From Desulfobulbaceae bacterium (GTDB lineage: Bacteria; Desulfobacterota; Desulfobulbia; Desulfobulbales; SURF-16), in NCBI GenBank assembly GCA_002868945.1, contig PKTX01000007.1, forward strand, positions 1 to 47,860: a stretch of DNA of 47,860 nt, read 5' to 3'. Each line of letters starts with the position of its first letter. Within the stretch, counting starts at the first letter, position 1. Positions 1-47,860 of this stretch are shown piece after piece. The notes below the pieces were generated by a model. The model did not search any database, had not been told where the DNA came from, and worked only from the letters and a program-made list of their open reading frames with translations. The translations under genes and the position numbers were made by a program.

Positions 1-83
1 CAGAGTTCAGAAACGGGTGTGCCGGTCTCGGCCTGCTTGAGAATTTTAAGGATCTGGTTGTCGGTATAACGTGATTTTTTCAT
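1..83 (-). mobile_element. IS3-family transposase OrfA, N-terminal part, cut by window edge
   Basis: On the minus strand an ATG at 83-81 opens a frame that begins MKKSRYTDNQILKILKQAE and continues through a conserved TPVSEL stretch to the window edge. This is the typical helix-turn-helix N-terminus of IS3-family OrfA transposases. A good ribosome binding site (AGGAG, about 90-94 on the complement) precedes it. The remainder of the element lies outside the window. The IS end is probably near 135-150, where AT-rich sequence ending in AAGGGGTAA changes to unrelated DNA, but I could not fix the terminal repeat. Confidence 0.8.
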
Positions 84-536
84 GCAGAATCTCCTCAGGC
101 TTTATTACGAGAAAATTCTACTTTTGTATTTTAAGGGGTAAGCGCATAACTAATATATTGTGTCAATTAGCATGGCGATAACACTCCTGTCAATATCTTT
201 TTGCAAGGCTTCCTTTTTGTGCTTACTGACGTTTGGGGGGGGGACATGTGTTAGATAGAGCGATGGCTTTGTCGTGGTTCTGTTTGGAAAAGATGCTGCA
301 GTTAAGGCAACGTGTTGAGTTGGCTCAGACGATTTTTTTGGACTTTTAATTTGTAAGTCATTGAATTGTTCATATAAGGTTCGTTTTTTTCTATAAACTC
401 AAAATCATAAAATCCTCCATTCATGATCCATTGGCAATCTTAACCGTATTGCACCAAGCGCAGGTTAAGATTGTTCCTGAAAGTGTCAGCTCAAGTCAAA
501 ATTCCCTGGCAATTCTGTCAGGTCAAGTTTGCGCAA
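84..536. other. Intergenic stretch, no gene seen
   Basis: Apart from the IS leader and probable IS end (to about 150), nothing coding could be supported. A run of ten G residues near 235-244 and an AT-rich patch at 340-420 are the only obvious features. The frames open here have no recognisable protein content; those beyond 431 are antisense to comF. Confidence 0.5.
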
Positions 537-1262
537 CTACAAATCAATCACCCTGGCCAGGGTGGCCACCTCCACCCGGGCGGCACCGGACTTTTTCAGG
601 CTCTTGGCGCACTCGTTCACCGTGGTGCCGGTGGTGAAGACATCATCCACCAGGCATACGGATCGACCCCGGACCATATCCGGTTCAGGCACGGCAAAGG
701 CACCAGCCACATTTTGACGGCGCTCAACGCCCCGCAGGCCGAGCTGCGGTCTGGTCGGTCTGGTTCTGATCAGGTAGGATTGTATCTTATGGCCTTGATC
801 GGCAAACAACACAGAGGCCAAAAGCTGCGATTGATTGAAACCGCGCCCCCGCAGTTTCTTGGGATGGAGGGGCACCGGGATGATGATATCCGGGCAGGAG
901 AGTTGCGTCAGGAGAGAGTGCTCTGCCAGGGCGGCCATGGTACGCAGGCCGGTGCGTTTGCCTGAAAACTTGAGGCTGTGGATCATCTTGGCCACCACCT
1001 TATTATAAGCAAAAACCGCCCGGGCCCGGTCAAAGGCATATTTGCCATGGCCGCACACGGTACAGGGATGACTGTCACCCGCGCTCTTGGGATACATCAG
1101 GCCGCACACCGGACAGAAGGGCGCTCCAATAAAAAGCAGCCGTGCCAAACAGGCGGGGCAGAGATCAATTGCACCGGGACGCTCCAGCAGTATGGCACAG
1201 TTCAGACAGTGGCGCGGAAAGATGATATCAGCTGCGGCCTGCAGCAATTTTTTCAGCATCAT
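537..1262 (-). CDS. comF: ComF family phosphoribosyltransferase-like protein
   Basis: Family role: ComF/GntX proteins are linked to DNA uptake or use of external DNA in competent bacteria; the biochemical activity is poorly defined. Two zinc-knuckle pairs are visible near the N-terminus (CLNC and CPAC at about residues 19-38, CPVC and CTVC at about 49-69). They are followed by a type I phosphoribosyltransferase domain with a PRPP-binding loop VCLVDDVFTTGTT near the C-terminus and the family signature RGFNQS in the middle. The length, about 240 residues, is normal. I chose the ATG at 1262 (MMLKK...). A TTG six codons upstream at 1280 is possible; neither has a clear ribosome binding site. The gene stands alone and is divergent from mtnA. 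Confidence 0.9.
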   Translation of the reverse strand: MMLKKLLQAAADIIFPRHCLNCAILLERPGAIDLCPACLARLLFIGAPFCPVCGLMYPKSAGDSHPCTVCGHGKYAFDRARAVFAYNKVVAKMIHSLKFSGKRTGLRTMAALAEHSLLTQLSCPDIIIPVPLHPKKLRGRGFNQSQLLASVLFADQGHKIQSYLIRTRPTRPQLGLRGVERRQNVAGAFAVPEPDMVRGRSVCLVDDVFTTGTTVNECAKSLKKSGAARVEVATLARVIDL

Positions 1263-1354
1263 ATGTGGATGTTGCGACAATCGAGGAAGCGCTGTATCTT
1301 AAACAAGCGGCGGAAAAGAACGGATTTGACACTATTACCCTAACAATAAATAAT

Positions 1355-1519
1355 ATGTTAAAAACACTCTTTTTTCTTTTTATAGCCGGTCTGGCGGCCA
1401 TTGCCACCTTTATCACCATTCAGAAAAAGGCGGAGGACGGCTGCATTCCCTGACTGCTTATTTACGGCTCCCTCGGTGCGGGAGCACTCACCTACTACCT
1501 GCTCAATCTCATTTTTTAA
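1355..1519 (+). other. Candidate small membrane selenoprotein (in-frame TGA) or broken small ORF
   Basis: From ATG 1355 a frame encodes a hydrophobic helix (LFFLFIAGLAAIATFITI), a short basic/acidic linker and DGCIP. It then meets TGA at 1451-1453, continues in the same frame with a second hydrophobic helix (LLIYGSLGAGALTYYLLNLI) and stops at TAA 1517-1519. If TGA is read as selenocysteine the product is a 54-residue two-helix protein with a redox-like C-x-x-U motif. A hairpin follows: GCTCCC at 1467-1472 pairs with GGGAGC at 1480-1485, with GGT at the tip, 19 bases after the TGA, the usual bacterial SECIS placement. Against it, no ribosome binding site precedes ATG 1355, and the best-looking promoter (TTGACA 1326-1331, AATAAT 1349-1354) would start RNA too late. 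A plain nonsense mutation or chance frame is possible. Confidence 0.35.
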
Positions 1520-1539
1520 CCCTACCCCGGCGCCATCCC

Positions 1540-2643
1540 ATGCTTGTTCAATCAAAACCGTACAGAACCATCTGGCCCCACCCGCACAACAAAGAGGTGG
1601 TGCAGATTATTGATCAGCGCCTGCTGCCCCACGAGTTTGTTGTTGTCGACCTGCACAGCGTTGATGAGTATGCCACGGCCATCCGGGATATGTATGTGCG
1701 CGGCGCCGGGCTCATCGGCGCCACGGCCGGCTTTGCCATGTACGCCGCAGCCCTGCAGAGCCGCGATGATCATTTTGCCGGCGACATGCAAAAGTTTGCC
1801 GACAGCCTGGTGGCCACCCGGCCCACTGCCAAGAATCTCAGCTGGGCCGTGGAGAGGCAGCTTGCCGCCGTCCAGGGGCTGTCGACACCGGCTGAAAAAC
1901 GCCGAAAATCTTTTCAGGTGGCCTGTGACATTGCAGACGAGGATGCCGCCTTCTGCAAGCGGATCGGTGAACACGGAGTGACTATCATTCGTGAGATAAG
2001 CCGCCGCAAGGGAGGTGGCCCGGTAAACATCCTCACCCACTGCAATGCCGGCTGGCTGGCCTTTGTTGACTATGGTTCAGCCACCGCCCCGATCTACGAG
2101 GCCCAGGCCCAGGGTATTGATGTCCATGTCTGGGTGGACGAAACCAGACCCTGGCTGCAGGGGGCCAGACTCACCACCTGGGAACTGAAAGAGCAGGGCG
2201 TGCCCCACACCCTTATTGCCGATAACAGCGGCGGTCATCTCATGCAGCATGTCCTGGTGGACCTGGTTCTTGTCGGCACGGATCGCACCACCTGTTGCGG
2301 CGATGTGGCCAATAAGATAGGTACCTATCTCAAGGCCCTGGCCGCCCATGACAACAAGGTGCCTTTCTATGTGGCCCTGCCCTCATCCACCTTTGACTGG
2401 CAGATCTGCGACGGCGTGGCCGACATCCCCATTGAGGAGCGCTCCGGCGACGAGGTCAACCTGGTGCGTGGTTTAAGCGCCCACGGCCTGACCACCGTGG
2501 CCATCAGTCCGGCCCATACCCCGGCCGCCAACTATAGCTTTGATGTTACCCCGGCCCGACTGGTCAGCGGTTTGATCACCGAACGGGGCATCACCAAGGC
2601 CGACAAACAGAGCATTCTCGCTCTCTTCCCTGAAAAGGGATAA
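1540..2643 (+). CDS. mtnA: Methylthioribose-1-phosphate isomerase (MtnA/eIF2B-related family)
   Basis: The family isomerises 5-methylthioribose-1-phosphate to the ribulose form in the methionine salvage pathway. The two catalytic residues are visible: Cys168 in THCNAG and Asp248 in VGTDRTT, the latter followed by the family hallmark GDVANKIGTY. The C-terminal IEERSGDEV segment also fits. The length, 367 residues, is slightly above the usual 340-350. The N-terminal RGAPAIG motif appears as RGAGLIG (residues 54-60), and VGADRIAANGD has become VGTDRTTCCGD, so this is a divergent member and its substrate could be a related sugar phosphate. No other salvage genes are adjacent. No clear ribosome binding site precedes the ATG. 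Confidence 0.82.
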   Translation: MLVQSKPYRTIWPHPHNKEVVQIIDQRLLPHEFVVVDLHSVDEYATAIRDMYVRGAGLIGATAGFAMYAAALQSRDDHFAGDMQKFADSLVATRPTAKNLSWAVERQLAAVQGLSTPAEKRRKSFQVACDIADEDAAFCKRIGEHGVTIIREISRRKGGGPVNILTHCNAGWLAFVDYGSATAPIYEAQAQGIDVHVWVDETRPWLQGARLTTWELKEQGVPHTLIADNSGGHLMQHVLVDLVLVGTDRTTCCGDVANKIGTYLKALAAHDNKVPFYVALPSSTFDWQICDGVADIPIEERSGDEVNLVRGLSAHGLTTVAISPAHTPAANYSFDVTPARLVSGLITERGITKADKQSILALFPEKG

Positions 2644-2711
2644 GAATTCAGAATATTCCAACAAAAAAACCTCTCGCCGATCCTGAATTCTGAATTCTGT
2701 TTTTTCCCCAT

Positions 2712-3803
2712 TCAGGCCAAACTCTGAAAAACCAGGTCATGGAAGGCGGGCCGGAAGGCCTTTATTTTATTATTCTCGACACTGGGATGGATACGGTTTG
2801 TGAGCAGTACCACCGTGATATCCCTGTCAAAATCGTGCCAGAAGGAGGTGCCGGTAAAGCCGAGATGACCAAAGCTGTGCGGGGAAATAAAGCGGCCGGC
2901 CGATGAAGCGCCGGCCGATGGCGTGTCAAAACCAAGACCCCAGCTGCTGGCCGATACAAGGCCCTGACGAGTCATGGCTGATCTAAGCAGGTCGGCATCG
3001 AGATAGGGGTGTTTTTCCTCTCCAGCGGCTATCTTGCTCAGTTGCCGCACCATATAAAAAACATCCGTGGCCCTGCCAAAGAGGCCGGCCTGTCCGCTTA
3101 CTCCACCCATGATCCAGGTGTTTTGATCATCCACCTCGCCCACCAGGACCCTTTGCCGCCAAGGGCAGAGCTGTCCGGCAGCAATATCTTTTATCCCCCT
3201 GCGGCGCGGATTATAAAGCAGCCTGTCCGCCAGACCAAGGGGAGCCAGGACATAGTGACGGACCGCCTCTTCAAGGGTGAGGCCGCTGCAGCGCTCAATG
3301 AGAGAGCCAAGGATAATAAAACCAAGATCACTGTAAATATCACGGCTGCCCGGTCTGGCCACCAAGGGCTCGGACAGGACCAGGCGCAGCATCTCGGCGG
3401 GCCGCTCTTGCGGCTCCAGCTCTTCCAGTATGGTATAAAAGGAGCGATGCGCCGCCAAACCGGCACAGTGGTTGAGGAGGTGAAAGAGGGTGATAGCCCT
3501 TTTGTCATCCGTCAGCCTCTGATCAACAAGATCGGCCAGATAATCGTTGAGACGAATCTTCTCCTCTTTAATCAGGGCCAATATCACAAGGGTGGTGGCC
3601 AGGGCCTTGCTGAGCGAGGCCAGGTCAAAAAAGGTATCCGCTGTGACAGGCCTGCCATCCTGCCTGTTTCCGACCCCTGCATTTTCAAAAAGGCTATCGG
3701 CACCCTGACCAATGGCAACCGCACAACCGGGAAAAACACCTTCAGCCATGGCCCTCTCCAATAAGATCCTTATATTTTCATGCAGAATCGGCAAACGGTC
3801 CAT
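2712..3803 (-). CDS. Serine hydrolase, class C beta-lactamase / EstB-type fold
   Basis: This is a penicillin-binding-protein-like serine hydrolase. The catalytic SxxK motif is S63-L-S-K66 in the context FFDLASLSKALATT. The second motif is Y157-S-D, followed by the LGFIILG stretch, and a HLGFTG segment near residue 314 supplies the third (KTG-like) element. There is no obvious signal peptide, so it is probably cytoplasmic, like many beta-lactamase-related amidases and esterases. Members next to cell-wall genes can be muropeptide amidases, and here the upstream neighbour is an MreB-type gene in the same orientation 55 bp away, but the substrate cannot be read from the sequence. It is convergent with mtnA. 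The 68-bp gap contains imperfect AATTC-rich inverted repeats. Confidence 0.85.
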   Translation of the reverse strand: MDRLPILHENIRILLERAMAEGVFPGCAVAIGQGADSLFENAGVGNRQDGRPVTADTFFDLASLSKALATTLVILALIKEEKIRLNDYLADLVDQRLTDDKRAITLFHLLNHCAGLAAHRSFYTILEELEPQERPAEMLRLVLSEPLVARPGSRDIYSDLGFIILGSLIERCSGLTLEEAVRHYVLAPLGLADRLLYNPRRRGIKDIAAGQLCPWRQRVLVGEVDDQNTWIMGGVSGQAGLFGRATDVFYMVRQLSKIAAGEEKHPYLDADLLRSAMTRQGLVSASSWGLGFDTPSAGASSAGRFISPHSFGHLGFTGTSFWHDFDRDITVVLLTNRIHPSVENNKIKAFRPAFHDLVFQSLA

Positions 3804-3858
3804 GGATTATGTTGACTCTTTTCAGGCGGTCCGGCAGGCCTCTTTCCGAGACAGACCT

Positions 3859-4857
3859 TTATTTTTTAAGTAATAATTTTCTATACTTTCTTCTTTTATC
3901 AACAACCATTCCAGCCCCTCTGATTACAGTGGTGAGAGGCTCGTTGTCGCGCACGATCTCCAGGCCAAGCCTCTTTTTTAAAAAGCTTTCAAGTCCGCTG
4001 AGCAGGGAACCGCCACCCACCAGCAGGATACCATCTTCCTTGGCATCTTTGCGGTGCTGGGCGGCAATTGTAGCCAGAGAATCCCTGATAAAATCAGCAA
4101 GCACATGCAATGGTTCGCTTATGGCCCGGCCGAGAGCACCACTTTCCACCTCAATATGGCGCGGTGCATTGCTCTTCATATCCTTGCCGGTCAGGGAAAA
4201 GGATATACCAGGTTCGGCCTCGGCGGCAGCAATGGCTATTTTACACTTTTCCGCAGTGTTTTCACCTATATGAACACCATGTTCCTCTCTGAGGTGCTTT
4301 ATGATGGCATCATCAACCGCATCGCCGGCAAAACTCGTCACACGGCTGAAGGTGACGGTGGAGTTTATAACAACCGCCACCTCACAGGTGGAGCCGCCTA
4401 TATTTATAATAAGCCTGCCCCGATTGGCACCGACATCAAGGCCGGCACCCAGGGCTGCCGCCATTACCTCAGGAAGAAAGAAGAGCTTTTTACAACCAAC
4501 CTTCCGACCGGCCTGGCACAGTGCTTTTTTTTCATCAGGGCTGATGGCGGTGGGCACTGTGAAAACACATTGTGAAGCGCTGTTTTTTTTGCCGTTAATT
4601 TTCTTAAAGAATTCCACAAGCATGAATGTGGCGGCCTTAAAGTCCACCAGCAGGCCATCCTTCAGGGGTCGGAAAGATTTTATATGTTTGGGGGTTCTGC
4701 CCATAAAACCCTTGGCCTCTTTGCCGACGGCAATGGCTTTTTTATCCCAGTAATTAATGGCAACAACAGAGGGCTCGGCCAGGATAATGCCCTTGCCCTT
4801 CTGATACAGAAGGGTATTGGCGGAACCAAGATCCACTGCCATTTTTTTTGCAAACAT
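3859..4857 (-). CDS. mreB: MreB-type bacterial actin, rod-shape determining protein
   Basis: MreB polymerises under the membrane and organises the cell-wall elongation machinery. Visible actin-fold signatures are phosphate-1 (AVDLGSANTLLYQKG, residues 7-21), phosphate-2 (INIGGSTCEVAVV, about 152-164) and the adenosine motif (LLVGGGSLLSGL, about 280-291), plus the family stretch VPTAISPDEKKAL. The length, 332 residues, is typical, but the sequence diverges from canonical MreB, and no mreC or mreD follows, so this may be a second paralogue (Mbl/MreBH-like). The start follows AAGGCAG on the minus strand. It lies immediately left of the proposed origin region and is transcribed away from it. Confidence 0.85.
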   Translation of the reverse strand: MFAKKMAVDLGSANTLLYQKGKGIILAEPSVVAINYWDKKAIAVGKEAKGFMGRTPKHIKSFRPLKDGLLVDFKAATFMLVEFFKKINGKKNSASQCVFTVPTAISPDEKKALCQAGRKVGCKKLFFLPEVMAAALGAGLDVGANRGRLIINIGGSTCEVAVVINSTVTFSRVTSFAGDAVDDAIIKHLREEHGVHIGENTAEKCKIAIAAAEAEPGISFSLTGKDMKSNAPRHIEVESGALGRAISEPLHVLADFIRDSLATIAAQHRKDAKEDGILLVGGGSLLSGLESFLKKRLGLEIVRDNEPLTTVIRGAGMVVDKRRKYRKLLLKK

Positions 4858-4919
4858 TTCTGCCTTATATCTCTTTATTAATTAAAATTTCTGAATTGTT
4901 TCATCGTACCGCAATGGCG

Positions 4920-5537
4920 GTATAACCATGCGCATTTCCGGCTTTTTTGTGGAAGAATGGTAAGGTGTACCGGAAAGAGCACGTCTTCAAGATGGCCTGA
5001 AAAAAGTGGTTCGCCAGGATAATACCATTTCCGGATGATCGAACAATAATTTTACCGGGGCGGTTGGAAATGATCCTCTTTCAAGGGGCTATTACCGGAA
5101 AAATTTGCCAATAAAAAAGGAATCATCGCCACCCCGGCCCAGCGCTTGTTTTCTCCGCCATAAAAAATCAAAAAAATGGCGTATTTTTAAGTATTTTTTA
5201 CCTTATAACTTATTGAATTTTTTTTAATTTTCGACTACTATTCCTAACGTCTCCTTAATCCTGACCAGTTATAAAAAAATTGTTTATATCATTTTGATAT
5301 TATTCAATTTTTATTAAATATACCTGCCACGGGAGACATTTTTTAGTGTTGAGTTGTTCTTGATAACGTGTTGATAAGTTTTCAGGCCGCTTTTCCGACA
5401 AAAAAGCCAAAGGTTGTAGTTTGATTTTTTACATAATAATTTTAATTAGTTATGTGTTTTTTCAACATATCAACACCCTTAATAAACATAATATCTTTTA
5501 ATTAATAAATACTTATTAATTAGGAGTTCTTGATAAA
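4920..5537. other. Candidate replication origin (oriC) region, AT-rich, no gene
   Basis: This gene-free stretch sits between mreB (leftward) and dnaN-gyrB-gyrA (rightward). From about 5160 it becomes very AT-rich. DnaA-box-like 9-mers differing by one base from TTATCCACA appear: TTATCAACA on the minus strand at 5369-5377, with further ATCAACA/TTCAACA variants at about 5459-5476, and a TTGATAA half-box at 5360-5366. Gene direction turns outward here, as expected at an origin, and dnaN is commonly origin-linked. dnaA itself is not in the window. No experimental or skew data are available to me. Confidence 0.42.
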
Positions 5538-5538
5538 G

Positions 5539-5677
5539 GCCATCTTGAATAATTGCTCTTTTGTCCGATTTTTTCGTCGCTACGAAAATAAAAATACTCA
5601 CATATTCCCGATATGCTGCTTTTTTTATTTTCTATGCTTCTCAAGCTCAAACAAAACATCTAATTATTCAAGATACC
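5539..5677. mobile_element. MITE-like inverted-repeat element, family C copy 1
   Basis: The left arm GCCATCTTGAATAATT and right arm AATTATTCAAGATACC form terminal inverted repeats around about 139 bp with no coding capacity. The same ends occur at 22169-22381 and 29206-29434. An internal stretch (CGATTTTTTCGTCGCTACGAAAATAAA) also recurs in the other copies. It lies directly upstream of the dnaN leader, so it may carry or displace part of the dnaN promoter. Confidence 0.75.
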
Positions 5678-5739
5678 CTGAAGCTGTTTTCCGCAATATG
5701 GGCTTTTGAGAAAAACACTTTTTATAAGGAGCTTAAAAC

Positions 5740-6870
5740 ATGTCCATAGTTGTTAATATTGCCAGGGACGATCTGTTACAAGGTCTTGCATCTCTGCAGA
5801 ATATTACGGCCAAAAAAGGGACCATCGCCATTCTCGCCAATGTTCTTATCAGTACGGGAAACGATGTGGTGGAGCTTACCTGTACCGATCTGGAGATATG
5901 TCTGCGCTGTCGTCTGCCGGCCGAGGTTTTATCGCCCGGCTCAATTACCCTGCCCTGTAAAAAGCTTTTTGAGATTGTCAGAGAGGCCGGCAGTGACCAT
6001 ATCCATATTGAGGAAAAGGAAAAAAGCTGGGTTCAGGTATCGGTGGAGACAGGCGATTATAATATTGCCGGTATGGAGAGCGACGAGTTTCCCAATTTCC
6101 CTGAGTATGACGCCGAAAATCTGATCAAGGTGCAGTCAGCTGATATCAAGGAGTTGATTGAAAAAACAATCTTTTCCATGGCCAACGAGGGTGAAAGCCA
6201 ATTTACCCTCACCGGTGTTCTGGTGGAACGCAAAGAGCGGGATAACGTTAATTTTCTGCGTTTCGTCTCCTCGGACGGACACCGACTCTCCCTGATGCAG
6301 GTACCCATGTCCGAGGATATAGATAAACTTCATCTGACCAACACCACCCTTATCCCCAAAAAGGGCGTTCAGGAGATGCGCAAGTTTTGCGAGGGTGTTG
6401 ATGAGCTCCTTTTTGCCATTGAGGAAAAACAGGCGATATTAAAGTCGGATAGTGATATCTTGATTATCCGTCTGATGAATGGCGATTTTCCGGATTATAA
6501 TCCCCTTGTTGACGTCATTAACCACGAAAAATATGTGGAAATAGCCAAAGAGCCCCTTATCCATGCCTTTCGCCGCATGAATCTCTTTGCCGAAGACAAG
6601 TTTAATATTGTCCAGTTTTCCCTGCAGAACAACAAGATAGTCCTGTCGTCCCAGTCCATGGATATAGGTAATGCCCGTGAAGAGATAGAGGTGGAGTATA
6701 GTGGCGATGATATGAAGTTGGGCTTTAACGGTAAGTATTTCATCGAAACACTCTCTGTGATGAAGAGTGACAGGGTGCGGCTCTATATTTCATCAAATGA
6801 AAGCCCCTGTATGATTCTCTCTGAAAACGATCCGGAATTCATTTCCATCATCATGCCTATGCATCTGTAA
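5740..6870 (+). CDS. dnaN: DNA polymerase III beta subunit (sliding clamp)
   Basis: The beta clamp tethers DNA polymerase III to DNA and is the platform for many repair proteins. The 376-residue product matches the family length and shows the three repeated clamp domains, with a characteristic C-terminus ending IIMPMHL (usual family ending is MPMRL). Recognisable stretches include LTCTDLEI, ISSDGHRL-like FVSSDGHRLSL, and GDFPDYNPLV. A strong ribosome binding site (AAGGAG, 5726-5731) precedes the ATG. The gene heads a dnaN-gyrB-gyrA run beside the proposed origin. recF, often found between dnaN and gyrB, is missing here. Confidence 0.97.
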   Translation: MSIVVNIARDDLLQGLASLQNITAKKGTIAILANVLISTGNDVVELTCTDLEICLRCRLPAEVLSPGSITLPCKKLFEIVREAGSDHIHIEEKEKSWVQVSVETGDYNIAGMESDEFPNFPEYDAENLIKVQSADIKELIEKTIFSMANEGESQFTLTGVLVERKERDNVNFLRFVSSDGHRLSLMQVPMSEDIDKLHLTNTTLIPKKGVQEMRKFCEGVDELLFAIEEKQAILKSDSDILIIRLMNGDFPDYNPLVDVINHEKYVEIAKEPLIHAFRRMNLFAEDKFNIVQFSLQNNKIVLSSQSMDIGNAREEIEVEYSGDDMKLGFNGKYFIETLSVMKSDRVRLYISSNESPCMILSENDPEFISIIMPMHL

Positions 6871-6900
6871 ATTAACCAGCTGAAAAACCATTATTTTTAA

Positions 6901-9338
<2,438 letters not shown>

Positions 9339-9339
<1 letters not shown>

Positions 9340-9479
9340 TGTCTGTCCAGAAATAGGACATTTCGGTCGAGATCAAGGACTGCGAGAAAAATAAGCACAG
9401 GCATATATACGATATTCCGAGCATTATTTTTTGAGCATGACGCCGAGATCGGGCGAAAGGGCCATTTCTGGACAGGCAC
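9339..9479. mobile_element. MITE-like inverted-repeat element, family B copy 1 (gyrB-gyrA gap)
   Basis: Ends GTGTCTGTCCAGAAAT and ATTTCTGGACAGGCAC are inverted repeats. The 141-bp element is flanked by the direct repeat TATCTA (9333-9338 and 9480-9485), a 6-bp target duplication. Insertion fell in the last codons of gyrB, and the element's first G rebuilds the TAG stop. A second copy with its own 6-bp duplication is at 20337-20603. There is no coding capacity. Confidence 0.85.
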
Positions 9480-9559
9480 TATCTAGGTAATCTGCCAATT
9501 AAGAATGGAGCAAAAGGAGAGGGTAATCTTCGCCAGATTATTCTTTGCTGCTCATATAA

Positions 9560-12064
9560 ATGACGAGCCAAAAAAATATGACCACAGAAGAGCAAAAAGC
9601 GCATCCCACCATCAGTATCGAGAAGGAGCTGAAGAAATCCTACCTCGATTATGCCATGAGTGTCATTATCGGCCGGGCCCTTCCGGATATCAGGGACGGC
9701 CTCAAACCGGTGCACCGCCGGGCCCTCTTTGCCATGCGGGAGCTCAATAACTATCACAACAGGCCCTATCTGAAGTCTGCCCGTATCGTCGGTGATATCA
9801 TAGGTAAGTATCATCCCCATGGTGACAGTGCCGCCTATGACACGATTGTTCGCATGGCCCAGGATTTTTCCATGCGCTACCAGTTGGTGGATGGCCAGGG
9901 TAACTTTGGTTCGGTGGATGGCGATTCGCCGGCTGCCATGCGTTATACCGAGGCGCGCATGACCAAGCTGGATCAGGAGATCATCGCCGACCTGGACAAG
10001 GATACCGTTGATTTCATTCCCACCTATGACAACTCCATGGTGGAACCGTCGGTCATGCCGACCAAGATTCCCAACCTGCTGATAAACGGTTCCTCCGGTA
10101 TTGCCGTTGGTATGGCCACCAACATCCCGCCCCATAATTTGACAGAGGTGATCAACGGCCTTATCGCCATGATTGAAAACCCCAACATCACCGTCAATCA
10201 GCTCATGGAGCATATCACCGGCCCTGATTTTCCCACCGGTGCCTATATCTGCGGCCGGGCCGGTATCCGCGAGGCTTATGAAACAGGGCGCGGTTCCGTG
10301 CTGATGCGGGCCAAGACCCATGTGGAAAAGAGCAGGAAGTCAAACAGGGAGTCGATCATCATCACCGAGATTCCCTATATGCAGAACAAGGCAAGACTCG
10401 TTGAGAAAATAGCGGAACTGATCAAGGACAAGAAGCTCGAGTCGATCTCCGCCATCCGCGATGAGTCGGATCGCCAGGGCATGCGTATTGTGCTCGATCT
10501 GAAAAAGGATGAAATCGCCGAGGTGGTGATCAACCAGCTCTATAAGATGACGCCGTTGCAGAAAAGCTTTGGTATTATTCTGCTCTCCATTGTCAACCAG
10601 AAGCCGGAGATTCTCAATCTCAAGCAGATCCTTGAGCATTTTCTCCTGCACCGCAAGACCGTGATTTACCGCCGTACCGCCTTTGAATTGAAAAAGGCCG
10701 AGGCTCGGGCCCATATCCTGCAAGGCCTTAAGGTGGCCCTGGATAATATTGACGAGGTGGTGGAGCTCATCAAAAAATCGGCCAACGGCAAAGAGGCGAA
10801 AGAGGGTTTGATGAACCGCTTTGCTCTGTCCGAGATTCAGGCCCAGTCGATTCTTGATATGCGTCTGCAGAAACTCACCGGTCTGGAGCAGGAAAAGATC
10901 ATCAGTGAACTCAAAGAACTGCTCGAACAGATCGAATGGTATAACAAGGTACTCAGCGACGAGTCCCTGGTCATGCAGATCATCCGCGACGAGTTCAGCA
11001 ATATCCTCGACCAGTACGGCGATGAGCGCCGCACCGAGATCATTGACGCTCCGGACGAGATTTTGCCGGAGGATCTTATCCAGCAGCAGGATATGGTGGT
11101 CACTGTTACCCATGCCGGCTATATCAAGCGCAATCCCATTGATCTCTACCGCTCACAACGGCGGGGCGGTAAGGGGATCAAGGGGATCAACGCCGTGGAG
11201 GATGATTTTGTCAACTCCCTCTATCTGGCCTCCACCCACGATGCCTTCCTCTTTTTCACCAACTACGGCAAGGTTTTCTGGCGCAAGGTTTATGAGATTC
11301 CGCAGGCCAGCCGCATTGCCCGCGGCAAGGCCATTGTCAACTTCCTGGAGCTGGCCCAGGGCGAGAAGGTGGCTGCCATCCTGCCCATCAAGTCCTTTGA
11401 GATGAATGAGGGTGAAGAGTATGTGCTGATGGTTACCAAGAAGGGGGTTATCAAAAAGACCATTCTCTCCGAGTTTGCCCGGCCCATGCGCAAGGGCAAG
11501 ATAGCCCTGAAGATCCGGGAGGATGATGAAATTATCACCGCCGCGGTCACCACCGGCGACAATGAGATCTTCCTGCTGAGCCGCAACGGCATGTCCGTGC
11601 GCTTCAGCGAGCATGATGTGCGGGCCATGGGTCGGACGGCAAGCGGTGTGCGCGGCATCCGTCTGGCAGACGATGACGAGGTGGTGGCTGCCGAGGTTCT
11701 CTCCGATACCAAGGACTCCATTCTGGTGGTCACGGAAAACGGCTACGGCAAGCGCAGTCCGGTGGATGAGTATCGTGTCACCAAGCGCGGCGGCAAGGGC
11801 GTCCGGGCGATAAAACCCAGTGTCCGCAACGGTTTGGTGGTCAAGGCCTGCCAGATAACGGACGAGGAAGAGATCATGCTGATCACCAACGCCGGTAAGA
11901 TCATTCGTATGAATATGGAGCATATGCGGATCATTGGCCGTAATACCAAAGGTGTGCGGATGATCCGCCTGGCGGATGACGAAAAAGTGGTGGCCATGGA
12001 CAAGGTACCACCGGACAGCGGCAGTGATGAGGATGATGAGATTGAGGGTATTGTCGAGGAGTAA
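9560..12064 (+). CDS. gyrA: DNA gyrase subunit A
   Basis: Breakage-reunion subunit of gyrase. The N-terminus shows [25 protein letters not shown], with the catalytic tyrosine in AMRYTEARM (about residue 130). The C-terminal beta-pinwheel begins with the GyrA-box QRRGGKG (in [14 protein letters not shown]), which separates it from ParC. Further blades such as [14 protein letters not shown] follow. The 834 residues are normal length and the tail is acidic. I used the ATG at 9560; a second ATG at 9578 (MTTEEQ) is possible and no strong ribosome binding site decides. The quinolone-resistance region reads [12 protein letters not shown], i.e. Ser at the usual Ser83 site. A mobile element is inserted exactly after the stop codon. 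Confidence 0.97.
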
Positions 12065-12196
12065 CAGCCCGTTGAAAAAGGTAGCGAGCGCAGCTGAGGC
12101 AAGGAAAAAGACGGCGAAAAATGCGCGCCCGCAGGAGGTAAGGGAGCCTGCGACACTCCGAGTACCCTTGGGGTGCAGGAGTTTTTCAACGGGCTG
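12065..12196. mobile_element. MITE-like inverted-repeat element, family A copy 1
   Basis: Ends CAGCCCGTTGAAAAA and TTTTTCAACGGGCTG are perfect inverted repeats. The direct repeat GTAA flanks both sides (12061-12064 and 12197-12200), so the target duplication is 4 bp. The left GTAA contains the gyrA stop codon. The interior carries a 44-bp module (12136-12179, AGGTAAGGGAGCCTGCGAC...GGGGTGCAGG) that is also found, inverted, in family B copy 2 at about 20490-20532. Confidence 0.85.
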
Positions 12197-12317
12197 GTAA
12201 GAGCGGCCATACTGAAATTTGTCTCTGCATGCAAGGTTTGCGCAGCCACTATTATCCAGGGCGCCCGATTCAAGTGTTTTGCGTTTTGAGGCGACCTGAC
12301 CGCACAGGAGATCGGTA

Positions 12318-12614
12318 ATGAAAAAGAAACTGATGGGTGTTGTTCTGCTCTGTACGTGTTTGACACTGATCGCGGCTCCGGCCATGGCCCGCGGCGGCGG
12401 TGGCCGCGGTAGTGGGGCGCCTGCCGGCATGGGCTTTGAGAATCAGAACCGACACCGTTATGAACATCAAAATGAACATAGGTATGAGCATTCCAGGGGC
12501 GATGTCGACCAGGGCGAACAGGATCGAGATCGCGAACGGCTTCGAGAGGCCACTCCCAGTCTGGAAAGACAGGATGGCAAACAGAAGGCCAAAGAGAAAA
12601 TGATGGGTCAATAG
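12318..12614 (+). CDS. Small secreted Gly/Arg/His-rich protein, function unknown
   Basis: A 98-residue protein with a clear signal peptide (MKKKLMGVVLLCTCLTLIAAPAMA, cut probably after AMA). It is followed by a glycine-rich patch (RGGGGRGSG) and a hydrophilic tail rich in His, Arg, Glu and Asp with the repeat HRYEHQNEHRYEH. No conserved domain is recognised; the tail looks disordered and could bind metal. A ribosome binding site (CAGGAG) precedes the ATG, and a strong terminator follows, so it is probably a single-gene unit. The antisense frame is also open, but the signal peptide makes this strand the convincing one. Confidence 0.7.
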   Translation: MKKKLMGVVLLCTCLTLIAAPAMARGGGGRGSGAPAGMGFENQNRHRYEHQNEHRYEHSRGDVDQGEQDRDRERLREATPSLERQDGKQKAKEKMMGQ

Positions 12615-12651
12615 GCCGTCGACAATAGAGCAGTTATTCGGTGGTCCGCAG

Positions 12652-12702
12652 CACAAAAAAAGTCCGGTTGAGAATGATCTCAACCGGACTTTTTTTTGTG
12701 CT
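12652..12702. terminator. Bidirectional Rho-independent terminator
   Basis: A 13-bp perfect stem, AGTCCGGTTGAGA with TCTCAACCGGACT, is flanked by A8 on the left and T8 on the right. It can end transcription of the small secreted protein gene (+) and of rubrerythrin (-), which converge here. Confidence 0.92.
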
Positions 12703-12731
12703 GCTAAAGGCGGACTCCGCCAGAGTGACGA

Positions 12732-13232
12732 TCAGGCCACCTTTTCAAAAATATGGGCCTTGGCACCGCAGATGGGGCAGCGTTCCGGCGGGGCGCCAAG
12801 CTCTATATGGCCACAAACCGGGCAGAGGTAAATCTCCGAGGTATCGAGATCCACGCCTTTTTGCACGGCCTCCAGGGCCTTGTTGTAAAGCTGGGCATGC
12901 ACGGCCTCGGCCTTGCTGGCAAACTTGAACATCACCTTGGCCTTGTGGCCCTCCTCCTCGGCCTGGCTGATCATGGGCGGATACATATCTTCAAATTCAT
13001 GGGTCTCGCCGTTAATGGCGGCCTGCAGATTGTCAGCCGTGGAGCCCACCATGTCCAGAGCCTTGAGATGGCCCTCGGCATGGATGCGTTCCGCCTCTGC
13101 CGTGGTCCGGAAGAGCCTGGCAATATTGGCAAAACCTTCCTTTTCCGCCTTTTTGGCAAAGGCGCGATACTTCTGATTGGCCTGACTCTCACCGGCAAAG
13201 GCGTTTTCCAGATTCTCGGTGGTTGATGACAT
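12732..13232 (-). CDS. rbr: Rubrerythrin
   Basis: Non-haem di-iron peroxidase that removes hydrogen peroxide in anaerobes, using electrons from rubredoxin. The four-helix ferritin-like part carries the di-iron ligands in FAGESQANQKY, AEAERIHAEGH, SQAEEEGHK and KAEAVHAQLY. The C-terminal rubredoxin-type Fe site is CPVCGH...CPICGA (about residues 137-155). The 166-residue length suits the compact class. A strong GGAGGAAAT ribosome binding site precedes the ATG, and a Fur/PerR-like operator lies about 45-65 bp upstream. Confidence 0.96.
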   Translation of the reverse strand: MSSTTENLENAFAGESQANQKYRAFAKKAEKEGFANIARLFRTTAEAERIHAEGHLKALDMVGSTADNLQAAINGETHEFEDMYPPMISQAEEEGHKAKVMFKFASKAEAVHAQLYNKALEAVQKGVDLDTSEIYLCPVCGHIELGAPPERCPICGAKAHIFEKVA

Positions 13233-13273
13233 GATTTCCTCCTTTTTATGTTTAGAAACAGGTAGTAAATTAT

Positions 13274-13296
13274 TTATTGATAATGATTATTAATAA
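13274..13296 (-). promoter_or_regulatory. Fur/PerR-like operator upstream of rubrerythrin
   Basis: An AT-rich imperfect palindrome of 23 bp, core TTGATAATGATTATTAATA, lies 42-64 bp upstream of the rubrerythrin start. It resembles the Fur consensus (GATAATGATAATCATTATC) and the PerR box, both usual regulators of rubrerythrin genes. Which of the two binds cannot be told from the site alone. Confidence 0.6.
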
Positions 13297-13503
13297 TTTT
13301 TATTCAAAAACTCAAGGAAAAAAGTGAAAAAGTCGGCGCTACGCAGACCGCCTTGAGCCTTTGCCTTGTCCCCATGAAAATGGTATGCAGAGAAGCGGAC
13401 GAACAGCGTAAGTATACAGGAAAAAGTATGACGCTGGCACGGCTTGAGAAAGCTGTCTCGGCAGAATGCCTAAAAAATTTACCAATGAAACAAGGATTTC
13501 TTA

Positions 13504-15273
13504 ATGTCTGAGCAGTTGAACAAGGAACTTGGCAGCGCTGATGTGCTCTGGAATCTCGCGGACCTCTATGAGAGCGTCGATGATGAGTTGATCAATGATG
13601 ATATAGATCTCTGTGAACAGGAGGCCGCCCTTTTAAAGGAATTTGCCGGCCGGCTCACGGAGCTGGAACCAGCCACCTTTGCCAGGGTGGTGCGGCGTCT
13701 GGAGCGCATTGCCGTCAATCTGGGACGGGTGGCGACCTTTGCCTATCTCAACTTTGCCACCCAGGTCAAAAACGCCGAGGCCGGTGCCTTTTTGCAGAAG
13801 GTGCGCGAGACAGCCAGCCGCATCAGTCGAGACACGGTTTTCTTTGATCTTGAGTGGTCAAAAATGGACAACGAGGAGGCCGGCAGACTGCTTGCGGCCG
13901 ACGATGTGGCCTCTTACAGACATTATCTGGAGAGCATCAGGCGCTACGCCGATCACCTTTTGTCGCAGGTGGAGGAGACCCTCCTTATTGAAATCAGCCC
14001 GGTGGCGGCCGCAAGCTGGACCAGTCTGTTCAGCAAGGTCATGGGCCATCTCACCTTCGGCGACAAAAAACGCAGTCAGGAGGAGGTGTTGGCCGATCTC
14101 TACAGCCCGCAGCGTGATGTTCGCCGCCAGGCCGCCCAGGAGATGACCGCCGGTCTCCAGGGCCAACTCCACGTGCTCACCCATATCTTCAACACCCTGC
14201 TGGCCGACAAGATGATCGATGACCGACTGCGCGGCTATCCCTCCTGGCTCAGCTCCCGCAACCTGGCCAACGAGGTGGATGACCAGACCGTCCATGCCCT
14301 GGTCACGGCGGTCACCGGCCGCTACGATATTGTCCGGCGTTATTACGGCTTGAAAAAGAGGCTGCTCGGCCTTGATGAACTGTATGACTTTGACCGCTAC
14401 GCTCCCCTGCCCGACCTGCCCGACAAGCGTCTTTCCTGGCAGGAGTGCAGGGAAATGGTTCTTGGCGGCTTTGCCGATTTTTCCCCGGAGATGGCGGAGA
14501 TTGCCGCGCTCTTTTTCGACAACAACTGGATACACGCGCCACTGCTGGAGGGCAAGCAGGGTGGTGCCTTTGCCCATCCCTGCGTGCCGGACGCCCACCC
14601 CTATGTGCTGGTCAACTACACCGGCAATCTGCGCGACGTCTCCACCGTGGCCCATGAGCTGGGCCATGGCGTCCATCAGTATCTGGCCCGTGACAAGGGC
14701 TACTTCAACAGCAACACCCCCCTGGTGCTGGCCGAGACCGCCTCGGTCTTTGCCGAACTGCTCATCTTTCATAAACAGCTCGACCTGCTGGATGATGCCG
14801 GCCAGCGCCGCGCCTTTATCTGCCAGAAGCTGGAGTCGATCTTTGCCACGGTGTTTCGGCAGATATCCATGAACCGTTTTGAGGATCTGATCCACACCAG
14901 CCGCCGTACTGAAGGGGAACTCTCCAGCGCCAGATTCGCCGAGCTCTGGCAGCAGAGCCAGACCGCCATGTTCGGCGACTCCGTCACCTTGAGTGATGGC
15001 TATACCTGCTGGTGGTCCTATATCCCACACTTTCTAAGGACACCGGGCTATGTCTATGCCTACGCCTTTGGCGAGTTGTTGGTATTGGCCCTCTACAAGA
15101 TTTATAGACAGGACGGTGCCGCCTTTGTCCCCAAATATCTGCACCTCCTCAGCCAGGGCGGCAGCCGGTCCCCTTATGATCTCTTGCAGCCCTTTGCCAT
15201 TGATCTCAGTGATCCCGGCTTCTGGCAGGGTGGCCTGGCCGTCATTGATGAGATGCTCGCTCAGGTGGAGTAG
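13504..15273 (+). CDS. pepF: M3-family oligoendopeptidase (PepF type)
   Basis: Cytoplasmic zinc metallopeptidase that degrades oligopeptides. The zinc motif HExxH is seen as VAHELGHGVHQYLA (about residues 383-396), and the third ligand glutamate lies in LVLAETASVFAE about 25 residues later. The all-helical M3 fold extends over the 589 residues, as is usual for PepF/M3B. AAGGA at about 13491-13495 serves as ribosome binding site for the ATG. There is no signal peptide. It is followed after about 140 bp by the triosephosphate isomerase homologue on the same strand. Confidence 0.92.
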   Translation: MSEQLNKELGSADVLWNLADLYESVDDELINDDIDLCEQEAALLKEFAGRLTELEPATFARVVRRLERIAVNLGRVATFAYLNFATQVKNAEAGAFLQKVRETASRISRDTVFFDLEWSKMDNEEAGRLLAADDVASYRHYLESIRRYADHLLSQVEETLLIEISPVAAASWTSLFSKVMGHLTFGDKKRSQEEVLADLYSPQRDVRRQAAQEMTAGLQGQLHVLTHIFNTLLADKMIDDRLRGYPSWLSSRNLANEVDDQTVHALVTAVTGRYDIVRRYYGLKKRLLGLDELYDFDRYAPLPDLPDKRLSWQECREMVLGGFADFSPEMAEIAALFFDNNWIHAPLLEGKQGGAFAHPCVPDAHPYVLVNYTGNLRDVSTVAHELGHGVHQYLARDKGYFNSNTPLVLAETASVFAELLIFHKQLDLLDDAGQRRAFICQKLESIFATVFRQISMNRFEDLIHTSRRTEGELSSARFAELWQQSQTAMFGDSVTLSDGYTCWWSYIPHFLRTPGYVYAYAFGELLVLALYKIYRQDGAAFVPKYLHLLSQGGSRSPYDLLQPFAIDLSDPGFWQGGLAVIDEMLAQVE

Positions 15274-15417
15274 ATAAGGGTCCATCCCGATTCCTTGACT
15301 TTTACCGGCCAAGGCCGGAAGATGAAAAAGAGAGTCTGGTGCATGGCGCAGCAGGCGTCCGGAGAAGAAGGTTTCAGATCGCAGAAGCGGCCCTGTTCGG
15401 CAAGAGAGAGGTGCATG

Positions 15418-16107
15418 ATGAGCAGATATGTGGTGGCAAACTGGAAGTCCAATAAAAGCCTGGTGGAGTCGCGTCAGTGGCTTACCCAGTTTCTGGAGCT
15501 CTACCGGCCCCAATCAGAGGTGACGGTTATTATTGCCCCTGCCTTTCCCTTTCTCTTTTCCTTGCAGCAGGAGATCGGCGGCGATAGGGAGGGTGTCCGG
15601 CTGGCGGCCCAGGATATTTCCCCCTTTCCCTCGGGTTCCTATACCGGCGCCGTGGCCGCGGAAATGATCACCGAGCTGGTGGACTATGCCTTGGTGGGTC
15701 ACTCGGAGCGACGCCACTGGTTTCATGAAACCAATCAAGAGGTGGCCAACAAGGTCTATGAGGCCCTGGCCGTGGAGATAACTCCCATCCTCTGTGTTGA
15801 TCAGCCCGAGGCCCGCAGCCAGTTTGCCGCCCTCTCCGACGATGAACTGCGTCGCTGCCTCATCGGCTATGGTCCAAAGGAGGCGGTGGGCGGCGCCATG
15901 CCTCTGCCGGAGCAGCAGATCAGGGCGGCAGTTGAGAAGCTGGCCGCTATGGCCCCGGAAAGCCCCCTGCTCTACGGCGGTTCGGTGAGCGCTGATAATG
16001 CCGGAAAATATATGAAAATCCCGGGCCTGGCCGGTCTGATGGTGGGCACGGCCAGTCTGCAACCGCAAGAGTTTGCCGCCATCTGCCACCTGGTTGGCGA
16101 GGCCTGA
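15418..16107 (+). CDS. Triosephosphate isomerase homologue lacking the catalytic glutamate
   Basis: The TIM-barrel family is recognised from the N-terminal VANWKSNKS (the lysine of NWKxN), the catalytic histidine motif LVGHSERRHWF, and the phosphate-binding YGGSV and GLMVGTASL near the C-terminus. In active enzymes loop 6 begins YEPVWAIGTG, with the catalytic base as E. Here the aligned segment is IGYGPKEAVGGA, so that glutamate is glycine (GGT, two base changes from GAG). The length of 230 residues is slightly short. The open frame extends upstream to 15295, but ATG 15415/15418 after AGAGAGG matches the family start. It could be an inactive homologue, a diverged enzyme, or use another acid nearby. 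Confidence 0.82.
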   Translation: MSRYVVANWKSNKSLVESRQWLTQFLELYRPQSEVTVIIAPAFPFLFSLQQEIGGDREGVRLAAQDISPFPSGSYTGAVAAEMITELVDYALVGHSERRHWFHETNQEVANKVYEALAVEITPILCVDQPEARSQFAALSDDELRRCLIGYGPKEAVGGAMPLPEQQIRAAVEKLAAMAPESPLLYGGSVSADNAGKYMKIPGLAGLMVGTASLQPQEFAAICHLVGEA

Positions 16108-16150
16108 GGCGTCGGCCTCCCCCATTAAAAAGGGGGCTGCAACTTGTCAC

Positions 16151-16180
16151 CCCTGCCCCTGTTCAGGGGCAGGGTCTTTT
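16151..16180 (+). terminator. Probable terminator after the triosephosphate isomerase homologue
   Basis: CCCTGCCCCTG at 16151-16161 pairs perfectly with CAGGGGCAGGG at 16164-16174 with a TT loop, followed by TCTTTT. The stem is very stable, but the T-tract is short and interrupted, so efficiency is uncertain. Confidence 0.55.
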
Positions 16181-16493
16181 GGTTCCATATTATGCCAGTT
16201 AAAAGCCGTTTCAAGCATGTGAGTCCACGAAAATTCAGAATTCAGGAAAGAGTAAAAAAGCTTGAAAATAAGTAAATTCGTCTTCTCTATTCCGGCATGT
16301 TTGGAAAAAGCTTCGTCATTTTTAGTATTAATCACATAATATCAACGAGATATTAGAAGTTGGAAAGTTGAGTTATATACCTCTTTGAGGTTGACAAAGA
16401 GGGGGGCATTGCCTCTGATAAGGGGACAGTCCGGACACGGACGCGGCTCACAGATCGCCTGCAGGTGGGGCGGTGAAAATATCAGATACCTAG

Positions 16494-16653
16494 GAGTCTG
16501 TCGGACTTAGAGAATCGTAGCGAAAATTCAAGAAATCGAGGCAAGATTTACATGGATTTGAGGCGAATAGCAGGGCTATTTAACGAAAATCCATGGGAAT
16601 ATGGACCGATTTCTTGAATTTGCAGTAGATTTATGTCTAAGTCCGACAGGCTC
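16494..16653. mobile_element. MITE-like inverted-repeat element, family D, upstream of cooS
   Basis: Long terminal inverted repeats GAGTCTGTCGGACTTAGA and TCTAAGTCCGACAGGCTC enclose about 160 bp. CTAG occurs on both sides (16490-16493 and 16654-16657), consistent with a 4-bp target duplication. The interior also has inverted halves (AAATTCAAGAAATCG with CGATTTCTTGAATTT). The element ends about 22 bp before the cooS start codon, so cooS transcription from upstream would have to pass through it. There is no coding capacity. The rest of the 16181-16489 gap has no gene; a TTGACA at about 16394 is only a weak promoter hint. Confidence 0.75.
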
Positions 16654-16675
16654 CTAGGCAAGGGGAGGAGCAGAG

Positions 16676-18553
16676 ATGGCCAAGGAGATAAAGACCATTG
16701 ATGAGAAATCAATATGGGATGATGCCCGCCAGATGCTGGCCAAGGCGGCAGAGGATGGCGTGGAAACGGCCTGGGACCGGCTGGATCAGCAGTCGCCCCA
16801 TTGCCGGTTCGGCGAGAGCGGTGTCTGTTGTCGCAACTGCACCATGGGCCCCTGTCGCATCTCCAAAAAAGCGCCCCTGGGGGTGTGCGGCGCTGATGCG
16901 GATGTCATTGTGGCCCGTAATTTCGGCCGTTTTGTGGCAGGCGGTTCAGCCGGCCACTCCGACCATGGCCGTGACTGTATCGAGGCCCTGGAAGAGGTGG
17001 CCCACGGCAGGACCGACGATTACGCCATCAAGGACGAGGCCAAGCTGCGGCGCATCGCCGTGGAGCTTGGCCTGCCCGAGGAAGGCCGTGCCACCCTGGA
17101 GGTGGCCAAGGATCTGGCGGCGGAGTTTTTCAGCAATTACGGCAGCCGGCGCCAGGAGCTCTCCTTTGCCGGGCGGGTGCCCAGGCAGCGCCGTGATATC
17201 TGGCAAAACCTCGGCATGACGCCGCGCGGCGTCGACCGGGAGATTGCCGAGATGATGCACCGCACCCACATGGGTTGCGACAACGATGCGGCCAACACCA
17301 TGATCCACAGTGCCCGCACCTGTCTGGCCGATGGCTGGGCCGGTTCCATGATCGCCACCGAGATCTCCGATATCCTCTTCGGCACGCCAATGCCGCGCCA
17401 GACCATGGTCAACCTCGGCGTCCTCAAGGAGGAGCAGGTCAACATCCTGGTGCACGGCCATAACCCCATTGTCTCGGAGCAGATCGCCCTGGCGGTCAAC
17501 GATCCGGAGCTGATTGCCCTGGCCAAGGCCAAGGGCGCTGCCGGCATCAACCTGGCCGGTCTCTGCTGTACCGGCAACGAACTCATGATGCGTCAGGGCG
17601 TGCCCATGGCCGGTAATCACCTGATGACCGAACTGGCCATTGTCACCGGTGCCGTGGAGCTTATTGTCGTGGATTATCAGTGCATCATGCCCAGCCTGGT
17701 AACGGTGGGCAACTGTTATCACACCAAGATGGTGACCACGGCCGACAAGGCCCGCTTCAAGGGCGCCGAACATGTCAAATTTGAGATGGATAACGGCATG
17801 GAGCAGGCCCGTCGGGTGGTCAAGATGGCCATTGAGCGCTTTGGCCGGCGCGACCGGGGGCGCGTCAAGATTCCCGCGGAGCCGGTACAGATGATGACCG
17901 GTTTTTCCAACGAGGCCCTGCTGGGCGCCCTGGGCGGCAGCTTGACACCGCTTATCGAGGCCATCAAGGCGGGCAAGGTGCGCGGCGCCGTGGCCATTGT
18001 CGGCTGCAACAACCCCAAATACCAGCAGGATTACTGTAATGTCAATCTGGCCCGGGAGCTGATCAAGAGGGATATCCTGGTGCTGGTCACCGGCTGCGTG
18101 ACCACGGCGGCCGGCAAGGCCGGTCTGCTCATGCCCGAGGCCATCAACCAGGCCGGCAGCGGTCTCCAGGAGATCTGCGGCGCCCTGGGCGTACCGCCGG
18201 TGCTGCACATGGGCAGTTGCGTGGATAACGCCCGCATTCTGCAGCTTGCCGCCCTGCTCGCCAATGAGCTGGGCGTGGATATCGCTGATCTGCCCCTGGC
18301 CGGCTCATCGCCGGAGTGGTATTCGGAAAAGGCGGCGGCCATCGGCACCTATTGCGTGGCCTCCGGTATCCATACCCACCTGGGTCACCCCCCCAACATC
18401 ACCGGTTCGGAGCTGGTCACCAATCTGGCCCTGGATGGTCTCAATGACCTTGTGGGCGCCTCCTTTCTCATTGAGCCTGATCCCTTTAAGGCGGCTGAGC
18501 GCATTGATGAACGTATCAGGGAGAGACGCCTCAACCTGGGTCTCAGCGCCTAA
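16676..18553 (+). CDS. cooS: Anaerobic carbon monoxide dehydrogenase, catalytic subunit (Ni-Fe)
   Basis: Catalyses CO + H2O to CO2 + 2H+ + 2e-. The N-terminus carries the D/B-cluster cysteines (HCRFGESGVCCRNCTMGPC, then GVCGAD). C-cluster ligands are visible in order: His in VHGHNPI, Cys in GLCCTGNELMMRQG, Cys in VDYQCIMPS, Cys in IVGCNNPK, Cys in VTGCVTTAAG and Cys in MGSCVDN. The length, 625 residues, is typical of monofunctional CooS. No cooF, cooC or acetyl-CoA synthase genes are adjacent. The ribosome binding site GGGGAGGAG precedes the ATG. The last 11 bp overlap the 3' end of the convergent transporter gene. Confidence 0.97.
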   Translation: MAKEIKTIDEKSIWDDARQMLAKAAEDGVETAWDRLDQQSPHCRFGESGVCCRNCTMGPCRISKKAPLGVCGADADVIVARNFGRFVAGGSAGHSDHGRDCIEALEEVAHGRTDDYAIKDEAKLRRIAVELGLPEEGRATLEVAKDLAAEFFSNYGSRRQELSFAGRVPRQRRDIWQNLGMTPRGVDREIAEMMHRTHMGCDNDAANTMIHSARTCLADGWAGSMIATEISDILFGTPMPRQTMVNLGVLKEEQVNILVHGHNPIVSEQIALAVNDPELIALAKAKGAAGINLAGLCCTGNELMMRQGVPMAGNHLMTELAIVTGAVELIVVDYQCIMPSLVTVGNCYHTKMVTTADKARFKGAEHVKFEMDNGMEQARRVVKMAIERFGRRDRGRVKIPAEPVQMMTGFSNEALLGALGGSLTPLIEAIKAGKVRGAVAIVGCNNPKYQQDYCNVNLARELIKRDILVLVTGCVTTAAGKAGLLMPEAINQAGSGLQEICGALGVPPVLHMGSCVDNARILQLAALLANELGVDIADLPLAGSSPEWYSEKAAAIGTYCVASGIHTHLGHPPNITGSELVTNLALDGLNDLVGASFLIEPDPFKAAERIDERIRERRLNLGLSA

Positions 18554-19496
18554 GCGGCCTGTCATGGGGCGTTTGCGACTCCCTGGCACCATGCTGCAGG
18601 ACAATAATGGCCAGACTGACCACCACCACACCGGGGAGGATCATGGCCGGCGGCAGGCCGTGGCCCAGCAGCCAGTTGAGAACCAGGACAAAGGAGGGGT
18701 AAAAATAGCTGTAGGCCATGACCCGCGTCGGTCCCAGGTAGAGGGTGGAGAGGTGGGTGAGATAAAAGGTGATGATGGTGGATAAGACGGCCAGGTAGAG
18801 AATCCCGGCCCAGGCCTTTACGGATATTGCCGGCCATACCACCTCGCTGAGGCGGGGCAGGGCGAGCAGCATAAGCCAGCCCAGCCCGGTGACCAGGACC
18901 CAGAAGGTCATCACCACCATGGACTCCTGACGGTGGAAGGTCTTGACCAGCGGCGTGTAGCCCGCCATCAGAAAACAACCGGCCAGAAAGAGCAGGTCTC
19001 CCTGGTTGACCTCCAGGGCCAGGAGGCGGCCCAGGTCGCCGCGGAAGATGACCCAGATGGCGCCCACCATCCCGCAGACCAGGGCCACCAGGCGGTGAGA
19101 GCCGAGGCGCTCACCCAGGAAGAGGGCGCTGTAGACTCCGGAGATACCCGGTACCAGGGTAAAGATGATGCTGGTGTTCATGGCCGTGGTATAACGCAGG
19201 GAGGTGAACATGCACCAGAAAAAGCCCACTGTGCAGATGCTGACCATGCTGTAGCCCCCCAGCTGTCTGAGGCTGGGGCGAAAGTGGCCATAGCGCCAGA
19301 AAATGACCGGGGCCAGGCAACAGACCGCCACCAGGTAGCGGATCAACAGCAGAACAGCCGGGTCAAGCTCATGGGTGATTGCCGCCCCCACGGTAAAGGA
19401 GCCGGAGACGATCATGGCGGCACAGAGCATCAGCGAGTGGACGAGCCACAGGGGCAGGTTTTTTTGACGGCTGGCGCCTAAGGAGGTATCCGGCAT
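18543..19496 (-). CDS. DMT-superfamily (EamA) transporter
   Basis: An integral membrane protein of 317 residues with about ten predicted helices arranged as two EamA halves. Typical motifs are the repeated hydrophobic blocks and PGISGVYSALFLGERLGSHRLVALVCGMVGAIWV, where the ERL/GxxLI-like end of an EamA unit is visible, and LGPTRVMAYSYFYPSFVLVLNWLLG in the second half. The family exports or imports small metabolites, and the substrate cannot be predicted. The first few residues after M (PDTSLGASRQKN) are hydrophilic. It is convergent with cooS, sharing 11 bp. A ribosome binding site is not obvious. Confidence 0.88.
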   Translation of the reverse strand: MPDTSLGASRQKNLPLWLVHSLMLCAAMIVSGSFTVGAAITHELDPAVLLLIRYLVAVCCLAPVIFWRYGHFRPSLRQLGGYSMVSICTVGFFWCMFTSLRYTTAMNTSIIFTLVPGISGVYSALFLGERLGSHRLVALVCGMVGAIWVIFRGDLGRLLALEVNQGDLLFLAGCFLMAGYTPLVKTFHRQESMVVMTFWVLVTGLGWLMLLALPRLSEVVWPAISVKAWAGILYLAVLSTIITFYLTHLSTLYLGPTRVMAYSYFYPSFVLVLNWLLGHGLPPAMILPGVVVVSLAIIVLQHGARESQTPHDRPLRR

Positions 19497-19545
19497 AAGG
19501 GAAAAAGGGTGCTACCTGGTCTTGCGCGGGCAGAAAAGGGGTGCC

Positions 19546-19884
19546 CTACTGCGGATTTTCATAAAAGACATAGGGGGTGGAGTAGTCGCTGAACTCGAAA
19601 TAGACCTTTTTTTCGCCCTTGTCCACCACGCCGTTGAGGTTGGTGTCCAGGATGCCGTAACCGAAACGGTAAGGACGGGAGCCGGTACCGCTGGTTGAGG
19701 CGGCCGTACTTATCTTGTCTATTTTCAGAAAGCGTTTGACCACCTTGTCGCCGCCATAGATCTCCAGAATCCCGTCTGTCCCTGTCCAGTTCTGCACGGC
19801 CCGGCCTATTTTATTCTGCGTCTCCTGGGTACAACCCACCACACCACAAACAAGAAAGACAAAGATGGCGGCGCCTATTCGCAT
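19546..19884 (-). CDS. Small lipoprotein with EF-hand-like loop
   Basis: From ATG 19884 (ribosome binding site AGGAGAG) the 112-residue product starts MRIGAAIFVFLVCGVVGC, a lipoprotein signal with the lipobox VVGC and the lipidated cysteine near residue 18. The mature part contains DTNLNGVVDKGE, which resembles a calcium-binding EF-hand loop (D-x-N-x-N-G-x-x-D-x-x-E), and aromatic-rich C-terminal strands. No family is recognised. The open frame runs upstream to 19944, but the signal peptide fixes this start. It lies 49 bp from the transporter gene, same strand, and could be co-transcribed. Confidence 0.72.
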   Translation of the reverse strand: MRIGAAIFVFLVCGVVGCTQETQNKIGRAVQNWTGTDGILEIYGGDKVVKRFLKIDKISTAASTSGTGSRPYRFGYGILDTNLNGVVDKGEKKVYFEFSDYSTPYVFYENPQ

Positions 19885-19944
19885 AACATACTCTCCTCTG
19901 GTTGGGGTGTTGCTGATCGGCTCCAGAGCCGACAGCACTACCAT

Positions 19945-20336
19945 TACCGCAAAGATGGAGGAATAGCCAGGGGAGAAAAGAACCCCCCTGAAAAAGCCCG
20001 CCAGGGCGAACTGTTTTCATCGGTGATGGCAGCAGCGAAATGTATCAGGTAAAAGCTGCAAGGTGGGGGTGGGGTGGCGCTGCGGCAGTTGCCGTGCCGA
20101 GGCTTCATTTTTTGTTACTGCCGAAGAGAGTCGGCAGGCGCAAAGCAAAAATGACAACAATAGCAGAGCGTTTCGACACGCCGTGAACCTGAATCTTGAA
20201 CCTCACTCCTCCATCCGCTTTCATACCACGATCTGGATGAGAAACGCTGCAGGCGGCAGGGCTATTTTTTTCTTTGACTCCGGCTCCACGGACGGGGCAA
20301 CATAAGGGGTGAGGAAAGATTTTTTGTCGTTACTCA
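19945..20336. other. Gene-free stretch
   Basis: Open frames are present (for example 20063-20305 on +), but none shows a ribosome binding site with protein-like content. No repeat or hairpin stands out before the mobile element that begins at 20337. Confidence 0.5.
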
Positions 20337-20603
20337 GTGCCTGTCCAGAAATGGCCCTCTCGGAGTCTCGTAAACTCGCGTACCGGCTCGATCTCCCGGA
20401 GTCTCGCGAGCTCGCTTACCTCGGCAGGCGAAAAAAATAATGCTCGGAGGTAAGCGAAACGAAGCGGAGACTCCGATATCGCATTTATGCCTGCACCCCA
20501 AGGGTACCCGGAGTGTCGCAGGCTCCCTTACCTCTTTCAGGGCGTGCTTATTGTTCTCGCACTCCTTGATCTCGAACGAAATGACCTGTTTCCGGACAGA
20601 CAC
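20337..20603. mobile_element. MITE-like inverted-repeat element, family B copy 2 (composite)
   Basis: Ends GTGCCTGTCCAGAAATGG and TTTCCGGACAGACAC match family B copy 1. The direct repeat TACTCA flanks it (20331-20336 and 20604-20609), a 6-bp duplication. At 267 bp it is nearly twice copy 1. The extra interior holds a long palindrome built on GGAGTCTCGCGAGCTCGCTTACC with its complement GGTAAGCGAAACGAAGCGGAGACTCC, and the inverted 44-bp module shared with family A copy 1. It looks like an element that received another insertion. Confidence 0.8.
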
Positions 20604-20627
20604 TACTCAACAAGGATGGTGATCAAC

Positions 20628-20969
20628 ATGCCCCTCAGAAATTTCCCAGCGGGTGTCAAGGCCTTTGCCCTTCAGGTTTATACACGTCCCAAGGATAAAC
20701 GGGTCCTGCGGGAAACCCATGTCGCCTTCACCGGCACACCGCAGCATCATTACCATGATGACGATAAAATCATTCTGGTAACAGATCCCTTTAGCAGCAA
20801 CACCTTTTACTATGAGTTTTTCACCAAGGATATCTCCTTTGTGGAAGAGGTGGGCACCACGGTTACCCTGGATGGCGAAGCCCTGCCCATCATGCGCCTC
20901 TGGGTCAAGAAGAAGAGTATAGGAGTGCGCTGTACCCCCTTTGTGGTGGCAGATACCACCCAGCGCTAA
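20628..20969 (+). CDS. Conserved small cytoplasmic protein, about 113 residues, function unassigned
   Basis: Start chosen at ATG 20628 (MPLRNFPAGVKAFALQVYTR); ATG 20616 is an alternative four codons upstream and lies closer to the AAGG at 20612. The protein is soluble, with a conserved-looking core: HVAFTGTPQHHYHDDDKIILVTDP, then SNTFYYEF and MRLWVKKKSIGVRCTPFVV. From memory, similar short proteins in Desulfobacterota are sometimes labelled inorganic pyrophosphatase Ppa, but they lack a motif I can verify, so I do not assert that function. The gene begins immediately after the mobile element, which may have replaced its native promoter. Confidence 0.65.
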   Translation: MPLRNFPAGVKAFALQVYTRPKDKRVLRETHVAFTGTPQHHYHDDDKIILVTDPFSSNTFYYEFFTKDISFVEEVGTTVTLDGEALPIMRLWVKKKSIGVRCTPFVVADTTQR

Positions 20970-21285
20970 CAGTCGCTTAAAAAAGAGAGCGAGCCCACTA
21001 TTTTTTCAAGCGGGCTGCTCAAAACACCCTGACCCCGGGCAGTGAGAGGCACAAGGTCAGGGGTTCGCTTTTGCCGGCAGGCAGTGCGCCAGATTTGTCC
21101 CTCGATAAGCTCCCTTCCCCTTTTTTGTGCGCCAAAGAGCGCCTTCTCCTCGATGCACGCCCCCGGTCCACTCCTCTGGGCCACGCTATCTCTGCACCTC
21201 TTGTCACGCCATGACCTGGTTTGGCAGGGTAACCACCCTCCAGCAGGCTCGGCATTGCCGGGCCATGCAATGGCATGGGGTTGTG

Positions 21286-21331
21286 TTGCGTTTTTGCAAT
21301 ACTTCCACGGGGCAGGGTTGCGCAGTCGCAA
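21286..21331 (+). promoter_or_regulatory. Paired palindromic activator sites (UAS) upstream of the 21507 gene
   Basis: Site 1 TTGCGTTTTTGCAA (21286-21299) and site 2 TTGCGCAGTCGCAA (21318-21331) both fit TTGCR-N4-YGCAA. Their starts are 32 bp apart, about three helical turns. The second ends 79 bp before the GG of the sigma-54 promoter. The same arrangement is found at three other operons in this window. Confidence 0.75.
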
Positions 21332-21408
21332 GACACCCGGCAGCCGTGATCCGGCCCGCCTCTTTGTAACATTATGAAATTATATCTAAAAAAGAAAATA
21401 AGAGCCTG

Positions 21409-21423
21409 TGGCACATAATATGT
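21409..21423 (+). promoter_or_regulatory. Sigma-54 promoter of the 21507 gene
   Basis: TGGCACATAATATGT has a perfect -24 TGGCAC block and, after ten bases, GT in place of the usual -12 GC. It lies 84 bp before the start codon. Confidence 0.65.
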
Positions 21424-21506
21424 AAAGCTCTTTAACATACCTTGAAGAAACGAACCTTTTTTATAGAAGAGGATTTAAGACCAATCTTTGCCACCGGAGA
21501 AGGATC

Positions 21507-21938
21507 ATGACTCATTACCTGATTTTCCTGGCCCTGATACCCATTGCCTCTTTTCAGCTGTGCAGAATGTTTGCTCCGGGCCGCCTCTGGCTCTGGACCG
21601 GGCTGACCGTGGGCGCTGTCATTGCCCCGGTGAGCCAGGGTCTTGTCGAGTACACCATGATCCCGCTTATCGGCGGTATGCTGGGTCTGATGGGGGCCAT
21701 CTTCAACATGATCCACGGGTCCGTGGGGTACTTTCTCCTGGCCGCCTGTGACATCTTTCAACCCGGTGCTGTGCTTGATGGTTCGCAGTTGACCATGATG
21801 AACCTGGTTAATGGGGCCATCTGGACGATTTATTACGGCCTGGTCGGCTATCGCATCGATGTCAAGGCAGCCAGGAAGACATCCGCAAAATATGTTGTGG
21901 TGGGCGCCGCCAAACTCAAGCATGGTGAAGAGTTCTAA
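21507..21938 (+). CDS. Integral membrane protein, paralogue of the 23318 protein
   Basis: A 143-residue protein with about four hydrophobic helices. It shares a layout with the product at 23318-23743: MxxYLIxLAxIPxxxF at the N-terminus, then VIAPVSQGLVEYTMIPLIG, NMIHGSVGYFLL and VNGAIWTIYYGLVGYRIDVK near the C-terminus. A histidine in the HGSxGYF motif is conserved in both and could be functional. The family is not one I can name. The ribosome binding site GGAGAAGG precedes the ATG. The paired palindromes and sigma-54 promoter upstream place it in the same regulon as the cytochromes, so a role in membrane electron transfer is a reasonable inference, not shown. Confidence 0.75.
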   Translation: MTHYLIFLALIPIASFQLCRMFAPGRLWLWTGLTVGAVIAPVSQGLVEYTMIPLIGGMLGLMGAIFNMIHGSVGYFLLAACDIFQPGAVLDGSQLTMMNLVNGAIWTIYYGLVGYRIDVKAARKTSAKYVVVGAAKLKHGEEF

Positions 21939-22168
21939 ACGGGCCGCAGCCGGGACACCTTCCGATGCAATAATGCGGCAGGCCGTCCTGACCTGGAAAG
22001 AAGGCGGCAACGAACGGCCCTGTCGTTGCTGCCGCGGTTTTCTTCTGATCAACCAGGTGGCCGGTCCGGCAGCCTCTCTTCCCCTGTCCCGCCACCCCGA
22101 AGGTCCGCAGCCTGCCCGGTGTGGAGGGTATATCTTGCACATCTGCAATGGTGATGGGGTCCTAAAAG

Positions 22169-22381
22169 GACCATCTTGAAGAGGTGCTCTTTCGGAGTCT
22201 CGCAGGCTCGCTTACCAGCCCGTTGAAAAACTACTGCGCTCGAAGGTCTCTCATCGTCGCTATCTGCTGATGCGTCGTCTTTCCCAGCCTCAGCTTCGCT
22301 CGCTACCGTTTTTCAACGGGCTGGTAGCTGGCCGATTTTTTCGGCGCTACGAAAATAAAAGATCTCATTATTCAAGATACC
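22169..22381. mobile_element. MITE-like element, family C copy 2, interrupted by a family A element
   Basis: Ends GACCATCTTGAA and ATTATTCAAGATACC match family C. The flanks share AAAAG (TAAAAG left, CAAAAG right), a probable imperfect target duplication. At 22216-22323 a complete family A element is nested inside. Next to the nested element the module GGAGTCTCGCAGGCTCGCTTACC (22195-22216) occurs, which is also present inverted in family C copy 3. Confidence 0.72.
22216..22323. mobile_element. MITE-like inverted-repeat element, family A copy 2 (nested)
   Basis: Begins CAGCCCGTTGAAAAAC and ends GTTTTTCAACGGGCTG, 108 bp in all. The flanks are TTAC and GTAG, so no clean direct duplication is seen here, unlike copies 1 and 3. 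It has no coding capacity. Confidence 0.75.
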
Positions 22382-22435
22382 CAAAAGTCAATTCCGTTGA
22401 CGGCTGCTTCCCGACAAACGAGTGAGTGCCAGATT

Positions 22436-23062
22436 ATGAGCAATGCGGCCTCTGTTGTTCCAGCCCTTGAGATCCTTGAGAGTATAGCCCTGGCCGTTTT
22501 TACGGTGGACCGGGCCTGGCGGATAACCTCCTTTAACAGGGGGGCCGAGGAGTTACTCGGCGTCAAGCGTCGAAACGTCTGCGGCGCCCCTTGTTCCGAT
22601 GTTTTTCACTCATCCCTGTGCCGGCATCACTGTCCCCTGCAAAATGCCTTCAGCAGCGGCACTCCCACCATGGTCAGAAATGCCGTGGTGGCCGACAACC
22701 AGGGCCATGGCGTGCCGGTTACCGTGTCAGCATCCCTGCTGCGCAATAACCAGGGCGCCGTTATCGGCGGCGTCGAGGTCTTTCAGGATCTGCGCCTGTT
22801 GGGGGAGCAGGCCGGTACCATGGAGCATGTGCTCCGGGATTTTGAGGCCCAAACCCTGCTTGCCGCCCTGGAGCGCAACAAAAATAACCGCACCGCTGCA
22901 GCCCGGGAGCTTGGAATTCACAAGAGCACCTTTTTCCGAAAGATCAAAAGCCTTGGCATTGACCTGCCGCAGGAGGACGGTCGTTTTCGTCTCTGCCCGG
23001 GCGGCGATAACCGCCGGGAGGGTATGGTGCCGGCCGCGCCGCAAAATGCATCGAACCGGTAA
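22436..23062 (+). CDS. PAS domain plus Fis-type HTH regulator without AAA+ domain
   Basis: From ATG 22436 the 208-residue product has one PAS domain (about residues 12-125) and a Fis-type helix-turn-helix (LLAALERNKNNRTAAARELGIH..., about 137-172). The PAS domain carries C53-x8-C62-x3-C66 with an extra C49, the same spacing as the four PAS repeats of the sigma-54 activator at 26480-28948. The HTH also resembles the activator's. The central AAA+ domain that contacts sigma-54 is absent, so it cannot itself open promoters. It may compete for the same palindromes or form mixed oligomers. An upstream TTG at 22397 is possible, but this ATG is more natural. It ends just before the palindrome pair that serves the next operon. 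Confidence 0.82.
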   Translation: MSNAASVVPALEILESIALAVFTVDRAWRITSFNRGAEELLGVKRRNVCGAPCSDVFHSSLCRHHCPLQNAFSSGTPTMVRNAVVADNQGHGVPVTVSASLLRNNQGAVIGGVEVFQDLRLLGEQAGTMEHVLRDFEAQTLLAALERNKNNRTAAARELGIHKSTFFRKIKSLGIDLPQEDGRFRLCPGGDNRREGMVPAAPQNASNR

Positions 23063-23068
23063 ACATGG

Positions 23069-23115
23069 TTGCACTTGTGCAATGGCAAGCATGGCCGTTG
23101 CTTGCATTTGTGCAA
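23069..23115 (+). promoter_or_regulatory. Paired palindromic activator sites (UAS) upstream of the 23318 operon
   Basis: Site 1 TTGCACTTGTGCAA (23069-23082) and site 2 TTGCATTTGTGCAA (23102-23115) have starts exactly 33 bp apart. Both keep the outer TTGCA and TGCAA perfectly. The second ends 80 bp before the -24 GG. Confidence 0.85.
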
Positions 23116-23149
23116 TCTTTGTCGGCGCCGGCGCTGGTGTCTTTTTTTC

Positions 23150-23162
23150 TAACATGTTGAAT
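23150..23162 (-). promoter_or_regulatory. Possible IHF site between UAS and promoter
   Basis: TAACATGTTGAAT matches the complement of the IHF consensus WATCAA-N4-TTR with one mismatch. It lies midway between the palindromes and the sigma-54 promoter, where IHF bending is commonly needed. Confidence 0.4.
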
Positions 23163-23193
23163 ATAGGTTATTTATGTCTTGTCTAGCAAGGGT

Positions 23194-23209
23194 TGGCATA
23201 CTACCTGCT
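23194..23209 (+). promoter_or_regulatory. Sigma-54 promoter of the 23318 operon
   Basis: TGGCATACTACCTGCT has GG and GC separated by exactly ten bases, matching the -24/-12 consensus, and closely resembles the promoter at 24472-24487. Confidence 0.85.
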
Positions 23210-23317
23210 ATGTTTATAGATATCCCCGGCAAGTGCAGTACCTGAAGGGGAAAGAGGTGATGATAAAAACATACAAGCCTTTTGAGACATAGAAACCCTT
23301 TAGAAGGAGGTTAGATC

Positions 23318-23743
23318 ATGAACCAATACCTTATCCTGTTGGCCATTATTCCACTCTCTGTTTTTCATCTGAGCAAAATGATGAATCCGCGCCGGCGCTG
23401 GCTCCTTTCCGGATTTGCCACCGGTCTCGTTATTGCGCCGGTGAGCATGGGGCTTATTGAATTCACCTATGTACCCATCATCGGCAAGGCCCTTGGTCTG
23501 GTCGGCGTGGTCGGGAATCTGATTCACGGCTCCATCGGCTACTTCTTCCTTGTCACCTTTGGCGGCCTGGAGCCGGGGGTGCTGCTCTCCACCTCGCAGC
23601 TGATCACCATCAACCTGGTGAATGCCGGCATCTGGGGGGCCTACTACGGCATGGTGGGTTATAACATTGATGCCAAACTTGCCACACAAGAGGCTCCGGC
23701 AGCAGAAGAGGAGCTCAAGGGCCTGAAACACAGGGTTGCCTGA
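23318..23743 (+). CDS. Integral membrane protein, paralogue of the 21507 protein
   Basis: A 141-residue protein with about four membrane helices and a hydrophilic, Glu/Lys-rich C-terminal tail (EAPAAEEELKG). Conserved with its paralogue: MNQYLILLAIIPLSVFHLSKMMNP at the start, VIAPVSMGLIEFTYVPIIGKALG, NLIHGSIGYFFL and INLVNAGIWGAYYGMVGYNID. It has a very strong ribosome binding site (AAGGAGG). A small membrane protein gene follows after 75 bp and is probably co-transcribed. The family is not recognised. The sigma-54 promoter and neighbouring cytochrome genes suggest a part in a membrane redox module. Confidence 0.78.
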   Translation: MNQYLILLAIIPLSVFHLSKMMNPRRRWLLSGFATGLVIAPVSMGLIEFTYVPIIGKALGLVGVVGNLIHGSIGYFFLVTFGGLEPGVLLSTSQLITINLVNAGIWGAYYGMVGYNIDAKLATQEAPAAEEELKGLKHRVA

Positions 23744-23818
23744 CAAACGAACATGGGCGCCGCGCAATGGCCGCGCCCATCTTTTTAAGACGCGATTTTT
23801 AGAAACGGAGAAACGACC

Positions 23819-24040
23819 ATGTTACATCTTGCAGACGCCAAAAATAAACCGTCCATGAGCCGGTCTCATCACCACGCCGATACCGGTGATGACATGAGCC
23901 TTGCCGGTCTCACCATTGTAGTTGTCCTGGCCACCTTCATCGGTCTCTGGGGGATCAGCTGCCTGGCCTCCGGCCTTATCAAGGGTGGCGGCCTCATTGG
24001 CCTGGGCAGTGCCTGGCTTTCCGCTATCTTCGGTATGTAG
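23819..24040 (+). CDS. Small single-helix membrane protein with His/Asp-rich N-terminus
   Basis: 73 residues: a hydrophilic N-terminal part with HHHADTGDD, then one long hydrophobic segment (LAGLTIVVVLATFIGLWGISCLA) and a Gly-rich second hydrophobic patch (GGGLIGLGSAWLSAIFGM). A ribosome binding site (CGGAG) precedes the ATG. It sits 75 bp after the membrane protein gene in the sigma-54 operon. It could be an accessory subunit that stabilises a membrane complex; no family is recognised. Confidence 0.68.
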   Translation: MLHLADAKNKPSMSRSHHHADTGDDMSLAGLTIVVVLATFIGLWGISCLASGLIKGGGLIGLGSAWLSAIFGM

Positions 24041-24345
24041 GGGGGGCGGCACGAGCTCCCCACACCGAAGAGCTGCTAACCCATACTCTCTTCACCCCCT
24101 CGTACATGGCGGCAGGGCGCGAATATCTCCCTGCCGCCCTTTTTTTATGCGGCAGATGCCACTTTGTGCGGCCCGGCAGCTTCGGATCTTCCCGAGTTTT
24201 AGGGCGCTGCGTCTTACTGGTCGAACCGTAGCAGACAAACAGGGTGGACCTGCCTGGCCATCCCTCCATGCCCCTCAGTTTTTTTATGCCGTAACATATC
24301 GTCCGGCCGTGTGCTGTCAGGGCAGGACCGCGTCCGCGGCTACGG

Positions 24346-24392
24346 TTGCAAAAATGCAACTGTGCCATCCTGTTATGGTTGCGTTGTTGCAA
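24346..24392 (+). promoter_or_regulatory. Paired palindromic activator sites (UAS) upstream of the cytochrome operon
   Basis: Site 1 TTGCAAAAATGCAA (24346-24359) and site 2 TTGCGTTGTTGCAA (24379-24392) have starts exactly 33 bp apart. Each is extended by G on the left and C on the right. The second ends 81 bp before the -24 GG. The surrounding gap 24041-24588 holds no gene. Confidence 0.85.
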
Positions 24393-24428
24393 CCGTAGCC
24401 GCCGGTGGCAGTGAGACCAGTTTTGATA

Positions 24429-24441
24429 TAACCAATTGATA
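24429..24441 (-). promoter_or_regulatory. IHF consensus site between UAS and cytochrome promoter
   Basis: On the minus strand TATCAATTGGTTA matches the IHF consensus WATCAA-N4-TTR at every fixed position. It lies between the paired palindromes and the sigma-54 promoter in an AT-rich stretch, as expected for a DNA-bending site. Confidence 0.6.
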
Positions 24442-24471
24442 TAAAACAATTTATTTAAAATGGAGAGGCCG

Positions 24472-24487
24472 TGGCATAGTAGATGCT
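24472..24487 (+). promoter_or_regulatory. Sigma-54 promoter of the cytochrome operon
   Basis: TGGCATAGTAGATGCT keeps GG and GC ten bases apart. It lies about 100 bp before the cytochrome c start codon. Confidence 0.85.
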
Positions 24488-24588
24488 AGGTAATGGTAGC
24501 AAGCAATGAAGCCGTGCCGGGCGGACCAGCCGAATAGGCAGGCACCCTCTTCAAGATACCTAATGAGAGAACAGGAGATCAGCCAAAA

Positions 24589-25692
24589 ATGAAGAAACTC
24601 AAAGAAGCAGCTCGATCCAGCGGTCTACTTTTCCTTTTTGTTTTTCTGGCCTGGCCCGCCCTGGTGACGGCCATGGATAATGGCGAATGTTTTGACTGTC
24701 ACAGTGACGAGACCCTGACCAGGGAGAATAATGAGCATGGCCATATCAACAATCTCCTTTTTGTCGATGAGGGCCGTTTTAATCGTTCCGTCCATCACAT
24801 CAGCGGACTCTTCTGTGTTGATTGCCACACCGATATAGAGGCGCTTGATTATGACAACGAGGTGCCGCATGCCAGGCAGCTGGCGCCGGTGCAGTGCGGC
24901 AACTGCCATAGTGAGTCTGAGGCCGCCTTTGCCGAAAGCGCCCATATGCAAATTCGCAGCAAGGGCATCAGCATGACCTGTTATGCCTGTCACGATTACC
25001 ACTATGTCAGCTATCTGGCCGGTGCCTCTGTTGCGGAGCGCGAGGATAATTTTTGCGCCAAGTGCCACAACCCGCACCGGAGCCATGACTGGTTGCCGAA
25101 AAAAGAGGAGCACTTTGCCTTTGTCGAATGCACGGTCTGTCATGCCCCGGAGGTACCGCGCCATATTCACCTCAAGTTCTTCGACCTGATGACCAACAAG
25201 TATTATCAGGGAGATGAAATCCTTGAGATTCTGGGAATCAGCTATGAGCAGTTCATGCCCCTGCTCGACACGGACAAGAACGGTATCCTCAGCCGTCAGG
25301 AGTTTGAGGCCCTGGAGCTCATGCTGCGCCAGAAAAACGTGCATGCCATTTTTCACGTGGAGTTGGTGGCGGAGATGGATCCGGCCGCCCACCAGGTCAC
25401 GGCGGAGGGCGCCGAACGCAACTGTGAAAAATGCCATACGCCGGAATCACCATATTTTAATGCCGTTACCATTGCCCTGCCCAATAAGGACGGCAGTGTC
25501 GATCATCACCGGGTGGAGCGGGCCGTTCTGGAGAGCTACAGTCTCAGGCATTTTTATATCTATGCCGGCACCAGGGTAAAGCTGCTGGACTTGATCGGTA
25601 TTGTGCTCTTGGGCGGCGCGGCCTGCGGGGTGCTCGGTCACTTGACCATCCGTGTCCTGACCATTCGCCTGCGTCGTAATAAAGACAAGTAA
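24589..25692 (+). CDS. Seven-haem c-type cytochrome with EF-hand and C-terminal membrane anchor
   Basis: The 367-residue protein has a signal peptide (LLFLFVFLAWPALVTAM) and seven CxxCH haem sites: CFDCH, CVDCH, CGNCH, CYACH, CAKCH, CTVCH and, after a gap, CEKCH. Between the sixth and seventh sites lies DTDKNGILSRQE (about residues 225-236), a good EF-hand calcium loop. Near the C-terminus a hydrophobic helix (LLDLIGIVLLGGAACGVLGHL) followed by Arg/Lys anchors it to the inner membrane, leaving the haems periplasmic. The next gene, 24 bp on, encodes a b-type cytochrome, so together they probably exchange electrons between the quinone pool and periplasmic haems. Direction and partner are unknown. 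Confidence 0.88.
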   Translation: MKKLKEAARSSGLLFLFVFLAWPALVTAMDNGECFDCHSDETLTRENNEHGHINNLLFVDEGRFNRSVHHISGLFCVDCHTDIEALDYDNEVPHARQLAPVQCGNCHSESEAAFAESAHMQIRSKGISMTCYACHDYHYVSYLAGASVAEREDNFCAKCHNPHRSHDWLPKKEEHFAFVECTVCHAPEVPRHIHLKFFDLMTNKYYQGDEILEILGISYEQFMPLLDTDKNGILSRQEFEALELMLRQKNVHAIFHVELVAEMDPAAHQVTAEGAERNCEKCHTPESPYFNAVTIALPNKDGSVDHHRVERAVLESYSLRHFYIYAGTRVKLLDLIGIVLLGGAACGVLGHLTIRVLTIRLRRNKDK

Positions 25693-25716
25693 ATATGAGC
25701 ATAGGGAGACGTTGAA

Positions 25717-26334
25717 ATGAGCGAAAAAATGATATACATTCACCCGGCTCCGGTGCGGGTCTGGCATTGGATCCATGCTGCGGGCATTGTCGCCCTGGTG
25801 ATCACCGGTTTCCAGATTCGCTACGCCGAAATGTTGGGTATAATGCCCCTCAGGGATGCCATAACCCTGCATAACTATGTCGGCTTTATGGTGATTATAG
25901 ATTACTTTATCTGGCTTGGTTATTACCTGGGCACCGGCAAGATAAAGATCTACTTCCCGGACCTGCGTACCTTTGTGCCCAATGCCATCAGGCAGGCCAA
26001 GTATTATGGCTTCGGTATCTTCAAGGGCGACCCCAACCCCCATGTCATGACACCGGACAATAAGTTCAACGCCCTGCAGCAAAAGGCGTATGTGGGGTTG
26101 ATGTTCATGCTGTTACCGGCCCAGATGATCTCCGGTGTCTTCCTGTGGCGTGTCAAGGGTTATGCCGATTATGTCCACCTGCTGGGCGGTATTAAGATCA
26201 TTGACACCATCCACGTCATCCTCTTTTTCTTCTTTGCCTCCTTCCTCATCGCCCACTGTTACCTGGCCACCCTGGGGCATACCCCCCTGGCCCATTTTAA
26301 GGCCATGTTCACCGGCTATGAGGAGCATCATTAA
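25717..26334 (+). CDS. Di-haem cytochrome b (hydrogenase/formate dehydrogenase gamma-like)
   Basis: A 205-residue membrane protein with four or five helices. Histidines suitable for haem b are seen in VWHWIHAAGIVALVITGF (first helix), LHNYVGFMV (second), IDTIHVILFFFFASFLIAHCY (last), the pattern of the cytochrome b561/Ni-Fe-hydrogenase b-subunit family. Such subunits link membrane quinones to periplasmic redox partners. It follows the multihaem cytochrome by 24 bp with ribosome binding site AGGGAGA, so the two form an operon. Ends HH. Confidence 0.88.
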   Translation: MSEKMIYIHPAPVRVWHWIHAAGIVALVITGFQIRYAEMLGIMPLRDAITLHNYVGFMVIIDYFIWLGYYLGTGKIKIYFPDLRTFVPNAIRQAKYYGFGIFKGDPNPHVMTPDNKFNALQQKAYVGLMFMLLPAQMISGVFLWRVKGYADYVHLLGGIKIIDTIHVILFFFFASFLIAHCYLATLGHTPLAHFKAMFTGYEEHH

Positions 26335-26404
26335 GGGGCTACTCCATCCCGGAGGGACGGTTGCAGGGCCGGATTGCGCGAAAGCGGCCGGTCGAGTGAA
26401 AAGA

Positions 26405-26442
26405 AGATCACCCCGTCGGCACATGCCGGCGGGGTGATCTTT
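26405..26442. terminator. Terminator between the cytochrome operon and the sigma-54 activator
   Basis: AGATCACCCC at 26405-26414 pairs with GGGGTGATCT at 26431-26440, with GTCGGC/GCCGGC-like inner pairing, followed by TTTT. It lies between two converging genes and can serve the plus strand. Confidence 0.8.
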
Positions 26443-26479
26443 TGTGGGGCGGGCCGATAGCGGCGCAAAGCGGCAGCGC

Positions 26480-28948
26480 TCAGCTCTTCTTGGTCACCGG
26501 AAAGATGATCTGATACTTCTTCATCTTGCGCCACAGGGTGGTTTTGTCGATACCGAGATGGGCTGCCGTCTTGCCACGGTTGCCCTCAAACTTCTGCAGG
26601 GCGGCCAGAATGGTTGAGGCCTCGGCGTTGGAGAGCGGCGTGGCCTTTTCCGAGGCAGGGCCGGGCATGACTTGCTCCTGGAGGGGTTCGATGAGGCCCT
26701 CGGGCAGACACTCCACCTCGATGGTCCGCCCCTGGCAGAGGACAAAGCAATATTCAATGATGTTTTCCAGCTCTCTGATGTTGCCGGGGAAATCGTGGCG
26801 CATGAGAAGACTGACCACCTCGGGCGAGGCGGATTCGATATTGCGCTGTTTGAGGTTGTTGAACTTGTGGATGAAATGGTCAATCAGCAGGGGGATATCC
26901 TCCCGGCGCTGGGCCAGGGGGGGCAGGCTGATCTTGATGACGTTGAGTCGGAAAAAGAGGTCCTCGCGGAAACGGCCTGCCTCCACCTGCTCCTGAAGAT
27001 TTTTATTGGTGGCGGCAATTACCCTGACATCCGCCTTCAGGGTGGTGGTGCCGCCCAGGGGCTCATACTCCTTTTCCTGGAGGACGCGCAGCAGCTTGAG
27101 CTGCAGGGCCGGGGAGATATCACCGATCTCGTCGAGAAAGATAGTCCCCCCTTCGGCCAGGGCAAAGCGGCCGAGCTTGTGACCCTTGGCACCGGTAAAG
27201 GCCCCCTGTCGGTAGCCAAAGAGCTCCGATTCAAGGAGGGTATCGGGCAGAGCGGCACAGTTGAGGGCGATAAACTTGCCCGGCCGCTCGGCCAGGGTAT
27301 GGATGGCCTTGGCAAAGAGCTCCTTACCGGAGCCGCTCGGCCCCTCAATGAGCACCGTACTGTCGCTCTTGGCGATATTGGGCAGGATGGCAAAGATGTT
27401 TTTGATCTTATGATTTTTACTGATGATATCGTGGAAGGAGTATCTTTCGCTGATTTCCTTGCGCAACTCCTCCAGGGCCGAACAGTCGCGGAAGGTCTCG
27501 ACGCCGCCGATGACGTTGCCGTCCTCGTCACGCAGGGCCGAGGTGGTGATATTGATGGGAATGCGCTGGCCGTTATGGTTGGTGATGATCACCTTGAGGT
27601 TGGAAATCTCCTCGCCGTTGTTAATGGACTGTTTCAGGGCGCAGGCCTCTTGGCAGATGGAGGCCCGGAAGACGTTGTAACACTTCATGCCGATGGCCTT
27701 GGCCCGCGGCATACCGGTGATCTTTTCGGCCGCCAGGTTAAAGGAGGTGATGTTCCACTCCTTGTCAACGGTAAAGGCACCGTCGTTGATGGAGTCAAGG
27801 ATGCAGTCGCTCAAGGTCAGTTCCTTGCGCAGCCCTTCAAGGGCGGACATGTCGCGAAAGGTCTCGACGCCGCCGATTATCTGGCCCTCATCATTACGCA
27901 TGACACAGGTGTTGACCCGGATGGGCACCTTGTCGCCCTCGATATCGATGATGTTTACCTTCAGGTCATGGACATCAAGGCCCGTCTCCATCGACTTCCT
28001 CAGGGCACAGTTTGACCTACAGATATCCGCCTTGAAGATTTCGGAGCACTTCTTACCGATGGCCTCGCTGCGATGCACGCCGGTGATGTCTTCGGCGGAT
28101 TTGTTAAACGAGGTGATCCGCCAGTCATAGTCAACGGAAAAGGCACCGTCGGCAATGGAGTCAAGGATGGTGTCGCTCAGCGAGATCTCGCGCCGCATCT
28201 TTTCAAAGGTGGAGATGTCGCGAAAGGTCTCGACACCGCCGATGACCTCAAATTTTTCGTTACGCAGCACCGAGGTGGTGATGATGATGGGAATCTTGTC
28301 GCCCTCGATATCCTCAATGGTCACCTTGAGGTTGGTGACGTCGCGGCCTGTTTCGATGGATTGCTGCAGGGCGCAGGCAGACTTGCAGATGTTCGCCTTG
28401 AAAATTTCGTAGCACTTCTTGCCGAGGGCATCACTGCGGTGAATACCGGTGATCTCTTCGGCGGTTCGGTTAAAGGAGATAATGTTGCGATGCCGGTCCA
28501 CGGCAAAGGCGCCGTCGGCAATGGACTCGAGAATCGAGTCGCTGAGACTGTCGTGACACTGATCAAAACCCTTTTCCGTGGTTTCCCGCAGGGTGGAGAC
28601 GCCGCCGGCAAAGTCGCCCTTTTCGTTAAAGAGGGGCGTGGTGTAGACAATTACCGGGATCTCCTTGCCCTGGGTATTTTTCAGGGCAATGTTGTGGCTG
28701 ACAATCTTTTCCTTGAGCTTCCTGGCCTGTTGCAGGGCGCAGGATGTCTTGCAGATCGTGGTGCGGAAAATGTCGTAGCATTTCTTGCCCGCCACATCCC
28801 AGCGTTTAAAGCCGGTTATCCTTTCCGCCCCCCTGTTAAAGGCGGTTATGTTGAAGTCCTGGTCAACGGTAAAGGCTGGATCGGTGATGGAGTTAAGCGA
28901 GCTGGTGGTGAACCTTGTCTCCGGGTTATCGGCTTTTGTCAGTAACAT
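26480..28948 (-). CDS. Sigma-54 activator with four cysteine-bearing PAS domains (OrpR-like)
   Basis: Of 822 residues, about 1-495 hold four tandem PAS domains, 505-740 the AAA+ domain (Walker A GPSGSGKE, sigma-54 contact loop GAFTGA, Walker B TIFLDEIGD), and the end a Fis-type HTH. Each PAS has C-x8-C-x3-C: first cysteines at 57, 179, 301 and 423, an exact 122-residue period, which points to recent tandem duplication. In Desulfovibrio vulgaris the activator OrpR of the orange-protein operons is reported to sense redox through a PAS-bound iron-sulfur cluster, and these cysteines fit a cluster in each repeat. Four paired-palindrome sigma-54 promoters in this window are its likely targets, and a fifth pair lies 82 bp upstream of its own ATG. 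No clear ribosome binding site is visible. Confidence 0.88.
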   Translation of the reverse strand: MLLTKADNPETRFTTSSLNSITDPAFTVDQDFNITAFNRGAERITGFKRWDVAGKKCYDIFRTTICKTSCALQQARKLKEKIVSHNIALKNTQGKEIPVIVYTTPLFNEKGDFAGGVSTLRETTEKGFDQCHDSLSDSILESIADGAFAVDRHRNIISFNRTAEEITGIHRSDALGKKCYEIFKANICKSACALQQSIETGRDVTNLKVTIEDIEGDKIPIIITTSVLRNEKFEVIGGVETFRDISTFEKMRREISLSDTILDSIADGAFSVDYDWRITSFNKSAEDITGVHRSEAIGKKCSEIFKADICRSNCALRKSMETGLDVHDLKVNIIDIEGDKVPIRVNTCVMRNDEGQIIGGVETFRDMSALEGLRKELTLSDCILDSINDGAFTVDKEWNITSFNLAAEKITGMPRAKAIGMKCYNVFRASICQEACALKQSINNGEEISNLKVIITNHNGQRIPINITTSALRDEDGNVIGGVETFRDCSALEELRKEISERYSFHDIISKNHKIKNIFAILPNIAKSDSTVLIEGPSGSGKELFAKAIHTLAERPGKFIALNCAALPDTLLESELFGYRQGAFTGAKGHKLGRFALAEGGTIFLDEIGDISPALQLKLLRVLQEKEYEPLGGTTTLKADVRVIAATNKNLQEQVEAGRFREDLFFRLNVIKISLPPLAQRREDIPLLIDHFIHKFNNLKQRNIESASPEVVSLLMRHDFPGNIRELENIIEYCFVLCQGRTIEVECLPEGLIEPLQEQVMPGPASEKATPLSNAEASTILAALQKFEGNRGKTAAHLGIDKTTLWRKMKKYQIIFPVTKKS

Positions 28949-29029
28949 GGGCGCCTGGTGGGTAGAGGGGAGAAAGGGTCAAGAAGCAGGGCAGGCCGGT
29001 CACGGTTTGGGCTGGCTGCTGCATCGCTC

Positions 29030-29076
29030 TTGCACTTATGCAATTTATATTACAACAGGCCCTTGGTACGGGGCAA
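29030..29076. promoter_or_regulatory. Palindrome pair upstream of the four-PAS activator (probable autoregulation)
   Basis: Site 1 TTGCACTTATGCAA (29030-29043) is a perfect family member; a degenerate TTGGTACGGGGCAA (29063-29076) starts exactly 33 bp on. I see no -24/-12 promoter at the usual 79-81 bp distance on either side. Binding here may repress or modulate the activator gene rather than drive it through sigma-54. Confidence 0.6.
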
Positions 29077-29205
29077 GCCTCTCAGGCAGCAAACAGGGCC
29101 AGGAGCGGATAACATTTTAGAATGTAAGAGAATAAAAAAATATTTAATTAGCCCCTGTTTGTCGGGAGGGCCGTGATAAGAGGCCGAGGGGCGGTGTGGC
29201 TACAG

Positions 29206-29434
29206 GCCATCTTGAATAATTGCTTTTTCGTCCAGTCTCCCGGAGTCTCGCGAGCTCGCTTACCTCGTTATGCTCAAAAATAATGCTCGGAGGTAAGCGA
29301 AACGAAGTGGAGACTCCGATTAATGATATGTGGGCATTTTTATTTTCGTAGCGACGAAGAAATCGGGCAGGTAAGCGAGCCTGCGAGACTCCGAAATGGC
29401 AATTATTCAAGACACCCTAATAATTCAAGATACC
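29206..29434. mobile_element. MITE-like element, family C copy 3 (composite, doubled right end)
   Basis: It begins GCCATCTTGAATAATT and ends AATTCAAGATACC, flanked by the 6-bp direct repeat CTACAG (29200-29205 and 29435-29440). It carries two right ends in a row (AATTATTCAAGACACC and TAATTCAAGATACC). Inside is a long palindrome (about 29236-29320) built from CGGAGTCTCGCGAGCTCGCTTACC and its near-complement, also seen in family B copy 2. The stretch 28949-29505 holds no gene. Confidence 0.78.
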
Positions 29435-29505
29435 CTACAGACAGCCGGGGCGAGAATAGCGGCGCCGGCAAGAGTGCAAGGCCGGCCGGCGCCTGGAATT
29501 CTGGG

Positions 29506-30012
29506 TTAGCGGGCGGCATACTTTACCAGCATCTGCATGGCCTGGGGGGCATCCCAGCGCACGCCGCCGATGAATTTTTCACGCAGCACGCCTTCCTTAT
29601 CAATGATGTAGGTTTCCGGCACGCCGGTCAGGCCATAGGCCGTGGCTGTCCGGCTCTTTGGATCAATAAGGACCGGGAAGGTGGCGCCGATTTTGGCGAG
29701 AAAGGCATCGGCTGAGGCAGGTTGATCATTGTTGAGAATGGTCAGCATGACAAAGCGGTCCTTTGGCATAAAATCGTTGACATTCTGCATGGAGGGCATC
29801 TCCTCCACGCAGGGCGGGCACCAGGTGGCCCAGAAATTAACAAAGACCACCTTTCCCTTGAGCTCGGCCAGGCTCCAGGTTTTACCGTTGGTGTCCACCA
29901 GGGTAAAGGGCGGGGCAGGCTCACCCACCACGGCTTTTGGGGGGGGCTCGCCGCAGGCGGTGACAAGAAAGAGGCAACAACAGGTGACAAGGGATTGGAC
30001 GAACATTTTCAT
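29506..30012 (-). CDS. TlpA/ResA-type thioredoxin-fold lipoprotein
   Basis: From ATG 30012 (GGAG eight bases upstream) the 168-residue product begins with a lipoprotein signal ending LFLVTAC, so it is anchored in the membrane facing the periplasm. The thioredoxin fold has the active site FWATWCPPC and the cis-proline region TGVPETYIID. ResA/TlpA proteins reduce disulfides, for example in apocytochrome c before haem attachment, which would suit the neighbouring multihaem cytochrome. It lies 89 bp after the DsbA-like gene on the same strand. The open frame extends to 30057, but the signal sequence fixes this start. Confidence 0.88.
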   Translation of the reverse strand: MKMFVQSLVTCCCLFLVTACGEPPPKAVVGEPAPPFTLVDTNGKTWSLAELKGKVVFVNFWATWCPPCVEEMPSMQNVNDFMPKDRFVMLTILNNDQPASADAFLAKIGATFPVLIDPKSRTATAYGLTGVPETYIIDKEGVLREKFIGGVRWDAPQAMQMLVKYAAR

Positions 30013-30101
30013 GGCTGGTGATCTCCGAAAAGGGCGACAGGGTAGGGCAGTCACCATGCCGAGGCGGGTGCCGTGGCCATGGTAACTGCCGCAGCTCGTG
30101 G

Positions 30102-30758
30102 TTACTCAGGGTAATTGGCGGCAAGCTCCTCTTCGATGAGCTGTTGCAACTGCATGTAGCCGAAGGTGATCAGGGGTCTGCCGTTTACAAAAAATCCAGG
30201 GGTTTTGCTGACATTGAGCCGTTTGGCATCCGCCATGTCCTGTTTGATGACGGCACTGATGGCCGGATCCTGCATGTCCTGTCTGATTTTCTCCAGGTCA
30301 AGGCCGGCACCCTCCAGAAAGCGCCAGATCAGATGCGGTTGCGGGTTGTGATGACTGGCCCAATGGGGCTGATACTGATACATGACAGCCAGGGTCTGCC
30401 AATACCTGTCCTGTTTTTTGGCGGCCTCCAGGATGCGGACAAAGTAATCGGCACCATCGTGAAAGGGGGCGTATCTGATGACCAGTTTAATTTTTCCGGG
30501 GTTTTCGTCCATGATTTTTTTGACAAAGGGCGAGAAGGCCCGGCAGGTCTCACAGGCCGGGTCCATGAACTCCACCAGGTAGACCTTGGCCTCGTCACTG
30601 CCGAGGGTGGGCGAGTGCGGTCTGACAAAGAGTTCGGCCTCCTCCTGGGCCAGAAAGCCCAGCTCTTCGCTCTGTTTATTTTTATAGAACCAGTTTGCAC
30701 CGACAAAGAGCAGAACAAGCAGGGCGGCGGCAGTAAAGAGAATAAGCGGCTTTTTCAT
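30102..30758 (-). CDS. DsbA-family thiol-disulfide oxidoreductase, membrane-anchored
   Basis: 218 residues with an N-terminal membrane helix (LILFTAAALLVLLFVGANWFY) and a thioredoxin-like DsbA domain. The active site is C-E-T-C in MDPACETCRAF (about residues 74-77), and the cis-proline motif is KTPGFFVNGRPL. The adjacent upstream gene encodes its expected membrane partner (BdbC/DsbB type), overlapping by four bases, so the pair should form disulfides in exported proteins. The CETC dipeptide differs from the usual CPHC, implying a different redox potential; it resembles BdbD-type sequences. Confidence 0.87.
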   Translation of the reverse strand: MKKPLILFTAAALLVLLFVGANWFYKNKQSEELGFLAQEEAELFVRPHSPTLGSDEAKVYLVEFMDPACETCRAFSPFVKKIMDENPGKIKLVIRYAPFHDGADYFVRILEAAKKQDRYWQTLAVMYQYQPHWASHHNPQPHLIWRFLEGAGLDLEKIRQDMQDPAISAVIKQDMADAKRLNVSKTPGFFVNGRPLITFGYMQLQQLIEEELAANYPE

Positions 30759-31192
30759 CGGGATAATCTCCTCTTGAGAATGACAAGCAGAATAATAAGC
30801 GTGGTGAAGGCCAGCAGGGAAAGCAGGGGAATGGACAGAAAGCCAAAGAGCTCAATATAGTTTTCCGTGCACGAGACGCCCTTGGTGCAGGGCTGGATGC
30901 TTTCCGGGATAATGCCCACATAAAGCAGGTTGTGATAGAGGGCGATAAGCCAGCCTGCCAGACTGAGCGGCAAGGCGTAGCGCACCACGCCCGGATCATG
31001 GCAGAGCAGGCCGGTGGCCAGAACAAAGACAAGGGGAAAGAGAAAGATCCTCTGGTACCAGCAGAGGACACAGGGCGGAAACTGCATGGTCTGGCTGAAA
31101 AAGAGGCTGCCCAGGGTAGAGGCGGCAACAAGCAGCCAGGCCAGAAACAGGATGTTCCAGTCGGCACTGCCAAGGGTGGATGAACGACTCAT
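30755..31192 (-). CDS. Disulfide bond formation protein, BdbC/DsbB type
   Basis: From ATG 31192 (GGAG upstream) the 145-residue protein has four membrane helices. The first redox pair is PPCVLCWYQR, the signature of BdbC/DsbB, and the second cysteine pair C-TKGVS-C lies in the second periplasmic loop. It reoxidises the DsbA-like partner and passes electrons to quinone. It overlaps the downstream DsbA-like gene by four bases (ATGA), indicating translational coupling. The longer upstream frame to 31318 has no hydrophobic logic and was not used. Confidence 0.9.
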   Translation of the reverse strand: MSRSSTLGSADWNILFLAWLLVAASTLGSLFFSQTMQFPPCVLCWYQRIFLFPLVFVLATGLLCHDPGVVRYALPLSLAGWLIALYHNLLYVGIIPESIQPCTKGVSCTENYIELFGFLSIPLLSLLAFTTLIILLVILKRRLSR

Positions 31193-31340
31193 AATGACTT
31201 TTCTCCGAGGGTGTGAGCAAATCCGGATCGGGCAGCGCCATAACAAGGGCAATGCGGCGCCCGGGCCCGGTTTCGAGGCACAGGAAGGCAGCGGCGCAGA
31301 GGCGCCTGAGCCTTTCACGGCCGGTCAAGGGCGGTACGGC

Positions 31341-31670
31341 TCAACAGGATTCAGGAGGATAGTCGATGCGTCGGCTGAAGTCGGCCGGAAGAGAGGGCGG
31401 GATAGGGAAAAAGGGAAGAGCAGCAGCCTGGGGCCGGTAAGAAAAGAGGCTCGTCTGCTGCAGGTCGATATGCAGACAGAAGAGGCAGGAGCAGCCGCTG
31501 GTGGTGTCGCAGGGCTGGGCCGGTTCGTCATGCCCGTCAGTGGGATAACAGCAGGAGTCAACCGGCGTCTCCCTGGTCAATGCCGCGGTGACCACAGGGG
31601 TGCCGCTCACCACAAGGAGGGTGAGAACAAGAAGCGCGGCAGCAACGGTTCGAAGGGTATGACTGGGCAT
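31341..31670 (-). CDS. Small exported cysteine-rich protein, function unknown
   Basis: From ATG 31670 a 109-residue product has an N-terminal signal-like helix (TVAAALLVLTLLVVSGTPVVTA) and then a cysteine cluster: SCC, PC, GCSCLFC, within about 30 residues, and a final C. Such a pattern suggests metal binding or disulfides in the periplasm, consistent with the Dsb pair immediately downstream on the same strand (149-bp gap). No family is recognised and no clear ribosome binding site is seen. The overlapping plus-strand frame has no protein character. Confidence 0.55.
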   Translation of the reverse strand: MPSHTLRTVAAALLVLTLLVVSGTPVVTAALTRETPVDSCCYPTDGHDEPAQPCDTTSGCSCLFCLHIDLQQTSLFSYRPQAAALPFFPIPPSLPADFSRRIDYPPESC

Positions 31671-32168
31671 GGCTGGCAATATACCGGTGGCTGCTGTTGT
31701 CGTCAAGGAGGGGCCTTTGTCTTGCGCTCTGGGCGCCGGGCATGCCATGATGCCTGGCCTGGTTATGGAGGCACCACACTACATCGTGATTGCTTTCGTG
31801 CTCTTGGCCCGCATTTTTCTACACTGGTTAAGAGATCTCCCCGCTTGATTTTTGTTCCCTCCAACCTGCCGAAGCTTTTTTACGGAGCGAGAGGCGCCGG
31901 TGCGCCGTGCCCGGTGATCGGCAAAGCGGTGCCCGCCTGTGGCGGCCAGTGAGGGGAACCCGGGTTGAAACGACTGCGGCGCAGGGCTTCTCAACGGTGA
32001 AAGCCTGGCTAAAAGGGATGATAGTATGGTAACAGGAAAAAGGGAGAGGCCCGCCTTGCAGCAGATCGGCGGCGAAAAATGCGGGCCGGGCTGCAGGGCC
32101 TGAGCGTCCGCACTCTCTGCATCTGCCCTGTAAACAAAAAAACAATCACGAAAGAGGAACTACTTGCC
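31671..32168. other. Gene-free stretch before the flavoprotein
   Basis: No convincing gene, repeat or palindrome of the sigma-54 regulon type was found. Frames on both strands are open because of high GC but lack start signals and domain content. Confidence 0.45.
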
Positions 32169-32768
32169 ATGAAGATTATCGGTGTTGCGGCCAGCGCCAG
32201 AAAGAACAAGTCCACATATTTTCTCCTGGAACAATGTCTGAATGAACTCAAAAAAACCGCCGAGACGGCGGGTACAAGCCTGGAGGTTGAGGCCATTGAT
32301 TTGGCGGCATTGCGTTTTCACGGCTGCCTGGCCTGCGATACCTGTAAAAAAGGTGTGCAATGCAGCCAGCAGGATGATTTCCAGGAGCTTATTGGTAAAC
32401 TCGCCGCAGCCGATGTTGGCGGATTGATTGTGGCCACTCCGGTCTATATGGGGTGCATGTCAAGCCAGGCCAAGGCCTTTCTGGATCGTACCGTCCTCTT
32501 CAGGCGCAACGGCTTCATGTTTAAAAACAAGCTGGGCGGCGTTATCACGGTGGGGGGCTCGCGCAACGGCGGCCAGGAGTTGACCATTCAGGCGGTCCAT
32601 GCGGCCATGATGATCCACGATATGATCATTGTGGGGGATGGCGATCACTTCGGCGGCGCCGGCTGGGCAAACCATCCCGACGGCTACCAGGGCGACAGCA
32701 CCGGTATTGCCACGGCAAAAAATCTCGGCCGGCGCATGGCCGAGGTGGCGGCCCTCATGCATGGCTAG
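32169..32768 (+). CDS. Iron-sulfur flavoprotein / NADPH-dependent FMN reductase family
   Basis: From ATG 32169 (GAAAGAGGAA upstream) a 199-residue flavodoxin-like protein. The N-terminus MKIIGVAASARKNKST is the FMN phosphate-binding loop. A compact cysteine motif C53-x2-C56-x2-C59-x5-C65 follows, the [4Fe-4S] site of iron-sulfur flavoproteins (Isf) from anaerobes. Then come the flavodoxin-fold blocks ATPVYMGCMSSQAKAFLDR and the conserved GGSRNGGQE. These proteins pass electrons from ferredoxin, possibly to O2 or H2O2. It stands alone here. Confidence 0.88.
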   Translation: MKIIGVAASARKNKSTYFLLEQCLNELKKTAETAGTSLEVEAIDLAALRFHGCLACDTCKKGVQCSQQDDFQELIGKLAAADVGGLIVATPVYMGCMSSQAKAFLDRTVLFRRNGFMFKNKLGGVITVGGSRNGGQELTIQAVHAAMMIHDMIIVGDGDHFGGAGWANHPDGYQGDSTGIATAKNLGRRMAEVAALMHG

Positions 32769-32771
32769 GGG

Positions 32772-32834
32772 GTGAGGTGCAAGGTGCAAGGTGCAAGGGG
32801 AGGCGGCACTCAGGCTGGGGCCATGGCAGCGGCC
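32772..32834. repeat. CAAGGTG heptamer repeat plus 40-bp duplicated tail, copy 1
   Basis: About three units of GTGCAAG/CAAGGTG are followed by GGAGGCGGCACTCAGGCTGGGGCCATGGCAGC, a tail repeated almost exactly at 33613-33653 behind a longer heptamer array. It begins directly after the flavoprotein stop codon. Confidence 0.75.
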
Positions 32835-32916
32835 ATAGTCCCAGCCTGAGTCCGCAAAAAATAAGGCTGTACACAAACAAAACTCTCGGCACCATAAAGC
32901 AAGGCAGAGAGTTGAG

Positions 32917-33429
32917 TCACTTATTTATGGACTGCGACGGCAAGGAGTTCTCATAAATGACAACGTCTCCCTCTGCCAGAAACGGACCATGCACCTCGCC
33001 GGGTGGTCTGGATGCGTAACAGCCCGTTGAAAAACGTAACGAGCGCAGCTGAGGCTAGGAAAAATGAGGCGAAAAAGCGCAGTTTACATAGGGTAAATGA
33101 GCATTTTGAGCCGAATTTTGACGACGCATCAGTAAGTGCAGTAGTTTTTCAACGGGCTGGTAAGAACCGGGCTCCAACCAGATATCAAATGCTTCGTCAT
33201 ACAGCCGTCCTGATACGACGAATATCTCTTCCGGATAGGGGTGGGACTTGCTGCCAAAGGCCCCGGTGTAATATCCGTCTCTGAACCAGGTCAACCTGGT
33301 GTAATCACCCGTTTCTTCATCGATAGCCAAGGTAATCTCCTTCAGGTTACCCTCTGAGCCGGCAATCTCCTGCCACTTCTCAAAACCCTTCTGTGTCATT
33401 GGGTTCCAATAGGTCGTTGTTGTTTTCAT
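32917..33429 (-). pseudogene. Cupin-domain protein gene (ChrR-like) broken by a mobile element
   Basis: The ATG at 33429 (AGGAAGG upstream) opens MKTTTTYWNPMTQKGFEKWQ and reads a cupin-like region (YPEEIFVVSGRLYDEAFDIWLEPGSY) up to 33160, where a family A element is inserted. Beyond the element the same protein resumes at 33015 as ASRPPGEVHGPFLAEGD and ends with a stop at 32919-32917. Removing the element and one GTAA copy restores the frame exactly as EPGSY-ASRPPGEVHGPF, a typical cupin motif with the conserved E...H pattern. As it stands the product would run on into element-encoded residues (QPVEKLLHLL...). The insertion must be fairly recent because both halves remain intact. Confidence 0.85.
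33020..33159. mobile_element. MITE-like inverted-repeat element, family A copy 3, in cupin gene
   Basis: Begins CAGCCCGTTGAAAAAC and ends TTTTTCAACGGGCTG; 140 bp. It is flanked by GTAA on both sides (33016-33019 and 33160-33163), the same 4-bp duplication as copy 1. Because it interrupts a recognisable gene, it gives the exact element boundaries. Confidence 0.88.
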
Positions 33430-33535
33430 CTGCCTTCCTGGTTGTCTTTGAAATATCCAAACTCTCCATGCCTGGGTGGATATTATTCCGAAATTTCATT
33501 TTTTTGCAATTAATCAGCTTGATGCCGCGACCGGG

Positions 33536-33653
33536 GGGTGAGGTTCAAGGTCCAAGGGGCAAGGTGCAAGGTCCAAGGTCCAAGGGGCAAGGGGCAAGGT
33601 GCAAGATACAAGGGGAGGCGGGACTCAGGCTGGGGCCATGGCAGCTGCCGGGC
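33536..33653. repeat. Tandem heptamer array CAAGGKS plus duplicated tail, copy 2
   Basis: About ten units of a 7-bp repeat (CAAGGTC, CAAGGGG, CAAGGTG variants) run from about 33545 to 33612. The array is followed by the same tail as copy 1 (GACTCAGGCTGGGGCCATGG, 33621-33640). A repeat of seven is not a multiple of three and no protein is supported across it. Confidence 0.8.
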
Positions 33654-33669
33654 CGGGTCGCCCTTTTTT

Positions 33670-33716
33670 TTGCACTCTTGCAATGTCCACTCCGGCAATG
33701 AATTGCAGCGGCGCAA
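33670..33716 (+). promoter_or_regulatory. Paired palindromic activator sites (UAS) upstream of the ORP operon
   Basis: Site 1 TTGCACTCTTGCAA (33670-33683) and site 2 TTGCAGCGGCGCAA (33703-33716) have starts exactly 33 bp apart. The second ends 79 bp before the -24 GG of the promoter at 33794. Confidence 0.85.
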
Positions 33717-33793
33717 GTTTTGCGGCGCGGCATGTGGGTTCTTTTTGTTGTAAGTTCAAATAATTACAAGGGAAAAATAATATGGTGGCTCCC

Positions 33794-33809
33794 TGGCGCA
33801 TAATATGCA
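33794..33809 (+). promoter_or_regulatory. Sigma-54 promoter of the ORP operon
   Basis: TGGCGCATAATATGCA has GG and GC ten bases apart. The leader to the first gene is about 220 bp long, with no gene in it; its content (an extra ATTACGCATATTATTGC palindrome-like stretch right after the promoter) may be regulatory. Confidence 0.75.
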
Positions 33810-34041
33810 GTAACCATTACGCATATTATTGCAAAAAACAACAGGTCGCCGCTGCCGAGATAATCGGCCGACTCCACTGTCAGGGAGAGGTGGAGCCCGG
33901 TTTTCCGGAGATGACTGCGGCCAAGAATCCGCAGCCGCCTGGCTCGTTGACGCTCGCCTGGCCGGGACATTGCCGGGTTGCAGGCACTGGTGGCCGTTTC
34001 CCCCTCCATGATCCATTTCCCTTCAGCAGGAGAGTATCACC

Positions 34042-34494
34042 ATGAAAGTTGCTATTTCCAGTACCGGCCCAAACCTGACCGCAGATGTTGACCCACGCTT
34101 CGGCAGGGCCGCGTTTTTGCTCATCTACGATACCGACAAACACCAGCTGCTGGAGGCCATCGACAATAGCGCCGGCCAGGATGCGGCCCAGGGCGCCGGC
34201 ATTACAGTGGCCGGCATGCTGGCCGACAAAGGAGTGGCGGCCATTGTCACCGGCCGGGTCGGGCCCAAGGCCATGGCTGTGATCGACAAGGCGGCAATCA
34301 AGATCTTTGAGGGGGCCACGGGCACGGTGCAGGAGGCCCTGGCCCGGCTGCCGGACCAGTCGGTGAGCCGGGCCGAGACCGGCAGTGCCGATCGTGCCGG
34401 CAGTGGCTGTCGATTGATGGGCGGCAGCGGCATGGGCATGGGCCGGGGTCGGGGTCGGGGCGGCAGAGGAGGCCGTTGCCGCATAGAAGGCTGA
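34042..34494 (+). CDS. NifX/NifB-C-like small protein, orange protein (ORP) homologue
   Basis: 150 residues. The first 105 form the dinitrogenase iron-molybdenum cofactor fold: MKVAISSTGPNLTADVDPRFGRAAFLLIYD, then AIDNSAGQDAAQGAGITVA and VTGRVGPKAMAVID. In Desulfovibrio the homologous ORP holds a Mo-Cu sulfide cluster and is encoded with MinD-type ATPases, exactly the arrangement here. The C-terminal 45 residues are a low-complexity tail (GSGMGMGRGRGRGGRGG) with two cysteines. A strong ribosome binding site (AGGAGAG) precedes the ATG. It is first in a three-gene operon behind a sigma-54 promoter. Confidence 0.85.
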   Translation: MKVAISSTGPNLTADVDPRFGRAAFLLIYDTDKHQLLEAIDNSAGQDAAQGAGITVAGMLADKGVAAIVTGRVGPKAMAVIDKAAIKIFEGATGTVQEALARLPDQSVSRAETGSADRAGSGCRLMGGSGMGMGRGRGRGGRGGRCRIEG

Positions 34495-34510
34495 GGCCGG
34501 AGGCAGAACG

Positions 34511-35338
34511 ATGCAGATAGCAGTGGCAAGCGGTAAGGGCGGTACGGGCAAGACCACGGTGGCCACCAGTCTGGCCCTCTGCGGCGGCGCCGATGTGCAG
34601 TTTCTTGACTGTGATGTCGAGGAACCCAATGGCCATATATTCCTCAATCCGGGCTTTATCGGCCGCACCACCCATTGTGTCACCATTCCCCGGATCGACA
34701 GCGATCACTGCTCCTATTGCGGGAAATGCCGTAACATCTGTCGTTTTAACGCCATTACCATGTTCGGCCAGACCATCATGGCCTTTGGCGAGCTTTGCCA
34801 CTCCTGCCTCGGCTGTTTTCTGGTCTGCGAGAATGAGGCCATTGTTCGCGACAGCCGCGAGATAGGCGTCCTGGAGTGGGGTCGAGCCGGAGAGCTCGAC
34901 TTTGTCCATGGCCGCCTCCGGGTGGGGGAGGCCATGGCCGTCCCCCTGATCCGGCAGGTGAAAAAAAGGGCGCGCCCGGACGCCACGGTGATCATTGATG
35001 CGCCGCCCGGCACCTCCTGCCCCTTTGTGGAGAGCGTCGCCGGCGTCGATTATGTGCTGCTGGTCTCCGAGCCGACGCCCTTTGGCCTCCATGATCTGCA
35101 GTTGACCGTGCAGGCCCTGCGCGGTTTGGACAAGCCGTGCGGGGTGGTACTGAATCGGGCCGATCTTGGTGATGAGCGGCTGGAAGAATGGTGCCATCAA
35201 CAAAATATCCCGCTGCTGTTGAAGATTCCCTTTAATCGCGCCATTGCCGAGGGCTATGCCCACGGCCAGACCATGGTGGAGAGCCGGCCGGACCTGCGCC
35301 ACCCCTTGGAAAATCTGTTGCAGGAGATCAGGCAATGA
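34511..35338 (+). CDS. MinD/Mrp-type ATPase with inserted ferredoxin domain (first)
   Basis: 275 residues. The deviant Walker A GKGGTGKTT at the N-terminus and DAPPGTSCP later are typical of the MinD/ParA/Mrp superfamily. A two-cluster ferredoxin is inserted at about residues 64-110: C67-x2-C70-x2-C73-x3-C77 and C96-x2-C99-x2-C102-x3-C106. In Desulfovibrio such pairs belong to the ORP complex. ATPase-driven handling of Fe-S or Mo-Cu clusters, or membrane positioning, is plausible. It follows the ORP-like gene by 16 bp and overlaps the next ATPase gene by four bases. Confidence 0.92.
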   Translation: MQIAVASGKGGTGKTTVATSLALCGGADVQFLDCDVEEPNGHIFLNPGFIGRTTHCVTIPRIDSDHCSYCGKCRNICRFNAITMFGQTIMAFGELCHSCLGCFLVCENEAIVRDSREIGVLEWGRAGELDFVHGRLRVGEAMAVPLIRQVKKRARPDATVIIDAPPGTSCPFVESVAGVDYVLLVSEPTPFGLHDLQLTVQALRGLDKPCGVVLNRADLGDERLEEWCHQQNIPLLLKIPFNRAIAEGYAHGQTMVESRPDLRHPLENLLQEIRQ

Positions 35339-36273
35339 AAGAGATCGTCGTGTTGAGCGGCAAAGGCGGCACAGGCAAGACGAGCCTGTTGGGTTCGTTG
35401 GCCTGTCTTGCCGAAAACAAGGTACTGGCCGACTGTGATGTGGATGCCGCTGATCTGCACCTTCTCCTGGATCCGGTGCCGCGCAGTGAAAATGCCTTCC
35501 TCTCCGGGGTCAAGGCGCGCGTGGTAGCAAAGGAGTGCAGCGGCTGCGGTACCTGCCACGAGCTCTGCCGGTTCGAAGCCATTGACATGGCCGACAGCGC
35601 CACCATCAATCCCCTGGCCTGTGAGGGATGCGGTGTCTGCGCCTGTTTCTGTCCGGAACAGGCCATTCGTCTGGACAAGAACCATTGCGGCACCTGGTAT
35701 ATCTCCGACACCGAGCACGGCCCCCTGGTCCATGCCCAGCTCTTTGCCGGCGAGGAAAATTCCGGTAAGCTCGTCTCCTTTGTCAAAAGGCAGGCGCGGC
35801 AGCTGGCCGAGGAGAGCGGCGCCGAGCTTATGCTGGTGGACGGTGCCCCGGGCATCGCCTGTCCGGTGATCGCCTCCCTGGCCGGGGCTGATCTGGTGCT
35901 GGCCGTCACCGAACCAACCCTGTCGGGCTGGCATGATCTGGAACGGGTTCTTGGCCTTACCGAGCATTTCCGCATCCAGACCTTTGTCTGCCTTAATAAG
36001 TGGGACCTCAATCCGCAGATGGCAGACGCCCTTACCAGCAGTTGTCGGGCCAGGGGGGTGGAGGTGTTGGGCCGCATTCCCTTTGATGCGGGCGTGGTCC
36101 AGGCCCAGCTCCAGGGGCGACCGGTGGTGTCCACCGACTGCCCGGCCGCCACAGCCATGGCAGACATCTGGGCCGCATTGCAGAGCAGACTGGTCACGGC
36201 CGGTACCAGCCCGGCAACCGGCAAGATCGGCCTGTCCCTGACAGCCCCGGGTAGCGAGATGCGGCCCGGCTGA
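35335..36273 (+). CDS. MinD/Mrp-type ATPase with inserted ferredoxin domain (second)
   Basis: 312 residues, a paralogue of the preceding product. Walker A is SGKGGTGKTS, and VDGAPGIACPV is the second nucleotide motif. The inserted two-cluster ferredoxin reads ECSGCGTCHELCRF and ACEGCGVCACFCPE. The C-terminal 35 residues are poorly conserved. Four-base overlap (ATGA) with the upstream gene means translational coupling, and the two ATPases probably act as a heterodimer. No terminator is obvious after it. Confidence 0.92.
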   Translation: MKEIVVLSGKGGTGKTSLLGSLACLAENKVLADCDVDAADLHLLLDPVPRSENAFLSGVKARVVAKECSGCGTCHELCRFEAIDMADSATINPLACEGCGVCACFCPEQAIRLDKNHCGTWYISDTEHGPLVHAQLFAGEENSGKLVSFVKRQARQLAEESGAELMLVDGAPGIACPVIASLAGADLVLAVTEPTLSGWHDLERVLGLTEHFRIQTFVCLNKWDLNPQMADALTSSCRARGVEVLGRIPFDAGVVQAQLQGRPVVSTDCPAATAMADIWAALQSRLVTAGTSPATGKIGLSLTAPGSEMRPG

Positions 36274-36349
36274 TTCCCCGCGGCTCTGCCGGTCACCTCC
36301 TCAGAAGAGGCCTGTACTCTCCCCCGGGAAAAGGGGAGAAGGCAGCTGC

Positions 36350-36568
36350 TCATTCGCTGATATCTTTTTTCAGCTGTTCAAATTCATCCTTCGAAATTTC
36401 ACCACGGGCGTAACGCTTCTTCAGGATGTTCTCTGCTGTTTCTTGCTCCCCTGCTGAGCCGATCTTTTTTACTAAAGCGACAACAATGAATATGAAGATT
36501 GCCCAGAAAAGAATCATGAAAAACCAGCCAAAACCCATACCAAATCCATAGTTTCCAGACCAATGCAT
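36350..36568 (-). CDS. Small SHOCT-domain membrane protein
   Basis: 72 residues: an N-terminal aromatic/Gly part (MHWSGNYGFGMGFGWFF), one membrane helix (MILFWAIFIFIVVALVKK) and a C-terminal SHOCT motif, ENILKKRYARGEISKDEFEQLKKDI. SHOCT proteins often neighbour heavy-metal ATPase genes, as here, but their role is unknown. It lies on the same strand as the copper ATPase gene, which is upstream at 36635, and is probably co-transcribed with it. Confidence 0.85.
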   Translation of the reverse strand: MHWSGNYGFGMGFGWFFMILFWAIFIFIVVALVKKIGSAGEQETAENILKKRYARGEISKDEFEQLKKDISE

Positions 36569-36634
36569 CGTTTTTGCCTCAATTTACATGGTTTTTTGTT
36601 GAAGACATGATGTCTCTTTCAGAGGCACCTTGCC

Positions 36635-39136
36635 TCACGTAATCTTTACACCTCGTAACCGCAGGGCATTCGATACCACCGAGACCGAGGAGAGGCTCAT
36701 GGCAGCCGCCGCGAAAATAGGCGACAGCAGGATGCCCAGGAAGGGATAGAGCACTCCGGCCGCCACCGGCACGCCCAGGGAGTTGTAGATAAAGGCGAAG
36801 AAGAGATTCTGCTTGATGTTGGTCATGGTGGCGCGGGAGAGTTTCCTGGCCCGGACTATACCGGTGAGATCCCCCTTGACCAGGGTGACGCCGGCTGATT
36901 CCATGGCCACGTCGGTGCCGGTGCCCATGGCAATGCCCACGTGCGCCTGGGCCAGGGCGGGCGCGTCGTTAATGCCGTCACCGGCCATGGCCACCATGCG
37001 GCCTTTGTCCTGGAATTTCTTCACTGCCGCTGCTTTTTCATCGGGCAGTACCTCGGCCACCACCTGGTCGATCCCCAGCCTGGCGGCCACCGCCTCGGCA
37101 GTGGCCCGGTTGTCGCCGGTCAACATCACCACTTGCAGGCCTTCTGCGTGCAACTCCCGGATGGCGGCCGGCGTGGTTTCCTTGATCGGGTCGGATACCG
37201 CCAGCAACCCGGCAAGCTTGCCGTCGGCGGCAACAAACATGACCGTCTGGGCTTCCTGGCGCATTTCTTCGGCGCGTTGGGCAAGTTCGTCGCTGCCAAC
37301 GTTGAAATCCTCCATCAATCTGAGGTTGCCGAGCAGCACCGTAACGTCATCGACGTTGCCGGAAACACCCTTGCCGGTGTACGACTGGAAATCAGCTGCG
37401 TCAGCCGGTATGACGCCGCGTTCGTCGGCGCCGGCCACAATGGCCGCCGCCAAGGGGTGTTCGCTGGCTTTTTCCAGGCTGGCCGCCCATTTCAAAAGTT
37501 TTTCCTCGTCCATGCCGGCCGCCACCACCACCTCGGTCAGCTTCGGTTTTCCCAGGGTCAGGGTGCCGGTCTTGTCCACCACCAGGGTATTGATTCTGCG
37601 CATGGTCTCGATGGCCTCGGCGTTCTTGAACAGCACCCCCATGGTGGCGCCTTTGCCGGTGGCCACCATGATCGACATCGGGGTGGCCAGCCCCAGGGCG
37701 CAGGGACAGGCGATGATCAGCACCGAAACCGCCACGATCAGGGCATAGGTCAGGCGCGGCTCAGGGCCGAAATAATACCAGACAACGAAAGCGATCAGGG
37801 CAATGGTGATGACCGCCGGGACAAAGTAGCCCGCCACCAGATCGGCCAGTTTCTGGATCGGCGCCCGCGAGCGTTGCGCCTCCGCCACCATCTTGACGAT
37901 CTGGGCGAGCAGCGTGTCACTGCCCACCTTTTCGGCCCGCATGGTCAGCGCCCCGGTGGTATTAACCGTGGCGCCGATCACCTTGTCCCCCTGTTGTTTT
38001 TTAACCGGGAGCGGTTCACCCGAGATCATCGACTCGTCCAGCGAACTGCTGCCGTCCAGCACCGTGCCATCCACCGGCACCTTTTCCCCGGGACGGATCC
38101 GCAGCACATCTCCAACCTGGACATGTTCCAGGGGGATATCCGCCTCACTGCCGTCATCCTTGATCTTCCGAGCCGTTTTTGGTGCCAGCCCTAAGAGCGC
38201 CTTGATGGCCGCGCCGGTTTGGCTGCGGGCCGCAAGTTCCATGACCTGGCCCAACAGGATCAGGGTGACGATCACCGCCGCCGCCTCGAAATAGACGCCC
38301 ACCGCCCCGTCCGGGCCGCGCATGGCGGCCGGAAACAGACCAGGGAAGAGGACGGCGATGACGCTATAGAAATAGGCGACGGAAACGCCGAGACCGATAA
38401 GGGTGAACATGTTGAGGCTTTTGTTGAGCAGCGATTGCACGGCACGGACGTAAAAGACCCAACCGGCCCACACTACCACCGGCGTGGCCAGAAACAATTC
38501 CAGCCAACCAAGCGTCCTGGGAGCAGCCAGTCTTTCGATGAAATGACCGCCGGGCAGCATCTCGCGCATGGCGATAAGGACCAGCGGCACGGTGAGAATG
38601 GCGGCAAGGATGAAGCGCTTGCGCATGTAATCGTACTCGGGATTTTTTTCCTCCTCGGCGAGGCTGATGGTGCGCGGTTCCAGTGCCATGCCGCATTTGG
38701 GGCAGGAATCCGGAGAATCCCGGACGATTTCCGGATGCATTGGACAGGTATACTCGGTACGTGAGGCCGGCGCTTCCGGAGTCACTGGTTCGAGTGCCAT
38801 GCCACATTTTGGGCAACTTCCAGGACCGGCCTCGACGATTTCCGGATGCATGGGACAGGTGTATTGTTTGCCGGCAACCTCTTCGTTCTCCATGGCCTCA
38901 GGGGCAGGGGCGGCTTTTTCCCCGAGGAATTCGTCCGGATTTTTTTTGAACTTGTCCAGACAGTGGTCACTGCAGAAATAGTAATCTTCTCCCTGATGAT
39001 CATGGCGGATAAAGGAATCAGCATCTTCGGTACTCATGCCGCAGACCGGATCCGTGTAGTTCATCTGCTTTTCGTGATGATGGCCATGATGTTTTTCTTG
39101 TTCAGGATGGTGATGTTCTGTCTCAGTCACGGGCAT
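36635..39136 (-). CDS. copA: Copper-translocating P-type ATPase with YHS and two metal-binding domains
   Basis: 833 residues. A His-rich N-terminus ([14 protein letters not shown]) leads into a YHS domain (DPVCGM...[11 protein letters not shown], about 32-70), then two heavy-metal-binding domains of the form [10 protein letters not shown]...[10 protein letters not shown] (about 92-116 and 128-152). The ATPase core has eight helices, the metal site CPC in [19 protein letters not shown] for phosphorylation, TGDN and GDGINDAP. It exports Cu(I). The start codon at 39136 is preceded immediately by GAGAGGAG, a short spacing; a slightly later start is possible. Confidence 0.93.
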
Positions 39137-39473
39137 CTCCTCTCTTGATAATCAACGATATCTCAACAATTTTCATCTCATTGTGGCTGATTGTGGTGAT
39201 GCAGGTCAAACACTTTCCTGGAGTAGAAAGAAAGGGGCGGAGCGCGGCGCAGGTCCGCTTTTGATTTTTTCTGGTTGATTGCCGGGATCGGCAAGACGGG
39301 CACACGATTAATCGGCCTGAAAGGGAAACACGCTTTCTGTGGAGAGGATCAGAGATTGCGTGACCCAATTCGAGCCATGCAACAAGAATGGTGGTGAAAG
39401 GAGACCGCCTCCTTCTTCGCCAATAAAAGCCAAAAGCCGACTTGACCCCTTTGTTTGACCCCTTTGCTGAATC
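39137..39473. other. Gene-free stretch; start of a lower-GC region
   Basis: No gene is supported. Two tandem copies of TTTGACCCCTTTG occur at about 39443-39470, reminiscent of the GGGGTCAAA repeats seen at 45541 and 47779. Base composition falls from here to the right edge, except for short stretches, suggesting acquired DNA. Confidence 0.5.
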
Positions 39474-40463
39474 TTATTTTCGCACCCATGAATATTTGAT
39501 CGGATCTTTTGCAAGCAGGTATTCAACCACTTTCCGTCGCGCCTCTGGGGTAGATCTGTGCAGCGCAGTCTTGATTTGTATATCTTGTTCACGTGGGCTA
39601 GAGCCAAGCTTGATAGCTGTTGAAAAATGCTCATCACCCTTACTGGGTGATCCCATTTCATATAAGACTGCACCAAGGAGGTTGTGTGGATAAAAGCTGG
39701 TTGGTGATTGTTGAATGGCATTAGTAGCCGCCCTCATTGCTGAGGAGAGTTCCTTCATGTCGCGGAATGCGCCACCACGAGTTGTCCAGAGTGCGCTCAG
39801 AGCTTTTTTGTCCTGGATGTCTGTCGAGGAAATTCCGTTAGACGCGGAAATGGCTTTTTGCGGAAGACGAGCCTTGCGGAAATATTTGCAGGCCTTGATT
39901 AAGTCCCAAGCATCTCTTGAGCGCTTAAAATTACGGTGGTAAATGGTTGCAATTAGTCTGTGCAGCTCTAACCCCTGAAGCCACGCAATCTCATGGTCGC
40001 CAATCTGTTCATTGGACTCTAGCTTTTCTAGAATGACCCCAAGAGGAGAAATTGATCCCCCTTCCCACACTTTGTGGGGCGGAACGTTATATTTTGTCGT
40101 AAGAGAACGGAAGGATTCAATTGTTTGTCGCTTCGCATGTTCCAAAACAATCCGTTTGGCATTCAGCTCTGCTTCGACAGTTAGCCACTCGGCTACTTGT
40201 TGGGCAAGTAAGGGCCCTAACAACAGGGAAGTCTTCCCGAGACGAAAACTATTTGTGTTAAAAGTAACTGTTTCATCTTCATCGTGGAATTTGATGGTGA
40301 TAAGAGGTATGTAATCAGGTCGTTCCTCTATGCTTACGATATAGCCATTTCCTCGATCCGAGTTAATGACCTCCATGCCGACGAGATCGGGCCAGATATG
40401 AGGGTTGGCAGAAGCAAATTTGCTAAACGGCTTGCCGTCGACGATTTGTTTGGGCTGGTTCAT
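39474..40463 (-). CDS. Hypothetical protein with TPR-like C-terminus
   Basis: 329 residues, soluble. The N-terminal part contains DRGNGYIVSIEERPDYIPLITIKFHDEDETVTFN, which looks like a small beta-barrel (SH3/Tudor-like, as in some helicases). The C-terminal half is helical, with a likely TPR unit (FYPHNLLGAVLYEMGSPSKGDEHFSTAIKLG) and preceding SALWTTRGGAFRDMKELSSAMRAATNAI. No enzymatic motif is seen. It lies beside the defence genes with similar low GC and the same strand, 80 bp beyond the ssb remnant. It could be part of the same island, but it need not belong to the same system. Confidence 0.75.
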   Translation of the reverse strand: MNQPKQIVDGKPFSKFASANPHIWPDLVGMEVINSDRGNGYIVSIEERPDYIPLITIKFHDEDETVTFNTNSFRLGKTSLLLGPLLAQQVAEWLTVEAELNAKRIVLEHAKRQTIESFRSLTTKYNVPPHKVWEGGSISPLGVILEKLESNEQIGDHEIAWLQGLELHRLIATIYHRNFKRSRDAWDLIKACKYFRKARLPQKAISASNGISSTDIQDKKALSALWTTRGGAFRDMKELSSAMRAATNAIQQSPTSFYPHNLLGAVLYEMGSPSKGDEHFSTAIKLGSSPREQDIQIKTALHRSTPEARRKVVEYLLAKDPIKYSWVRK

Positions 40464-40544
40464 GGGGAAGTATGTGGCTAAATTATTCTACTATAATTGC
40501 TTAAGAGTGAGCCCCAGTACGTATGGTGGCGCAAAAAAATAAAT

Positions 40545-40940
40545 TTAAATATGAAGACACCGTCTAAAGGGCTCATCGTCACCGGCAAGGAATGGGGATG
40601 AATCTGACGGTTCAGGGACGCCAGTTTTGCTGAGTTTAGAATCAAGCATTTTCATCTCACTGGCGACAATCTCAGTCTTGTAGCTTTGATTGCCGTCTTT
40701 ATCTTCCTGTTTTCTAGTTTGAAGACGGCTTTCAATACCCTTGGACAAATACTCGCTACAAATTTCACCAAGGCGGCCGAAGGCGACAATCCGGTGCCAT
40801 TCAGTCTGCTCCTGCTGTTGACCAAATTGATCCTTCCAGCGCCTTGTCGTCGCAATATTAAAACTCGAGACAGTCGTACCAGTCTGAGTATGGCGAACAT
40901 CTAGATCAGCTCCAAGATTACCAATCAGACTGGCTTTATT
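40545..40940 (-). pseudogene. ssb: Single-strand DNA-binding protein gene remnant, no start codon
   Basis: On the minus strand a continuous frame reads NKASLIGNLGADLDVRHTQTG, TTRRWKDQFGQQQEQTEWHR, IVAFGRLGEICSEYLSKG and TEIVASEMKMLDSK, then an acidic-poor tail to a stop at 40545. This is clearly SSB. The expected initial Met codon is replaced by CGG, an in-frame stop lies just upstream, and about 7-8 residues (RQVYVEG-like) are missing after YLSKG. The first 16 bp overlap the end of the PLD-like gene. It looks like an ssb copy whose 5' end was replaced when the defence cassette arrived, and whose product is probably not made. Confidence 0.8.
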
Positions 40941-41872
40941 CCGACAACTTTGACTTCACAGTCCAAGTCAAAAGCGGGTTCGTTACCAGCATATTCATTC
41001 CAACGATCGATATATTGGTCCCTTGCCATCAAGTAAATATCATCTTTCTCTCCGATCTGACCTGTATCAAGGCCTGTGCCAAATAGGACCCCCCCAATAT
41101 CTGTGAGGACAAAGCGATTATGGAGTTTTGCCCCACCCTGTCTTTGCTTCCAGCATTTAATGGTTACGGTGCTATTGGTGGGGAAAATTCGGGGTAATTC
41201 TGTCTTGCACTTTTCTTTGAAATGGGCTGGGGCCGGGGCGTTATCTTTTTCAATCGAGCAGTGTATCTCAATGCGCAACGCCTCAAAATTAGTTTTGTTT
41301 TTGAGGTATCGCTCTAAAAACGCCTCAAGAGGAGCACGGAATCTTCGTTCGGAGGCATTAAAATGAGGGTCAACAAAGATCACTTCCTGAGAATTCTCAA
41401 GCATGGGACCAATAGCTTGTGCCATGGAATCTGCTTGTCGCTCGACGGAAACTCCCTGCTCGGCGCTCCAAAAGTTATCGGGCCAATCCCCTATATTGTC
41501 GAAAGGAAGAATATGGGGTTTGTTATTTCGATTTTTAGTCGCCACAATTGCTCTAAAAGGATGTCGAGCATGCTCATTCTCAGCATTATCTAACCATGAT
41601 TTGTCGTTGTCATACACGTATCTATCACGACGAATTTGTGTTTCTATTAGGTGCTTAAAAAGTTCTTCTAATCTTTTTTTCTCGTCCTCACCCATTTCAC
41701 CCCTAGAGCTTGTTGCCTGCCTGAATCGTTTTCGCCATTTTTTTAGTTTTGGGAATTCCGCCATCATTCTAGGTGTTCCTAACCCAAAATTTTCAATAAC
41801 ATGGCGATAGTCCCGCCGATTACCTGCTACGGTAATGAGAAATTCTGGTTCGATGGCATAATTGTAGATCAT
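40925..41872 (-). CDS. PLD-like domain protein, partner of the AAA/DUF3696 ATPase
   Basis: 315 residues. The C-terminal half has KLHNRFVLTD, a H-x-R-x4-D variant of the phospholipase-D HKD motif, followed by GGVLFGTGLDTG, typical of PLD-fold nucleases. An earlier segment, VIFVDPHFNASERRFRAPLEAFL, fits the first half of such a fold. The start codon overlaps the stop of the ATPase gene (TGATG), so the two are translated together. It may be the nuclease effector of a two-gene defence module; this is inference from fold hints and context. Its last bases overlap the ssb remnant. Confidence 0.65.
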   Translation of the reverse strand: MIYNYAIEPEFLITVAGNRRDYRHVIENFGLGTPRMMAEFPKLKKWRKRFRQATSSRGEMGEDEKKRLEELFKHLIETQIRRDRYVYDNDKSWLDNAENEHARHPFRAIVATKNRNNKPHILPFDNIGDWPDNFWSAEQGVSVERQADSMAQAIGPMLENSQEVIFVDPHFNASERRFRAPLEAFLERYLKNKTNFEALRIEIHCSIEKDNAPAPAHFKEKCKTELPRIFPTNSTVTIKCWKQRQGGAKLHNRFVLTDIGGVLFGTGLDTGQIGEKDDIYLMARDQYIDRWNEYAGNEPAFDLDCEVKVVGIKPV

Positions 41873-43473
41873 CAGAAAAGCTCCCTCGCACGTTCAGAAA
41901 AGAAGCCGTTGGGCCAAGGTCTGGCAAATACACCATCTTCCGTTATTGGTATCTCAATCACTGAAGAACCATTGTCCCCTGGTTGGACATACAACACAGC
42001 AACATCTTCTGGGCGAATTGGAGGGACATTGTCGGGGAGTTCGCCGCCAGTTGTTTCGCGGATACGGCGTAAAATCCTGAGAATCAGATGTTCAGAATGC
42101 GTTTCAATCATGAGCGTGGAAAAGTCTTTACTGCGGATAAACAGATCACCAAGCTCAGCCTGCAGGGCAGGATGCAAGTGCAGTTCAGGTTGTTCAATGA
42201 GAATTGTTTGATGACAATCTGCATAATCACGAGACAAAATACATTGCACAACGATGGGTAGGAGTTGGCTAAATCCAAAGCCAACATTTTTAACATTAAC
42301 TTTACTCTCTTTCTCATCCATGAGGTTGAGTGAGAAAATGTCTTCTTTGCTAATACCGTTTTTGTCAAACAATTTCTTTAGATCAATTTTGTAACCAGCC
42401 TTTAGCCACTCCAGTTCAGAATTCACCTTGAGAAGAATTTCATCTTCAGTTCGTTCGGCCTCCCATGAATGTCCCAGAGGCGTTCTAAATAGATAATGTG
42501 CAAAATCTTCGCCTTTTTGGCCTACATAATTACGCGTGTTTTGCGAATTATAGTTGTAGTACCTCTCTGGATAACTCCTCAACGGCCCAATATAGTGGAG
42601 ATTGTTCACAAATTCAGCGACAAAACTTCCTAGCAAAGACACCAGGCATGACGGATGCCTAGACCCTACATAGCTTCCGTTAAATCTCTGAGGGGAGGGG
42701 AAGAAGCCCATTTCCTCAGTACCTATCATTCCGTGTTGCATTTCCTCCAGACGCTGAAACAAGAAAGAGCAGGCAGCCCAGATATCTTCACACTTTGTGT
42801 AATTCGGTATGGTTGAAATGTCTGGTGAAAAACACAATTCATCATCTCCGTGCTCACAACGAAACCAATCTTGTGATCGCAATAATTCTTCATGTAATTT
42901 AGGAAGATTATTTTTTAAAATTTTTTCGCAGTAACTTGTGATATTAAACGTAGGGCTATTTATTGTCCCACCGTACAAAGCATGCCTAGGTAAATTTATT
43001 GCGGGAAGCTTAGTCTCACCAAAACATAAATCAAAATCTGTTTTATCATCATGAGAGATTGATAGCCGTACAGATTTAAAATTATCTCCTATAAAATTTA
43101 TAACATCTTCCACATTCCCCACATTTCTAGGAACTTTGGATAAACTTTCTTTTATGCTTTCTAGGTTAAAAGGAAAGCTGAATCGTATGGGTTCACTGTT
43201 GTGTTTCAATTCTGTTATATCTCTAAAGTCAAACAATGCCCCCCTTGATATACCTGCTTGGGAGTATGGCTTGTTGGCGCTACCCTCAACTGATTGCTTC
43301 AAGAGGCGAACAGCTTGTAAAATAGAACTTTTTCCAGCAGAATTTGGCCCAAAAATTAGAGTGATTGGTTTTATTGGAATAGTGACAGCATGATTAAATG
43401 CTTTAAAGTTTTCAATTGTAAAAGAATGCACGTTATCTTTTTTCGATCTTACTCTTCTGCCCTTTATGTTCAT
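41872..43473 (-). CDS. AAA ATPase with DUF3696-type C-terminus (OLD/AAA15-like)
   Basis: 533 residues. Walker A is FGPNSAGKSSIL (about residues 42-53), the signature region is GFGFSQLLPIV, and Walker B is ILIEQPELHLHP, all as in SMC-like AAA15/AAA21 ATPases. A long linker domain (about 100-300) separates the halves. The C-terminal FARPWPNGFFSERARELF is the DUF3696 signature. Such ATPases pair with nuclease or toxin partners in anti-phage systems. A sigma-54-like promoter lies just upstream, between it and the CARF activator gene. Low GC and AT-rich codon use differ from core genes in the window. Confidence 0.88.
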   Translation of the reverse strand: MNIKGRRVRSKKDNVHSFTIENFKAFNHAVTIPIKPITLIFGPNSAGKSSILQAVRLLKQSVEGSANKPYSQAGISRGALFDFRDITELKHNSEPIRFSFPFNLESIKESLSKVPRNVGNVEDVINFIGDNFKSVRLSISHDDKTDFDLCFGETKLPAINLPRHALYGGTINSPTFNITSYCEKILKNNLPKLHEELLRSQDWFRCEHGDDELCFSPDISTIPNYTKCEDIWAACSFLFQRLEEMQHGMIGTEEMGFFPSPQRFNGSYVGSRHPSCLVSLLGSFVAEFVNNLHYIGPLRSYPERYYNYNSQNTRNYVGQKGEDFAHYLFRTPLGHSWEAERTEDEILLKVNSELEWLKAGYKIDLKKLFDKNGISKEDIFSLNLMDEKESKVNVKNVGFGFSQLLPIVVQCILSRDYADCHQTILIEQPELHLHPALQAELGDLFIRSKDFSTLMIETHSEHLILRILRRIRETTGGELPDNVPPIRPEDVAVLYVQPGDNGSSVIEIPITEDGVFARPWPNGFFSERARELF

Positions 43474-43522
43474 GAAAACTTACCTTGTGGTTTATTTCAT
43501 CTTGTATGTTTGTATGTGGTTA

Positions 43523-43538
43523 TTCAATTACCATGCCA
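43523..43538 (-). promoter_or_regulatory. Sigma-54-like promoter upstream of the AAA/PLD pair
   Basis: On the minus strand TGGCATGGTAATTGAA has the -24 TGGCAT block with GG, ten bases, then GA in place of the -12 GC. It lies just after the stop of the sigma-54 activator gene and about 50 bp before the ATPase ATG, the expected place for a promoter the activator controls. Confidence 0.55.
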
Positions 43539-43542
43539 AACA

Positions 43543-45048
43543 TTACTCCAGGCCATATTTTTTTAACCAATTGCTTAAGGTTTGATAGTTAGAAATTCCC
43601 AGCAGTTTAGCTACTTGCGTCTTATTTCCTGATTTCTTCACAAGACCCCTCTTGAGGTAATGAATTGCTACCTGGTCCATTATCTCGGGAAGGTTAATGT
43701 CTTCATCCAAAGACTGGTTGAGGATTTCAGCTTGAGCCTTTTCAGGCCTGGGGATTGGGAGTAGAGCATCTTGAACATCCGCTTCTCCAATTTCTTCGTC
43801 CGCCGACCAAATCATTGCTCTCGTTAAAGTGTTCTGCAACTCTCTAATATTTCCAGGCCAAGAATGTTGAAGGAGAATATTTCTTGCGGAAGCAGAAATT
43901 ATCTTATGCTCGAAGCCTGGCTCCTTGCTGCTTACATCGTTTATCTGGCTCAAAAAACGGTCTATTAACAGGCTGACATCACCCACCCGCTTACGGAGTG
44001 GTGGAAGCTTAAGCACTGCCACCGCTAACCTATAAAAGAGATCTTCGCGGAAAGTGTTGGCCGCAACTTCCTCGATGAGGGTTTTGTTGGTGGCAGCAAT
44101 TACGCGTATGTCTACTTTTATGGGTTTAGTAGCACCGATCCGCTTTACTTCACCCTCCTGTAAAGTGCGTAACAGTTTAACCTGCATATCTTTGGGCAGT
44201 TCGCCAATTTCATCAAGAAACATAGTGCCTTGATCGGCGGTCTCAAAATGGCCAATCCGAACACCTGCAGCACCAGTAAAAGCTCCTTTCTCATAACCAA
44301 ACAATTCTGCTTCAACAAGCTCAGCAGGAATTGCACCACAGTTAATAGTGATGAATGGTTTATCTCGTCGAGGACTGGCTTTGTGTATTGCACGGGCGAA
44401 TAACTCCTTTCCTGTTCCAGATTCTCCCTCTATCAACACAGGGATAGACCTTGGGGCAACTCGTCGGGCCATGAGCACTACTCGTTGCATCACTTCACTG
44501 CGGTGGATAATGTCATCAAATTCGGGTGCTGAGGACGGAAGACCAGCTGCGAGTCGCTTAAGGGTCTGGTCATGTTTCTTGAAAAGGTCAGGGGTATAGT
44601 CCGCTGAAATATCAAAAGGAATTGAAACCGTACGAACACCATGCGCCTTTGAAGACTCAATTAATTCTGCAGGAAAACGGGTTTTGCCTAAAATAATCCA
44701 AACTGCTGACATGGCTGGAGTGCCAGGACTGAGATGAAAGGTCAGCTTGTGTTCTATGGGTAGCGTTGGGATTGTTTCGTCAAGGAGGTCTGTCGTCGCC
44801 TGATGGATGGCGCCAAAATCAGTGGGGCCGGGCAGACGCACATTCTTTAAAATAATTTCACAGTCTGTTTGGTTGGCAAGCCAGTTCTGAAAGATTTCTC
44901 TGTCAGGCGTTGAACAATCGCAAAGGAGATAAATACTTCTATACTCTCGACTCGTAACAGCTTGTGCAATAGGTCCTAGTCCGACAGATTCGCCTTTTGA
45001 CGCTTTGAGGTCAGCAAAGCCGATCCAGCTAAATAAGTAATCGTTCAT
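43543..45048 (-). CDS. Sigma-54 activator with N-terminal CARF-like domain (RtcR-related)
   Basis: 501 residues. The N-terminal 150 are a Rossmann-like domain with FHLSPGTPAMSAVWIILGKT, matching the CARF motif found in RtcR and CRISPR ancillary proteins, preceded by SIYLLCDCSTPD and PTDFGAIHQATTDLL. The AAA+ part shows GESGTGKE, GAFTGA and TMFLDEIGE. The C-terminal Fis HTH reads NKTQVAKLLGISNYQTLSNWLKK. CARF domains bind cyclic oligonucleotides or related RNA-derived ligands, so the protein should turn on a promoter when such a signal appears. The obvious target is the sigma-54-like site immediately downstream that drives the AAA and PLD-like genes. Confidence 0.85.
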   Translation of the reverse strand: MNDYLFSWIGFADLKASKGESVGLGPIAQAVTSREYRSIYLLCDCSTPDREIFQNWLANQTDCEIILKNVRLPGPTDFGAIHQATTDLLDETIPTLPIEHKLTFHLSPGTPAMSAVWIILGKTRFPAELIESSKAHGVRTVSIPFDISADYTPDLFKKHDQTLKRLAAGLPSSAPEFDDIIHRSEVMQRVVLMARRVAPRSIPVLIEGESGTGKELFARAIHKASPRRDKPFITINCGAIPAELVEAELFGYEKGAFTGAAGVRIGHFETADQGTMFLDEIGELPKDMQVKLLRTLQEGEVKRIGATKPIKVDIRVIAATNKTLIEEVAANTFREDLFYRLAVAVLKLPPLRKRVGDVSLLIDRFLSQINDVSSKEPGFEHKIISASARNILLQHSWPGNIRELQNTLTRAMIWSADEEIGEADVQDALLPIPRPEKAQAEILNQSLDEDINLPEIMDQVAIHYLKRGLVKKSGNKTQVAKLLGISNYQTLSNWLKKYGLE

Positions 45049-45146
45049 ACCTAACTATAGGTACAAGTAATTTTGTATAATCGCAAATTATTTCCCGAAT
45101 CAGTGACTGCGGGGTTAGTGCGGGGTCAGGGTCAGGTCTTGAAAAA

Positions 45147-45375
45147 TCAGTTTTTACTCTCGGGGCTTACAACTTTGCTGATCGTAGTGTAATGCAGCCC
45201 TATAACATCGGCTATATCCTTCAGGGTATAGCCGTATTTCAGGTGGGCATCGCGAATCCGTTGATTTCGGACCTCCTTGTCACCCTTGCCCACATGGCTG
45301 AAATACAGCGCCAAGTCCGGTCGGTCCGGATAGCGTTGCGACCTGGGAATCTCGCCGTCTCGCCAAGCAGGCCCC
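45147..45375 (-). pseudogene. C-terminal fragment of a REP-associated (Y1-type) transposase
   Basis: The minus strand reads WRDGEIPRSQRYPDRPDLA, LYFSHVGKGDKEVRNQRI, then RDAHLKYGYTLKDIADVIGLHYTTISKVVSPE and a stop at 45149-45147. This is the typical C-terminal tail, with HTH, of REP-associated tyrosine transposases. An in-frame stop about four codons before the fragment's start, and absence of the catalytic domain, show it is a remnant. GGGGTCAGG-type repeats next to it (45121-45136) fit the element's end. Confidence 0.75.
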
Positions 45376-45440
45376 TAGTAATTGGGGCATATAATGGTTG
45401 GGGTCAGTGCTGAATTAGCTTGTCAAGTGAATGAAACAAA

Positions 45441-45478
45441 AGAAGGGTTGGTGGAAAAAAATCTCCACCAACCCTTCT
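45441..45478 (-). terminator. Terminator following the tRNA fragment
   Basis: AGAAGGGTTGGTGGA (45441-45455) pairs perfectly with TCCACCAACCCTTCT (45464-45478), a 15-bp stem, with T-rich sequence on both sides. On the minus strand it lies 9 bp after the tRNA 3' end, as expected for the original tRNA terminator. Confidence 0.85.
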
Positions 45479-45486
45479 TTTATGAC

Positions 45487-45532
45487 TGGTACCGGAGGTC
45501 GGGATCGAACCGACACGGGGTTGCCCCCGGGG
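45487..45532 (-). tRNA. 3' fragment of a tRNA (probably tRNA-Leu), island attachment site
   Basis: On the minus strand the segment holds CCGGGGGCAACCCCGTG (long variable-arm stem), GTCGGTTCGATCCCGAC (perfect T-arm with TTCGATC loop) and CTCCGGTACCA (acceptor 3' strand with discriminator and CCA). The anticodon and D arms are absent: the sequence 5' of the variable arm is replaced by GGTGTCGGGGGTCAAA-type repeat DNA. The long variable arm suggests Leu (Ser less likely). This is the shape left at the distal end of an island integrated in a tRNA gene, and it keeps the original terminator. Confidence 0.75.
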
Positions 45533-45540
45533 TGGTGTCG

Positions 45541-45590
45541 GGGGTCAAATCTTTATCCTTGACAGTTCGTCTTCTACTCTTGTGTGCAAG
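45541..45590. repeat. 50-bp direct repeat, left copy, flanking the RloA/RloB module
   Basis: This 50-bp stretch begins GGGGTCAAATCTTTATCCTT and ends TTGTGTGCAAG. It recurs at 47811-47860 with a single mismatch (GACAG versus GGCAG). A 21-bp part recurs again at 47779-47799. The repeats are 2270 bp apart and enclose the rloB and rloA genes. Confidence 0.9.
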
Positions 45591-45740
45591 ACCTTCAGCC
45601 CCAGCCCCTTATCTTGCTCAAGCCGTTCAGTTCACGGAACCTCTTTCGTCCCTGACTAGCGGTGCTGTAGTCAACCCCTTGGATATTGCTCATAGTGAAT
45701 TATAAATTCCCATATTTCATTTTGGGAGGTCGAAAGTGAA

Positions 45741-46325
45741 TTATAAAAATTCCTTCACCAGCCGATACACAGTCGAGCCATTGGTATGGGGCCAATCTTC
45801 ACAGGGAGGCACATCCTTCTGTTCAGCATGGTCGATGGCTTTTTCTATGCGTGGCTTTAGCTGTTCAACTTCCACATGGCCCTTCGAAAAGTTGGGCAAA
45901 TAGCGTACGAGTTTTGACCGGCAGTTACTCACACTTGTCACACCGTTGCCGTTTTCAAAATGAAGGAGGAGCCAGTATTCAAAACATGGGTTGCTGACAG
46001 CAAGACTAAACCCCATTTCCTGGCACCTTCTCCATACCGTGTTAAGCACATCTTCACTCCAGGTGTCCCGATCCAGCACCAGCCAGACAGCGTCATTTTT
46101 ACGCAAACCTTCCTTCTGGATAAATTGTTCAGCTTGCTTAAAAACTTTCTGCGGGGCACTATCATGCTTGTTGTCAAGCAGACGAATACGAACCGTAGCA
46201 CGCTTGCCCTGAAACATACTGAAGTAGGCTGGTTCAGTTACAGCACCTTCCGTGGCTATGATATAGAATTTCCGGTAATCACGGACAGGGGGCCTTCGTG
46301 TATAACGGCGTCGCTTTCTAGCCAC
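45741..46325 (-). CDS. rloB: RloB-like protein (TOPRIM-type nuclease candidate)
   Basis: 194 residues. Motifs typical of RloB: basic N-terminus (ARKRRRYTRRPPVR), YIIATEGAVTEPAYF with the conserved glutamates, VWLVLDRDTW with DxD, and SNPCFEYWLLLHF. These suggest a TOPRIM-like nuclease fold. RloB acts with RloA, found next to it, in modules linked to restriction loci and phage defence. The start is GTG overlapping the stop of rloA (TAGTG), so translation is coupled. The pair lies between 50-bp direct repeats. Confidence 0.87.
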   Translation of the reverse strand: MARKRRRYTRRPPVRDYRKFYIIATEGAVTEPAYFSMFQGKRATVRIRLLDNKHDSAPQKVFKQAEQFIQKEGLRKNDAVWLVLDRDTWSEDVLNTVWRRCQEMGFSLAVSNPCFEYWLLLHFENGNGVTSVSNCRSKLVRYLPNFSKGHVEVEQLKPRIEKAIDHAEQKDVPPCEDWPHTNGSTVYRLVKEFL

Positions 46326-47665
46326 TATTCACCCACCTTCTTTTGCTGTTCAGCCTGTTGCCGAAATGGCCCCTTAAACAAAATTCTGGGGACACCGCCA
46401 AGTCTTCCCTGCAAATAGCTTTTGCGGATATCTTTGTCGTTGCGCATATCTTTGTAATCACTAAAGGCAATAAGCTCTGAGCACCCCTGCTGATCGCGCT
46501 CTGCCACCCACATTTCGTCACGACGAAATATCTCCTGATCCATGAGCAGGGCGTCATGGGTGGTAAACAGCAGTTGAGACCTGCTATCTTCACCACACCC
46601 GGCAAGATAACTTTCCAGCAATTGCCTGGTCAAAAGTGTATGTAGGCTTCTGTCCAGCTCGTCTATAATATAAACCTTCCTGACTTCCGGCTGGGCAATA
46701 GTCATAAAAGCAGGAAGGAGGTCTATCATTCGCAAGGTGCCGTCGGATTCATCTTTTAAATCAAATTTGATTTCATTTTGTTGGCTATCCACATGGTAGC
46801 TCACAAGCTTTTTGGCTGAAATCTCACCACCCTTTCGAGAAAGAACAAATCGATCCCCGGCCGGGGCAAGCCTGAGCCGAAGAGTTTTGTTGTCGCCCAA
46901 GTCCTCCTTAATCTTGGCGAGCAGCTCTGGAGGAGCAGGAAGATTGTCAAAGGCAACATCCTCGCCGCCAAGCTTATTCACTCCTGTATCCATACGTTCC
47001 AGTGCATCATTAATAAAATCGTAGAGAGGGCTGTCCTGTTCCAAGAATTGGTCAAAGGGCTCAAAGCGAGAATCTGGAGCAATTGGCACCAAGACATCAC
47101 GAAACCAGAGGTAAAGAGGTTTGAACCTTTCATTCTTCTGGCTAACCGCATTGGTCAGGAAAAGCTGGTTGTCACGAGTGCCCTGAAAAAGAAAACGCAG
47201 AGACTCATCCTTTCGCAAAGACTTTCCAAACGAAATTTCTCCATTTTTCCTGCGGTACAGCTCCTTCTCGGTTGTCTTCAGCACCTCAACCAGCCACTCT
47301 TCCACCACCATTTGCGAGGTAACGGAAAAACCAAACTCGTAGCATTTATCATCCACAAAGAACTCGAAGATAAAAGTGGAAGGTGCTTTCAGACTTTCCC
47401 TGTCAAGCCGGAACGGCTCTATAGGGATTCTCGCATCAGGCTGACTCCCTTGCACAACAACATGACGGGCAAAGTTAAGCGCCTGAAAGAAATTCGTTTT
47501 TCCCGAAGCATTACCTCCATAGATGGCAGCCACAGGCAGAAGACGCATATAGCCCTGAATCTTGGGCACTCTATCACCATGTTGCTTTTCACGACTGGCA
47601 ACCATAGAAAAAGACACCTGGTCTTTGAAGGACAGGTAATTTTCAACGGAGAATGAAATTAACAT
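46325..47665 (-). CDS. rloA: RloA-like AAA15-family ATPase
   Basis: 446 residues from ATG 47665 with GAGG eight bases upstream (a GTG at 47674 is an alternative). The N-terminus MLISFSVENYLSFKD and Walker A AIYGGNASGKTNFF are the AAA15/RloA signature. Walker B is VYIIDELDRSLH and is followed by the H-motif LLFTTHDALLMD. These ATPases resemble SMC/OLD heads and control a nuclease partner, here RloB downstream with overlapping codons. The C-terminus is basic and Gln-rich. The module is probably anti-phage, by family association. Confidence 0.9.
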   Translation of the reverse strand: MLISFSVENYLSFKDQVSFSMVASREKQHGDRVPKIQGYMRLLPVAAIYGGNASGKTNFFQALNFARHVVVQGSQPDARIPIEPFRLDRESLKAPSTFIFEFFVDDKCYEFGFSVTSQMVVEEWLVEVLKTTEKELYRRKNGEISFGKSLRKDESLRFLFQGTRDNQLFLTNAVSQKNERFKPLYLWFRDVLVPIAPDSRFEPFDQFLEQDSPLYDFINDALERMDTGVNKLGGEDVAFDNLPAPPELLAKIKEDLGDNKTLRLRLAPAGDRFVLSRKGGEISAKKLVSYHVDSQQNEIKFDLKDESDGTLRMIDLLPAFMTIAQPEVRKVYIIDELDRSLHTLLTRQLLESYLAGCGEDSRSQLLFTTHDALLMDQEIFRRDEMWVAERDQQGCSELIAFSDYKDMRNDKDIRKSYLQGRLGGVPRILFKGPFRQQAEQQKKVGE

Positions 47666-47778
47666 AATCGCCACCTCGGGAGATTTTTTCTCTTAAAATA
47701 CGTATCAATTACCAATTTTGGTCATTTCACACACAATGTCAAGAGAAAAAAGTGCCGCCAATTAGCTCTGTCGTGTCT

Positions 47779-47860
47779 GGGGTCAAATCTTTATCCTTGC
47801 TGTCGTGTCTGGGGTCAAATCTTTATCCTTGGCAGTTCGTCTTCTACTCTTGTGTGCAAG
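47779..47860. repeat. Direct repeats at the right edge, matching 45541-45590
   Basis: TGTCGTGTCTGGGGTCAAATC and the following TTTATCCTTG occur twice in tandem (about 47769-47799 and 47801-47831), and the second copy extends to the full 50-bp repeat ending at the window edge. The partial plus complete arrangement suggests unequal recombination or a REP-type element array that continues outside the window. Confidence 0.85.

Follow-up and report, generated by a model that had tools for sequence, protein, structure and literature searches.

What a protein that joins a cysteine-bearing PAS domain directly to a Fis-type helix-turn-helix (HTH) domain, with no ATPase module between them, might do within the regulon of a sigma-54 activator is the question raised by the locus described here. 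The window under study is a stretch of 47,860 nucleotides from the 3.7-Mb genome of a Desulfobulbaceae bacterium (G000; other genomes are likewise labeled with G-numbers). The preliminary description of this DNA had proposed that the PAS-Fis protein may be a built-in antagonist of the local activator, which could occupy its paired palindromes or co-assemble with it, with repression and activation answering the same redox signal at different thresholds. The PAS-Fis gene (22436-23062, forward strand) is flanked by genes for two paralogous membrane proteins of about 140 residues, MP1 (21507..21938, +, 143 aa) and MP2 (23318..23743, +, 141 aa). These are followed on the same strand by genes for a 73-aa protein conserved in the locus (23819..24040), a multihaem cytochrome c (cytc, 24589..25692) and a PhsC-like cytochrome b of the Ni_hydr_CYTB type (cytb, 25717..26334), and then, on the reverse strand, by the activator gene (26480..28948). 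Further along the same stretch lie genes for a NifX/ORP-like protein and two ferredoxin-containing MinD-type ATPases (34042..36273, +). The MP1/MP2 family, which has no match in Pfam or NCBIfam, is represented in 31 of 253 genomes from the order, as a rule in the vicinity of genes for a multihaem cytochrome c and for a cytochrome b of the PhsC type. A repetitive inverted-repeat element (CCAGCCCGTTGAAAAAC..., 22194..22382) separates MP1 from PAS-Fis; it has 73 matching pieces in the genome, with a second copy in the window at 33020-33163.

The PAS-Fis reading frame begins with an ATG and encodes 208 residues; an in-frame TTG at 22397 is a possible alternative start that would add 13 residues. 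Pfam profiles detect a PAS domain (PAS_9, E 1.7e-9) and a Fis-type HTH (HTH_8, E 2.3e-11) and yield no match to Sigma54_activat or AAA, in agreement with the earlier statement that the sigma-54 ATPase domain is missing. With an HTH_8 score of 43.7 bits against a gathering score of 22 the protein counts as a Fis-type DNA-binding protein, and it is devoid of the AAA+ domain with a GAFTGA loop that marks sigma-54 enhancer-binding proteins. The PAS domain spans residues 13-120 (22472..22795) and contains, as had been described, a C-x8-C-x3-C motif formed by C53, C62 and C66 (codons at 22592, 22619 and 22631), which is unchanged in five orthologs. The HTH occupies residues 129-179 (22820..22972), with the recognition helix IHKSTFFRKIK encoded at 22916-22948. 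An AlphaFold model of moderate confidence (mean pLDDT 70.6) shows the three helices of the HTH (129-147, 152-159 and 163-172) C-terminal to a PAS fold. A PDB sequence search recovered only generic PAS relatives, and a fold search returned generic PAS/LOV matches with no hint of a cofactor. The local activator comprises four PAS domains, a Sigma54_activat AAA+ domain with GAFTGA, and an HTH_8 domain with the recognition helix IDKTTLWRKMK (hereafter W-class). The two HTHs had been called similar: both are of the Fis type, but they share only about 40% identity, and the helices (IHKSTFFRK versus IDKTTLWRK) differ at positions that covary with site preference.

The 3.7-Mb genome contains exactly four palindrome pairs of the form TTGCR-N4-YGCAA with a spacing of 32-33 bp, all of them at this locus; the reversed control pattern has no match in the same genome, and shuffled windows contain no such pair. 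One pair precedes each of four operons, and each operon has a sigma-54-type promoter on the forward strand: MP1 (pair 21286..21331; weaker promoter TGGCACATAATATGTA, 21409..21424), whose operon holds PAS-Fis; MP2 (23069..23115; TGGCATACTACCTGCT, 23194..23209); cytc (24345..24393, GTTGCA-N4-TGCAAC and GTTGCG-N4-TGCAAC, 33 bp apart; TGGCATAGTAGATGCT, 24472..24487); and the NifX-like/MinD operon (33670..33716; TGGCGCATAATATGCA, 33794..33809). The PAS-Fis gene thus does lie between two regulon operons, as previously noted. From the center of the second palindrome to the -24 element the distance is 85-87 bp at MP1, MP2 and cytc, with a matching spacing, measured by hand, at nifX. A distance of 81-89 bp recurs in nearly every operon checked in G001, G002, G004, G009, G010 and G012, including the operons that transcribe PAS-Fis. 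Given that a pair and promoter lie immediately 5' of PAS-Fis or its AAA+-bearing version in G002, G009, G004 and G010, and that the gene is placed after MP1 in G000, G001 and G012, PAS-Fis is probably itself a member of the activator's predicted regulon. A lone palindrome (TTGCACATCTGCAA, 22135..22148) precedes PAS-Fis in G000 and G001; it is not G-flanked and was not found in G002, G009 or G004. An overlapping 20-bp inverted site, TGTGCAA-N6-TTGCACA, was considered and rejected as it had no match. Some pairs include a third palindrome, either overlapping the second or within the spacer (L041:7114-7159, L042:9291-9337, L039:2816-2861), and G012 has a fifth TTGCA pair outside the locus (L050:5738-5784, contig C309), flanked by one gene for a helicase and another for a small secreted-type protein.

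AAA+-less forms are present in G000, G001, G002, G009 and G012, and their occurrence in five genomes from several genera rules out an assembly error or frameshift as the cause of the missing domain. Every checked genome with such a form also encodes the second, W-class activator. Scanning 258 genomes from the order yielded no further case, and none was recognized in a pattern search across 84,980 species read together with an ORF survey, where distant cases may escape because the scan relies on short conserved words; none of the plasmid-borne relatives has the PAS-Fis architecture. The ortholog occupying the same place in G004 retains a degenerate AAA+ domain lacking both GAFTGA and the arginine-finger segment, and G010 has two copies without GAFTGA, one of them also with a damaged Walker B. 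The G010 region (L053:7419-12156) is a duplicated module, in which each GAFTGA-less paralog has a palindrome pair and a sigma-54 promoter on its 5' side and a ~140-aa membrane-protein gene of its own on the 3' side. At the same membrane-protein/cytochrome locus, G005, G216 and G239 encode an activator of the same helix type whose GAFTGA is intact, and they have no TTGCA pair; the G005 genome contains only a single strong C3-PAS match. Throughout this decay series, and across genera, the PAS cysteines and recognition helix are invariant and synteny is conserved. Two further members of the family were observed in G000. One (L047:6668-8539, contig C11), with matches of similar length in G001, G002 and G003, combines two C3-PAS domains with an AAA+ domain without GAFTGA and lacks any HTH, and may be a second form that is non-activating and does not bind DNA. 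The other (L044:8859-11006, contig C39) is a C3-PAS activator gene in which an in-frame TAG separates the PAS part from the AAA+ part.

In a tree built on the PAS and HTH columns (supports are SH-aLRT values), the PAS-Fis and GAFTGA-less proteins group with the intact activators of G005, G239 and G216 (90%). This nesting among intact activators, together with C-x8-C-x3-C, places PAS-Fis in the C3-PAS activator lineage. A single clade of all eight decayed proteins is favored (77%), within which the G009 protein pairs with that of G004 (87%); with this pairing the whole AAA+ domain was apparently lost twice. A 99% branch separates the PAS-Fis side from the W-class activators, and as the two proteins fall on opposite sides of it, derivation of PAS-Fis by truncation of the local four-PAS activator is rejected. 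PAS-Fis comes instead from a distinct sigma-54 activator lineage, at home in the same membrane-protein/cytochrome locus. The pN/pS ratio among the PAS-Fis genes of G000, G001 and G002 is 0.34-0.44. The notion of a built-in antagonist is thus supported insofar as PAS-Fis is a DNA-binding, non-activating relative of regulon activators that is under selection in a lineage without GAFTGA or AAA+, but it does not descend from the activator next to it.

Which sites such a protein might recognize can be approached through the intact members of the family. When pairs were collected with the core T-n-GCA-N4-TGC-n-A, leaving positions -3 and -1 free, 41 were found in the vicinity of 88 family members, where 0.15 would be expected. 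Counted over independent loci, intact F/Y-class activators are associated with GT(C/A/T)GCA (G at -3 in 38 of 44 half-sites, T at -1 in 8 of 44), and W-class activators with D or E in the helix with ATTGCA (9 of 60 and 59 of 60, respectively). Hence the activator-type helix I[DE]KTTLWRK corresponds to ATTGCA and the PAS-Fis type IHKSTFFRK to GTnGCA, the core GCA-N4-TGC being common to both classes. In G007 and G008 the hybrid helix IHKTTLWRK is accompanied by sites that, read by eye, have G at -3 in 7 of 8 and T at -1 in 8 of 8 half-sites, a pattern suggesting that position -3 is read by the first residue of the helix and position -1 by the aromatic one. With H and F in its own helix, PAS-Fis should prefer GTnGCA. 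C3-PAS activators of several phyla have a palindrome pair spaced by 31-34 bp beside their own gene with letters matching the recognition helix (e.g. L107:2207, L127:1382, L085:446, L115:9327 and L151:9305).

The cytc pair is the sole hybrid site, fitting the preferences of both PAS-Fis and the activator. A PAS-Fis-type pair occurs once in G000, at the cytc enhancer, as against four activator-type pairs, all at the locus; likewise, the F-class pair found once per genome in G000, G001, G002 and G009 is the cytc enhancer. With the F-class matrix cytc pairs score 21-35 and other pairs 14-28, cytc being the best in every genome scored. Where the decayed lineage is present (seven genomes), G occupies -3 in 25 of 28 cytc half-sites versus 12 of 76 in other pairs (Fisher 5e-12) and versus 8 of 28 cytc half-sites in genomes without this lineage (Fisher 7e-6), counts in which half-sites are not independent and of which the second is confounded by phylogeny, as the two genome sets differ in family. 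Counting whole pairs gives 6 of 7 at cytc versus 0 of 19 for other pairs (3e-5) and versus 0 of 7 cytc pairs without the decayed lineage (p 0.005). In genomes without PAS-Fis the 8 of 28 at cytc stand against 0 of 28 at the MP2 pairs, and with this mild G richness part of the bias may be ancestral and predate the loss. G010, with its two dead paralogs, has only 2 of 4 G flanks at cytc. The control genomes without PAS-Fis, G003 from the same genus and G011 from the same family, have no cytochrome gene in either assembly.

The domain loss series, nesting within an intact lineage, synteny, enhancer/promoter architecture, helix-site covariation and the unique hybrid pair are the basis in sequence for what follows; from them we infer binding by PAS-Fis, the direction of its effect and its redox response. 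On balance, and by a slight preponderance, these features point to PAS-Fis being a retired sigma-54 activator that now competes with a newer activator at the cytc-cytb promoter. The fuller scenario, to which we give somewhat less than even weight, is that an activator displaced by a newer one lost GAFTGA and, in a later step, AAA+, and so became a competitor that keeps its sensor and acts at one promoter, set by one flanking half-site base, with the other three promoters escaping. The ancestor, with an HKST[FL]FRK helix, would have been an enhancer-binding protein of PAS(C3)-AAA+-Fis architecture and would have controlled the membrane-protein/cytochrome genes of the locus. In one Desulfobulbaceae-type branch a second activator, with a W-class helix and ATTGCA palindromes, may have taken over, after which the old regulator would have lost first the sigma-54-contacting GAFTGA loop and later, in what appear to be two separate events, the entire AAA+ domain, while retaining its Cys-PAS sensor and DNA-binding domain. 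PAS-Fis, as a dimer or pair of dimers, would sit on the cytc-cytb enhancer, where the G-flanked GTTGCA-N4-TGCAAC occurs twice. Lacking AAA+, it could not activate a sigma-54 promoter from its place some 85 bp upstream; it would not drive open-complex formation, and the simplest consequence would be exclusion of the activator and lowered expression of the cytochrome operon alone. The exclusion predicts that cytc-cytb is selectively damped while the regulon is induced. With the PAS-Fis gene itself in the predicted regulon of the activator, a delayed negative feedback loop would be closed. Through the PAS cysteines the competition could respond to redox or iron-sulfur status, and since both proteins have them, it is likely that the two share a redox or Fe-S signal.

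The earlier proposal that PAS-Fis could occupy the paired palindromes is narrowed by the helix-site covariation and the single hybrid pair to promoter-selective competition at cytc-cytb: its helix type predicts good binding only at the pair at 24345-24393. That it nonetheless binds every pair or co-assembles with the activator, thereby antagonizing the whole regulon, appears unlikely; the core GCA-N4-TGC common to both site classes and its place in the same locus and regulon speak for this, but its helix is of the G-flank class and the remaining pairs score lower on the corresponding matrix. Slightly less improbable is a role as co-regulator, in which PAS-Fis on the cytc enhancer aids the activator through mixed palindrome occupation and PAS-PAS contact, or acts on another form of RNA polymerase, so that its loss would lower expression. 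The constant company of a second activator would fit such cooperation, as would the precedent of GAFTGA-less NtrC-family proteins, such as Rhodobacter capsulatus NtrC and HupR, that activate sigma-70 promoters; however, both AAA+ and GAFTGA are gone from PAS-Fis, and the position of the cytc pair, about 85 bp 5' of a sigma-54 promoter, suits enhancer binding and looping.

The progressive decay of the lineage, the repetitive element inserted upstream of PAS-Fis in G000 and the mild cytc G bias where PAS-Fis is absent might also be read as signs of a relic without a regulatory role, the G-flanked cytc sites being kept by inertia. The invariance of the cysteines and recognition helix across genera, the pN/pS ratio and the conserved synteny argue against this, and we regard it as quite improbable. 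Even less credible is that PAS-Fis mainly controls itself or acts at non-pair sites such as the lone palindrome at 22135, which precedes the gene in G000 and G001 but lacks G flanks and has no counterpart in G002, G009 or G004.

Competition at the cytc-cytb promoter, if correct, would offer a living series of intermediates in which an activator was displaced and then reused as an antagonist. It makes a sharp prediction, namely that one promoter out of four is affected, with one base pair per half-site deciding. The two-position recognition rule could further make the regulons of a large Cys-PAS activator family readable from sequence.

Among known systems, a parallel to the entire locus is offered by the orp operons of Desulfovibrio vulgaris and their sigma-54 activator OrpR/DVU2106 (PMC3897727, PMC4641369), with a one-component PAS-type activator, palindromic enhancers and a small regulon including NifX/MinD-type genes; OrpR is in addition a repressor of its own promoter, and control of the orp operons has been reconstituted with reporters in E. 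coli together with sigma-54 and IHF (PMC3897727). Like the local activator of this window and unlike PAS-Fis, OrpR has an intact AAA+ domain. GAFTGA-less NtrC-family proteins, namely TyrR, R. capsulatus NtrC and HupR, keep the AAA+ domain and act on sigma-70 promoters; they too are activator relatives unable to engage sigma-54, whereas PAS-Fis has no AAA+ and its partner system is sigma-54. OrpR senses redox via a [4Fe-4S] cluster in its PAS domain; of the features of such a sensor PAS-Fis displays three conserved cysteines only. MphX, a repressor acting on the XylR/DmpR-type activator MphR (PMC3063778), is similarly a small locus-encoded protein that damps the regulon of a sigma-54 activator, but it is not described as a PAS-Fis protein and works by another mechanism. 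The best working analogue is PpsR/CrtJ of Rhodobacter, a redox-linked repressor that binds paired palindromes (PMC3949515, PMC9144470) and likewise joins PAS directly to a C-terminal HTH without AAA+. It differs in its three PAS domains, its TGT-N12-ACA sites overlapping the -35/-10 region and its other regulatory cysteines, and PAS-Fis, at 19.2 bits against a cutoff of 275.4 on TIGR02040, is not a member of its family.
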